Virus record (IMG/VR): IMGVR_UViG_3300010403_000035
Span: 1 to 41,834 of that record
Strand: one strand, 5' to 3'
DNA: 41,834 nucleotides
Source of the DNA: a virus
Shown here: one piece after another, positions 1 to 41,834 of the stretch
How the letters are laid out: the number at the start of each line of letters is the position of its first letter
Numbering within the stretch: the first letter of the stretch is position 1
Made by a program: the position numbers and the translations under genes
Notes under the pieces: model-generated
What the model was told of the DNA's origin: nothing
Database searches by the model: none
Seen by the model: the letters and a program-made list of their open reading frames with translations, nothing else

Positions 1-429
1 AAATAAAGAATATTTTATCGAAAAATTTAAGATATCGATATCATCTAAAAGATACTCTTTTAGATAGATCATTAAATAATAAAATGGTTACTTTGATTAA
101 TTTATTAAAACAATTTAAATTACATAAAATTTTATTATTTAGTGATTCTGTAAAACGCTTAGCAGTAATTAACACGAAAGATATAAATAATGATCACAGA
201 GGTTCTAATCATTGTCGTCTTGAATTACCTTTCGAAAGGAAAATTATTATTAAATTACCCATCACATTAAAAAAATTAACTGACATTTATTACAGAACAA
301 AAAGTCACAAATTTGATGAATGGTTTGAATTATATTGTGGCGCAACTGTTAATAAATTTAAAGATTCATTTATTGTAACGTTACACTATAGTCATCATAT
401 GGTATAAAAATATTAAAAAAAATGATAAT
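1..429. other. AT-rich segment of probably different origin
   Basis: These bases are very rich in A and T and look unlike everything after base 450, which is roughly balanced in base composition with GC-rich stretches. The segment ends exactly at a run of 20 G. None of the palindromes that mark the rest of the window occur in it. It holds one open reading frame without a visible ribosome binding site. I infer it is DNA from another molecule joined during assembly, but a genuine AT-rich phage end cannot be excluded. Confidence 0.6.
84..407 (+). CDS. hypothetical protein, 107 aa, AT-rich segment
   Basis: I do not recognise this protein. It is lysine- and isoleucine-rich with a basic N-terminal half, and it has no signal peptide or membrane segment that I can see. 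No Shine-Dalgarno sequence precedes the ATG, only A/T. Codon use is strongly A/T-ending, unlike all phage genes to the right. It is the only open frame of size in the segment before the poly-G run. It may be a real gene of another virus or bacterium, or a chance frame in AT-rich DNA. Confidence 0.3.
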   Translation: MVTLINLLKQFKLHKILLFSDSVKRLAVINTKDINNDHRGSNHCRLELPFERKIIIKLPITLKKLTDIYYRTKSHKFDEWFELYCGATVNKFKDSFIVTLHYSHHMV

Positions 430-449
430 GGGGGGGGGGGGGGGGGGGG
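430..449 (+). repeat. 20-base guanine homopolymer at composition break
   Basis: Positions 430-449 are all G. The run sits exactly where the AT-rich segment ends and the GC-richer phage sequence begins. Poly-G is a common artefact of two-colour sequencing and of tailing-based library preparation, so I read it as a probable false join rather than biology. Confidence 0.9.
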
Positions 450-482
450 TTGTATTTAATCCCATCCCCCTGCGGGGTGCCG

Positions 483-656
483 TTAGTCCGTGATGCATTG
501 CGCGATAGCGTATCGCGTTGCAGGCTTGTTGGGATTGTCTGCCACGTCTGCGAACCATTGCAGATCGTCGCGTAGCTCTTTCGCGACTTCGTAGCTCAAT
601 GGCGTATCGCATGTGATACGCCAGTCTGTGGTGTTCACCACGATATAGAGAAGCAT
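483..656 (-). CDS. small hypothetical protein, 57 aa
   Basis: Reading leftward from the ATG at 656 to the TAA at 483-485 gives a 57-residue protein starting MLLYIVVNTTDW and ending AQCITD. It is acidic and shows no membrane segment beyond the short hydrophobic start. A perfect GGAGG lies 9 bases before the ATG, which fixes the start. It is the last gene of the leftward cluster and is separated from the previous gene by about 85 bases holding a hairpin and a phased GTAAC array, so it may be regulated separately. Function unknown. Confidence 0.7.
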   Translation of the reverse strand: MLLYIVVNTTDWRITCDTPLSYEVAKELRDDLQWFADVADNPNKPATRYAIAQCITD

Positions 657-661
657 TGAAT

Positions 662-699
662 GTTACCTCCGGGTTACTTTCAGGTTACGTTAAGGTAAC
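662..699 (-). promoter_or_regulatory. four GTAAC half-sites at 11-base spacing
   Basis: On the plus strand GTTAC begins at 662, 673 and 684, and GTAAC begins at 695. All steps are exactly 11 bases. Read leftward, toward the gene starting at 656, this is one inverted half-site followed by three direct GTAAC half-sites. The last one overlaps the Shine-Dalgarno sequence of the 57-aa gene. One-turn phasing of direct half-sites is typical of OmpR/PhoB-type or similar cooperative regulators. That identity is an inference. Confidence 0.5.
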
Positions 700-718
700 G
701 CACACCTTAGCGTGTGCG
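699..718. repeat. 7-bp inverted repeat (hairpin)
   Basis: CGCACAC at 699-705 is complementary to GTGTGCG at 712-718, with a 6-base loop. It lies between the 70-aa and 57-aa leftward genes, next to the phased GTAAC array. There is no T-tract on either side, so it is more likely a regulatory or mRNA-stabilising hairpin than a terminator. Confidence 0.5.
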
Positions 719-740
719 CTGCCCAAATGCAACCTATTGG

Positions 741-953
741 TTACTTACCCTTGCAGGTAAGATCGCATGCCTCGTCCCATTCGCCCCACATGCTGCACTC
801 CCGATGTTCGAGCCTTAAGCCCGTTAGAGTGCTACGCCACCAATCGGGTTTCTCAGGCGGATAGGGTTTCGGGTCCCAGATGATACGCGCCGGCTTCGCT
901 TTGCGAATTACCGGCACTATCGAGTTGGGGAAGGGGTTACCGCGTTTGCTCAT
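741..953 (-). CDS. small hypothetical protein, 70 aa
   Basis: The ATG at 953 opens a 70-codon frame beginning MSKRGNPFPNSIVPVIRKAK. It is rich in Pro, Trp and Arg and has a C-terminal half with cysteines (ECSMWGEWDEACDLTC). The frame stays open upstream of this ATG, but this start sits one base after the TGA of the preceding gene (TGACATG), the same spacing used by its neighbour. The last codons (LTCKGK) are encoded by a copy of the dispersed 16-base palindrome. No family recognised. Confidence 0.65.
   Translation of the reverse strand: MSKRGNPFPNSIVPVIRKAKPARIIWDPKPYPPEKPDWWRSTLTGLRLEHRECSMWGEWDEACDLTCKGK
745..760. repeat. dispersed palindrome copy 1 (intragenic, 3' end)
   Basis: TTACCCTTGCAGGTAA. 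Both 5-base arms are perfect and the central step is TG. It overlaps the last codons of the 70-aa leftward gene. Confidence 0.85.
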
Positions 954-954
954 G

Positions 955-1113
955 TCAGTCGTTCCACTGAGACATGTCATCGGAACCCGGCAGAGCGTAG
1001 AGTTGCTGCATGATCGCGTGGTATGCAGCTGCCTCGGCTTCAGTCTGTTGCCACCAGAGGCATTTGGCAGCGGCCCACAGTCGGCGGGCAATGATCTTGT
1101 CGGCTTCGTTCAT
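955..1113 (-). CDS. small hypothetical protein, 52 aa
   Basis: From the ATG at 1113 to the TGA at 955-957 the frame encodes 52 residues starting MNEADKIIARRLWAAAKCLW. It is likely helical and contains an Ala/Glu-rich stretch and several Trp. A GAGGGA ribosome binding site lies about 6 bases upstream. It is linked to both neighbours by TGACATG junctions with one-base gaps, which implies one transcript with coupled translation. Function unknown. Confidence 0.65.
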   Translation of the reverse strand: MNEADKIIARRLWAAAKCLWWQQTEAEAAAYHAIMQQLYALPGSDDMSQWND

Positions 1114-1114
1114 G

Positions 1115-1363
1115 TCAATCCCTCGTCTTGTTAGAGGTTGGGGTTACCGGGCGGGCGAACCACAGGTTAGGGGGCGCATTACCGGCGCGCTTCTTGTCGG
1201 CTCGATACGCGTCCTTCAGATATTTCACGGGCGCTTCATGCTTTGGCGTCACCAGCTTGCCCGATGCGGCGCGATATCGATACTTCGTAATCATCGGGCG
1301 TTTTATCGCGCCAGTGTAGTTTGCGCAGAGCTTAGCAAGCTCCGCGCTCGTCATCTTGGCCAT
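1115..1363 (-). CDS. small hypothetical basic protein, 82 aa
   Basis: The protein starts MAKMTSAELAKLCANYTGAI and is lysine- and arginine-rich, with a segment KYRYRAASGKLVTPKHEAPV. The charge suggests nucleic-acid binding, but I see no defined domain. It is the first gene of the leftward mini-operon (82, 52, 70, 57 aa). A GAGAGGG lies about 10 bases before the ATG, inside the left arm of an 11-bp inverted repeat that surrounds a dispersed palindrome, so its translation could be sensitive to that structure. Confidence 0.65.
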   Translation of the reverse strand: MAKMTSAELAKLCANYTGAIKRPMITKYRYRAASGKLVTPKHEAPVKYLKDAYRADKKRAGNAPPNLWFARPVTPTSNKTRD

Positions 1364-1374
1364 AGTCGAGGAAC

Positions 1375-1430
1375 CCTCTCGTTAGATCAGCAGATTACCC
1401 GTGCGGGTAATCAACCAAGCTAACGAGAGG
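1375..1430. repeat. nested inverted repeat around a dispersed palindrome
   Basis: CCTCTCGTTAG at 1375-1385 is perfectly complementary to CTAACGAGAGG at 1420-1430. Between them sits the palindrome arm pair GATTACCCG (1393-1401) and CGGGTAATC (1404-1412). In the leftward transcript this forms the 5' leader of the 82-aa gene, and the outer stem includes its ribosome binding site. Confidence 0.75.
1395..1410. repeat. dispersed palindrome copy 2 (leader of leftward operon)
   Basis: TTACCCGTGCGGGTAA. The arms are perfect and extend by two further complementary bases on each side. The central step is TG. It lies 32 bases upstream of the leftward start at 1363. Confidence 0.9.
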
Positions 1431-1470
1431 CTAGCGTCTCACCATGCCCTCCCTAGAGCATGCGCTAGCC
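1429..1470. repeat. two nested inverted repeats
   Basis: GGCTAGCG at 1429-1436 pairs with CGCTAGCC at 1463-1470. Inside it CATGC at 1443-1447 pairs with GCATG at 1458-1462. This stem directly adjoins the 1375-1430 structure and shares the GG at 1429-1430 with it, so only one of the two may form at a time. Confidence 0.6.
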
Positions 1471-1517
1471 TCCCGTTACCGATCCTTGTCAAACCTTAGT
1501 CCCCCTAGCCCTTTCTA

Positions 1518-1641
1518 ATCCGGCCGTCTCGTTCAGGCGCTTGGGAGCGCCCGACTGCCAGCGATTAGTTCGCGCGGTGCCGCTTTGAACGAGGGCCCTT
1601 TGGAGGCTTGTCACCGGTGACTTGAGATTTATCCGGCCGTC
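1518..1641. repeat. 11-base direct repeat, two copies
   Basis: ATCCGGCCGTC occurs at 1518-1528 and again at 1631-1641, 113 bases apart, in the non-coding region. The sequence between holds the 1536-1551 hairpin and the 1610-1621 palindrome. The role is unknown; iteron-like or packaging motifs are possible. Confidence 0.5.
1610..1621. repeat. 12-base perfect palindrome
   Basis: GTCACCGGTGAC is its own reverse complement. It lies in non-coding DNA and resembles a dimeric protein-binding site, with a CG central step. It does not match the dispersed 16-base family. Confidence 0.5.
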
Positions 1642-1911
1642 ACGAACCGGGAGGCCTAGGAGCCTTCACGATCCCGGCTACGTTCCTCTTTGTCTGAGGC
1701 ACCGGACTACCGCATGGGATAGACCCATGATGTCACCCTATCCGCCAATTCTGCGCGGGGAACGTTAGGCCGGTCACCCGGCGGTCTACAAGCTAGCGAC
1801 GTCTTGGACGACCCAAGGGCTTTGCTCTGTCGGCTCCGGCTCCGGCCCGGCTCACATCCTAGCGGCTGGGGGGTTACGCGCGCGTATACGTGCGGGCGGG
1901 GGCGGGGGAGC

Positions 1912-1927
1912 TTACCCCCGGGGGTAA
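1912..1927. repeat. dispersed palindrome copy 3 (control region)
   Basis: TTACCCCCGGGGGTAA, a fully perfect 16-base palindrome with a central CG step. It follows a G-rich tract at about 1890-1910 in the non-coding region. Confidence 0.9.
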
Positions 1928-1968
1928 TGGACGCGGCCCCCCACCCCCCCGCGCGCCTTCTTAGGGGT

Positions 1969-1998
1969 TTGACGAATATCCAAGATAAAAAATAGTAA
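1969..1998 (+). promoter_or_regulatory. weak candidate promoter for the rightward unit
   Basis: TTGACG at 1969-1974 is a 5 of 6 match to a sigma-70 -35 box. After 18 bases comes TAGTAA at 1993-1998, a poor -10 match. The tandem GTAAC half-sites begin at 2000, next to the presumed start of transcription, as an operator or activator site would. This is an inference only. Confidence 0.25.
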
Positions 1999-1999
1999 A

Positions 2000-2026
2000 G
2001 TAACACCAAAGTAACATCAATGTTAC
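2000..2026 (+). promoter_or_regulatory. phased GTAAC array before the lysozyme gene
   Basis: GTAAC begins at 2000 and 2011, inside the tandem 11-mers AAAGTAACACC and AAAGTAACATC, and GTTAC begins at 2022. All steps are 11 bases. GTAACAT and ATGTTAC at 2011-2026 also form a 7-bp inverted repeat. The direct half-sites point rightward, toward the gene they precede. Confidence 0.5.
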
Positions 2027-2163
2027 AATAACCCACAAATCCCTTGACTTCCAGACCCAATAGGAGGCCCACTGGACGGTATTGCGGTCGGATGGTCGCC
2101 CCACCTACCCCCTACCCTTCAAAACCGCTGTACGGTCATCCACAGGTCAGCAAAGGTACCCCC

Positions 2164-4083
2164 ATGGCCAGTTTCAGCAGGAGTGCCATCAACGCCTTCG
2201 GTGCAGGCTACAATGCAGCCAGCCCCAGAGAAGACAAAGACGGCAAAACCGCCTACCAGCGTTACGTAGAAAAGTTCTATGGCCCCGACGTAACATCGCA
2301 TCGTGATCCAATAGCCCTCGCTCGTGCCGCTAGCGGTGCAGTCGAGAGGGGCCTAAAAACCGGTGCAGGGTTCCTCTCCCATGCAGCTGCAGGGCTGCTG
2401 GGTGCCCCTCAGGGTCCTTCCAGAGCTACCCCACAGGCTTCAGGAGGTGGTATTGGCTCCGACGTTGGTGCTGCCAGCCGTGATATCCCTTCCAACCGGT
2501 TGTATGGCAACTCTGCCGTCAGTGCCGGGTTAGGCAGTGCGGGTGGTTCGGGTAGCGGATACGGTAATTTTAACGATGTAGGATCGCGTATTTCCAATGA
2601 TCTGCAGCGTGATTTTGGACTTAGTGCCAATCAAGCTGCAGGTATCGTAGGTAATCTCGGTCATGAAAGCGGGGGCTTTACTAAATATCAGGAGGTTAAC
2701 CCAACATCCGGGCGCGGCGGTGCAGGTTGGGCACAGTGGACAGGCTCACGCCGCACTGACTTTGAGAACTACACCAAGCAGAATAACCTCCATCCACAAT
2801 CGTACGAAGCGAATTATGGGTTTCTAAAGAAAGAACTTACCGGCCCATATAAGGGCGCAATAGCTGCTGTGAAGAAAGCTAATACAGTTCAAGACGCCGT
2901 ATATGCGTTTGAAGGAACGTATGAGAAAGCAGGGAAAAATACTAAAGGTTATGGCTCACGCCTAAAGTATGCGAATAGTATAGTAGCTGGTGCACCCACT
3001 ACAGCATTGGCTTATACTTCTACAGGAGCAAAGTTAACCCCTGCACAACAAGCTGCAGCTGCGGAAGCAGCAGGTCAGCCAAGTAGTTTAGGTAGTATTT
3101 CCAGAAGAGGCGACGACGTTGCTGCAATGCAGAGGGACTTAAACAGTAGAGGTGCTAAGCTCACCGTGGATGGGCTAGAGGGTCCGCTCACCAGACAGGC
3201 AGCGCAGCAGTTCTACGGCTCTCCCACCAGCGTGCGCACGCCGAGCTTCACCAACCCGCCCGCTACTACCGCAAACAACTGGTCGAGCCTGCAGGGTTCT
3301 CCTACCAGCACCGTGAACCAGCGGCAGGACTACGTGTCCACGCCCGGCTTCACCAATCGGCAGTCCTATACATCGGGCAGGGGCGACGAGGGGAGCATCC
3401 CCCGTGCCGGCGTAGCGTCCACCCCCAGCACCAATCAGCCATACACCCCTGCAGCGGCTACGCCGCAAACCCCCTACTACAATAACCCCTACACAGGCTC
3501 CACAGGGGGCAGCATTAATCCAAACATACGGACTGTGCAGGCGGTGCCGATACAAAGCGACGTGGCGCATAAGTCGCCCCTGCCGGGCTATTACGACGAC
3601 CAGACAGCTAGTGGCATGACAATACAGGGAGGGCGTCCAGTGCCCACCCGTGGTGGATACGCGCCTACCACGGCTCCGGTGCTGGCTGGCGGGTTTTCGC
3701 GTGCTCCAGTGCCACAGACGCCCTCTTTTATGGACCCCTACACCATGTCCACCGGAGGCGCGAACGCCATCGTGCAACCAACGCAAACAGCGCGCCTCCC
3801 GCGCGCACGACCGGACTACCAGCCGCCGCAGCAGGCGGTCCCCACTGCAGGCATGAGCTTGGGTGACCTGCAGGCCCTTGCCGAAAAATATGGTGTGCCT
3901 GTCGGGCATATAGCCGACGTTGCAAGCGACATAGGCTCGCGGGCAAGCAGTGCGGTCAGGGAGGGCATGAGCCGCAACGCCGGCAACAACTACTCGGGCG
4001 GAAATTACCAAGGCGGTAGCTATGGTGGCGCTGCCGGAAGAAGCATAAACACAGGCGTGGGGGGTGCGTTTAAGAACCGATAG
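2164..4083 (+). CDS. virion-type lysozyme with peptidoglycan-binding domain, 639 aa
   Basis: Residues about 137-275 resemble the phage tail lysozyme family (Phage_lysozyme2), with the motif GNLGHESGGF whose Glu (about residue 168) is the likely catalytic acid, then GAGWAQWTGSR. Residues about 309-353 look like a PG_binding_1 domain (RRGDDVAAMQRDLNSRG, VDGLEGPLTRQA). The remaining C-terminal half is a long Pro/Thr/Gly/Tyr-rich disordered region, followed by a short helical piece and a Gly/Asn/Tyr-rich end. It probably cuts the cell wall during DNA entry or lysis. I chose the ATG at 2164 (MASFSRSAINAF, AAAGG upstream). A TTG at 2044 and an ATG at 2092 are in frame and would extend the N-terminus with unlikely sequence. 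The next gene follows after 11 bases and is a holin candidate. Confidence 0.75.
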   Translation: MASFSRSAINAFGAGYNAASPREDKDGKTAYQRYVEKFYGPDVTSHRDPIALARAASGAVERGLKTGAGFLSHAAAGLLGAPQGPSRATPQASGGGIGSDVGAASRDIPSNRLYGNSAVSAGLGSAGGSGSGYGNFNDVGSRISNDLQRDFGLSANQAAGIVGNLGHESGGFTKYQEVNPTSGRGGAGWAQWTGSRRTDFENYTKQNNLHPQSYEANYGFLKKELTGPYKGAIAAVKKANTVQDAVYAFEGTYEKAGKNTKGYGSRLKYANSIVAGAPTTALAYTSTGAKLTPAQQAAAAEAAGQPSSLGSISRRGDDVAAMQRDLNSRGAKLTVDGLEGPLTRQAAQQFYGSPTSVRTPSFTNPPATTANNWSSLQGSPTSTVNQRQDYVSTPGFTNRQSYTSGRGDEGSIPRAGVASTPSTNQPYTPAAATPQTPYYNNPYTGSTGGSINPNIRTVQAVPIQSDVAHKSPLPGYYDDQTASGMTIQGGRPVPTRGGYAPTTAPVLAGGFSRAPVPQTPSFMDPYTMSTGGANAIVQPTQTARLPRARPDYQPPQQAVPTAGMSLGDLQALAEKYGVPVGHIADVASDIGSRASSAVREGMSRNAGNNYSGGNYQGGSYGGAAGRSINTGVGGAFKNR

Positions 4084-4094
4084 GAGACACTTAA

Positions 4095-4358
4095 ATGGCA
4101 GTATCAATAGGTTCGCTTTTTACGTTGATAATCATCCTGCTGGTGCTGGGAATATTGCTCTGGCTGGTGTTCTACGTGCTGGCGCAATTTAACCCGCCGG
4201 AGCCACTAGGACGTATCATCCGCGTGGTGGTTGTAGTGGTTGCAGTGTTAATTCTAGTCGTGTTCCTGCTTAATCTGGCTGGCATCGGTAGTGGTGTGAG
4301 GATTACCTCCTTACCTATAGGGGTAAAATTTTCCAATCTTCTTAACAACTTCGTGTAA
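4095..4358 (+). CDS. two-helix small membrane protein, holin candidate, 87 aa
   Basis: Two strongly hydrophobic segments (about residues 6-30 and 40-63) are joined by a short loop NPPEPLGR, followed by a short polar tail. The pattern resembles the small Thivi_2564-like membrane proteins and is compatible with a class II holin. Its place right after the lysozyme gene supports a lysis role, but sequence alone does not prove it. GGAGA lies 8 bases upstream. The tail codons (LPIGV) are formed by a copy of the dispersed palindrome. Confidence 0.6.
   Translation: MAVSIGSLFTLIIILLVLGILLWLVFYVLAQFNPPEPLGRIIRVVVVVVAVLILVVFLLNLAGIGSGVRITSLPIGVKFSNLLNNFV
4311..4326. repeat. dispersed palindrome copy 4 (intragenic, 3' end)
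   Basis: TTACCTATAGGGGTAA, with perfect arms and a central TA step. It encodes LPIGV near the end of the membrane protein and lies 36 bases before the next start codon. Confidence 0.85.
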
Positions 4359-4362
4359 CCAT

Positions 4363-4671
4363 ATGACAGATAAGCCAAAACTGACGTTAGTGGAGACGCT
4401 ACCCAGTGCTGACCAGCCGGATATAGCCTCTGTCATCGACGTGCTGCAACGGGCGCTTGCCGATGCGAAGGAGGGCAATGTGCTTGCCTGCGCCATTGCC
4501 CTTGTCGGCCCCAAGGACCGGTTGGGCTACTACTCGTCTTCGTCCCCTAGGTATCTGTCCAGCCTACTCTCTTCGGTCAACCTGACGAATTGGCGGCTGT
4601 GTGAGGAGTTCTGGCACGACAAGGAAGTGGATACGGAGGAGTTTCCTGAGCCGCCCAATCAGGCTGGGTGA
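4363..4671 (+). CDS. hypothetical protein, 102 aa
   Basis: The protein starts MTDKPKLTLVETLPS. It contains a helical segment DVLQRALADAKEGNVLACAIALVG and an acidic C-terminus ending EFPEPPNQAG. No family is recognised, and there is no membrane segment or signal peptide. It lies 4 bases after the holin candidate, with no clear ribosome binding site, so it may be translated by coupling. The next gene begins 3 bases after its stop. Confidence 0.55.
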   Translation: MTDKPKLTLVETLPSADQPDIASVIDVLQRALADAKEGNVLACAIALVGPKDRLGYYSSSSPRYLSSLLSSVNLTNWRLCEEFWHDKEVDTEEFPEPPNQAG

Positions 4672-4674
4672 TTT

Positions 4675-4875
4675 ATGCCAGATAATGTAGATGGAGCATT
4701 ACGTTATGTCGTCATCCAGTGCCTCGATTGTATGTTTTACGAGTGCAGGTGGATCAGTTGGGAGGACTGGACCAATGCGCCCGTTTGCATCGATTGTGGC
4801 AGTTTGGACGTAGCGGTTGTCCGCTGCAGGCCACACAACTGGGAGCGTTACGCTAAGTCCCCCAGAAAGAGCTAA
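4675..4875 (+). CDS. small zinc-ribbon-like protein, 66 aa
   Basis: Two cysteine pairs are present, C-L-D-C (then a further C in YEC) near residues 16-24 and C-I-D-C near residues 38-41. The spacing resembles a small zinc ribbon. The C-terminus is basic (RPHNWERYAKSPRKS), which would suit nucleic-acid binding. The start follows GGTGATTT closely. It sits in the rightward lysis/small-gene cluster. Zinc binding is inferred from the cysteines only. Confidence 0.6.
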   Translation: MPDNVDGALRYVVIQCLDCMFYECRWISWEDWTNAPVCIDCGSLDVAVVRCRPHNWERYAKSPRKS

Positions 4876-4946
4876 GGAAGCAGTCTAACGAAGTAAAGGA
4901 GCAAGTACCAATCAAGTATTAATGCGGCACAGAGGAGTAAAAACTC

Positions 4947-5093
4947 ATGCCACTCAAATCCGGCAAGTCCAATAAGGACGTGTCTGCCAATATTCGTACA
5001 CTTAAGAAGGAAGGGTACCCGCAGAAACAAAGTGTTGCTATCGCCCTTCAAAAAGCGGGGAAGTCTAATAAGGGGCGCAAACCTAGGGGTTAG
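4947..5093 (+). CDS. small basic protein, DUF6496-like, 48 aa
   Basis: The 48-residue protein begins [20 protein letters not shown] and ends NKGRKPRG. This pattern, with two SGKSNK/AGKSNK motifs around [14 protein letters not shown], is typical of a small basic protein common in podophages (DUF6496-like); its role is unknown. A strong AGAGGAG ribosome binding site lies 9 bases before the ATG. Its last codons and stop lie inside a strong hairpin (5071-5104), probably the terminator of this unit. Confidence 0.75.
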
Positions 5094-5104
5094 GTTGCGC
5101 CCCT
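5071..5104. terminator. hairpin between convergent genes
   Basis: AGGGGCGCAA (5071-5080) and CCTA (5082-5085) pair with TAGG (5091-5094) and TTGCGCCCCT (5095-5104). This gives about 14 base pairs with one bulged A and a 5-base loop. It lies between the ends of the rightward DUF6496-like gene and the leftward 50-aa gene, as a two-way terminator would. No strong T-tract follows on the plus strand, and TTATT follows on the minus strand. Confidence 0.55.
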
Positions 5105-5109
5105 AAATG

Positions 5110-5262
5110 CTACTTCTCTTCGGTGATCTCTGTCTCCGGTACGGTCTTCTGCGTGCCGTCCGGCATGGCAATAACGCTCTTTGGCTTTGCCGGATCAAAG
5201 TCCTTGTCGCCCTGCTTGGCCGGGCGGACTACAGTAACTTCCTTTCCCTGATAGAGGGGCAT
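5110..5262 (-). CDS. small hypothetical protein, 50 aa
   Basis: Reading leftward from the ATG at 5262 gives MPLYQGKEVTVVRPAKQGDK and so on, ending TEITEEK, 50 residues with balanced charge. An AAGGAG lies about 8 bases upstream and fixes the start. A short single-domain beta-type fold is likely, but I recognise no family. It is convergent with the DUF6496-like gene across the hairpin at 5071 and diverges from the 65-aa gene at 5327. Confidence 0.7.
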   Translation of the reverse strand: MPLYQGKEVTVVRPAKQGDKDFDPAKPKSVIAMPDGTQKTVPETEITEEK

Positions 5263-5326
5263 AGTAGCAACTCCTTATGTTGGGGGAAGTAGACCTGATT
5301 AAACACCAGTGCAGGAGCAATGTTCC

Positions 5327-5524
5327 ATGAAGAAAATGCCACGGCAATCCACCAACATCGTTGACGAGCGCGGTGCAGTTCCTTCGCGTGAAACCGCGAA
5401 GCGCTACCTGCAGCGTAACCTGCCAGCCATTAGCGAGCCTGACGTGCAGCGTGGTGTGGAGGCCGATATCGACGCCTCGCAGGATATGGCGCGCAGTTCA
5501 CGCTACTGGAAGGGTAAGTTCTAG
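5327..5524 (+). CDS. small hypothetical protein, 65 aa
   Basis: The protein starts MKKMPRQSTNIVDERGAV and ends SSRYWKGKF. AGGAG lies 9 bases before the ATG at 5327, so I prefer this to the GTG at 5309. It is charged and probably helical, with no recognised family. Its TAG overlaps the stop codon of the oppositely oriented terminase gene (5521-5524), a very tight convergent junction. Confidence 0.6.
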   Translation: MKKMPRQSTNIVDERGAVPSRETAKRYLQRNLPAISEPDVQRGVEADIDASQDMARSSRYWKGKF

Positions 5525-6918
5525 GTCCACCCCGCTGCAGACATTGCCGGGCGGGTGACTTTACGATCTCCAAGGTGCCGCATCACCATGCCGGTGACCA
5601 TGCCGCCATGCGCGCCTAGGCACACATACTGGAGGGCGTCCGCAACATGCGAGTATTCGTTCTTGTCGGGGGATGGCTTGCGCTGTCCTTGACGGGTTTT
5701 CCCATAACGATAGCCCCCGCTCATGGCGCGTACGAGCGTGGGACAGCGGCTTTTGTTGAAGACAATAGCTGGTCCGCCATCTCGCTGACTAAGCAGCATC
5801 GCCTCCACCGACCTGAGGCGTGCATCGATATCATTGGTGGGGGCGGGGAAGCACTGAAAGCCGGCACGCTTGAGAACGTCAAAGCTGGTCTCTTCATAGA
5901 TGCTGTCTTTGGACCGGCCAGCTGGGTCACCGATGATAGCTACTTTCTTCCCCAAGTAACGCTCCTGCATGAGCTTTGGCCTAAGGCTGCGCTGGATGTG
6001 CTGCTCCAGACCGATGTCCTCTGCCTCAACCTCCTCCAAAATGAGTAGGCGTCCCTTGTGGTCGAGTTGGCAGATCACTGACCACGGGTCCCGCCCGAAG
6101 TCTTGCCCAATAAGGATCGGATGACCCTGTACCGGATCAAGAGTTTCAACCGTGTGGAAGCTGTCTTTGAAACTTGTTGAAAAAACTGCCATTCCTGATG
6201 GGTCAGGTCCGTATTTGGCATCAACATATCTTTGAACCCATATGTCGGACTGTCCCCTTGCCAGACGTTCATAGTACTCCCTGCCCCCCGGTAAGTTCTC
6301 GACGTTTTCGGCTTTTTCATCACGCCCTCCGGGTTGTTTCCACAAGTCCCAGTCTGCAGGGAGGTTTGGTTCCAATAACTCCCACCACGGTCCTCCTTCG
6401 TTGGGGAAATTACCGTCCATGATAAGTCCAAACCAAGAGGGTCCTCCCTGCGCTGCAGATGGGTAACGTCCCAACCTGCCGCATACGGATGGTATGATGG
6501 CAGAGTCGATTTCAGGAAACTCATTGATCCACACTCCCGTCAGCTGCATCGAGAGCAGTCGTCTTATGTCCTGCTCGTCGTCCAGTGGTATGAGATGTAT
6601 CTCACTCTCTACATCGTTGAAATTAATGTAGATCGTGCTGTCGGACACCTTGAAGTTGGTTATTGGTCCGATCCAAGTGAAGAACTCTTTAAGTATGGTC
6701 TGCTTAATCTGGGATAACGTTTGACGCACGACTGCGAACCTAGTGCGTCGTATGCCGTCTGGACCGGGTTTTTGTTCCGTCATCCTACGGACGATCTCCA
6801 TGAGACAGCCCGTGCTCTTGCCGCTACCGACGGGTCCCAGTATTACCCGCACGAAAGCTTCGCTCTGCATGAACCCTGCTATGGTGGGCGGGGCGGTATA
6901 CGACATCATGCTAGTCAT
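5521..6918 (-). CDS. terL: terminase large subunit, 465 aa
   Basis: This is the ATP-driven DNA packaging motor and headful or site nuclease. A Walker A motif GPVGSGKST spans residues 28-36, and a Walker B-like VWINEF spans 129-134 with Glu133 as the catalytic carboxylate. The C-terminal RNase-H-like nuclease domain shows its acidic residues in GQDFGRDP (D273), GDPAGR (D331) and HVADALQY (D427). The length is normal for the family. The ATG at 6918 overlaps the TAG of the small-subunit gene by 8 bases (ATGACTAG), which favours this start over the ATGs at 6909 and 6906. The terminase pair runs opposite to the portal and all other head genes, which is unusual. Confidence 0.93.
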   Translation of the reverse strand: MTSMMSYTAPPTIAGFMQSEAFVRVILGPVGSGKSTGCLMEIVRRMTEQKPGPDGIRRTRFAVVRQTLSQIKQTILKEFFTWIGPITNFKVSDSTIYINFNDVESEIHLIPLDDEQDIRRLLSMQLTGVWINEFPEIDSAIIPSVCGRLGRYPSAAQGGPSWFGLIMDGNFPNEGGPWWELLEPNLPADWDLWKQPGGRDEKAENVENLPGGREYYERLARGQSDIWVQRYVDAKYGPDPSGMAVFSTSFKDSFHTVETLDPVQGHPILIGQDFGRDPWSVICQLDHKGRLLILEEVEAEDIGLEQHIQRSLRPKLMQERYLGKKVAIIGDPAGRSKDSIYEETSFDVLKRAGFQCFPAPTNDIDARLRSVEAMLLSQRDGGPAIVFNKSRCPTLVRAMSGGYRYGKTRQGQRKPSPDKNEYSHVADALQYVCLGAHGGMVTGMVMRHLGDRKVTRPAMSAAGWT

Positions 6919-7387
6919 TGGCGTTGTGCTCTATTGTATTAGTTTTACTAACAATAAGCTCGCGTTTGTTACCGTCTCCAATGTTTATGACCAGCGAAAA
7001 CTTCTCTGCACTTTCGCCTGACACTACTCTATCCATCCCTAGCCCTGCTATACGGGCGATCATCTTGGCGAGTTCTACCTTCGCAGGAAGTGTTTCCTGC
7101 TGGTCGTGCAGGCGCATATTACTTTCAGGTAGCCAGTTCTCTATTATTGCGCCAGCCTTGAGCTTGGTGCGCTCCGTGGTGTTTGTTGCGGTCTGCCAAG
7201 CAAGTATTTCCTGTTCTAGTACTTGGGCAAATCTTGGGTTTTCTTTAATATCGTACCATTCTTCTGGGGTTAATCTGTAAAGCCTCAGTATATCGTCAAT
7301 AGAGAGATGGTCTATGGCGATCTCGCGTGCGAGCTGTATTAGCATTATGTCGCGCATAGGCTCTTTTACTTCTAATGTATCCGCCAT
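6911..7387 (-). CDS. probable terminase small subunit, 158 aa
   Basis: The protein lies directly upstream of TerL and overlaps it by 8 bases. Its N-terminal half (IAIDHLSIDDILRLYRLTPEEWYDIKENPRF) looks like the helix-turn-helix DNA-binding part of small terminases. The C-terminal part (EKFSLVINIGDGNKRELIV) looks like the short beta-strand tail. It would bind the packaging site and hand DNA to TerL. A weak GGGA lies before the ATG at 7387. A phased GTAAC pair and a TATAGT box lie just upstream. Confidence 0.65.
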   Translation of the reverse strand: MADTLEVKEPMRDIMLIQLAREIAIDHLSIDDILRLYRLTPEEWYDIKENPRFAQVLEQEILAWQTATNTTERTKLKAGAIIENWLPESNMRLHDQQETLPAKVELAKMIARIAGLGMDRVVSGESAEKFSLVINIGDGNKRELIVSKTNTIEHNAND

Positions 7388-7398
7388 GTTATTTTCCC

Positions 7399-7414
7399 GT
7401 TACTATATGGTTAC
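7399..7414 (-). promoter_or_regulatory. phased GTAAC pair before the terminase genes
   Basis: On the plus strand GTTAC begins at 7399 and 7410, exactly 11 bases apart. Read leftward this is GTAAC-N6-GTAAC pointing at the TerS start (7387), the same arrangement as upstream of the genes at 656 and 2164. The second half-site is fused to the TATAGT box. Confidence 0.45.
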
Positions 7415-7439
7415 TTGCTAAGTGTCTGCAACGTATAGT
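7402..7439. promoter_or_regulatory. candidate divergent promoters between TerS and portal
   Basis: Two TATAGT boxes (5 of 6 to the -10 consensus) point outward. One is on the minus strand at 7407-7402, and one is on the plus strand at 7434-7439. Matching -35 boxes are poor. The plus-strand box ends only 11 bases before the portal ATG, and no Shine-Dalgarno sequence precedes that ATG, so a nearly leaderless portal mRNA is possible. Confidence 0.35.
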
Positions 7440-7450
7440 ATTCCTTGTCA

Positions 7451-9577
7451 ATGGTAAATACTTTGCCACAGCGTGGGGTACTGCGGGTTGTGCCCGGTGC
7501 CCAGCTGGAAGCTCAGCTTCAGGCTGAAGCCGCCGCCAAGATACAATTAGAAAATCCTCCCCAGCCGGATATGAGCGCGTTGGCCGCCTACGTAAGGGGC
7601 CAATTCGAGATGTTCCAGCGGCATAGGAACGATGCCGCTTCTGGTTGGACCGAGAGAATGCTCTCGGCGTTGCGCACATTCAATGGGGTGTATGATAGTA
7701 CCAAGATAGCCGAAATAAGAAAGTTCGGCGGGTCTATGGTGTATGCCCGAATTGTCGCAATGAAATGTAGAGGAGCTAACTCGCTCCTAAGAGATGTTTA
7801 TCTGGCACCAGACAGGCCGTGGGCCATTGAAGCGCCCGCCGACCCGGACTTACCCGCAGAGGTAATTCAGTCCATCCAGACGCTGGTGCAGACCGAGCTG
7901 ATGAGTTATCAGCAGCTTGCTCAGCAACAGAGTTTATCTCAGCCGGGTGCTCCCCCGCCCGAGCCTCCTAATCCAGCGATGATCCGTGATCGGGTTAATC
8001 AGTTGATGGAGGCAGCTAGAAACGCCGAGAAGAAAAATGCACGTAAGCGAGCTGCGCTGGCACAGGACAAGATCGAGGAGATACTTGAGAGCGGCGGGTT
8101 CTACAAAGCAATGGCGGAAGTGCTTATGGACCTTCCGCTCTTCCCATTTGCTTGTCTTAAAGGACCGGTTGTTCGTATTGTCCCCGACGTTACATGGGAG
8201 CCTGATGCTCAAGGAAATGTTGCTCCTACAGTCAGTGAAAAGCCCCGGATGTTCTGGGAGAGGGTATCGCCTTTCGATATCTGGTTCACTCCTGGAGTTG
8301 CCGACATAGAGAGTGCTTCCGTCATAGAGCGTACTTCTCTTACACGTGCAGATTTGAACGATCTTTTAGATTTACCGGGGTACGACACTGAAGCAATTAG
8401 GAACGTACTGACCGAGCACGGGCAGGGTGGGTTACCGGGCGATTGGGACACTGCAGATAGCGAACGCGCCGTCTATGAGAAGCGCGAGAACCCGCAGAGT
8501 AACTTCTCCGGGATGATACATTGTATAACTTTTCATGGGAATGTGCAGGGGCAGATGCTTCTGGATCAGGGTATGCCTCCTGACCAGATACCCGATCCTG
8601 TTCGTGACTACATGGTGCAGCTATGGTTGATTGGAAGGCATATTATAAAATTACAGCTGACGCCATCCCCACGGAAGCGTCATCCTTATTTCATAACCAG
8701 TTTCGAGAAGGTACCGGGGACGCCCGTAGGGAATGGCCTCCCGGACTTGCTTGCCGATATACAGGAAGTCTGCAATGCAGTCCTGAGGTCGTTAGTCAAC
8801 AACCTCTCTATCGCGTCTGGCCCCCAAGTCGATGTGAACATTGATCGTCTTGCGCCCGGTGAAAACCCCGATGACATGTTCCCGTGGAAGCGCTGGCACA
8901 CCACTACCGACCCAATGGGGAATAATTCCCAACCCGCTATTAGATTCTTCCAGCCCAATAGCGTGGCTCAAGAGCTACTTACCGTCTACAAAGAACTTAA
9001 CATCATTGCTGACGACATCAGCGCTATCCCAAAATACATGTCAGGCTCCGGTACTTCAGGTGGTGCTGGAAGGACAGCATCAGGACTGGCAATGCTCATG
9101 GGTAACGCCAGCAAGATACTGCAAACCGTCGCAGCTAATATCGACCGCGACATTATGTTCGGAGCCCTACAGCAGCTTTTTGACATGATAATGCTCACCG
9201 ATCAGTCGGGGGTGTTCCGTGGGGACGAGAACATTCGCGTTATGGGTGTCAACGTTGCGATGCAGCGTGAAACTCAACGTGCGCGCCAGCTTGAGTTCCT
9301 TTCTATTACGGCAAATCCGCTTGACGCCCAGATCATTGGCACGCAAGGACGCGCCAAGGTCCTACGCACTGTCTCTAACACCATTGGGATGGATGGCGAT
9401 ACTATTGTACCGCCTGACGACGAACTACAGAAAATTCAAGCTCAGCAAGAAGCTCTGATGCAGCAGCAAGCTGCAGAAGCTCAGGGGAGCAAACCCGGTG
9501 CTACCTCGACTGGAGACAGTGGCCCTCGTACTAACATTAGTCGTGGTGCTGGTCCTGTTGGTGGTGGTGCTGGATAA
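7451..9577 (+). CDS. portal protein, 708 aa
   Basis: The protein forms the DNA channel at the head vertex. Evidence is its size, its position before scaffold and coat genes, and a typical podovirus portal layout: a long N-terminal helical region with QFEMFQRHRNDAASGWTERM, a central beta/alpha core (PFDIWFTPGVADIESASVIERT), and HPYFITSFEKVPGTPVGNGLPDLLADIQEVCNAV, SGTSGGAGRTASGLAMLMGNA and a Gln-rich C-terminal tail. It is close to the all-helical-wing portals in which GRTASGLAML is a recurring motif. I use the ATG at 7451; a TTG at 7445 is in frame, and neither has a clear ribosome binding site. Confidence 0.85.
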   Translation: MVNTLPQRGVLRVVPGAQLEAQLQAEAAAKIQLENPPQPDMSALAAYVRGQFEMFQRHRNDAASGWTERMLSALRTFNGVYDSTKIAEIRKFGGSMVYARIVAMKCRGANSLLRDVYLAPDRPWAIEAPADPDLPAEVIQSIQTLVQTELMSYQQLAQQQSLSQPGAPPPEPPNPAMIRDRVNQLMEAARNAEKKNARKRAALAQDKIEEILESGGFYKAMAEVLMDLPLFPFACLKGPVVRIVPDVTWEPDAQGNVAPTVSEKPRMFWERVSPFDIWFTPGVADIESASVIERTSLTRADLNDLLDLPGYDTEAIRNVLTEHGQGGLPGDWDTADSERAVYEKRENPQSNFSGMIHCITFHGNVQGQMLLDQGMPPDQIPDPVRDYMVQLWLIGRHIIKLQLTPSPRKRHPYFITSFEKVPGTPVGNGLPDLLADIQEVCNAVLRSLVNNLSIASGPQVDVNIDRLAPGENPDDMFPWKRWHTTTDPMGNNSQPAIRFFQPNSVAQELLTVYKELNIIADDISAIPKYMSGSGTSGGAGRTASGLAMLMGNASKILQTVAANIDRDIMFGALQQLFDMIMLTDQSGVFRGDENIRVMGVNVAMQRETQRARQLEFLSITANPLDAQIIGTQGRAKVLRTVSNTIGMDGDTIVPPDDELQKIQAQQEALMQQQAAEAQGSKPGATSTGDSGPRTNISRGAGPVGGGAG
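7850..7865. repeat. dispersed palindrome copy 5 (inside portal gene)
   Basis: TTACCCGCAGAGGTAA, with perfect arms and a central CA step. It encodes LPAEV in the N-terminal third of the portal protein. Confidence 0.85.
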
Positions 9578-9624
9578 CTTATAGTTCGCTGTATGTCCCA
9601 GTGAGGAATAGTGTGGATAACTAT

Positions 9625-9638
9625 GGGGATAAGTCCCC
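9625..9638 (+). repeat. short hairpin abutting palindrome copy 6
   Basis: GGGGA (9625-9629) pairs with TCCCC (9634-9638) around a TAAG loop, after the portal gene. Its last base touches the palindrome that starts at 9639. No T-tract follows. Confidence 0.5.
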
Positions 9639-9654
9639 TTACCCGTGGAGGTAA
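9639..9654. repeat. dispersed palindrome copy 6 (overlaps ribosome binding site)
   Basis: TTACCCGTGGAGGTAA, with perfect arms and a central TG step. Its right arm contains GGAGG, the Shine-Dalgarno sequence of the gene starting at 9657. Confidence 0.9.
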
Positions 9655-9656
9655 TG

Positions 9657-9881
9657 ATGGCAGAGATGAAGACTTATAAAAGTAAGGTGAAATCCAGTGG
9701 GCCTCTGCCCGGTGCCGCCAAGGGCGGGTCTGGACATATGGTAGGTAAGACTGGTGCGGGGACACCTAAGGTCGCTGGCACTTCCGGCGCAGCGCATGGT
9801 CCGGCTAGTCGTGGGTTTGCCCACGGTGGTTCTGGTCACATGGTAGGTAAGCAGAAATCCAAGCCTGCTACCTGCTGCTAA
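9657..9881 (+). CDS. small Gly/Lys-rich protein with GGSGHMVGK repeats, 74 aa
   Basis: The motif GGSGHMVGK occurs twice, once after a Lys-rich start and once near the C-terminus, and the protein ends in two cysteines (ATCC). Small Gly-rich proteins with GGSxHMFGKQ-type motifs are often found next to portal genes in podophages, but their role is unknown. The ATG at 9657 is 5 bases from GGAGG; ATGs at 9654 and 9666 are alternatives. Its TAA overlaps the ATG of the next gene. Confidence 0.65.
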   Translation: MAEMKTYKSKVKSSGPLPGAAKGGSGHMVGKTGAGTPKVAGTSGAAHGPASRGFAHGGSGHMVGKQKSKPATCC

Positions 9882-10117
9882 TGCTTGTTGATGAAGATTT
9901 AATTTTGGCAGCTGCCGACCTTGCTAGAGCTTCTCCTGAAAATTGGAGAAAATTTCTTGAGGGGTTGGGCGTGCGGTCTGAACACATGCGTAATCTTTTA
10001 GTTAACTCCCCCGTTGGTACCCTTCAGGAACATCAGGGACATGCGCGCGAACTCGCCCATCTCCTGAAGATGTTCCAAAGCTGTACACAATTGGCGGACA
10101 AGCTGAAAGGGAAGTAA
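9881..10117 (+). CDS. hypothetical helical protein, 78 aa
   Basis: The start overlaps the previous stop (TAATG), showing translational coupling. The protein (MLVDEDLILAAADLARASPE, then a helix-rich segment EHQGHARELAHLLKMFQSC) has no membrane segment. Short proteins of this type lie between portal and scaffold in related phages. I cannot name a function. Confidence 0.6.
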   Translation: MLVDEDLILAAADLARASPENWRKFLEGLGVRSEHMRNLLVNSPVGTLQEHQGHARELAHLLKMFQSCTQLADKLKGK

Positions 10118-10118
10118 C

Positions 10119-11201
10119 ATGGTTGCTAAAGTGTTTAGTAGTAACGTCGTTCCGCCTAGTGACCCGGATGTAAGAATACCCGCAGGGGTAAGAGCCTCTG
10201 CAGCGAAGGCAGATGCTGCCTTTAGAGCTGCTTATCCAGACCAAGTTCCTGCAGAAGCTAATCCTCCCGAGCCAGCTGCAGGAGAGCCTGCAGGAGCTGC
10301 TAGTCCTGACCAACCCCAAACCCCGGTTCAAGACCAAGTAGCTCCTGCTCCTTCGGGTGATACGCCTTCTTCTAGTGAAAGAGGGCAAGACATAAACTGG
10401 GAGCATCGATTTAATTCGATGAAAGGGCGACACGACAAAGCCCAAGATAGCATCAAGCAGATGGCTGAGCAGATTAATAACCTGCAAAACGTGCTCGCCA
10501 CTGTTAATTCTGCTCCGGCTCCTACCAGAAATTCCGAGCTGCAGTTTAATAATTTGCTCTCGCCCGAAGAAGTAAGTGAGTACGGCGAAGAGTTCCTTGG
10601 GGTGGTTGGTAAGAAAGCTCAGGAAGCTACAACCCCATTAGTTCATGAGCTTAGGCAAGAGATAGATGCGCTTAAGCAGCAAGTTGGTCGCGTTGGTGGT
10701 TCTATAGCGCAAAACGCAAGAGAAACTATGTTTGCGCAACTTGACGGTACTAATATGCCGTGGAGGGAGATAAACAAGGACCCGAGATTTTTACAGTGGC
10801 TGGCCTTGCCAGACACTTATTCTGGTGTTATACGTCACAATCTGCTGAAAGCTGCGTGGGAGCGGAACGATACCCCTCGTGCAGCAGCTTTCTTCCAAGG
10901 CTTCCTCGCTGAAGAGGCTGCCATTGATCCCTCAAGGGGTCAGCCGAATGAGTACCAAGCCCCCGAATATACTAATGGGCGCACAAATGGGAAAGTTCCG
11001 CTAGAGTCCTTTGCGGCACCGGGCAGAGCCAAGTCAGCGGCAGGCAGTATCCCCGCTGAGAAGCCCCAAATCTCACGATCCCAGATCACTAATTTCTATG
11101 CTCAATGCGCTGCGGGTAAATACCGTGGCAACGAGCAGGAAAGAAACCGTCTCGAACGAATGATTTTCGAGGCGCAAACTGATGGACGGATCACGGCTTA
11201 A
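10119..11201 (+). CDS. probable capsid scaffolding protein, 360 aa
   Basis: It is located between the portal and coat genes. The N-terminal third is low in complexity and rich in Pro, Ala and Glu. A coiled-coil region follows (INWEHRFNSMKGRHDKAQDS, then EQINNLQNVLATVN). Further helices and a basic C-terminus (NEQERNRLERMIFEAQTDG) match the usual layout of a podovirus scaffold, which helps coat assembly and is then released. An AAAGGGA lies upstream of the ATG. A near-copy of the dispersed palindrome encodes IPAGV close to the N-terminus. Confidence 0.7.
   Translation: MVAKVFSSNVVPPSDPDVRIPAGVRASAAKADAAFRAAYPDQVPAEANPPEPAAGEPAGAASPDQPQTPVQDQVAPAPSGDTPSSSERGQDINWEHRFNSMKGRHDKAQDSIKQMAEQINNLQNVLATVNSAPAPTRNSELQFNNLLSPEEVSEYGEEFLGVVGKKAQEATTPLVHELRQEIDALKQQVGRVGGSIAQNARETMFAQLDGTNMPWREINKDPRFLQWLALPDTYSGVIRHNLLKAAWERNDTPRAAAFFQGFLAEEAAIDPSRGQPNEYQAPEYTNGRTNGKVPLESFAAPGRAKSAAGSIPAEKPQISRSQITNFYAQCAAGKYRGNEQERNRLERMIFEAQTDGRITA
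10176..10191. repeat. dispersed palindrome, near-copy (inside scaffold gene)
   Basis: ATACCCGCAGGGGTAA, one base off in the left arm, with a central CA step. It encodes IPAGV at the start of the scaffold protein. Confidence 0.65.
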
Positions 11202-11203
11202 TT

Positions 11204-11230
11204 CTCTGGGTTGAGTTTAACTCCCCGGAG
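11204..11230 (+). repeat. hairpin before the coat protein gene
   Basis: CTCTGGG (11204-11210) pairs with CCCGGAG (11224-11230, one G-T pair). GAG at 11213-11215 pairs with CTC at 11221-11223 around TTTAA, with a two-base bulge. It ends 23 bases before the coat ATG and has no T-tract. It may protect or help process the abundant coat mRNA, or attenuate read-through. Confidence 0.5.
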
Positions 11231-11253
11231 ATAATTTCTCAAAGGGGATAACT

Positions 11254-12315
11254 ATGCCAGTTGGTTCATATTTTCCAGTTGCACCAGTAGCCACTTCAGA
11301 CCGGGTACCGCCTTTTTCAAACGCTACTCTTACTTACCCGGCAAGTAGCGCCAGCAATACGTTTAGTACTACTGGCTTTATCCCGGAAATTTGGTCCGGG
11401 AAGCTGATTGAGAAGTTTTACGACAGCACCGTCCTCGCTGCTATCTCCAATACTGACTACGAGGGCGAGATCAAGTCTTTCGGCGACAAGGTTAAAATCC
11501 GTAGTAAGCCGACAGTTACTATTAGGGACTACACGGCAGATCAGGAGCTGTTGACAGAGCGCCCAGCAGGTAATGTGATTGATTTGGTTATTGATAAGGG
11601 TAAATATTGGAACGTCATGCTTGATGACGTGATGCGCGTGCAGTCGGACCTTAACATTCTTTCTATGTGGGCCGACGACGCCGCCGAGCAGATGAAGATC
11701 ACTATTGATCGTTCAGTTCTGCTTGGCATGCTTGGGACGGCGCATGCTTCTAACAAGGGCCTTACTGCTGGTGTAGCGACTAGTTCGCTTAATTTGGGTG
11801 TTACAACTAATTGCCTTGAGCTTGTAGCCACTGGACCAGCGTCTGGTGAGGTCGAAATTCTCGATGCTATCCTGCGTATGGGGCAGGCGCTGGATGAACA
11901 GAATATCCCGGAGACGGGACGTTGGCTTGTTATCCCGCCGTGGGCAGCGTCTCTGATTAAGCGTTCCGAGCTTCGTCAGGCTTACCTGTCTGGCGATGCA
12001 GTGAGTATGCTTCGTAACGGTCGCATCGGCATGGTGGATCGGTTTACGATTTATACGTCGAACCTACTTCCGAAGGCTGGTGATACGGGTGTTGGTGCAG
12101 CACTTACAACCGGCGAAACCGTGTTCTACGCTGGTCATCCGCATGCACTTACGTTTGCATCCCAGATGACCAACATGGAAATCATTCGCTCCGAGCGAGC
12201 GTTTGGTGACTTCCAGCGTGGACTTCAGGTGTATGGCTGGAAGGTCATTGCGCCGGAAGCGTTGGTACAGGCGATTGTACTTAGGGAGCTTACTCCCGGA
12301 GTGGCGAACCCGTAG
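11254..12315 (+). CDS. major capsid protein, HK97-like fold, 353 aa
   Basis: This is the coat subunit. It follows the scaffold gene and is strongly preceded by AAGGGG. The sequence shows the pattern of podovirus coat proteins: FIPEIWSGKLIEKFYDSTVLAAIS near the start, then GDKVKIRSKPTVTIRDY, a long spine-helix area (ADDAAEQMKITIDRSVLLGML), and WLVIPPWAASLIKRSELRQA followed by the late beta region (GWKVIAPEALVQAIVL). The length is normal. The gene is followed by a strong palindromic hairpin. Confidence 0.85.
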   Translation: MPVGSYFPVAPVATSDRVPPFSNATLTYPASSASNTFSTTGFIPEIWSGKLIEKFYDSTVLAAISNTDYEGEIKSFGDKVKIRSKPTVTIRDYTADQELLTERPAGNVIDLVIDKGKYWNVMLDDVMRVQSDLNILSMWADDAAEQMKITIDRSVLLGMLGTAHASNKGLTAGVATSSLNLGVTTNCLELVATGPASGEVEILDAILRMGQALDEQNIPETGRWLVIPPWAASLIKRSELRQAYLSGDAVSMLRNGRIGMVDRFTIYTSNLLPKAGDTGVGAALTTGETVFYAGHPHALTFASQMTNMEIIRSERAFGDFQRGLQVYGWKVIAPEALVQAIVLRELTPGVANP

Positions 12316-12336
12316 GTAGTTTTACCTTGAACTGTA

Positions 12337-12358
12337 CCCCCGGCTTTAAAGCCGGGGG
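12337..12358 (+). terminator. 22-base perfect palindrome after the coat gene
   Basis: CCCCCGGCTTT and AAAGCCGGGGG are perfectly complementary with no spacer (12337-12358). It lies 22 bases after the coat stop codon and directly touches the dispersed palindrome at 12359. There is no T-tract, so it may act as a partial terminator or 3' stabiliser that keeps coat expression above that of the connector genes. Confidence 0.6.
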
Positions 12359-12374
12359 TTACCCGTGGGGGTAA
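12359..12374. repeat. dispersed palindrome copy 7 (overlaps ribosome binding site)
   Basis: TTACCCGTGGGGGTAA, with perfect arms and a central TG step. It lies one base before the ATG at 12376, and its GGGGG is the only Shine-Dalgarno candidate. Confidence 0.9.
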
Positions 12375-12375
12375 G

Positions 12376-12741
12376 ATGCCTGCTCTCGATACAGTCGGGA
12401 AGATAGTAGATTACTCTAGGGTCCTGTTGCAGGACACGCTTGAGCCGTTTCGCTATCCTACTGCCGATCTTATAAACGAGCTTAATGCGGGACTTCTGGA
12501 CGCACGCAGGTTGCGTCCAGATTTGTTTTTGTACACTTCTACTGATGTGCCCTCTTACTCTGCGACTAGTGAGATTGTTGATATAGATCAGCAATATCGC
12601 ATGGCGTTGGTGTATTTTATTGCGGGGCAGGCACAGCTACGTGACGAAGAAGACGTTACGGATGTTCGCGCCATAGCTTTCATAAGTAGGTTTACTACTA
12701 TGCTGACTGAACCCATGATGCCACAAAGCATAGCTAGGTAG
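12376..12741 (+). CDS. DUF6682-like head-tail adaptor candidate, 121 aa
   Basis: The opening VGKIVDYSRVLLQDTLEPFRY followed by PTADLINELNAGLLDARRLRPD fits the DUF6682-type phage family. The C-terminal half, QYRMALVYFIAGQAQLRDEEDV, also fits. Members lie directly after coat genes and are likely connector or head-completion proteins. Its position between coat and the 208-aa protein agrees. The start is fixed by the adjoining palindrome arm. Confidence 0.65.
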   Translation: MPALDTVGKIVDYSRVLLQDTLEPFRYPTADLINELNAGLLDARRLRPDLFLYTSTDVPSYSATSEIVDIDQQYRMALVYFIAGQAQLRDEEDVTDVRAIAFISRFTTMLTEPMMPQSIAR

Positions 12742-12749
12742 GAGCTAGA

Positions 12750-13376
12750 GTGAGTGCACAGCTTGATCGTTTTATGAACGATGCGCGCATGCGCCTACCC
12801 GGTGCATCTGACGATGCTATTAAGTGGGAGCTGTTTTACACGCTGGATGACTTTTGCAAGGAAACAAACGCGTGGCAGGAGAAGATTATTCTTCCCGTCG
12901 TCCACGATCAGTTTGAATATGAGATAGAGCCTGAAGAGAACCGCGCGAGAATTATAAGACTTCTTTCTGTCACTGCAGGTTCGGGCATAGACGAGCGGCC
13001 AATCTATGATGTTACGCTACCTGAACCAGAGTTGCTTGTGTTGCATCGTGACCCCGGCGTCCCTCCTGAGGGTACCACTAACGAATATAACGTGCTGGTG
13101 GCTCTTACGGTCGTTGATCCGGTGGACGCTAACGACTCTCTTCCTGATTTTCCTGATTGGTTTTTCATTCATTATAAGCAGGAAATTACTGATGGGGTTT
13201 TATCCCGGATGATGTCACAGCCTGCCAAGCCCTACTTCTCGCGAGAGGGCTTTTTGTATCACGGCAAGAAGTTTCGTAATAGTATGTCGAAGGCTCGCGT
13301 AGCGGTGAACCATCAGAATACATACGGCGCGCAGCGTTGGTCTTTCCCGAGGTTCGCACAGTGTGACACACGATGA
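12750..13376 (+). CDS. probable head-tail connector protein, 208 aa
   Basis: The GTG at 12750 follows GGAG with a 5-base gap and gives MSAQLDRFMNDARMRLPGA. The protein has an early helical part, a beta-rich middle with HDQFEYEIEPEENRARIIRLLSV, and a C-terminal helix region (FIHYKQEITDGVLSRMMSQP). Proteins of this layout follow DUF6682 proteins in podophages and probably form the neck or tail adaptor ring. Evidence is mainly positional. It overlaps the next gene by ATGA. Confidence 0.55.
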   Translation: MSAQLDRFMNDARMRLPGASDDAIKWELFYTLDDFCKETNAWQEKIILPVVHDQFEYEIEPEENRARIIRLLSVTAGSGIDERPIYDVTLPEPELLVLHRDPGVPPEGTTNEYNVLVALTVVDPVDANDSLPDFPDWFFIHYKQEITDGVLSRMMSQPAKPYFSREGFLYHGKKFRNSMSKARVAVNHQNTYGAQRWSFPRFAQCDTR

Positions 13377-13714
13377 CCATTTGGCGTGGCTCACATTATA
13401 ACGTGGTTTTTAACCTCCAGCATTTGCCGGATGGCTTACCTGTGGATATTACCGGGTGGGCATTTAGGAGCCAGATACGGGACAGAAATTCCGACAAGGC
13501 AGTGATGATCGAGCTTACGACCGAGAACGGCGGCATAGTTATCCTTAATGCTTCTTCCGGGATGTTCGAGCTTGTAATAACTTCGGACCAGAATGAAGAC
13601 TTTTCACTTGGTAACGTGGTTGGTGATATTTTTCGTATGAACGGTGCCTCGGGACCTGAGAGGTTATTTGGCTTTAGAGATCGTGTGAGGAGGCCAGTTA
13701 CCCGCAATGAATAA
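13373..13714 (+). CDS. small beta-rich phage structural protein, 113 aa
   Basis: The ATG overlaps the previous stop (ATGA at 13373-13376). The pattern [22 protein letters not shown], then beta strands, resembles the small proteins that precede collagen-like fibre genes in many phages and look like a fibre-attachment or BppU-like N-terminal domain. Its last 8 bases overlap the start of the fibre gene. This is probably a connector between tail and fibre, by context. Confidence 0.55.
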
Positions 13715-16700
13715 GATCGTTACCTACAGCGTAGACTCTGATTTTGAGATTGAACTCGATCAGAACACAGAAGTAACTGTTGTTCTTGGCGCTGTTGGTA
13801 TCTCGGGTCCTGCTGGTCCTCCGGGTCCTCCGGGTCCTCCCGGCACTGAACCCGGTCCTCCCGGAGATACCGGCGTTACTGGTCCCCAAGGAGAAGCTGG
13901 CCCAGAAGGCCCTGAAGGTCCGACTGGTCCCGCTGGCCCTGCAGGGGCTGTGGGTGCATCCCTTTTAATTAAGGGTACAGTAGTTGATGAAGTAGACCTT
14001 CCTGATACTGGGAACACTCTAGGAGATGCTTATACTGTTACATCGTATGATCCTGCGCATTTGTTTGCATATACTGGCTTGCCTGATCCTGATGATTGGG
14101 TAGATACAGGTACGTTTCAGGGGCAGACAGGGGCTACTGGTCCAACTGGACCAGCAGGTGCTACTGGCGCTACAGGTCCAATTGGTCCCAAAGGTAATAC
14201 CGGTAATACTGGCGCTACGGGTCCTGAAGGTCCAGTCGGTCCTACTGGTGTTGCTGGCCCAATAGGGCCAACAGGCCCTACTGGTGCTACTGGTCCAGCT
14301 GGTGCTACTGGTCCTGCCAGTACTGTTCCAGGACCTACAGGACCTACTGGATCGACTGGTGCCACTGGTCCTACTGGTCCTGCTGGTGCAACTGGTCCTA
14401 CTGGTTCTGTTGGCCCCGCTGGCCCTACTGGCCCACAAGGCATTAAGGGCGATACGGGTGGAGGCGTTCGTGTACTAGGGTCTGTTTCTGCGCTTGTGGA
14501 CTGCCCTACGACAGGTAATGCTCTTGCTGATGCCTATGTCCTTACGTCTTTTACCCCGGATCATTTGGGTGTTTGCACCGCGCTTCCGAATACATGGCTT
14601 GATGTAGGTGTGTTTGCAGGGCCTACGGGCGCTACTGGCCCTGCTGGTCCTACTGGCAGTACTGGTGCTACCGGTCCTGCTGGTGGTGCTGGCCCACAAG
14701 GCCCTATTGGTCCCGCTGGTCCCGGCGTTATTCCCGGCGTCATGCCGGGAGATGCTGCTAAATTCCTTAAGAAAGGACCCACTGGCACTACGGATACACA
14801 GTGGAATTTTGTTACTAAAACTGACGTAGGGCTTAGCAACGTCGATAATACATCGGATGCCAGCAAACCTATTTCTTCTGCAGGAGTAACTGCGCTAGCA
14901 GATAAGCTTGCTAAAGATGGCTCTATAGCCATGACTGGTAATTTACCGGCTGGTGGGTTTAAAGTTACTGGACTTGGAGCACCGACAGCTAACACGGATA
15001 GCGCTACGAAGCTCTATGTAGACGACTTAACGGTTACGGTTCCGCCAAACTTGACATCGTGGATTGGGCCACTCTCGCACCCATCGCTGCCAGCACCACC
15101 GAAGATCAAGGCGAAGGGTGTCGAGCGGGATATCTTCGAGTTTGCAGACGGGGCGGTGCAGAGAAATGCATCGTTAGGCTCATCCGACTACACCGCCGTA
15201 TTTGAAGCTGCTTTCCAGAGCGGCGAGTCAGTGTTTTTGCCAAATGGAGCTTATGTGATCCGCACCCCAATACTTTTGGGGAGTGCGAGCTTGGGCGACC
15301 CACCTAGCGACGCTCCGATATGCTTTCGTGGGCAGGGGTCTGGCTCTAAAATTCAAGTGTGGTCGGGTATGACGGCGGAACTCGCGTCTATCTTCCAGAT
15401 ACATGCGACGGCTACTCCCACTCTCGCTAACATCATCACGCACACTTTTAGGGACCTGCATTTTAATGCACAGGCTATAACGGCGGCACATCCCGAAGGT
15501 GGAGCAGCTCATGGGCTGAGTATGTTCGACTTGGCGTTTTCAAAGGTATTATTTGACAACTGCCTTTTCCTCGGGGGCACGACTACACCAACTGGAAATC
15601 TGGTAGGGGCCGGTTACATCGACTCGTTTATCAACACGCACCAATGCTATGGAGAAACATATACGGGGTGCGTGTTTGTGGGCGCGACTGACTCGGGAAT
15701 TTATGCAAGTGGCGATTTGAGTGACTTTGACAGCAGGTTAGAGGATATGGACGGTGTAGGCGGGCTGGTGGATAATTGTAAGTTTTGGAGGTGTAGCAAC
15801 GGTGTATCGTTGAAGCGTAATTATAACGACATGACCATCCGCAATTGTCGGATGGTCGAGTGCTCGCGAGGAATTGCTTCTGGGACTAGTGGAAGTCCGG
15901 TTGTGCTTGCAAGTCACGGGAAGAGGGTGATCATAGAAAACGTCAAGATGAAGCGGATGATCTCTCGCCCAATCTGCTTGTATGGATCGCCGGGGGTGTC
16001 CATACGGGATGTGGAGATCGAGGACTTTGGGGCGACGTTGACAGGGACATCAGGGTCGACTTCGGCGGATGGTGCGGAACTCGCAGCAGTAGAGCTGTCA
16101 AGCTGCCCCGACTGGCGTATTGACAATCTTACGGTGCGGCAGACGGGGGCTTACGCAAAATTGCAAACTAGTTTAGGAGCGGCACCTACTGATGGACCTA
16201 TTGCCCTGAAAATTGGGAAAGACCCGGACTATGCCGACGGATCGACGGGTGGCATCGGCACGCGGATGAAGTGTTACGGAGTGTATCGGGCGGTATTGGA
16301 AGAGGGGTGGGACGGCGTTACCGGTACCCCTGTGAACGCTGATACTGGCGCTAACTATTTTAACATGACTAATAACTATGGGGGTCGGACTAGTACGCCG
16401 TCTCCGGCACCGGTCGTTCCCAGTGTTATTGTTCAGCCCACTCCTACATCTTCTCCTACAGTATCAGGTTCGATCTACCAAGGTAGATTGCTTACCATGA
16501 AGAAGACAATTGATATCGGTAATATCCTCGCGGGCGCGCGTGCCTCTTTCCCCATGACCTTGACCGGCATTAAGCCGGGGGATGTGATTGAGGGCTGGTC
16601 TGCTGCCTCGGCAACAGTTACGGATTACCCGGAGGGATTGGTTATTAATCCGCAGATTTCCGGGGACGATACTATTCTTTTCTTTCTGCACAATGTTTCT

Positions 16701-16772
16701 ACCGTCTCAGGTGGTATCAACGTGCCTGAGCTGACTTATACCGTTAACGTGCGGCTGTCGCGACCATCATAA
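13707..16772 (+). CDS. collagen-like tail fibre/spike with beta-helix, 1021 aa
   Basis: After a short anchor ([20 protein letters not shown]) come Gly-X-Y repeats in three blocks (about residues 34-83, 141-245 and 306-345), rich in GPTGPTG and GATGPAG. Each gap between blocks holds a 50-residue module ([19 protein letters not shown] and [19 protein letters not shown]). A fibre linker follows ([19 protein letters not shown], then SATKLYVDD), then a right-handed beta-helix of pectate-lyase type (about 460-900; [35 protein letters not shown]) and a C-terminal beta domain. It likely binds or degrades host surface glycans. GAGGAGG is upstream, and the ATG overlaps the preceding gene. Confidence 0.85.
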
Positions 16773-16775
16773 AAA

Positions 16776-16791
16776 TTACCCGCACGGGTAA
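16776..16791. repeat. dispersed palindrome copy 8 (intergenic)
   Basis: TTACCCGCACGGGTAA, with perfect arms plus one more pair (A16775/T16792) and a central CA step. It lies 14 bases before the TTG start at 16806, with a separate GGGAGG between. The same 16 bases recur at 30010. Confidence 0.9.
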
Positions 16792-16805
16792 TATGGGAGG
16801 TAATT

Positions 16806-17834
16806 TTGCCCATTACTGTAAAGCACTTTAAGGTAAGTGATAAAGCGGATGGACAGGACGTTTCCCTGTTGCAGCCGTCTGACTGGAATGAAGATCATGT
16901 CTTTAAGGTAAACACCAAGAGTTTGGTAGGGAACAGCACTACTACTTTATCTGATGCAGATAATATTAGAGTTAGTTCTGATTTTAAATTGGAAGATGGT
17001 ATGCTGAGCCTCGATGTTTCGGATGGGGCAATAGTAACTGCTAGCGCTACCGATGATACTTTTCAGTCTCGTGTACTTACTGCCTCCCCTACGGTTTCGT
17101 GGGAGCTGCCTGCTACGCCTGCTCCTCCTGCTGACGGTCAGGTAAAAGCAAACGTCGTAGATAGAAGCATTACGCTTGCCAAAATGGAGCTTGGTCCGAC
17201 AGGAGGAGAGATACTTTATTACGATAAGACTAGTAAGGCCCCTGCTAGGTTGCCTTATGGCACGAAGGGCATGGTGCTGCAGACTGGCACTGCTGAAGTT
17301 ACCGGTCCCCCTGTTGTAGCTGCTACTAACCCCGCTTGGGTGTTTTCTGGTTTTCCGCATGCTGTTCTTCAAGGGCAGAAAACTAGTACTGAAGGCGGCA
17401 TTAATGCTACGGCTTGGACAACGAGACTGCTAGCTACAGAGCTTTATGATCTGTTTGATCTGGTGCTGATCCAGACGGAGGGCACTCCTGCGGTAGGCAC
17501 AAACAGATTTCGTTTGGTAGCTGGAACTTATGTAGTGGAGTGGAGCGCTCCAGCGTTTTCAGTAAATGTACATCTGACTCGTCTGTTAAATTTTACAGAT
17601 ACAGTTGTACTAGGGTATGGGACGACTGAGTTTTCTTATGCCCAGAGTGCTCATGATACTACTCAAACCCGGTCTGTTGGTATCGCTAAATTTACCATTG
17701 CGGCTGGTAAGGACCTAGTGCTCCAGCATCGGGCCACCGTTGCAAATACTGCGAATGGACTTGGTATTGTTAATTCTTTTGCGACAGGAAGCCCGGATAT
17801 TTTTAGCGTGGTAAAAATCTGGCGGGTGGCGTGA
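16806..17834 (+). CDS. tail fibre protein with C-terminal jelly-roll-like domain, 342 aa
   Basis: The N-terminus MPITVKHFKVSDKADGQDVS and LLQPSDWNEDH match a common phage fibre attachment segment. The middle is low in complexity. The C-terminal 130 residues (FRLVAGTYVVEWSAPAFSVN, then IAKFTIAAGKDLVLQHRA) look like a TNF/C1q-like beta-sandwich used for receptor binding. The start is a TTG 5 bases after GGGAGG, an unusual start codon but the only one close to the site and agreeing with the conserved N-terminus. Confidence 0.75.
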   Translation: MPITVKHFKVSDKADGQDVSLLQPSDWNEDHVFKVNTKSLVGNSTTTLSDADNIRVSSDFKLEDGMLSLDVSDGAIVTASATDDTFQSRVLTASPTVSWELPATPAPPADGQVKANVVDRSITLAKMELGPTGGEILYYDKTSKAPARLPYGTKGMVLQTGTAEVTGPPVVAATNPAWVFSGFPHAVLQGQKTSTEGGINATAWTTRLLATELYDLFDLVLIQTEGTPAVGTNRFRLVAGTYVVEWSAPAFSVNVHLTRLLNFTDTVVLGYGTTEFSYAQSAHDTTQTRSVGIAKFTIAAGKDLVLQHRATVANTANGLGIVNSFATGSPDIFSVVKIWRVA

Positions 17835-17841
17835 CGGTGAG

Positions 17842-18027
17842 ATGGGCGCACTCATTGTGCTGGCAATGATGATGTATCTAAACGGGCACCATCCCAAGGA
17901 GCATTACTTGCCTCCGAAAGGCGAAAATCTCCAGCATGATACTTGTTGTGGCTATCGGGGTTGTGATCGACATAATCACTTTTCTGGCCGTTACTGTGGT
18001 CAACCGTGGGAGAATGATCCAAGATGA
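17842..18027 (+). CDS. small protein with hydrophobic N-terminus, 61 aa
   Basis: The frame opens MGALIVLAMMMYLNGHHPKE after GGTGAG and its stop overlaps the next ATG (ATGA at 18024-18027), which supports it. The first 13 residues are hydrophobic, and the rest is rich in His, Cys and Gly. Another small frame lies inside it in a different phase (17936-18034). Only one of the two halves may be meaningful. Lysis accessory proteins are sometimes nested like this, but I see no lipobox. Confidence 0.45.
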   Translation: MGALIVLAMMMYLNGHHPKEHYLPPKGENLQHDTCCGYRGCDRHNHFSGRYCGQPWENDPR

Positions 18028-18034
18028 CAAGTGA
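17936..18034 (+). CDS. nested 32-aa single-span membrane peptide, candidate
   Basis: In a second reading frame inside the 61-aa gene, the ATG at 17936 opens MILVVAIGVVIDIITFLAVT, then VVNRGRMIQDDK and a TGA. It is one clear membrane span with a positively charged end. The ribosome binding site is weak (AAAGGCG 12 or more bases upstream). It could be a lysis-related peptide or a chance frame. Confidence 0.35.
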   Translation: MILVVAIGVVIDIITFLAVTVVNRGRMIQDDK

Positions 18035-18302
18035 TATCATGCAGTTCTTCGCGTATGCGCACTTAAAGCCGCAACTGAAGGAGATCAGTCGTCCTTTTGG
18101 AGAGCTGGCTGAATGGATTACTGAGACGCTACCAGACAATGCTGAGCGTACTACCGCTTTGCGTAAGCTGTTGGAAGCTAAGGACTGCGCAGTGCGTGCT
18201 TTGCTCTATATGGAAGAGAAAGTACAACTCTCTGGGCAGCGTCGTGACTATAAGAAAGAAGGAGACGACGATGGGTACAGAGACCTATCTGCAGGAGACT
18301 GA
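18024..18302 (+). CDS. conserved small phage protein, 92 aa
   Basis: The protein opens MTSDIMQFFAYAHLKPQLKE and continues with ISRPFGELAEWITETLPDNA and TTALRKLLEAKDCAVRALLY. This helical pattern is familiar from many phage small proteins of unknown role. The ATG overlaps the stop of the 61-aa gene. The end overlaps the next gene by 32 bases in another frame. Confidence 0.7.
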   Translation: MTSDIMQFFAYAHLKPQLKEISRPFGELAEWITETLPDNAERTTALRKLLEAKDCAVRALLYMEEKVQLSGQRRDYKKEGDDDGYRDLSAGD

Positions 18303-18450
18303 GCCACAGCAAGAGGATTTGTTTATTAAGCTTTTACCGGAGCATATGACACCAAGGTACATCGTGCAGGTAAGTGATAACCCTGACGATCTACCGCCGC
18401 CTCCACTTAAACCCGCTAACTACGACACAAAGGAGAATGGAAATGGCTAG
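18271..18450 (+). CDS. hypothetical protein, 59 aa
   Basis: A clean AAGGAG lies 7 bases before the ATG at 18271, giving MGTETYLQETEPQQEDLFIK. The protein is acidic with a proline-rich segment (DDLPPPPLKPANYDTK). The frame extends upstream, but the ribosome binding site fixes this start. It overlaps both neighbours. No family recognised. Confidence 0.6.
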   Translation: MGTETYLQETEPQQEDLFIKLLPEHMTPRYIVQVSDNPDDLPPPPLKPANYDTKENGNG

Positions 18451-18874
18451 GGAAATGCTTAGAACTAAGGATGTTGATAATGCGCCCGCTGATGCCTCAG
18501 GGCTTGTTGAGCCTGTATACGATGTGGCAGTTGACGAGCTTAACCAAGAAGAAATTCAAATACTGGCTACTGAAGTAGAAAAAGAGAAGCGTCAGGTAGC
18601 ACTTGACCAGCAGGATATAGACCAGAAGGCGTTGGCGATAAATTCCAAAATAGCGACCGAGGAAGCGTGGGATAAGAAAGTCGCTAAGGTGGAAGCCAAG
18701 GTCAATAGGATTGTAGCCCCATTTAAAGGATACGAAGACAGAAAAGCCGACGCTAGAAAATTGGATGAAGCTCAGCTAAAAGTATATGAAAATGAAATTA
18801 ATAGTAAAGAAAAGGCTGAAACTAAAAGGATTGAGGCTCCAAAAGCCGAGCCTAGGAAGGCCGAAGTAAAATAA
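18443..18874 (+). CDS. charged coiled-coil protein, 143 aa
   Basis: The ATG at 18443 is 7 bases after AGGAG. An ATG at 18437 is too close to it. The protein is highly charged and helical (ELNQEEIQILATEVEKEKRQ, then KVAKVEAKVNRIVAPFKGYE) with a Lys/Glu/Ala tail, consistent with a coiled coil. It directly precedes the large tail protein, with no gap. Possibly a structural or chaperone protein; no family recognised. Confidence 0.6.
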   Translation: MAREMLRTKDVDNAPADASGLVEPVYDVAVDELNQEEIQILATEVEKEKRQVALDQQDIDQKALAINSKIATEEAWDKKVAKVEAKVNRIVAPFKGYEDRKADARKLDEAQLKVYENEINSKEKAETKRIEAPKAEPRKAEVK

Positions 18875-21220
18875 GTGGTCGCCTATAAGGTTGATACCTT
18901 TGGGGGTATGATCCCGGCAATGAGCGATGAGCTTTTGCCGGGTTATGCCGCTGCTTTGTCTGAAAATACGTGGTTGTACTCTGGGAGCTTGGTAGGTTTA
19001 CCGGCTCCCAAATTCCTCAAAGATTTGCTAATTCCTGACTCTGGTAAGGTCTATCGTATTCCTGCTTCGTATGATCGTTCTACGTATCTTTATAATTCGA
19101 TCTGGATAGAATTTACCAATATAGACACGGACGTAGTTAGAGCACCTGTGTTTGGCGATGTGCATGATAGATACTATTATGCTTCCACTTCTTTTCCTCC
19201 CAGATATAACACCCGTGCACGCATAAAATCAGGTACGGAAGGTTCAGTAGAGGCTCGTGCTTGGCTATTGGGTGTACCTACGCCAACTGAGCCGCCGGAC
19301 CTTGTGGTGACTGGTGGTTCTATTGAAGCTGATAATGTACGCGTGGCTACGACTGTGGCTGGCGTGTTGGCTACGGATTATTGGGAAGGTAAAACAGTAG
19401 ACAGCATTAAACTCGTTAAGGACGATAGGATTTTTATCAAGGACCAAGCTGGTTCTATTGCCTACGAGAACGGCATTTATATCGTTCAGGCTGGAGCAGG
19501 GACCGACCACCTCACGCCTGTAGCTCCGATCCGTGCTACCGACATGAACACCGGAGATAAGTTTCCAAGTAAATTTTTTAAGGTTATGGAAGGCACCGTT
19601 AATGGCGGTTCTTCTTGGAAGATCACCAACCCGCCGCCCCCCTCATTAGCTCCTGTTTTAGGTACAGACCCTATTACATCCGAGGAGGTCTCATTATTAC
19701 CCCTGCAGGTAACAAGGGCGTATGTTTATACATGGGTAACTGAATACGACGAGGAAAGTGCTCCCAGCCCGCCTGCTTTAGTTACAGGCATACAAGACGG
19801 TGCGTGGGAGCTTAGCGGTATAAGTCCGCCGCCTACGTCGGATCAGGGGTTTGTAGTTGATCCAAATGCTGAACGGTGGATAACTAAAACAAGAATATAC
19901 CGTACGATCACTTCTAATCAGGGGGTAGCTTCGTTTTTCTTTGTAGCAGAACAAGCGTGCACGTTACCTACTTACAATGATACGCTTAAAGACGACGAAG
20001 TATCGACTAATGCGCAGCTTGAGAGTTTCTCTTGGACGCCTCCACCACCCGACTTAGAAGGTTTTGTGGTGATGTGGAACGGGATTATAGCGGGGTGGCG
20101 AGAGAACGAATTATGGATGTGTGAGCCGTATCGCCCGCATGCATGGCCAGCTTCATATGTTTTGACGATGGAATATCCGATAGTTGGGCTAGGCGTTGCG
20201 GGCCAGACTTTAGTTGTTTGCACTGGTGGTAACCCGGTTACAGTCAATGGCTCTCTCCCGGAACATATGACTACTGCCAAAGTAGCTGCCTTTGAGCCGT
20301 GCACCTCACGTGGTAGTATTTTAAGCTCAGATGCAGGCGTGTTGTTTGTAAGCCCGAATGGGTTAGTTCTTTGCAATCAGACAGGCGCAGCTAATATAAC
20401 CAAGGATTTGCTGACACGCGACAAATGGCGGAAATATACTGGCGAAGCAAAATTAAGAGCTGCTTGGCTGGGGTCGGCTTATTATGCGTTCGGTAGTATA
20501 AGTCCGGGGGTGTTTGAGCTTACTGGACCTGTTGGTATACCTGTTGGTAGCACCTCTGAGCATGGTGGGTGGGCTGGTTCGCATAATGATTTTATAGTAA
20601 CTGGACCGAGTATGGGGAGCGGTTTTACTGAGGGGTTTGATCTTGGATTTGGTGGTCCTGGTTCTACGAATACCCCAATGCCCGATTGGATATCCAAGTT
20701 TGACGAGACGGGAGCACGCAACGGGATACTCATTGATCCTACGAACCAACGGATTGCGTTTAACCTTCTTACAAGTGAGTTACCTGTTTTAGGGGTGCAG
20801 AATGATCCGTGGTCTGGTGAAGTACTTATACTGAGAGATGGTAAAGTTAGTTGGTTGGACGTTAGCAACGTAAACAACTCCGTAGAACCCGGACGTTGGA
20901 AGTCCAGAATATACCAAACCCCAGATAAGAAAAACCTAGCTGCAGCTAAGGTTTATTTTAGGGAGACGTTTGAACTTCCTGAGTTAGGCACGTTAAGAAA
21001 CACTTCTCCTCAGGAAAAACTGGGACCAAACCAATGGGGTCTGTGCAGGTTTTACGCTGACGGAAGATTGATTTATACTCAAGAGCTAAGAACTTCTGGT
21101 GAACTATGGAGACTTCCTTCGGGGTTCACGGCGGATTTTTGGCAGTACGAAATAGAGACAAGACTTAAGATACTTAACATTCAGATCGCATCCAGTGTGA
21201 AGGAGCTTGGAAGTCAATGA
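18875..21220 (+). CDS. large tail structural protein, 781 aa
   Basis: A GTG immediately follows the previous TAA and gives MVAYKVDTFGGMIPAMSDEL. The long beta-rich sequence includes a fibronectin-like stretch (TRAYVYTWVTEYDEESAPSP) and a repeat-rich region (MWNGIIAGWRENELWMCEPY, VFVSPN-type turns) that recalls a propeller, as in tail nozzle or hub proteins of podophages. Size and position between fibre genes and internal proteins fit a T7 gp12-like nozzle role, which is an inference. A dispersed palindrome lies inside, encoding LPLQV. Confidence 0.6.
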   Translation: MVAYKVDTFGGMIPAMSDELLPGYAAALSENTWLYSGSLVGLPAPKFLKDLLIPDSGKVYRIPASYDRSTYLYNSIWIEFTNIDTDVVRAPVFGDVHDRYYYASTSFPPRYNTRARIKSGTEGSVEARAWLLGVPTPTEPPDLVVTGGSIEADNVRVATTVAGVLATDYWEGKTVDSIKLVKDDRIFIKDQAGSIAYENGIYIVQAGAGTDHLTPVAPIRATDMNTGDKFPSKFFKVMEGTVNGGSSWKITNPPPPSLAPVLGTDPITSEEVSLLPLQVTRAYVYTWVTEYDEESAPSPPALVTGIQDGAWELSGISPPPTSDQGFVVDPNAERWITKTRIYRTITSNQGVASFFFVAEQACTLPTYNDTLKDDEVSTNAQLESFSWTPPPPDLEGFVVMWNGIIAGWRENELWMCEPYRPHAWPASYVLTMEYPIVGLGVAGQTLVVCTGGNPVTVNGSLPEHMTTAKVAAFEPCTSRGSILSSDAGVLFVSPNGLVLCNQTGAANITKDLLTRDKWRKYTGEAKLRAAWLGSAYYAFGSISPGVFELTGPVGIPVGSTSEHGGWAGSHNDFIVTGPSMGSGFTEGFDLGFGGPGSTNTPMPDWISKFDETGARNGILIDPTNQRIAFNLLTSELPVLGVQNDPWSGEVLILRDGKVSWLDVSNVNNSVEPGRWKSRIYQTPDKKNLAAAKVYFRETFELPELGTLRNTSPQEKLGPNQWGLCRFYADGRLIYTQELRTSGELWRLPSGFTADFWQYEIETRLKILNIQIASSVKELGSQ
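19697..19712. repeat. dispersed palindrome copy 9 (inside tail protein gene)
   Basis: TTACCCCTGCAGGTAA, with perfect arms and a central TG step. It encodes LPLQV. It is identical to the copy at 27116, but there it is read in a different frame (TPAGN). Confidence 0.9.
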
Positions 21221-21462
21221 AAATTCCTACTAAAGCTCCTGCACGACATAATAAATTTACGGCTATTCCCGAGCCAAAGCCCACTATCGAAAGCTTAGTA
21301 CAGGTGTGTAATGCTCTTAAGGAAGCGGTGGAGATAATAACCAATCAACGCTCGCGCGGGCAAGGACGTACAGCGTCTCCAACATGGGGTGAGCTTGTCA
21401 ATGCAGGTGTGGTAACTGAAGATCAGCTACCTGCACTGCAGGATGGTAGGGTGGTTGAGTAA
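21217..21462 (+). CDS. hypothetical protein, 81 aa
   Basis: The ATG overlaps the stop of the tail gene (ATGA at 21217-21220). The protein begins MKIPTKAPARHNKFTAIPEP, has a helical middle (LVQVCNALKEAVEIITNQRS) and ends near WGELVNAGVVTEDQLPALQ. Similar small proteins occur at this place in podophages; function unknown. Confidence 0.6.
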   Translation: MKIPTKAPARHNKFTAIPEPKPTIESLVQVCNALKEAVEIITNQRSRGQGRTASPTWGELVNAGVVTEDQLPALQDGRVVE

Positions 21463-21467
21463 AGAGC

Positions 21468-21917
21468 GTGATTGAGTTTGGTAGAGCTGACCACGGGAAG
21501 AGGATTGCGGAGGCGGCTGGTTTTATATGTGGCCCTAGCGATATTGTTATTAGTCGGACGGACGAATGGGGGAAGCTCCTCGGTGGGGTTGTTTATTATG
21601 ACTATACGGGAAAAAGCATATCAATGCATGTTGCTGGTTTTACTCCTAGATGGATTAATCCTGAAATGTTATGGGTTACTTTTGACTATCCGTTTGTTCA
21701 GTTGAAGTGCGCTTCGATATTTTGTCAGATACGATCTAGTAACCTTAAAGTTCTTGAGTTTGTTAAGAAAATAGGATTTAAGCGGGAAGTTGTAATACCT
21801 GAAGTTTTCCCCGATGGGGACATGGTAGTTGGCAGACTAAGAGCTGAAGAGTGCCGGTGGCTTAATATCAAGCCTAGGCATATTACCTCTGGAGGTAAGA
21901 ATGGGTGGAAAGTCTAG
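21468..21917 (+). CDS. GNAT-like acetyltransferase-fold protein, 149 aa
   Basis: The frame starts at a GTG (MIEFGRADHGKRIAEAAGFI). The pattern GGVVYYDYTGKSISMHVAGF, then FCQIRSSNLKVLEFVKKIGFKRE resembles the GNAT fold, with the Asn-x-x-x-x-x-Phe-x-x-x-x-Gly-Phe end signature. Such proteins are common in podophage structural blocks and may modify virion or host proteins; the substrate is unknown. Its 3' end overlaps the next gene and includes a dispersed palindrome. Confidence 0.7.
   Translation: MIEFGRADHGKRIAEAAGFICGPSDIVISRTDEWGKLLGGVVYYDYTGKSISMHVAGFTPRWINPEMLWVTFDYPFVQLKCASIFCQIRSSNLKVLEFVKKIGFKREVVIPEVFPDGDMVVGRLRAEECRWLNIKPRHITSGGKNGWKV
21883..21898. repeat. dispersed palindrome copy 10 (overlaps ribosome binding site)
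   Basis: TTACCTCTGGAGGTAA, with perfect arms and a central TG step. It supplies GGAGG for the ATG at 21901 and lies within the last codons of the GNAT-like gene. Confidence 0.9.
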
Positions 21918-22932
21918 CGCTCCATCGCCGCCAGACTATGGTCCTCTGATCAAGGCGAACGAGAAAACTTCTGCGTTTGCGATGAAGCTCGCCCAAGACC
22001 AATGGGATTGGGCAAGGAAAGTCTACGACGAAAATAAGGGACTGATGACGGATACAAATACCTCGTTTTTAAAGTCAATGGAAGATGCACGTATAGCGAG
22101 TGAAGAAGATAGACAGAGATATAAAAATATCTACCAGCCGCAGGAAGATCGTATGGTTCACGATCTTCAGACTTATGACACACCTGAAAGACGTGACAAG
22201 GAAACGGGTGCAGCTCAAGCTAATGTAGCGCAGCAGTTCCAAGGAGCACGTGATCAGGCTACGGCTCAGCTAGAGTCCTATGGTGTTAACCCAAGTGCTA
22301 CACGCTTTGCCGCTATGGACAAGGGCATGCGTGTTCAAGAAGCTATGGGTAAAGCCGCTGCAGGGACTAACGCAGCAACAAGCGTAGAGGACAAAGGGCG
22401 CGCACTCAGAGCCGCAGCCATAGATATTGGTAAGGGCTATCCGGGGTCGTATACTGCTGCGGGACAGCTAGGTATTAACGCTGGTGGGCAAGCGCAGCAA
22501 GGAACCAACCAAGCTTATCAGACTGGTGCACAAGCTATGGGCACCGGCCCTGAATGGCTAGGCGGTTCTAACCAAGCTTTAGGAAATTGGGGCAACGCAC
22601 TTAACAACCAGTACACTAACCAGCTCGGGCAGTTCAACGCTAACCAGAGCGCGTCCAGTGGGTGGGGGAGCGCCTTGGGCATGCTTGGCGGCATGGCGTT
22701 GAAGCATTGGGGCTTTGATGACGGCGGCGCTGTATCCCCGGAGATGAGCCCCTCTAGGGGCGCGGTGGAAGACGATGTGCATGCCGCAGTGAACGTGGGT
22801 GAGTTTGTTGTCCCTGCAGATACTGTGAGCTGGCTTGGTGAGAAGCATTTCCATAAACTGACTGAAAAAGCGCGAGAAGAACGTGCTGAAGCGCAAGCCG
22901 TGCCGACAGATATTCAGCCTACTTACTCGTAG
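21901..22932 (+). CDS. internal virion/ejection-type protein, 343 aa
   Basis: The protein starts MGGKSSAPSPPDYGPLIKAN, typical of small internal virion proteins. It is Gln/Ala/Gly-rich with helices, then a Gly/Asn/Gln-rich region. The end contains the recurring phage motif VNVGEFVVPADTVSWLGEKH followed by FHKLTEKAREER. It is first of three consecutive large proteins whose sizes rise as in the T7 gp14/15/16 ejection set. Role inferred from that order. Confidence 0.65.
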   Translation: MGGKSSAPSPPDYGPLIKANEKTSAFAMKLAQDQWDWARKVYDENKGLMTDTNTSFLKSMEDARIASEEDRQRYKNIYQPQEDRMVHDLQTYDTPERRDKETGAAQANVAQQFQGARDQATAQLESYGVNPSATRFAAMDKGMRVQEAMGKAAAGTNAATSVEDKGRALRAAAIDIGKGYPGSYTAAGQLGINAGGQAQQGTNQAYQTGAQAMGTGPEWLGGSNQALGNWGNALNNQYTNQLGQFNANQSASSGWGSALGMLGGMALKHWGFDDGGAVSPEMSPSRGAVEDDVHAAVNVGEFVVPADTVSWLGEKHFHKLTEKAREERAEAQAVPTDIQPTYS

Positions 22933-22938
22933 AGGTAA
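22923..22938. repeat. dispersed palindrome, near-copy (before 880-aa gene)
   Basis: TTACTCGTAGAGGTAA, one base off in the left arm, with a central TA step. GAGG in the right arm is the ribosome binding site for the ATG at 22945. It also covers the stop of the previous gene. Confidence 0.7.
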
Positions 22939-22944
22939 ACTCCG

Positions 22945-25587
22945 ATGCCCTTCAATCGCGAGCTTGAGGACTTCGCTCAAGCGTTCTCTTCGGGTTACGC
23001 TGGGGCTAAATCTCCAAATGAGCGAGAGGCAGAGAAGCTTAATCTTGAAAAAGGAAGGCTTGAGGTAGGACACCTTCCAACGCAGTATGCGAATGAAGAT
23101 GCGCAAGCTGCTGCTACGCTAGAAAGTACGAACACTACAAATAAATTCAATTTGCTTAAGTTGCAAAACCTTCCGACAGAACTAGAACAGGCAAATAAAC
23201 TAGCTGGCCTACAGATAGAGAGTGCAGGACAAGACGTTGAAGCTAAGAAACGTGCAGCACTGCGCGAGCCAATAGATAACGCACATAAAGATGCGCTGTT
23301 TGACCTTGAGAAACAGCACGATCAAAACCTTATTACAGAAGATGAGTATAAGGCAGGGCGTCGTGTAATTGATGACGCATATACAGATAAGATAAATAAG
23401 CTTAATTTAGGAAAAACTGAACACGAGCTTAACCTAGCTGCAGAACAAGATACTCCTGAAAGAAAAGCGGCAAGAGATAAAGTAGTAGCTGCTGAAGTAA
23501 CTTCTGCAGAGGCTAAGGCAAAACTAGATGCATTGAACGCATCTCCTGAGAGCATTGCAAGAAACGAGGAAATTAAAAAAGAGGAGTTGAAGAAAGCTAA
23601 GGCAGATAGAGAGTACCAAGAAGCACTTACTGCAGCTAAGCGACTTGAAATCGATAACACATTTAACTTTGCGGACTTTTATAATAATCAAGCAGGATCA
23701 GACGTAGACTTTGGTACGCAAGCCGTGCCTGAGGGGCCAGCTAGTTCAACAGGTGTGGACCCGAATACAGGAATGAACACGGGCGCGGGGCCAAGGATAG
23801 GTGGTTCTGTTCCGGGTCCTACCAGTGCGGTAGACGTTCCTTCTACAACTACCGTTGCTTCTGCGGCAGCTGTTCCTCCTGAAAGCCCTCCCGGTAGCGA
23901 GGCAATTGTTGGTACATTTAATCCCCCGGATTTGGTGGGACCATATGAGGGAGCAAACCCGGAACCGGCTCCTCCAGAAGAAGCAGTACCCGCAGATACT
24001 GGTGGTGGCATGAACATCGATGCAGAACGCGGTGCCCCCGATATGCGCTCTCCATCATCCGCACCGGGGTCGGTATATCCAACAAGTCCAAAGGCAGACC
24101 CGGCACAAGCAACCCTTCAGAAAGCTAAGACTACGGGCAAGCTGACCATACCCGATCTTATAGACCTTGGCATAAAAGTTACGCCAGAGGCGTTAAAACA
24201 TTCAGCCGAGATGAGTGGTCTCATGGGGAACGAGTCAGCAGTTGATACACCAGAGACAGACCAGATGCATGCCAGCTGGCTGAACGGGGCTAACGGCGCA
24301 AACCCTGCCACTGCCGAGATGGTTCTGGCTACTATGGACGAAGCCACCGATGGTAAGCTTAACCCCAAAGAAAGGCTTATGGCTACCATTGGTGCTGGGT
24401 ATTTATATCATTCGGCGAGGGGAGAACCTGAGAAAGCTAAGGGGTATGCCATCGGTATGGTGGAATACGGCAGGCACCTTGCTGGACAGTATTCTGCTTT
24501 TGCTAAAGCTGCTGCCCATAGTGGTGATCCAGATGCTACCGCCATGGCAGCTATGCGTGCCTACGCGCATGTCGGGAATGGTAAGACCCTTGATGTGTCT
24601 AGGGCACCGGATGGGGAACATTTTATAGCTCATATTACAGACCTGAAGACCGGTAAGACTATTCTCAAGCAGCTTATGACGCCAGACGAAGTAATGGCGC
24701 AAGCCATGAAGACAACACCGGATGCAGTCATCCCCGAGATGTTGTCTGCTGCTGGCGAAGAGGACAAGACAATAACACGTGCCGATGCAGTAGTTCTTAG
24801 CAGTCAGACTGGCATTCCCGTTGATGTAATTGATGGTATGACCATGGCAGGGTTTACTGCGTACCAGCAAGGAGAAAAGAATAAAGCAGACAGTAAGCCG
24901 AAGGTTTCTGCTATTAGCATGGACGACGTAGAAGCTGCGCAGACGGCTATAAATCAGACAGCCGATACGCTCATAAAGCGTGATGTAGACCGTAAGACGG
25001 GTATAGCAGATTTGTTTGATGTTCCTAACGCTAGGGATAACCTTGTTCCTGTTGCGGCTGACATAATGGTGAGGAATACAGATAAGGTTATTAGTTCAGA
25101 CCAAGCCATACGGGCAACCAAGTACCTTGTTGAAAACGGCCTTCCTGAAAAAATGGAGGAGTATGACGATAATACTTGGATCATTAATGTTCCCGGTCAG
25201 CGCCACGTTAAGCTGGACAAGGGCCGTGCGGATATGATCATAGCCTCGCATGATCAGTATCTGGCTAATAAGAAACTCACCGCATCCGAGAAAAAGGAAA
25301 GGGCTGATAAGGACGCAGCTGATAAAGCGAGAGACATGGAGTGGCGTCAAAGAATACAGGAAAACGTGCAGCGGGGGGACGAGGCTGTGTATCCACAGAT
25401 TGGGCCGGGAGCTGTGGACGAAAGTGATCCTACTAATTACCCACCGATGGGTCCTGAAGCAGTGCCTGCTGGGCCTGCGCCACCTATTGCGAATGCACCG
25501 CCCCGCAGGCGTTTGTATGTGCCACCCGCTAGTGTGATACCGCAAAATCAATCTGAGCCTTGGTACTGGAGGATGTTTAATAATTAG
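22945..25587 (+). CDS. large internal virion protein, 880 aa
   Basis: The N-terminal quarter is a long charged coiled coil (about residues 30-240; SPNEREAEKLNLEKGRLEV, then many Glu/Lys/Ala helices). Residues about 250-400 are Pro/Gly/Ala-rich and disordered. The C-terminal half is helical and includes GNGKTLDVSRAPDGEHFIAH. The end has a second acidic helix and a proline-rich tail (YVPPASVIPQNQ). It is likely part of the DNA-ejection complex (gp15-like position). No enzyme motif seen. Confidence 0.65.
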   Translation: MPFNRELEDFAQAFSSGYAGAKSPNEREAEKLNLEKGRLEVGHLPTQYANEDAQAAATLESTNTTNKFNLLKLQNLPTELEQANKLAGLQIESAGQDVEAKKRAALREPIDNAHKDALFDLEKQHDQNLITEDEYKAGRRVIDDAYTDKINKLNLGKTEHELNLAAEQDTPERKAARDKVVAAEVTSAEAKAKLDALNASPESIARNEEIKKEELKKAKADREYQEALTAAKRLEIDNTFNFADFYNNQAGSDVDFGTQAVPEGPASSTGVDPNTGMNTGAGPRIGGSVPGPTSAVDVPSTTTVASAAAVPPESPPGSEAIVGTFNPPDLVGPYEGANPEPAPPEEAVPADTGGGMNIDAERGAPDMRSPSSAPGSVYPTSPKADPAQATLQKAKTTGKLTIPDLIDLGIKVTPEALKHSAEMSGLMGNESAVDTPETDQMHASWLNGANGANPATAEMVLATMDEATDGKLNPKERLMATIGAGYLYHSARGEPEKAKGYAIGMVEYGRHLAGQYSAFAKAAAHSGDPDATAMAAMRAYAHVGNGKTLDVSRAPDGEHFIAHITDLKTGKTILKQLMTPDEVMAQAMKTTPDAVIPEMLSAAGEEDKTITRADAVVLSSQTGIPVDVIDGMTMAGFTAYQQGEKNKADSKPKVSAISMDDVEAAQTAINQTADTLIKRDVDRKTGIADLFDVPNARDNLVPVAADIMVRNTDKVISSDQAIRATKYLVENGLPEKMEEYDDNTWIINVPGQRHVKLDKGRADMIIASHDQYLANKKLTASEKKERADKDAADKARDMEWRQRIQENVQRGDEAVYPQIGPGAVDESDPTNYPPMGPEAVPAGPAPPIANAPPRRRLYVPPASVIPQNQSEPWYWRMFNN

Positions 25588-25603
25588 TTACCTTTGAAGG
25601 TAA
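25588..25603. repeat. dispersed palindrome copy 11 (before giant gene)
   Basis: TTACCTTTGAAGGTAA, with perfect arms and a central TG step. GAAGG in the right arm serves the ATG at 25609. It starts on the base after the previous stop codon and is identical to the copy at 40471. Confidence 0.9.
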
Positions 25604-25608
25604 GAAGT

Positions 25609-28600
25609 ATGGCCCAGCTTAAATTTATCGATCCCTACGAGACCCCGGATCAGCAACACGCTGACGATCTGGCTGGCGATGTTTCGTGGGGTGATTATGC
25701 TACGGCTCTAGCTGCCGGCTCTACGGATGTAGTTGGCTCGATACCCGCCGTAACTCGCTGGATAGGCGAGAGCATGCCCGAAGATAGCCTGTTTGGGCAG
25801 ATGCTTGTTAACCGTGGCCGGTATCATGAGCGCAAGCTGAATGAGACTGCTGAAGATTTAACTTCCAGCATGAGTGACTCTGCGCAAGCCAGATCACTTG
25901 CTACGATAGGCTCCAGTGATTTTCTAGCGCATCCGTTTAGCTCGCTTGCCCTGAAAACTACTAGAACTGCTCCAAGCATCGCAGCGTCTATTGGGGCTAC
26001 GTTGTTCACTGCTGGCGGTGCGCCTTCTATGGCGGCTATCGCAGCGGTAAGCGGTGGGTTGAGTGCTGGTGAGACACTCAATGAGATGTACACCGCCGTA
26101 GACAACATGGACGATAAGGACCTACGCAAGTCCAGCACCATTTATGACGGCTATCGCAAACGTGGTTTATCTGAAGATCAAGCGCGCAGAGAACTAGACC
26201 GTGCAATGATCGGCTACAAGCCGTTTGGCTTGTTTGCACTAGGCGCTGTGACAGGTGTTGTCGGTCCCGCCGGGCAGATTGCCGGTGTTCTAGGCAAAGC
26301 TGGTCTTGGTAAAGCCGCAACCGAAGTTGCTAAAAGAGGTATCCTCAAGCGCGTAGGCATGGAAGCAGCGCAAGGAGCGGGTGCTGAGTTTGTACAAACG
26401 GGTGCTGAGCAGTTCTCGCAAGAAAAAGCTGCTGTTGATGTAGGGCTTCAGTCAGATATTAGATGGGGTAATGTAGCAAGCGCTGCAGCGGAAGGCGGCT
26501 TGATTGGTGGTATCCTTGGAGGTCCCACTGGTATTAAATCGCACACCAACGCCAACCCGCGTCCCGAGCCAGACAACCCCGCCGCAGTTGAAGTAGAAAC
26601 CGCAGTAAAGCCCAACCAAGCCTCTGTGCCGGCTAGAGCCTCTAACACACAAGCTTCTCCCCCAATCGTACCTCCCACTGGGACACACACTGCATCTACG
26701 TCCAGAGCCGCTACTATTCCCGGCGCTACGCCTAACCAGAAAAAACCAAAGGTCGCCCCCGGTGCACCTAGCCGCCCTGCCGCAGCAGCTGGAACTCCCG
26801 CTGCCACTACCGCCACAACGACCGCCACGCCCACCATTGGTACCGTGGCCGGGTTAGCCCCTAATACCTATACCCCTGCTTCTAAACCAGCTCCCCAAGC
26901 CTCACAGGGCGACCCTAAGGGGCTTGTAGCGGGCCAGACGGAGTTAGCTGCCCTAAACACCCAAGTCGCGCCTACGGGCATCTCTGGGGCTCCGGTGCAG
27001 GCTGTTCCTACAACGCCAACTGCACCGAGAACTACCGCTCAAGTCCAACGTGATGAGGGCGTAGGTTATGGTGAAGCTACTCGTATTGCCCATAGCGAAG
27101 GTAACACTTCAGGTATTACCCCTGCAGGTAATGTCGCTCCCCCCGCACTTACTCCTGCTGCTTCAGCGCCAGCTCCAACTCCTGTTCCACAGGTCCCCGC
27201 CCAGACACCCGGCGCAGGTTTTGGAGCTGGTCCTGAAGCAGCACCTGCCGTGCAGGGGCGTGTTTCTAATTTAGCGCCTAATACGGTTGAGGTCGCTGCT
27301 CCTGCTCCTGCTCTTCCCACCACAGGACGTGCACCACGTGTTCTGCAAGTTGCTCCAACCAAAGAGAACGCCGTTGAGATAGCTAGACAGAAAGCGGCTC
27401 GCGAAGTAGCAGCTGCCGCAGACGCAAAAGCTGAAGCTGCCGCTACTAAAGCCGCCGCAGACGCAGAAGCTAAAAAAGATACACACTATTCCATGATTGG
27501 CGTGGAGCCAGCTAAGGGGAAACAAAAAAGTCGTATCAATAAAGTTATTGACGATAGTGTTATTGCACGAAGATTACTGGATGATCGTCCGACCAATTCA
27601 ACGGTCCCAACCACTGAAGAAGGAATAAATGCGCTTAAGTCTGAATTGGACACTGCTGTTAAGTCTGCTGTAGCGCAGGGTGCAGACTTACGTGGTCAGG
27701 TTGGTCATGTATCTACCCCGCACTCGCTTGTGTGGCTTCGGGAAGCGCAGGAGCTTGTTAGCTATCTTGATAGCAAAAAGAAAATTGAGTTAGTTAATAA
27801 ACAAAAAGCTGTAGCAAGGTTTATTGATCGTGAGACAAGGATCAGGCTTGGCGAAGGGGTAGCTGTAAAAGCCGAGCGCGCGCTTGAAGCCGAACAGGCG
27901 CAAGCAACAAAAGGTAAAGGCAAGGGCCAAGTAACAGAACAAACCCAAGAAAGTGATGCCACTCCCGCTACATCTACCGCAACAAAGCCAATAAGTGTAG
28001 AAGCACCTACCGAAACAAAAACATTAGCCCGTAAAGCCGAGAAAGGCGGGGGTACAATAACAGTTGAGGTACCTAAGGCTGTAGAAGAAAAACCTGAAGA
28101 AGATTTAGAAGACCTAACTCAAAAGAGCGAAGCTATAGTCGAGCAGACTAGGGCACAAAAAATAATTGCTGATAAAAAAGCCAAGGAAGCAGCCAAGCAA
28201 GCTGAAGCCAGAAAAAGAGGCGAAGCAGCGCGTGCAGCGATAGAGGCTCGCACTGCAGAAGCGAATAAGAAAGCCGCAGAGGCTAAGGCGGCTGAAGCAG
28301 CTAAGCCTAAGCCCTTACCTCCACAGGTAAGTGAAAGGGTAGAAGCATCAAAAGAGAAAGCTGCACAGAAAGAAGCGGCTCAAGAGGCGAAGAAACCTCC
28401 TAAAGCGCGCAAGAAAAAGACAACAATAGTTGCGCCTAAGGCTTCTTCTCCGGCAGCGTCCTCTGCAGATTTTGCTGCACAGGTTAAGGCGGAAGTAGAG
28501 CCTAACCCCTCAGATGCGCAGATACTTGCAGACAACGCTTCTAAAGCGCATGTCTCTATTGAGGGCATGCCGCTTGCTATTGAGACGGCAGCAAATACTG

Positions 28601-31600
28601 AACGTCAAATAATTACCCCTACGGGTAGTCGTATTGGTAGGCTTTATAAATATGCCTACGGGCATATATTGGGGACAAAAGCTCCTGACGGAAATCCCAT
28701 TGATATCTTCTTGGGGCCAGAAGCTTACCCAAATAACCCTAAGCTAGAGGGCCTTCCTGTCGTTGTTATCGATCAGGTAGACCCGGATACCAAACTTCCT
28801 GACGAACCCAAGGTTATGTATGGGTTCGAGACGGTTAAAGATGCAGTAGCCGCTTACGAGGATAGTTATCCGCGCGGTCCAGAGCGTCGTGGCGACGTTA
28901 CGCCGATGACGCCAAACGAGTTCAAGCAATGGAGGATATCCAAGCAAGAAAACAAGAACGCTCAGGAGCCCGCAGGAGCGCCTGTCAGCGAGCTTGACGC
29001 GCTTATTGCAGAGCAGACTGGAGAGATATCTGCAGAAAGGGCAGAAGATTTAGAGAGTGTCCTAGATACTGACTTAGAGGCTTATGGTGACACACAGCCA
29101 AGAAGACTAAGGCTGGCAAATGATACTTTTGATGAGTTTAACCAAGTACCTTTAGAGGATCAGGTTGCTGCCTCACGGGGACGCGCCGCACGCCAAGAAC
29201 TGGAAGTAGCAGCTGTATCGTCAGACATAGGTACAGTGTCGAGTTTTCTTGATGCAGGCGTTCAACAGCAGAACAGCAAGGAGCGCGTTGGTTACGGACT
29301 AAAAGAGCGTGCACTTTTTCCGCATGTAATGAGACGCATAAAGGCGCTGGCTGGAGATGTAAAAGTATATGTTGTGTCAGGTAAAGATTTACAAGGAAGG
29401 CTTGGTAAGGGCGCTAATGTTGCTGGGTTTTATAGCGATGGAGGTGGCTATATAGTTGTTAATGGGGACTTGAGCCCCATTCAGTTTGCTAGGACGGTTC
29501 TGCATGAAGGTATTCATGCAGCGTTCGTAAAGGCTACACTCGAACATCCTGAGCTTATGGTTCAGTTGGATAAAATTCTGGAGGAAGGCTACGCCAAGTG
29601 GAAGAGTGTACCGGGTAACTACCTTAATGGTAAGTTGCCTTATGGCCTGACCAGTATCCATGAAATTCTTGCAGAGGCGCTTAGCAATCCACGCTTCCAA
29701 GAGTTTCTCTTAAATACCAAAGCTAGTAACGAGCTTGTTAAAGAGCTTGGGCTGGATGGCAAGTTCCGCTCAATGTGGGACGTGCTTATGCGGTTCATAG
29801 GCAAGATATTTAAGTTACCCAAGGCGCATGACTCGTTGCTCAGCGCAGTACTAAAAGTATCTTCCAAGCTTGAGCTTGCTGCGCCTGACTACGAAGGCGC
29901 AATATCTGATAAAGCCCTAGCTAACAACCTTCGCTATAAAGCGACAGGGTTGTTTCCCACTGACATAGAGTCAAGGTTCACAGATACTGTTGATCGCATC
30001 AATGAGAAATTACCCGCACGGGTAAAGAAGGTTCTTGGCACCGACGTTGCCCAACAAGATCAGGCAAACTCTCCTTGGCTCATGACTTTGCGAACGCTGG
30101 ATCAATTGATCCAAGTCGCCAAGAGATATGGACAGCCATTTTATGAACACCTCCGCAAGGTGGGCGACACCATTGAGCGTATTCGCACCACTGCAGGGAA
30201 ATACCTCGACGAGATGACGCCTCTCATAAACGAGAGCCATGGCTTAGAGCAAAAATACAAAGGCACTGATCTGTGGAAGAGGTTTGTTAATCTGGTTCAT
30301 GCCGAGACCAGACTGCAGGTTTATTCTGACCGTGATCTCTCTAGCCAGAAACATCTTGGCAAGAACACTCTCAGGGGTGCACAGCCCAAAGCAGAGTGGA
30401 GGGAACTTAACAACGAGTTCAAGGCACTTGCGGCTGCAGCTCCTGATCTCATAGCCTTCCGCACCAAAGCGATGGATTTTTATAAAACATCTCAAAACAG
30501 GGAACGACTTGGTATTGTTAAAAATACTTTGGAGATTGCTGGGTTTCACGATCCGGCTCTTGCCCAGAGACTATTCGATGGCGACGAGACTGAAGACGAT
30601 AAGTTGCTTCTTAAGCAGACCTACGATCACATCAAGGATGCCGCAGAGCTTGCCAAACTAAAAGGCCCGTATTTCCCCCAAATGAGAAGGGGCAATCACG
30701 TCGTCCGTGCGTTGTTTAAAATCGTCGCCCCGAAGTATGCGCTAAGGGCGCTGCCTGATGCGAACGGCGAAGTAAGAACTTGGGAGTTTGCCGGTAAGAA
30801 CGCTCGTAACCAAGCGATGGACTTCGCAGAAGCGCAAAAAGGTACCGGCATGGTGGCTACTCCGGTATCAGTATGGGTAGATAAAAACACAGGCGAAAGA
30901 TATTTTAACCTAGGTCAACCCGACGAAGTTCGCGTCCGTCCAGAAGACACTGATGCTGAACAACGGTTCAGGGTTACAGTACAAAACCGCTTCGTGGAGT
31001 TCTACGAAACAAAACGACAGGCACGTCAGGTAGCGGCTGCACTTGCAAGTGACCCAGCCGTAGATACTGATACTATTGCTCCGGTGGTCGAGAAGAGGTT
31101 TAACCCCGGCGACCGGCAAGCAGGCTTGATGTCGCATCAGCTAAGTGTATTGGCTGATAGCTTAGCTAAACGCCCCGGCTACCAGAACCTTAGCGACAAT
31201 GAGAAGAACCAAGTTGTACAGGCGTTTAACACTGCCAGCCTTAGGTTATTATCTTCTACGCGCATACAAACAAAGCGCATGCAGCGTACGAACGTGCTTG
31301 GCGCTTCTAATGACTTCACTAGAAATCTAACGGAGTACTCGCAGTCTGTAAGTGGTTATCTGGCAATGCTGGATCACCAGAATGATCTTAACACAGCCAT
31401 GGTCGCCGCCCGCAAAGAAGCCGATAGTTTCAGCGACTACAACAAAAGTGGTGGGCAAAGCTCTATCATGAACGTGATAGAGAAGCGCGTTAAAGGCGCT
31501 ACTGCGTTTGATAATTCTGGTAGAGCCTACGAGTGGGGCAACAGGCTGCTGGCTCTAAGCTTTGCGTCCAAGCTTATTTCTCCCGCTACTAACCTGCTTA

Positions 31601-33132
31601 ACTCGCTGCAAGTACCTATGGTGACCTATCCGGCACTGGCGTCAAGGTTTGGTCCGGGGCGTGCAGCGCAGATGCTGTTTAAGGTTTATAGGGAGATTGG
31701 CGTAGCGAACGTCCTCAAGCAAGGTATCGTTGCTTCCAAGCGCGCTATCACGCAGGGGCCGAACGCTGAAATGCCAAATATGGTAGAGGATATAATTTCC
31801 AGAGTAAAATCCCCGCAAGTGCGTGCCATGCTTAAGCATTTGATCGAAGTCGGTTCTATCGATGCGAATGCCGGTATAGAAATATCCGACCTGATCGAAA
31901 CCCGCACGGGCGCTCTAGGCACGATAGATCATTATACAAATTATATTCATACTTTTGGCAGGCAGATGCCAAAGGCTATTGAAGCTGTTAACCGTACTGT
32001 TACTGCTATTGCATCTTATAATCTGGAGATGCAGCGCTCAGGCGACCATGATTTAGCTGTGAGGTTTGCACAGGAAACCACTAATACTACGCAGGGATTG
32101 TATTCACACACCAACGCTGCGCCAGTATTTAATCATCCTCTTGGAAGATTAAGTTTACAGTTTAAGAAATACGGGCAGCTAATGTATAGCATGCTTGGTC
32201 ATAACATCGGCAAAGCTGTAATGAACGCTGAGCCGGGGGACCGCGCAGAGGCACTCAAGACGCTTGGTTATTTGCTGGGTACGCACTTTGTGATGGCAGG
32301 CGCATTGGGCCTCCCGCAGGAGCCGCTAAAGTGGCTTATTATTGGTGCGCGTGCAGCGGGCGCAAATGTATCATGGGCTGGCTTCGAGCACGGAGAACGG
32401 GAGTTTTTGTCCAGTATACTTGGGCAGGGACTTGGTGAGGTCGCTGCACGGGGTATAACCCGCGCACTCCCAGAAAGCTTCTCGTTTGATCTTAGCGGTC
32501 GTGCAGGCATGCAGGACTTGCTAACGTTTGGCGAACCACGCTCTGCAGACAAGCAGGACCTTAGTGCTTTCTTCTGGGATACCGCAGCTGGTGCGCCAGC
32601 GCAGATGCTGGGCGATTGGATAAAAGGCTCGCAGGCAGCATTGAATGGCGACATCGGAGAAGCCGCTCAGAGGTTCTCTATTATCAAGGTAGTCACTGAC
32701 GCCATAAAGAGCTATAGAAATACTTCAGGCGAACAGAAGACCGCTGCTGGTTACGAAAAACTATCAGCCTATGGACTTGGCGAGACAGCGATCAGGGCGT
32801 TTGGATTTACCCCCGCGAGGGAGGCCGAAACCTCAGAAGCGAGAAACTATTTTGCACAGGCCACTAAAGCTGCATCTAAAGCCAGAGACGATCTTATGCA
32901 TCAATGGTTTGAAGCAAGTCCTAGTGACCGTGGCAGGCTTTGGGGTACAGTAGAGAAGTTTAATTACGGTAAGACAAGGGACGAAAAGCTTACCCGCGCC
33001 GATCTTGACAAGTACGCAAAGCGTAGACGGACAGAAGAAAGATCAGGGCTGGTCAAGTCTGGGTTCAGGGTAACTCGTCGTGATACAGAGACATACAAGA
33101 AGCTCGGAAATACTTACAACATTAGCCCATAG
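25609..33132 (+). CDS. giant polyvalent virion protein with pyrophosphatase-like and zincin domains, about 2507 aa
   Basis: Residues 1-310 are helical with Gly/Ala-rich segments (IAASIGATLFTAGGAPSMAA) that could contact membranes. Residues about 315-620 are a Pro/Ala/Thr-rich linker, and about 760-980 are Lys/Ala/Glu-rich helices. Residues about 994-1115 match the InPase-type domain of phage polyvalent proteins (GHILGTKAPDGNPIDIFLGP, then VVVIDQVDPDTKLPDEPKVM). Residues about 1230-1400 are a zinc metallopeptidase: HEGIH (His1299, Glu1300, His1303) with a likely third ligand in HEILAEALSNPRF. The last 1000 residues are helical. It is likely injected with DNA (gp16-like). I chose the ATG at 25609 over the TTG at 25594. 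At least four dispersed palindromes lie inside. Confidence 0.75.
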   Translation: MAQLKFIDPYETPDQQHADDLAGDVSWGDYATALAAGSTDVVGSIPAVTRWIGESMPEDSLFGQMLVNRGRYHERKLNETAEDLTSSMSDSAQARSLATIGSSDFLAHPFSSLALKTTRTAPSIAASIGATLFTAGGAPSMAAIAAVSGGLSAGETLNEMYTAVDNMDDKDLRKSSTIYDGYRKRGLSEDQARRELDRAMIGYKPFGLFALGAVTGVVGPAGQIAGVLGKAGLGKAATEVAKRGILKRVGMEAAQGAGAEFVQTGAEQFSQEKAAVDVGLQSDIRWGNVASAAAEGGLIGGILGGPTGIKSHTNANPRPEPDNPAAVEVETAVKPNQASVPARASNTQASPPIVPPTGTHTASTSRAATIPGATPNQKKPKVAPGAPSRPAAAAGTPAATTATTTATPTIGTVAGLAPNTYTPASKPAPQASQGDPKGLVAGQTELAALNTQVAPTGISGAPVQAVPTTPTAPRTTAQVQRDEGVGYGEATRIAHSEGNTSGITPAGNVAPPALTPAASAPAPTPVPQVPAQTPGAGFGAGPEAAPAVQGRVSNLAPNTVEVAAPAPALPTTGRAPRVLQVAPTKENAVEIARQKAAREVAAAADAKAEAAATKAAADAEAKKDTHYSMIGVEPAKGKQKSRINKVIDDSVIARRLLDDRPTNSTVPTTEEGINALKSELDTAVKSAVAQGADLRGQVGHVSTPHSLVWLREAQELVSYLDSKKKIELVNKQKAVARFIDRETRIRLGEGVAVKAERALEAEQAQATKGKGKGQVTEQTQESDATPATSTATKPISVEAPTETKTLARKAEKGGGTITVEVPKAVEEKPEEDLEDLTQKSEAIVEQTRAQKIIADKKAKEAAKQAEARKRGEAARAAIEARTAEANKKAAEAKAAEAAKPKPLPPQVSERVEASKEKAAQKEAAQEAKKPPKARKKKTTIVAPKASSPAASSADFAAQVKAEVEPNPSDAQILADNASKAHVSIEGMPLAIETAANTERQIITPTGSRIGRLYKYAYGHILGTKAPDGNPIDIFLGPEAYPNNPKLEGLPVVVIDQVDPDTKLPDEPKVMYGFETVKDAVAAYEDSYPRGPERRGDVTPMTPNEFKQWRISKQENKNAQEPAGAPVSELDALIAEQTGEISAERAEDLESVLDTDLEAYGDTQPRRLRLANDTFDEFNQVPLEDQVAASRGRAARQELEVAAVSSDIGTVSSFLDAGVQQQNSKERVGYGLKERALFPHVMRRIKALAGDVKVYVVSGKDLQGRLGKGANVAGFYSDGGGYIVVNGDLSPIQFARTVLHEGIHAAFVKATLEHPELMVQLDKILEEGYAKWKSVPGNYLNGKLPYGLTSIHEILAEALSNPRFQEFLLNTKASNELVKELGLDGKFRSMWDVLMRFIGKIFKLPKAHDSLLSAVLKVSSKLELAAPDYEGAISDKALANNLRYKATGLFPTDIESRFTDTVDRINEKLPARVKKVLGTDVAQQDQANSPWLMTLRTLDQLIQVAKRYGQPFYEHLRKVGDTIERIRTTAGKYLDEMTPLINESHGLEQKYKGTDLWKRFVNLVHAETRLQVYSDRDLSSQKHLGKNTLRGAQPKAEWRELNNEFKALAAAAPDLIAFRTKAMDFYKTSQNRERLGIVKNTLEIAGFHDPALAQRLFDGDETEDDKLLLKQTYDHIKDAAELAKLKGPYFPQMRRGNHVVRALFKIVAPKYALRALPDANGEVRTWEFAGKNARNQAMDFAEAQKGTGMVATPVSVWVDKNTGERYFNLGQPDEVRVRPEDTDAEQRFRVTVQNRFVEFYETKRQARQVAAALASDPAVDTDTIAPVVEKRFNPGDRQAGLMSHQLSVLADSLAKRPGYQNLSDNEKNQVVQAFNTASLRLLSSTRIQTKRMQRTNVLGASNDFTRNLTEYSQSVSGYLAMLDHQNDLNTAMVAARKEADSFSDYNKSGGQSSIMNVIEKRVKGATAFDNSGRAYEWGNRLLALSFASKLISPATNLLNSLQVPMVTYPALASRFGPGRAAQMLFKVYREIGVANVLKQGIVASKRAITQGPNAEMPNMVEDIISRVKSPQVRAMLKHLIEVGSIDANAGIEISDLIETRTGALGTIDHYTNYIHTFGRQMPKAIEAVNRTVTAIASYNLEMQRSGDHDLAVRFAQETTNTTQGLYSHTNAAPVFNHPLGRLSLQFKKYGQLMYSMLGHNIGKAVMNAEPGDRAEALKTLGYLLGTHFVMAGALGLPQEPLKWLIIGARAAGANVSWAGFEHGEREFLSSILGQGLGEVAARGITRALPESFSFDLSGRAGMQDLLTFGEPRSADKQDLSAFFWDTAAGAPAQMLGDWIKGSQAALNGDIGEAAQRFSIIKVVTDAIKSYRNTSGEQKTAAGYEKLSAYGLGETAIRAFGFTPAREAETSEARNYFAQATKAASKARDDLMHQWFEASPSDRGRLWGTVEKFNYGKTRDEKLTRADLDKYAKRRRTEERSGLVKSGFRVTRRDTETYKKLGNTYNISP
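27116..27131. repeat. dispersed palindrome copy 12 (inside giant gene linker)
   Basis: TTACCCCTGCAGGTAA, with perfect arms and a central TG step. It encodes TPAGN in the Pro/Ala/Thr-rich linker. Confidence 0.9.
28315..28330. repeat. dispersed palindrome copy 13 (inside giant gene linker)
   Basis: TTACCTCCACAGGTAA, with perfect arms and a central CA step. It encodes LPPQV and interrupts a long Lys/Ala/Glu-rich helix region. Confidence 0.85.
28613..28628. repeat. dispersed palindrome, near-copy (start of InPase-like domain)
   Basis: TTACCCCTACGGGTAG, one base off at the last position, with a central TA step. It encodes TPTGS at the front edge of the pyrophosphatase-like domain. Confidence 0.65.
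30010..30025. repeat. dispersed palindrome copy 14 (inside giant gene)
   Basis: TTACCCGCACGGGTAA, with perfect arms and a central CA step. It encodes LPARV. It is identical to the intergenic copy at 16776. Confidence 0.9.
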
Positions 33133-33141
33133 GGGGTAATA

Positions 33142-33450
33142 ATGGCAACGAAAACTAGAATAGAGTTTGGGTCTCTTTACAATAGAAACAGTGCTAGTCC
33201 CAATATGATGATGGGTATGCCGGTATCAGCAGTCGCCATGAGTGTTACCGGCACCGCCTCCACCACAGGGACAACTGTACCGGCTAACGTAGGGTGGGCG
33301 TTCATTACCGCTATTGATGGTAACGTGCTGGCGCTCCCCGGCTCTGCGCCTACGGTTACACAGACCACTGGTAAGCTTTGCCTGCAGGGGGTTGAAACGC
33401 CTATCGCCGTGCAGCCGGGGCATTTGATTTCGCTCATAGAATTAGCATAA
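33142..33450 (+). CDS. hypothetical small structural protein, 102 aa
   Basis: The start follows AGGGGG with a short gap. The protein (MATKTRIEFGSLYNRNSASP) is rich in Gly, Thr, Val and Ala, is probably beta-stranded and has no signal peptide. It lies between the ejection set and the adhesin block. A decoration or tail-accessory role is possible by context, but no family is recognised. Confidence 0.6.
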   Translation: MATKTRIEFGSLYNRNSASPNMMMGMPVSAVAMSVTGTASTTGTTVPANVGWAFITAIDGNVLALPGSAPTVTQTTGKLCLQGVETPIAVQPGHLISLIELA

Positions 33451-33463
33451 AGCACTTGCATAA

Positions 33464-33479
33464 TTACCTGTAGAGGTAA
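33464..33479. repeat. dispersed palindrome copy 15 (before adhesin gene)
   Basis: TTACCTGTAGAGGTAA, with perfect arms and a central TA step. GAGG in the right arm is the ribosome binding site for the ATG at 33487. Confidence 0.9.
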
Positions 33480-33486
33480 GATTTCG

Positions 33487-36180
33487 ATGGGTTACTCCTA
33501 CGGATACGGCTATGGGCACACTTGGAAAATAAGAAAAAAGCGAGGGGCCGCTGCTGCTCCTGCTCCTATGACTGTAATGCTCACTGCTCCACTGGAGGGG
33601 GCGGCTTTATCTGGCACGGTGACGCTGACAGCAGTGGGATCGGGTGGCACGCCGCCATACTACGGTGTGCAGTTTCTGCGCGATGGCACATCGGGGACTG
33701 GAGAGGGCGGAGTAGATTTAGGGGTTGATATAACCCCTCCATATTCAATTACGTGGGACTCCAATACAGCGGCTAATGGTCCGCATCTGTTACAGACTGC
33801 ATTGTTCTCCGGGGATTTTTCTGCGTTTGCGTTCGATGAAATCAGTGTGACAGTTGCCAATGCTGCGCTGGGAGGAGGGATACTGCTGGAGAGCGAGACG
33901 AATGGCTGGGCAACGGACTTCCTCTACGCCACAGATGCGAATCGGGTGGCGCTGAAGGCAGCAGGGGTGATTACGTACTATGCTGTAAATAGCTTCTATC
34001 AGAATGCTGGAACAAGCCCGAAGATGGTCTATGATGTGAGCGGGGTGCTGGGCTGGTCGCCGCATAATTATGTGCGGATGTCGGAGACATTTGACAACGC
34101 TACGAATTGGGTTGCCGAAAACTGCACTATAGCAGTAAATGCTATTGCTGCGCCGGATGGGACGCTGACTGCCGACAAGCTTGTTGAAAACAGTGCCAAT
34201 GGTTCACATGATTTACAGCAGGGTGGCATACCAAGCATTACGGGACAGATGTCGGTTTATGCCAAGGCGGCTGGACGCACCCGTATCCTGATTTACGATG
34301 CCACATCTGGGACGGGATACGGGTTTGACCTGACCACAGGCACCACGTTTGCGGTGAGCGGCATTCCTCCGGGTTCCGCTACAATACAGGACGCTGGTAA
34401 TGGCTGGTGGCGCTGTTCGTTGGCGTGCGTGGGGGCGACAACCATTGGCGTTTATACATGCAACGGGACAATCTATTCCTACGCCGGCGACGGCGTGTCA
34501 GGAGTGTATCTCTGGGGTGCGCAGGTCGACAAGGGCTCCGTCCCGACCGCCTACCTCCCCACCACGACTACCGCCCGCGTTGGGCTGGCGCTCGACTACG
34601 ACCCGGTGACGCACGCGGCGCGCGGGTTGCTGTGCGAGCCGCAGGCGACGAACTTGTGTCTGCAGAGCGCGGCTGGTAGGACGGGATTTGCATGGTCTGG
34701 TAACGGCTCGACATATACTCCTGCTCAACCAGACCCATCCGGCGGTAATGAGGCATTGTTGGTTGTTACTAATGCTAATTTAGGTATAAATGTAGGACAA
34801 CAAGTTAATATTGGGGTTACAGCAGGACAAGTATATACAGGTTCTTGTTGGTGTAAAGGCACTGCCGGGCAACAGATTTATTTTTACCCGGATTCTGCGA
34901 TAGCTTCATCGCAAGTAGTTGTTACATTTACTGGCAGGTGGCAACGAGTCAGCAAGTCATTTACAGCCGTTGCAACGAACGCTTATTTAACATTGGAGCG
35001 GTATGACAGAATTGGCAGTGCTCATTTACCAGATGTAACATTCACCATCTGGGGTGGACAGTTTGAGGCTGGCACTGTCGCCACCTCCTATATTCCGACG
35101 CTCGCCGCCACCGTCACGCGGGCGGCGGATCAGGTCAGCGTCACGCCGGCCTCGATCAACTACTCCGCCACGGCGGGGAGCTGGTGGGTGGAGACGTACC
35201 TGATGGGAGGTGCCGGAGACGAGTGGATCATCGGCTCGTCTACTGCTGCATCTCCCATGCTCTACAATTTGGGTGGGGTAACCATCAGAGACGGAACACA
35301 GATTTATATTCCGCCAGGGCCAGCAATAACGAACAACATCAATAAGCTGATGTCGGCATTCACGACCGGCAGCCGAGCCATCACCTATAATGGTCAGGCC
35401 CCGGTCACTGATACGGGGACAGTGACGAATTTGCTAAGCCAAAGCTATGTGGGATTTGGCAGCAGCACGGGAGGCTCGGGGAATGCGCTCGGCTACATCC
35501 GCCGGGTCCGCTACGTGCCGCGCCGTCCGACGAATGCAGAAATGCAGACCCAGACGACAACCCTGCCCTACACAGGAACTATCGCTTCCCAGGTGATGGT
35601 CACAGCCGCCGCTGCGAGCACCGGCGCGTCGGCCTCGTTCACGCCGCCCGCTAACTCCACGCTGGTCGCCTTTGTTTCTGCTCGTGGCGGGACAAGTGCA
35701 ACCGCCACGACACTAGTCGACAGCCTCGGCTCCGTTTGGACAAAGATAGGGGACTATCAAGGCCCGCAGTCCACTGCGTTTATCATCACAGGGATATACA
35801 AACTGGCTATCGGTGCTGCTCCGGCGGCCCGCACTGTGACTGCCAGCGCGACAGTGACTGGGGTCAGCATGGGTTCGGGTTGTCAGGTTATATCCTGCAC
35901 TGGGACTATAGGTGGATTGAACAATACCCAAGTCGGTACGTCTACAGTTGGACCATTGTCGCTAACTGTTTCTGGGGTTTCCATCCTTTCCTACTACATC
36001 CGGCAAACCACAGCATCTTCTATTGTCGTTCCGACTGGCTATACTGAGCTTGGTGGTGGTGCTCACATTCAATACAACAACATGACGGCGAGCGTTGCAT
36101 ACGACCTCACTTCGCCGGGAAACCAAAACTGGAATGGTGGCGGTAATGCTATGGCATGGGCTGTGGAGATAACCGGATGA
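33487..36180 (+). CDS. modular adhesin/tail fibre with Ig-like and carbohydrate-binding-like domains, 897 aa
   Basis: A Gly/Tyr-rich start (MGYSYGYGYGHTWKIRKKRG) is followed by an Ig-like domain (TVMLTAPLEGAALSGTVTLT, then PPYSITWDSN). Next come two related beta-sandwich units that each end in a similar motif, YLWGAQVDKGSVPTAYLPT and TIWGGQFEAGTVATSYIPT. A lectin-like region (WWVETYLMGGAGDEWIIGSS) and a further beta domain end the protein. It should bind host surface sugars. Base composition swings sharply inside the gene (GC-rich near 34490-34680 and 35090-35220, AT-richer between), which suggests domain exchange. Its stop overlaps the next ATG. Confidence 0.7.
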   Translation: MGYSYGYGYGHTWKIRKKRGAAAAPAPMTVMLTAPLEGAALSGTVTLTAVGSGGTPPYYGVQFLRDGTSGTGEGGVDLGVDITPPYSITWDSNTAANGPHLLQTALFSGDFSAFAFDEISVTVANAALGGGILLESETNGWATDFLYATDANRVALKAAGVITYYAVNSFYQNAGTSPKMVYDVSGVLGWSPHNYVRMSETFDNATNWVAENCTIAVNAIAAPDGTLTADKLVENSANGSHDLQQGGIPSITGQMSVYAKAAGRTRILIYDATSGTGYGFDLTTGTTFAVSGIPPGSATIQDAGNGWWRCSLACVGATTIGVYTCNGTIYSYAGDGVSGVYLWGAQVDKGSVPTAYLPTTTTARVGLALDYDPVTHAARGLLCEPQATNLCLQSAAGRTGFAWSGNGSTYTPAQPDPSGGNEALLVVTNANLGINVGQQVNIGVTAGQVYTGSCWCKGTAGQQIYFYPDSAIASSQVVVTFTGRWQRVSKSFTAVATNAYLTLERYDRIGSAHLPDVTFTIWGGQFEAGTVATSYIPTLAATVTRAADQVSVTPASINYSATAGSWWVETYLMGGAGDEWIIGSSTAASPMLYNLGGVTIRDGTQIYIPPGPAITNNINKLMSAFTTGSRAITYNGQAPVTDTGTVTNLLSQSYVGFGSSTGGSGNALGYIRRVRYVPRRPTNAEMQTQTTTLPYTGTIASQVMVTAAAASTGASASFTPPANSTLVAFVSARGGTSATATTLVDSLGSVWTKIGDYQGPQSTAFIITGIYKLAIGAAPAARTVTASATVTGVSMGSGCQVISCTGTIGGLNNTQVGTSTVGPLSLTVSGVSILSYYIRQTTASSIVVPTGYTELGGGAHIQYNNMTASVAYDLTSPGNQNWNGGGNAMAWAVEITG

Positions 36181-36614
36181 TAGATTTTCTCTTCCGCGCT
36201 ACCACGCGCAAGGACTTCGAGGCGATGGCGCGCACGGCTGAGTTCATCGACGACGAGAACAAGCCGCTGCCGGGTATCGAGATCGACCCGACGCCGGGTA
36301 CTCCAGAGTATGAAGTGGGGATACCTATTGTCGATGTACCGTCGCCGGACGAGATCACGCCACCGGTTATGAAGACCGACTACCACGCCAATGTTAGAGT
36401 ATCTGGCGAGCGCGAGCAGCAGGAGATCGAGGGCCTCGACCAGACCGACGCCGAAGGTAAACTCCTGCCAGCGTCAGAGCGCACGCATTTCGGCATTGCC
36501 TTCAGTAATGCCGGTACAGTCGTGGCAGATGATACGACAGAGGGCGTGCAGTACGCCAACGTGGCGCTGATCAACGAGCAGACGATCGTCTCGCCGCAGC
36601 GGGTCTGGCAATAA
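36177..36614 (+). CDS. hypothetical protein, 145 aa
   Basis: The ATG at 36177 overlaps the previous stop (ATGA) and has GGAG 8 or so bases upstream, so I prefer it to the earlier in-frame ATG at 36156. The protein (MIDFLFRATTRKDFEAMART) has an acidic Pro/Asp-rich middle and a compact end (THFGIAFSNAGTVVADDTTE). No family recognised. It may be a chaperone or partner of the adhesin, by overlap. Confidence 0.6.
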   Translation: MIDFLFRATTRKDFEAMARTAEFIDDENKPLPGIEIDPTPGTPEYEVGIPIVDVPSPDEITPPVMKTDYHANVRVSGEREQQEIEGLDQTDAEGKLLPASERTHFGIAFSNAGTVVADDTTEGVQYANVALINEQTIVSPQRVWQ

Positions 36615-36617
36615 TTC

Positions 36618-36633
36618 TTACCTTTAAAGGTAA
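36618..36633. repeat. dispersed palindrome copy 16 (before collagen-like gene)
   Basis: TTACCTTTAAAGGTAA, a fully perfect 16-base palindrome with a central TA step. AAAGG lies about 11 bases before the ATG at 36642. Confidence 0.95.
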
Positions 36634-36641
36634 TAGCTCCT

Positions 36642-39320
36642 ATGGCTGCTAAAACTCGCGACACACTGAAGTCGGAAAACTCCTCTGACTTCCCTGACAA
36701 CGTAGATGGGCTGATAACGCCTGCTAGTTTGCGTGGGCAGCTGGACGATATTATTGACAGCGCCATCTTCCCCGAGGATGGTTCTATTGCTGGTCCAGCT
36801 GGCCCACCCGGCCCGACAGGACCTACCGGTCCTAGTGGACCGTCTGGCGTATCAGGCGTTGATGGCGCAACCGGTCCAGCAGGTCCTGCAGGACCTCCCG
36901 GTCCAGCCGGTGCCGGTGTTGCGATCCTAGGCTCTGTGCCTGACGTTATTTCGCTGCCGGGTTCTGGCACACTAGGCGATGCGTGGATCGTACAAGAGTT
37001 TACGCCTTATCACCTGTTTGTCTGGGACGACATAGCGATTGACTGGAGCGATGCCGGTGTCTTCCAAGGCCCACAGGGCGTGCCGGGACCTACAGGACCG
37101 GCAGGCACTACCGGTGCTACGGGGCCAGCAGGACCAACAGGACCGGCAGGACCTACCGGAGCTACAGGACCGGCGGGGCCATCTGGTAGTGATGCTACGA
37201 ACTACACCACCGTAGCGGCCATCGTTGCAGCTACGATACCCGTAGGGGTAAAGAGCATCAAGACTGCTGGTTACCAAGCAGTTGACAGCGTTACCGGCCT
37301 AAGCACACTAGGTATTGGTGCAGCTAGGTATCATAGGATAGATACCGCACCCAGCGGGTGGATGCTTACCCCCGATCTTCCTCTTCCTTCCGGCACTAGC
37401 CCATACAACCGTGGCTTCATCAGGTCGCTGGACCGCTTCACCTCTGCGGGTACAACGGACGCCACCAACGGCGGCTACTGGATGCTCGATATCGAGCAGG
37501 GTCTTACTGTCACCATGTTCGGTGGAGAGATAAGAACTACCGCTCAAACTGGCGGTACTGAGACAGTCAACGATGCAGCTATCCAACACGCGCATGTGTT
37601 CTGCAACAACGTGCAGGTAGGTTACTACGTCCCTCTTATTTTCCCAGTAGGCCGGTTCCGTGTATCCACCCAAGTAGAGTTCGTGAACGGCATGAACTGG
37701 AGGGGGGAGAGTATTGTCGGCGGCTCCGACACGGAGAATACCTCTACCTACTACAACAACGACAACACCATGTTCTATATGACTGCCAGCCGGCGCGATG
37801 TTTTCTTTAGCGGTATCGACTTCGACGCAGCCAGCGTAGCCAAGGATATTATTCTTTCACGCACTGCAGATGGCACGACTGCTACATATGATTTGCAGTG
37901 GAGTAAGTTTCAATACTGTGCTTTCAAAAATGCGCGCTATGGGATACGGATTACTTCAACAGGTGGTGTAATAAAGAACTGTTTTTTCCAAGGCTGTAAC
38001 ATCAGTATGGAATTATCTGGTTCGGATATGTTCGTGCAGGATAACTTTGTCGATACACACCACACGACGCTCTCTGGCGGGTTAGTCCTTAGCTCCCTGA
38101 ACCTGTCAACCATACGAGGGAATTTTATAACGGGTAGGCATAAGATACCATTGGTCCTGCGTGGCAATTGCAATGGCGTTCGCGTTTACGACAATGAGTT
38201 TGATATCTCTGATTACTCTGGTGTCTACTGCGACCACGCGAGGGGCTTCCTGTTATATGCCAATACTTTTAATCGGCTTTTTGAGTACAGGAACCTAAGC
38301 ACGGACCTTGAGATAACAACAACGCTCGCTGCCAATCCGTTTACTACGGTAAGCGGATCGCCAACAGTAACTGTAGCTATGGTAGGCCACAGGCTGTCTG
38401 TCGGTACGCCCTTGAACTTTAGTGGGGCTACCGCTGTAGGGGGTATAACTATTAATGGGGGATATAAAATAATAACAGTAGTAGGGCCTGATAGTTTTAC
38501 TATTACGCACGGCTCCAATGCCTCTTCCAGTGCGACCGGTGGCGGCTCTGCTGTAGTTATGATTAATTCTTGGCGTCCATCCCCTGCAGACGCCAGTTAT
38601 GCCAACATCCAGTCGCCACTTACCGCTGGTGTGTATGCTGATGCAGACTTCAGAGCACACGATGGATACAATTTTAACATCCATGATAATATTTTTATGA
38701 ACTCGTCGCTGGATGGTTTTGTTACTACTTCGTCGCTTCTTCCTAACCCTCCTGCTGGCGCTCTTAACGTCAAGGGCACTATTTTCTTTGTTCAGGATAC
38801 CAAGCACATCTGGACGTGGGACACGGTTAGCTGGGTGGATTATGGACTCTATGCACAAACCCATAAGATCACGGCAACCTCAACGTCTGCCGGTGATACG
38901 GAAGGTGGTCGTGCCAGCCATGATATCTACATCGACGATGTGAATTACCGGGACGGTAAGCAGCGTGTCATCACTGCTGACCCCAATTCCTGCTTTCCAC
39001 GCCTAGGCTCACGGCACCCGGCAGGTATTCTTAAAATCACCACTGCGGGCAGCACAACAATCCGTGCAGGTGAGTACTCCGTCGTGACAGTTGAGTTAGC
39101 GGTGGCAGGAGCTACAACCATTACGCTCTCTAATTTTCCCGTTGACTGTAAAGACGGTGAGCAGATAGTTATTAATCGACGGGACGCTCTGGCTTATACG
39201 CTAACCATCAAGACAGGTGATGCCGGGGGCGTAGGTACCAGCACGACAATCAAGACCTTTGTCAACGTAGCTGGTAACACCACTTGCGTTTATGACGGTA
39301 CGGTTTGGTTTGCTACATAG
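36642..39320 (+). CDS. second collagen-like spike with beta-helix, 892 aa
   Basis: Residues about 50-90 and 145-185 are Gly-X-Y repeats. Between them sits the same 50-residue module seen twice in the 1021-aa fibre (LPGSGTLGDAWIVQEFTPYH). Residues about 289-550 form a beta-helix of pectate-lyase type (GGVIKNCFFQGCNISMELSG, then VYDNEFDISDYSGVYCDHAR). The same ordered motifs recur in the following gene, so the two are paralogues. A beta-rich C-terminal part follows, including an Ig-like insertion (FTTVSGSPTVTVAMVGHRLS). Likely a receptor-binding or depolymerase spike. Confidence 0.82.
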   Translation: MAAKTRDTLKSENSSDFPDNVDGLITPASLRGQLDDIIDSAIFPEDGSIAGPAGPPGPTGPTGPSGPSGVSGVDGATGPAGPAGPPGPAGAGVAILGSVPDVISLPGSGTLGDAWIVQEFTPYHLFVWDDIAIDWSDAGVFQGPQGVPGPTGPAGTTGATGPAGPTGPAGPTGATGPAGPSGSDATNYTTVAAIVAATIPVGVKSIKTAGYQAVDSVTGLSTLGIGAARYHRIDTAPSGWMLTPDLPLPSGTSPYNRGFIRSLDRFTSAGTTDATNGGYWMLDIEQGLTVTMFGGEIRTTAQTGGTETVNDAAIQHAHVFCNNVQVGYYVPLIFPVGRFRVSTQVEFVNGMNWRGESIVGGSDTENTSTYYNNDNTMFYMTASRRDVFFSGIDFDAASVAKDIILSRTADGTTATYDLQWSKFQYCAFKNARYGIRITSTGGVIKNCFFQGCNISMELSGSDMFVQDNFVDTHHTTLSGGLVLSSLNLSTIRGNFITGRHKIPLVLRGNCNGVRVYDNEFDISDYSGVYCDHARGFLLYANTFNRLFEYRNLSTDLEITTTLAANPFTTVSGSPTVTVAMVGHRLSVGTPLNFSGATAVGGITINGGYKIITVVGPDSFTITHGSNASSSATGGGSAVVMINSWRPSPADASYANIQSPLTAGVYADADFRAHDGYNFNIHDNIFMNSSLDGFVTTSSLLPNPPAGALNVKGTIFFVQDTKHIWTWDTVSWVDYGLYAQTHKITATSTSAGDTEGGRASHDIYIDDVNYRDGKQRVITADPNSCFPRLGSRHPAGILKITTAGSTTIRAGEYSVVTVELAVAGATTITLSNFPVDCKDGEQIVINRRDALAYTLTIKTGDAGGVGTSTTIKTFVNVAGNTTCVYDGTVWFAT
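37236..37251. repeat. dispersed palindrome, near-copy (inside spike gene)
   Basis: ATACCCGTAGGGGTAA, one base off in the left arm, with a central TA step. It encodes IPVGV just after the second collagen-like block. Confidence 0.65.
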
Positions 39321-39336
39321 TTACCCGCAGGGGTAA
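39321..39336. repeat. dispersed palindrome copy 17 (between spike genes)
   Basis: TTACCCGCAGGGGTAA, with perfect arms and a central CA step. It starts on the base after the previous stop codon. A separate GGGAGG follows before the ATG at 39356, so here the palindrome is not itself the ribosome binding site. Confidence 0.92.
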
Positions 39337-39355
39337 GGATTTTAGGGAGGATAAA

Positions 39356-40384
39356 ATGGCAGTTGATCCATTGAACGTAAGGGTGACAGACTTCGGGGCT
39401 ATTGGGGATAACAGCCACGATGACGGGCCAGCTATCAGGGAAGCTCATGACTACTGCAGCAAGCATAAGGCGGGCTATTATTTGCCGCTGCATTTCCCTA
39501 TCGGTAGATACAGGATCGACAGCGCAGGCGCTATCCCACTGGTCAATGGAACGCATTGGACCGGCGAGGGACACTATAATGATGAAAAAGAATACAGGTC
39601 ACAGATTAGATATAGCAAGTCACACTTCTTTTCACTTGGCGGTACTCGTGAGTTTGCTGCTTTTAGTGGCCTTTGTTTCGATGGGCGTAGCCAGCCTTAT
39701 AGTTTGGTGGCTGATGGGCAGTTGAACTACAGCATGTTCAATGCGTGTGGTTTTAAAAATTTTAACCACGTGTTTGATGTGCCCATGTTAGGCAATAAAA
39801 TCAAAAACTGCTTTTTTCAGAACAACTTATGCACTGGGAATTTTAGGGGTAGCGATAACATAATCGCTGATAATTATATCTCTGGCTCTAACTACAAAGC
39901 AGATGGGAGTAACAGCGCTAGCGCGGGTGCAGACACGTTTGCAGTAAAGTTTGGTTCGTTCCGGCTTAATAGATTTTTGCGGAATTTTATTACTGGTCGT
40001 CCGCAAATGGCGCTCGGTTGCGAAGGTGACTTGGATGGTACCATCATCAATAGTAACTGGTTTGACATATGTGATATGTCTGGGGTCTACATAAAGAACA
40101 GCTCAGGCGCGATATTCGAGGCTAATACCTTTAACCGCTGCATGATTGGACAAGACCAAAACTTGGACGAAAGCTTTGGTGTCACAGACCCTAAGTACGA
40201 TAGTATTGTTAGGATGGTAGATTGCGAAGATATGGCTTTTTGGAATAATTGGTTTGGCTATGTGGAGCATGGTGTCCCTGCGGGAGCACCAATAAAAACG
40301 TTCCACAACACTAACTGTAGCAGCATACAGATCGCTAACAACCTGTTCCGTAAGCCCTACAAGCGCCTTGACCTAGAAGATTAA
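39356..40384 (+). CDS. beta-helix spike paralogue without collagen stalk, 342 aa
   Basis: GGGAGGA lies before the ATG at 39356, so I do not use the in-frame GTG at 39305... the upstream stretch has no support. The protein begins MAVDPLNVRVTDFGAIGDNS, the usual first strand of pectate-lyase-type tailspikes. Ordered motifs shared with the previous gene include YYLPLHFPIGRYRID, IKNCFFQNN, GSDNIIADNYIS, NFITGR, FDICDMSGVYIKN and ANTFNR. It lacks the collagen stalk, so it may assemble onto the longer spike or act alone. Confidence 0.75.
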   Translation: MAVDPLNVRVTDFGAIGDNSHDDGPAIREAHDYCSKHKAGYYLPLHFPIGRYRIDSAGAIPLVNGTHWTGEGHYNDEKEYRSQIRYSKSHFFSLGGTREFAAFSGLCFDGRSQPYSLVADGQLNYSMFNACGFKNFNHVFDVPMLGNKIKNCFFQNNLCTGNFRGSDNIIADNYISGSNYKADGSNSASAGADTFAVKFGSFRLNRFLRNFITGRPQMALGCEGDLDGTIINSNWFDICDMSGVYIKNSSGAIFEANTFNRCMIGQDQNLDESFGVTDPKYDSIVRMVDCEDMAFWNNWFGYVEHGVPAGAPIKTFHNTNCSSIQIANNLFRKPYKRLDLED

Positions 40385-40386
40385 GT

Positions 40387-40417
40387 AGCTTCTGCCGAAG
40401 CTGTGTGTCCCTGACAC
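40387..40417 (+). repeat. two short hairpins after the spike gene
   Basis: AGCTTC (40387-40392) pairs with GAAGCT (40397-40402) around TGCC. Just after it, GTGTC (40405-40409) pairs with GACAC (40413-40417). There is no T-tract. They probably protect or delimit the 3' end of the spike mRNA. The rest of 40418-40470 shows nothing clear. Confidence 0.4.
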
Positions 40418-40470
40418 TTCAACCTCAGGCACTAGTGGGCTGGCATCCCGTCACCACTGCCACCATTACC

Positions 40471-40486
40471 TTACCTTTGAAGGTAA
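40471..40486. repeat. dispersed palindrome copy 18 (before HNH gene)
   Basis: TTACCTTTGAAGGTAA, with perfect arms and a central TG step. It is identical to the copy at 25588, and lies 25 bases before the ATG at 40512, with a separate AAAGGG between. Confidence 0.92.
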
Positions 40487-40511
40487 GAAGCAAGAAAGGG
40501 CGGTAAGACTT

Positions 40512-40784
40512 ATGAAAAAAGGCATAAGAGACCCAAGCTCGCACCGTACGCCTGCTCAGATCAAGAAGATGGATCGGGGTTATAATCACAGGCCAGCTGT
40601 CATCGCCAATCGGTCTGACAATAATCAGGCTAGGGCCATGCTCGCGAAAGAAGGTCTAGTTCATAAGGGGGATAATATGGACGTAGACCATAAAAAACCC
40701 CAGAGATCAGGCGGCTCCAACAAACGCAGCAATCTTCGCGCTATATCCAGCTCACGCAATCGCGGCTGGCGGGATGGCGTGTGA
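40512..40784 (+). CDS. small HNH endonuclease, 90 aa
   Basis: The motif DVDHKKPQRSGGSNKRSNLR followed by AISSSRNRGW is the classic small HNH core, in which DH is the metal-binding and catalytic pair and the Asn before LR completes the fold. The N-terminal half is basic and probably contacts DNA. HNH proteins in phages nick DNA during packaging or act as homing enzymes. Here it stands alone at the end of the fibre block, far from the terminase genes. Confidence 0.75.
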   Translation: MKKGIRDPSSHRTPAQIKKMDRGYNHRPAVIANRSDNNQARAMLAKEGLVHKGDNMDVDHKKPQRSGGSNKRSNLRAISSSRNRGWRDGV

Positions 40785-40844
40785 AATGACACAGTGTGGT
40801 TTATTTGTACTAGTAATGTAACCTCCAATGGTGTAATAAGCAAA

Positions 40845-40875
40845 AAGCCCTAGCTCTCTGCAGAAGCTAGGGCTT
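40845..40875 (-). terminator. rho-independent-type terminator for leftward transcription
   Basis: AAGCCCTAGCT (40845-40855) and AGCTAGGGCTT (40865-40875) form an 11-bp stem with a 9-base loop. On the minus strand the stem is followed by TTTTTGC, the T-run of an intrinsic terminator. On the plus strand there is no T-run. It would stop transcripts entering leftward from beyond the right edge. It also overlaps the palindrome at 40874 by two bases. Confidence 0.6.
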
Positions 40876-40889
40876 ACCAGTGGAGGTAA
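40874..40889. repeat. dispersed palindrome copy 19 (before exported protein gene)
   Basis: TTACCAGTGGAGGTAA, with perfect arms and a central TG step. It is the only exact copy with a purine at position 6. GGAGG in the right arm serves the ATG at 40894. Confidence 0.88.
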
Positions 40890-40893
40890 CAAT

Positions 40894-41834
40894 ATGAATA
40901 GTTTGAAGATGCTTTGTGGCATCAGCATGGCGGTTTTGTTTACCGGCTCAGCTTTTGCTGCACAAAATGTCGCCAACACGTCGCAAAAGGGTTCTTTGCT
41001 GATTTGGCCGCTCATCACTGTCGACAAGGGTGAGACGACGCTGATCGAGATCAGCAACGACGCGAACCGTACCGTGCACGTCGAGTGCGAATACGTCAAC
41101 GAGCAGAAGGGCAGGGTGAACTTCGACTTCGACCTCTCAGCCAAGCAGACCGGAAGCTGGGATGTCTACTCGACCAAGGGCGATCAGGTGTCGCCTGCAA
41201 AGTTCCCGACCAACCCCGGCCTGCCGTTCTTCCCCGGCAACGCCTATAAGGGCGAGCTGATCTGCTTCGCCGTCAACGAGGGACGCGAGTTCCAGATCGC
41301 GTTCAACCACCTCACCGGCACCGCTACCGTAGTTAAGGTGGGAACTCCTCCTACGGCCGAATCTGTAGAAGTCCCCAAGCACGCGTTCAAGTACAACGCT
41401 TGGGCCTTCACTGCGAGAAATCGCCTAGGTCCGGCACCAGACAATCAGCTTACTCGGCATGGCACTATCGCCGGGTTTCTTAACCTTAGTGGCGGCATTG
41501 CCGATGGCGTATACGACGCCTGCCCGGCGTATAACATCGCCAACTTCATGCCCAACGGTGCGTATCTCGGTGCAGTTCGCACCCTCTCCAACTCTCTGGC
41601 AGTAGTATCCTGCGGACAGGACCTTCGTGAGCGTTACAACATCTACGCTACCAAGCTTGAGTTCACGGTGTGGAACTCTGAAGAGCACTCCTTCACGGGC
41701 GCTCACTACTGCACCGACAGTGTCACTGACGTATATCTCAGTGATCCGCCTGTCACCGCAGGCTCTAACTTTGACTACGACGTTCTTCACACCGCCAACG
41801 CACGCTTCCAAGTTCGTGGCGTGAATGGTGGCGG
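40894..41834 (+). CDS. exported protein of unknown function, incomplete at the right edge
   Basis: The frame stays open to the end of the window (313 full codons). It starts MNSLKMLCGISMAVLFTGSA then FAAQN, a clear Sec signal peptide with a probable cut after AFA. The mature part is beta-rich (KGSLLIWPLITVDKGETTLI, then EISNDANRTVHVECEYV) with several Cys (for example HVECEY, ELICFA, DACPAY, VVSCGQ, HYCTDS) that could form disulfides in the periplasm. I recall similar exported bacterial proteins, which suggests a cellular origin, but cannot name a family. Codon use becomes GC-rich after about 40990. It may be a lysogenic-conversion or cell-surface gene. Confidence 0.7.
   Translation, partial: MNSLKMLCGISMAVLFTGSAFAAQNVANTSQKGSLLIWPLITVDKGETTLIEISNDANRTVHVECEYVNEQKGRVNFDFDLSAKQTGSWDVYSTKGDQVSPAKFPTNPGLPFFPGNAYKGELICFAVNEGREFQIAFNHLTGTATVVKVGTPPTAESVEVPKHAFKYNAWAFTARNRLGPAPDNQLTRHGTIAGFLNLSGGIADGVYDACPAYNIANFMPNGAYLGAVRTLSNSLAVVSCGQDLRERYNIYATKLEFTVWNSEEHSFTGAHYCTDSVTDVYLSDPPVTAGSNFDYDVLHTANARFQVRGVNGG

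Follow-up and report, generated by a model that had tools for sequence, protein, structure and literature searches.

A giant ejection-type phage protein combining a conserved zincin domain with an altered pyrophosphatase-fold domain

In short-tailed phages, the last ejection protein reaches the host at a very early stage. Large phage proteins that join an InPase domain to an MPTase domain were described by Iyer et al. in 2017 as polyvalent proteins, for which injection was considered likely and autoprocessing was proposed; 12 MPTase clades were defined, and the MPTase of N4 vRNAP was included in the proposal (PMC5512222). The kind of protein considered here, with an InPase and a zincin, is thus already known. 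N4 gp50, which is packaged uncut (PMC5512222), is ejected together with two partner proteins, consists of a membrane-active NTD, a long linker, the enzyme, a C1 domain with an HExxH motif and a large helical C2 domain, and has been proposed to thread through the tail like beads on a string (PMC12633501).

The protein described below is encoded in an IMG/VR virus record of 41834 bases (the window), which has no end repeats and is therefore possibly a fragment; the nearest related contig measures 65 kb. Like the polyvalent proteins of 2017, it is a large phage protein with an InPase-fold and a zincin-like domain, lies in a late virion-gene context and is predicted to be injected, whereas in the clade of the window a catalytic acid has been lost from the InPase. 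It shares with N4 gp50 a zincin homologous to C1, the rank of largest member of the ejection set and the order of parts (a membrane-type N-terminal region followed by linker, enzyme bead, zincin and a large helical C-terminal region). In contrast to N4 gp50, it has no RNA polymerase, an InPase-fold domain standing in that place, and its C-terminal region has no sequence similarity to C2. A limited literature search found no earlier report of the Drulisvirus-type gp16 zincin, of an optional InPase or of a pseudoenzyme clade.

Gene neighbourhood and layout of the giant protein

The genes of the window to which the text refers are as follows.

7505..9577, + strand: portal (PF23899, phrog_332)
21468..21917, + strand: GNAT-like acyltransferase, 149 aa (phrog_4470, E 2.8e-35)
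21901..22932, + strand: gp14-like virion protein, 343 aa (phrog_8003, E 2e-73)
22945..25587, + strand: gp15-like protein, 880 aa (synteny with L106, L092, L093, L090 and L004)
25609..33132, + strand: giant ejection-type protein, 2507 aa (single ORF; NF032893 and phrog_37402 matches)

A major head protein, tail proteins and a terminase are also encoded. Rhizobium phage RHph_TM27A (L004), whose protein is a full-length homologue of the window giant, has these genes in the order GNAT, gp14-like, gp15-like, giant as well, and this order is also kept in the IMG/VR contigs L106, L092, L093 and L090. This synteny upholds the gp16-like position at the end of an ejection set that had been proposed from the letters of the window (the sequence-only reading). 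The order of T7 genes 13-16 parallels the cassette, but the T7 proteins match different PHROGs, so the parallel is positional. T7 gp16 (phrog_342) resembles the giant in its place after the gp14- and gp15-like genes and differs from it in content: profile comparison detects no zincin in T7 gp16, which has an SLT domain, whereas the giant has a zincin, no SLT and, in the PHROG scan, no phrog_342 match. The absence of a lytic transglycosylase motif, noted earlier by eye, agrees with the Pfam scan, in which none was found in the giant at E <= 1 while the same library gave the SLT of T7 gp16 at E 1.7e-31. Relatives of the giant are present in Bradyrhizobium genomes (L238, L239) and in Rhizobium phages, and this occurrence suggests an alphaproteobacterial host. 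Several long ORFs of contig L003, the sister of the window, are broken into overlapping frames (L003:9944-17354 and L003:1610-3671), for which assembly indel errors are the simplest reading.

The giant gene is a single ORF of 2507 codons for amino acids (window 25609-33132, + strand); its ATG at 25609 is preceded by a purine-rich AAGG, and an in-frame TTG is also present upstream, at 25594. The parts of the protein are given below.

25894..26544, + strand: N-terminal region, residues 96-312, Gly/Ala-rich and conserved (hydropathy; 30-35% identity to distant relatives)
26545..28488, + strand: low-complexity linker, residues 313-960, Ala/Pro/Thr then Ala/Lys/Glu (composition; poor conservation)
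28516..28932, + strand: InPase domain, residues 970-1108, with Asn1029 at the place of E. coli D67 (PF18823, Foldseek, alignments)
28687..28704, + strand: altered InPase active-site motif D1027-G-N1029-P-I-D1032 (alignments)
29326..29862, + strand: zincin domain, about residues 1240-1418 (family alignment, profile comparisons)
29503..29517, + strand: HEGIH, residues 1299-1303 (H, E and H invariant in 39/39)
29662..29676, + strand: E1352-I-L-A-E1356, with E1352 as predicted third zinc ligand (E1352 in 39/39, E1356 in 38/39)
29926..33129, + strand: mostly helical C-terminal region, residues 1440-2507 (AlphaFold secondary structure; NF032893)

Conservation extends over the N-terminal ~310 residues; within them lies one hydrophobic stretch, at residues 200-228, which hydropathy marks as a candidate membrane segment. 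PF18823 (InPase) is the sole Pfam family above cut-off in the protein. Toward the C-terminus, NCBIfam model NF032893 ('PLxRFG/tail-700') matches residues 1794-2477 (E 6.8e-71, 239.6 bits against a cut-off of 100), and phrog_37402 spans residues 1228-2470 (E 2.3e-165); no RNA polymerase family was found in scans of Pfam, PHROGs and NCBIfam. With proteins of the F116 and H66 type the giant thus has in common the C-terminal region of about 700 residues, and F116 p60 differs in carrying ART-PolyVal and LPD23 instead of the InPase. With PF18823 and the zincin as domains of unrelated activity in one ORF, the kinship with polyvalent proteins proposed by the sequence-only reading is supported. An 88-base inverted self-match within the gene (27156-27243) falls in the low-complexity linker and was disregarded.

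The pyrophosphatase-fold domain

That the giant contains an InPase-type domain is well founded: PF18823 matches residues 970-1108 at 97.9 bits (cut-off 26.8; E 5.5e-28), and when a model of residues 960-1440, made by AlphaFold with seven family sequences, was submitted to Foldseek, the top 50 PDB matches were all inorganic pyrophosphatases (probability about 0.95-1.0). The InPase fold, as modelled, is sound. The ranges first put forward for the two domains, residues 990-1120 and 1230-1410, lie close to the limits found here.

The profile aligns a 23-residue stretch of E. coli PPase with the family motif DGDxxD. In the window this motif reads DGNPID, with the equivalents of D65 and D70 retained (D1027, D1032) and the equivalent of D67 changed to N1029, so that the set of catalytic acids of an active family I pyrophosphatase (D65, D67, D70) is incomplete. 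D67 of the E. coli enzyme is presumably catalytically important, and we take it to correspond to yeast D117, the proposed general base. An acidic residue (D or E) occupies this position in 98 of 101 distinct InPase sequences drawn from IMG/VR and from relatives; it is N in the window, K in L011/L003, the nearest relative, and G in L022. In the family of the giant itself, DGD is found in the full-length InPases, the window and its sister excepted. A further member, L258, shows S, G and K in place of the three acids of the motif and is without about 20 residues before it (residues about 980-1110 of the product of L258:2484 onward); its zincin is intact (HEGAH, NEMLAEAF). A tree of the C-terminal region groups the window with L003, L245 and L258 (clade support 100/99), the DGD-bearing L246 being the sister branch. 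Because the replacements in the window, L003 and L258 differ within this single clade, the clade has lost the InPase catalytic site in different ways.

Further conserved positions are also lost in the window (W1009, F1064, H1067 and Y977), three of the changes, F1064P, H1067P and Y977A, being common to the window and L003; D1027, D1032, D1058, D1065 and K1068 of the site are still present. Between these two proteins, conservation is highest in the InPase: identity is 78% there, 40% in the zincin and 35-57% in the linkers, and dN/dS of the InPase is about 0.10, a rough value, dS being near saturation. High conservation despite the lost catalytic residue suggests that the domain is probably retained as a pseudoenzyme, for some reason other than hydrolysis, and the window InPase is probably dead as a pyrophosphatase. 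An enzymatic pyrophosphatase is not supported by the residues at these positions (N1029 here, K in L003, three acids lost in L258), and disrupted metal ligands, which the sequence-only reading had named as evidence against its proposal, are found in the InPase, where D67 is replaced. Such a predicted pseudo-InPase is a caution against deducing an injected pyrophosphatase from a Pfam match alone.

An InPase-type domain that keeps DGDxxD was also seen at the C-terminus of PDB 9b41 chain L, a gp19 portal (profile E 6.6e-40); no literature on this portal with an InPase domain was found.

The zincin domain and its relatives

The metal ligands of the zincin are, in contrast to those of the InPase, undisturbed. 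H1299, E1300, H1303 and E1352 are invariant in all 39 distinct family members, and E1356 is present in 38 of them, so that both the HExxH helix and the downstream Glu of a zincin-like metallopeptidase are present. This invariance, together with profile alignment to two other sets of ejection proteins, indicates that HEGIH marks a genuine domain and is no chance motif, as had been proposed. The predicted order of elements, namely a helix, three strands, the HEGIH helix and a later helix from E1352, is modelled with a confidence of about 70 and fits the published description of the MPTase, in which an N-terminal helix and three strands accompany two helices that bear HExxH and Glu (PMC5512222), with weak support from Foldseek (IrrE 3dte, probability 0.41). 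The models are of modest confidence overall (pLDDT 66 and 56); a Foldseek search of the zincin-plus-CTD model gave no significant match in the PDB, and in BFVD it returned large polyvalent-type proteins, which are uninformative on function. No Pfam model matches the zincin, and a first profile, built from six distant zincins, lacked any stretch with enough conservation for scanning a collection.

The InPase is carried by only about half of the giant's family, and the zincin is kept without it. Of ten middle regions scanned with Pfam for an enzyme in its stead, nine gave none and the tenth (L258) is a broken InPase; the idea that another enzyme takes its place was rejected on this ground. On these comparisons the zincin and the C-terminal region are the core of the family and the InPase is optional, the zincin being its predicted conserved catalytic part. 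In the literature searched, no report of protease activity was found for any member of this zincin family.

By profile comparison the zincin of the giant is homologous to that of N4 vRNAP C1 and to a zincin in gp16 of Drulisvirus, Maculvirus and Novosibovirus. Against a profile of 74 N4-like vRNAP C1 domains, hhalign gave 97.1% (E 6.8e-11, 174 columns), and the match survived masking of HEGIH at 84%, whereas reversed-profile controls gave 0.2%; against the gp16 alignment of the three genera it gave 98.2% (E 2.8e-14), these E-values referring to a single pair and not to a database. Homology of the whole protein to N4 gp50 was rejected beyond the zincin: the C-terminal region showed no similarity to C2 (hhalign 0.1%), and a 65% match at the N-terminus was distrusted since it covers the Gly/Ala-rich hydrophobic stretch.

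A search with this zincin matched 333 phage records. When the zincin alone was the tblastn query, matches extended to internal virion proteins from Drulisvirus, to a giant of a Helicobacter pullorum prophage and to crAss-like phages; HExxH and a downstream Glu were present in those distant proteins that were examined. In the crAss-like cr272_1, the same zincin (L009:6915-13760, HEIVH at residue 431) is encoded by a gene that adjoins a 19-kb gene and has in-frame stops under table 11.

The proteins in the gp16 position of Drulisvirus, Maculvirus and Novosibovirus, each with HELIH and a downstream E, are the following.

L007:4975-8673
L010:4975-8673
L234:2834-6688
L235:2927-6712
L236:2909-6679
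L237:2996-6715

These proteins (KpV74 gp47 among them) are like the giant in their zincin, in gene position and in that no transglycosylase was detected in any of the six; they differ in being 1232-1284 aa long, without an InPase and without the NF032893 C-terminal region. The LT domain of T7 was likewise undetected in the Drulisvirus gp15 or gp16 alignments, and KpV74 gp16 matches phrog_342 from profile position 180 only, whereas T7 gp16 matches from the start. Many Drulisvirus-type gp16 records carry the label endolysin or lytic exotransglycosylase; in many Klebsiella and Vibrio phage records the sequences labelled 'endolysin' or 'lytic transglycosylase' match this zincin, and the label is misleading.

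A proposed course of events and the cutting of the wall

By analogy with N4 gp50, and given the homologous zincin, the giant would be packaged in the head, precede the DNA out of it as a chain of small domains and be delivered whole; its N-terminal region would hold it at the inner membrane with the remainder reaching the cytoplasm, an arrangement reported for N4 gp50. The zincin would be the enzymatic function and would cut after entry, a timing for which the uncut packaging of N4 gp50 argues; its target may be a host protein or else the giant itself, in which case either the ejectosome anchor or the C-terminal part would be set free. We favour self-release, or a target in the ejectosome or host envelope, over an anti-defence role. 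The InPase of this clade would no longer hydrolyse pyrophosphate and may persist as a module that serves folding, binding or spacing, and the wall would be cut by the product of another gene, most likely 2164-4083. That the giant is the last and largest ejection protein, ejected whole, with a zincin acting after entry and the InPase as an inactive module, has in our judgement slightly better than an even chance of being correct.

Several other explanations were weighed. Polyvalent InPase and MPTase domains have been proposed to act on host defence or on host nucleotides and proteins (PMC5512222), and both domains of the giant could be enzymes injected for such a purpose, given the intact zincin site and the other site residues (D1027, D1032, D1058, D1065, K1068) that remain in the InPase. 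The loss of the D67 equivalent by different replacements (N, K, G), the accompanying loss of W1009, F1064, H1067 and Y977 and the lack of any known defence target make this unlikely. N1029 and the other changes might instead be sequencing errors or the decay of a non-functional phage, as the several frame breaks in long ORFs of the sister contig L003 could suggest; yet losses occurred independently in three separate records, F1064P, H1067P and Y977A are common to L003 and the window, the InPase domain is under purifying selection and the window ORF is intact, and we regard error or decay as very improbable.

Two further possibilities concern the zincin. It might cut nothing, its metal site holding the fold of a domain with a structural or regulatory role in packaging or in inhibiting a neighbouring enzyme, for the N4 region bearing this domain is needed for encapsidation (PMC5512222) and the N4 C-terminal domain inhibits the polymerase (PMC12633501). 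Such a role is rather doubtful, as the predicted general base Glu1300, dispensable for zinc binding, is invariant in 39/39. It might also process the giant before or during packaging, with only a part being ejected, as proposed for P1 DdrB, a protein that carries an MPTase and is cut before packaging (PMC5512222); the zincin, with a flexible linker on one side and the C-terminal region on the other, is suitably placed for this, but its closest studied relative, N4 gp50 C1, belongs to a protein packaged unprocessed, so that processing at this stage also appears unlikely.

Returning to a zincin that acts after entry, we offer as a tentative extension, more likely wrong than right, that several separate lineages of short-tailed phages, namely N4-like phages, the T7-like Drulisvirus, Maculvirus and Novosibovirus, and the alphaproteobacterial-phage family, may share one zinc protease in the last and largest ejection protein, without the T7 gp16 transglycosylase in the latter two, and that this would be a common post-ejection protease finishing the ejectosome or cutting a host envelope protein, the pyrophosphatase cargo of the window clade being now a conserved pseudoenzyme. 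With one zincin linking N4 gp50, Drulisvirus gp16 and the giant's family, its HExxH Glu is one site that can be tested in phages amenable to genetics, N4 among them.

As to the wall, to the sequence-only reading its cutting appeared to have moved to a separate lysozyme, and that gene is real.

2164..4083, + strand: separate lysozyme gene with PF18013, phage tail lysozyme, at residues 150-274 (E 3e-25)

Pfam detects no wall hydrolase in the 880-aa gp15-like protein of the window, and a transglycosylase hidden in that protein or in the giant was rejected, none being found; the gp15-like proteins of L106 and L092 have weak PF06737 matches (E 0.003 and 0.012) below the cut-off. In RHph_TM27A (L004), the gp15-like protein holds a lysozyme domain homologous to the 2164 product (42% identity, E 3e-22; PF18013 E 3.3e-14), and a 4816-aa polyvalent-type giant, L061:5975-20422, holds both a PF18013 lysozyme (residues 224-363) and an InPase. 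From this distribution of the domain, lysozyme function moves between genes. That a hydrolase is encoded outside the giant therefore stands, with a domain mobile among relatives, and the move itself we consider plausible. In the sister record, the homologue of the 2164 gene (L154:493-2730) matches it in the flanks and differs in the catalytic middle, which by eye resembles a muramidase and a peptidase-like stretch and has a weak PHROG match.
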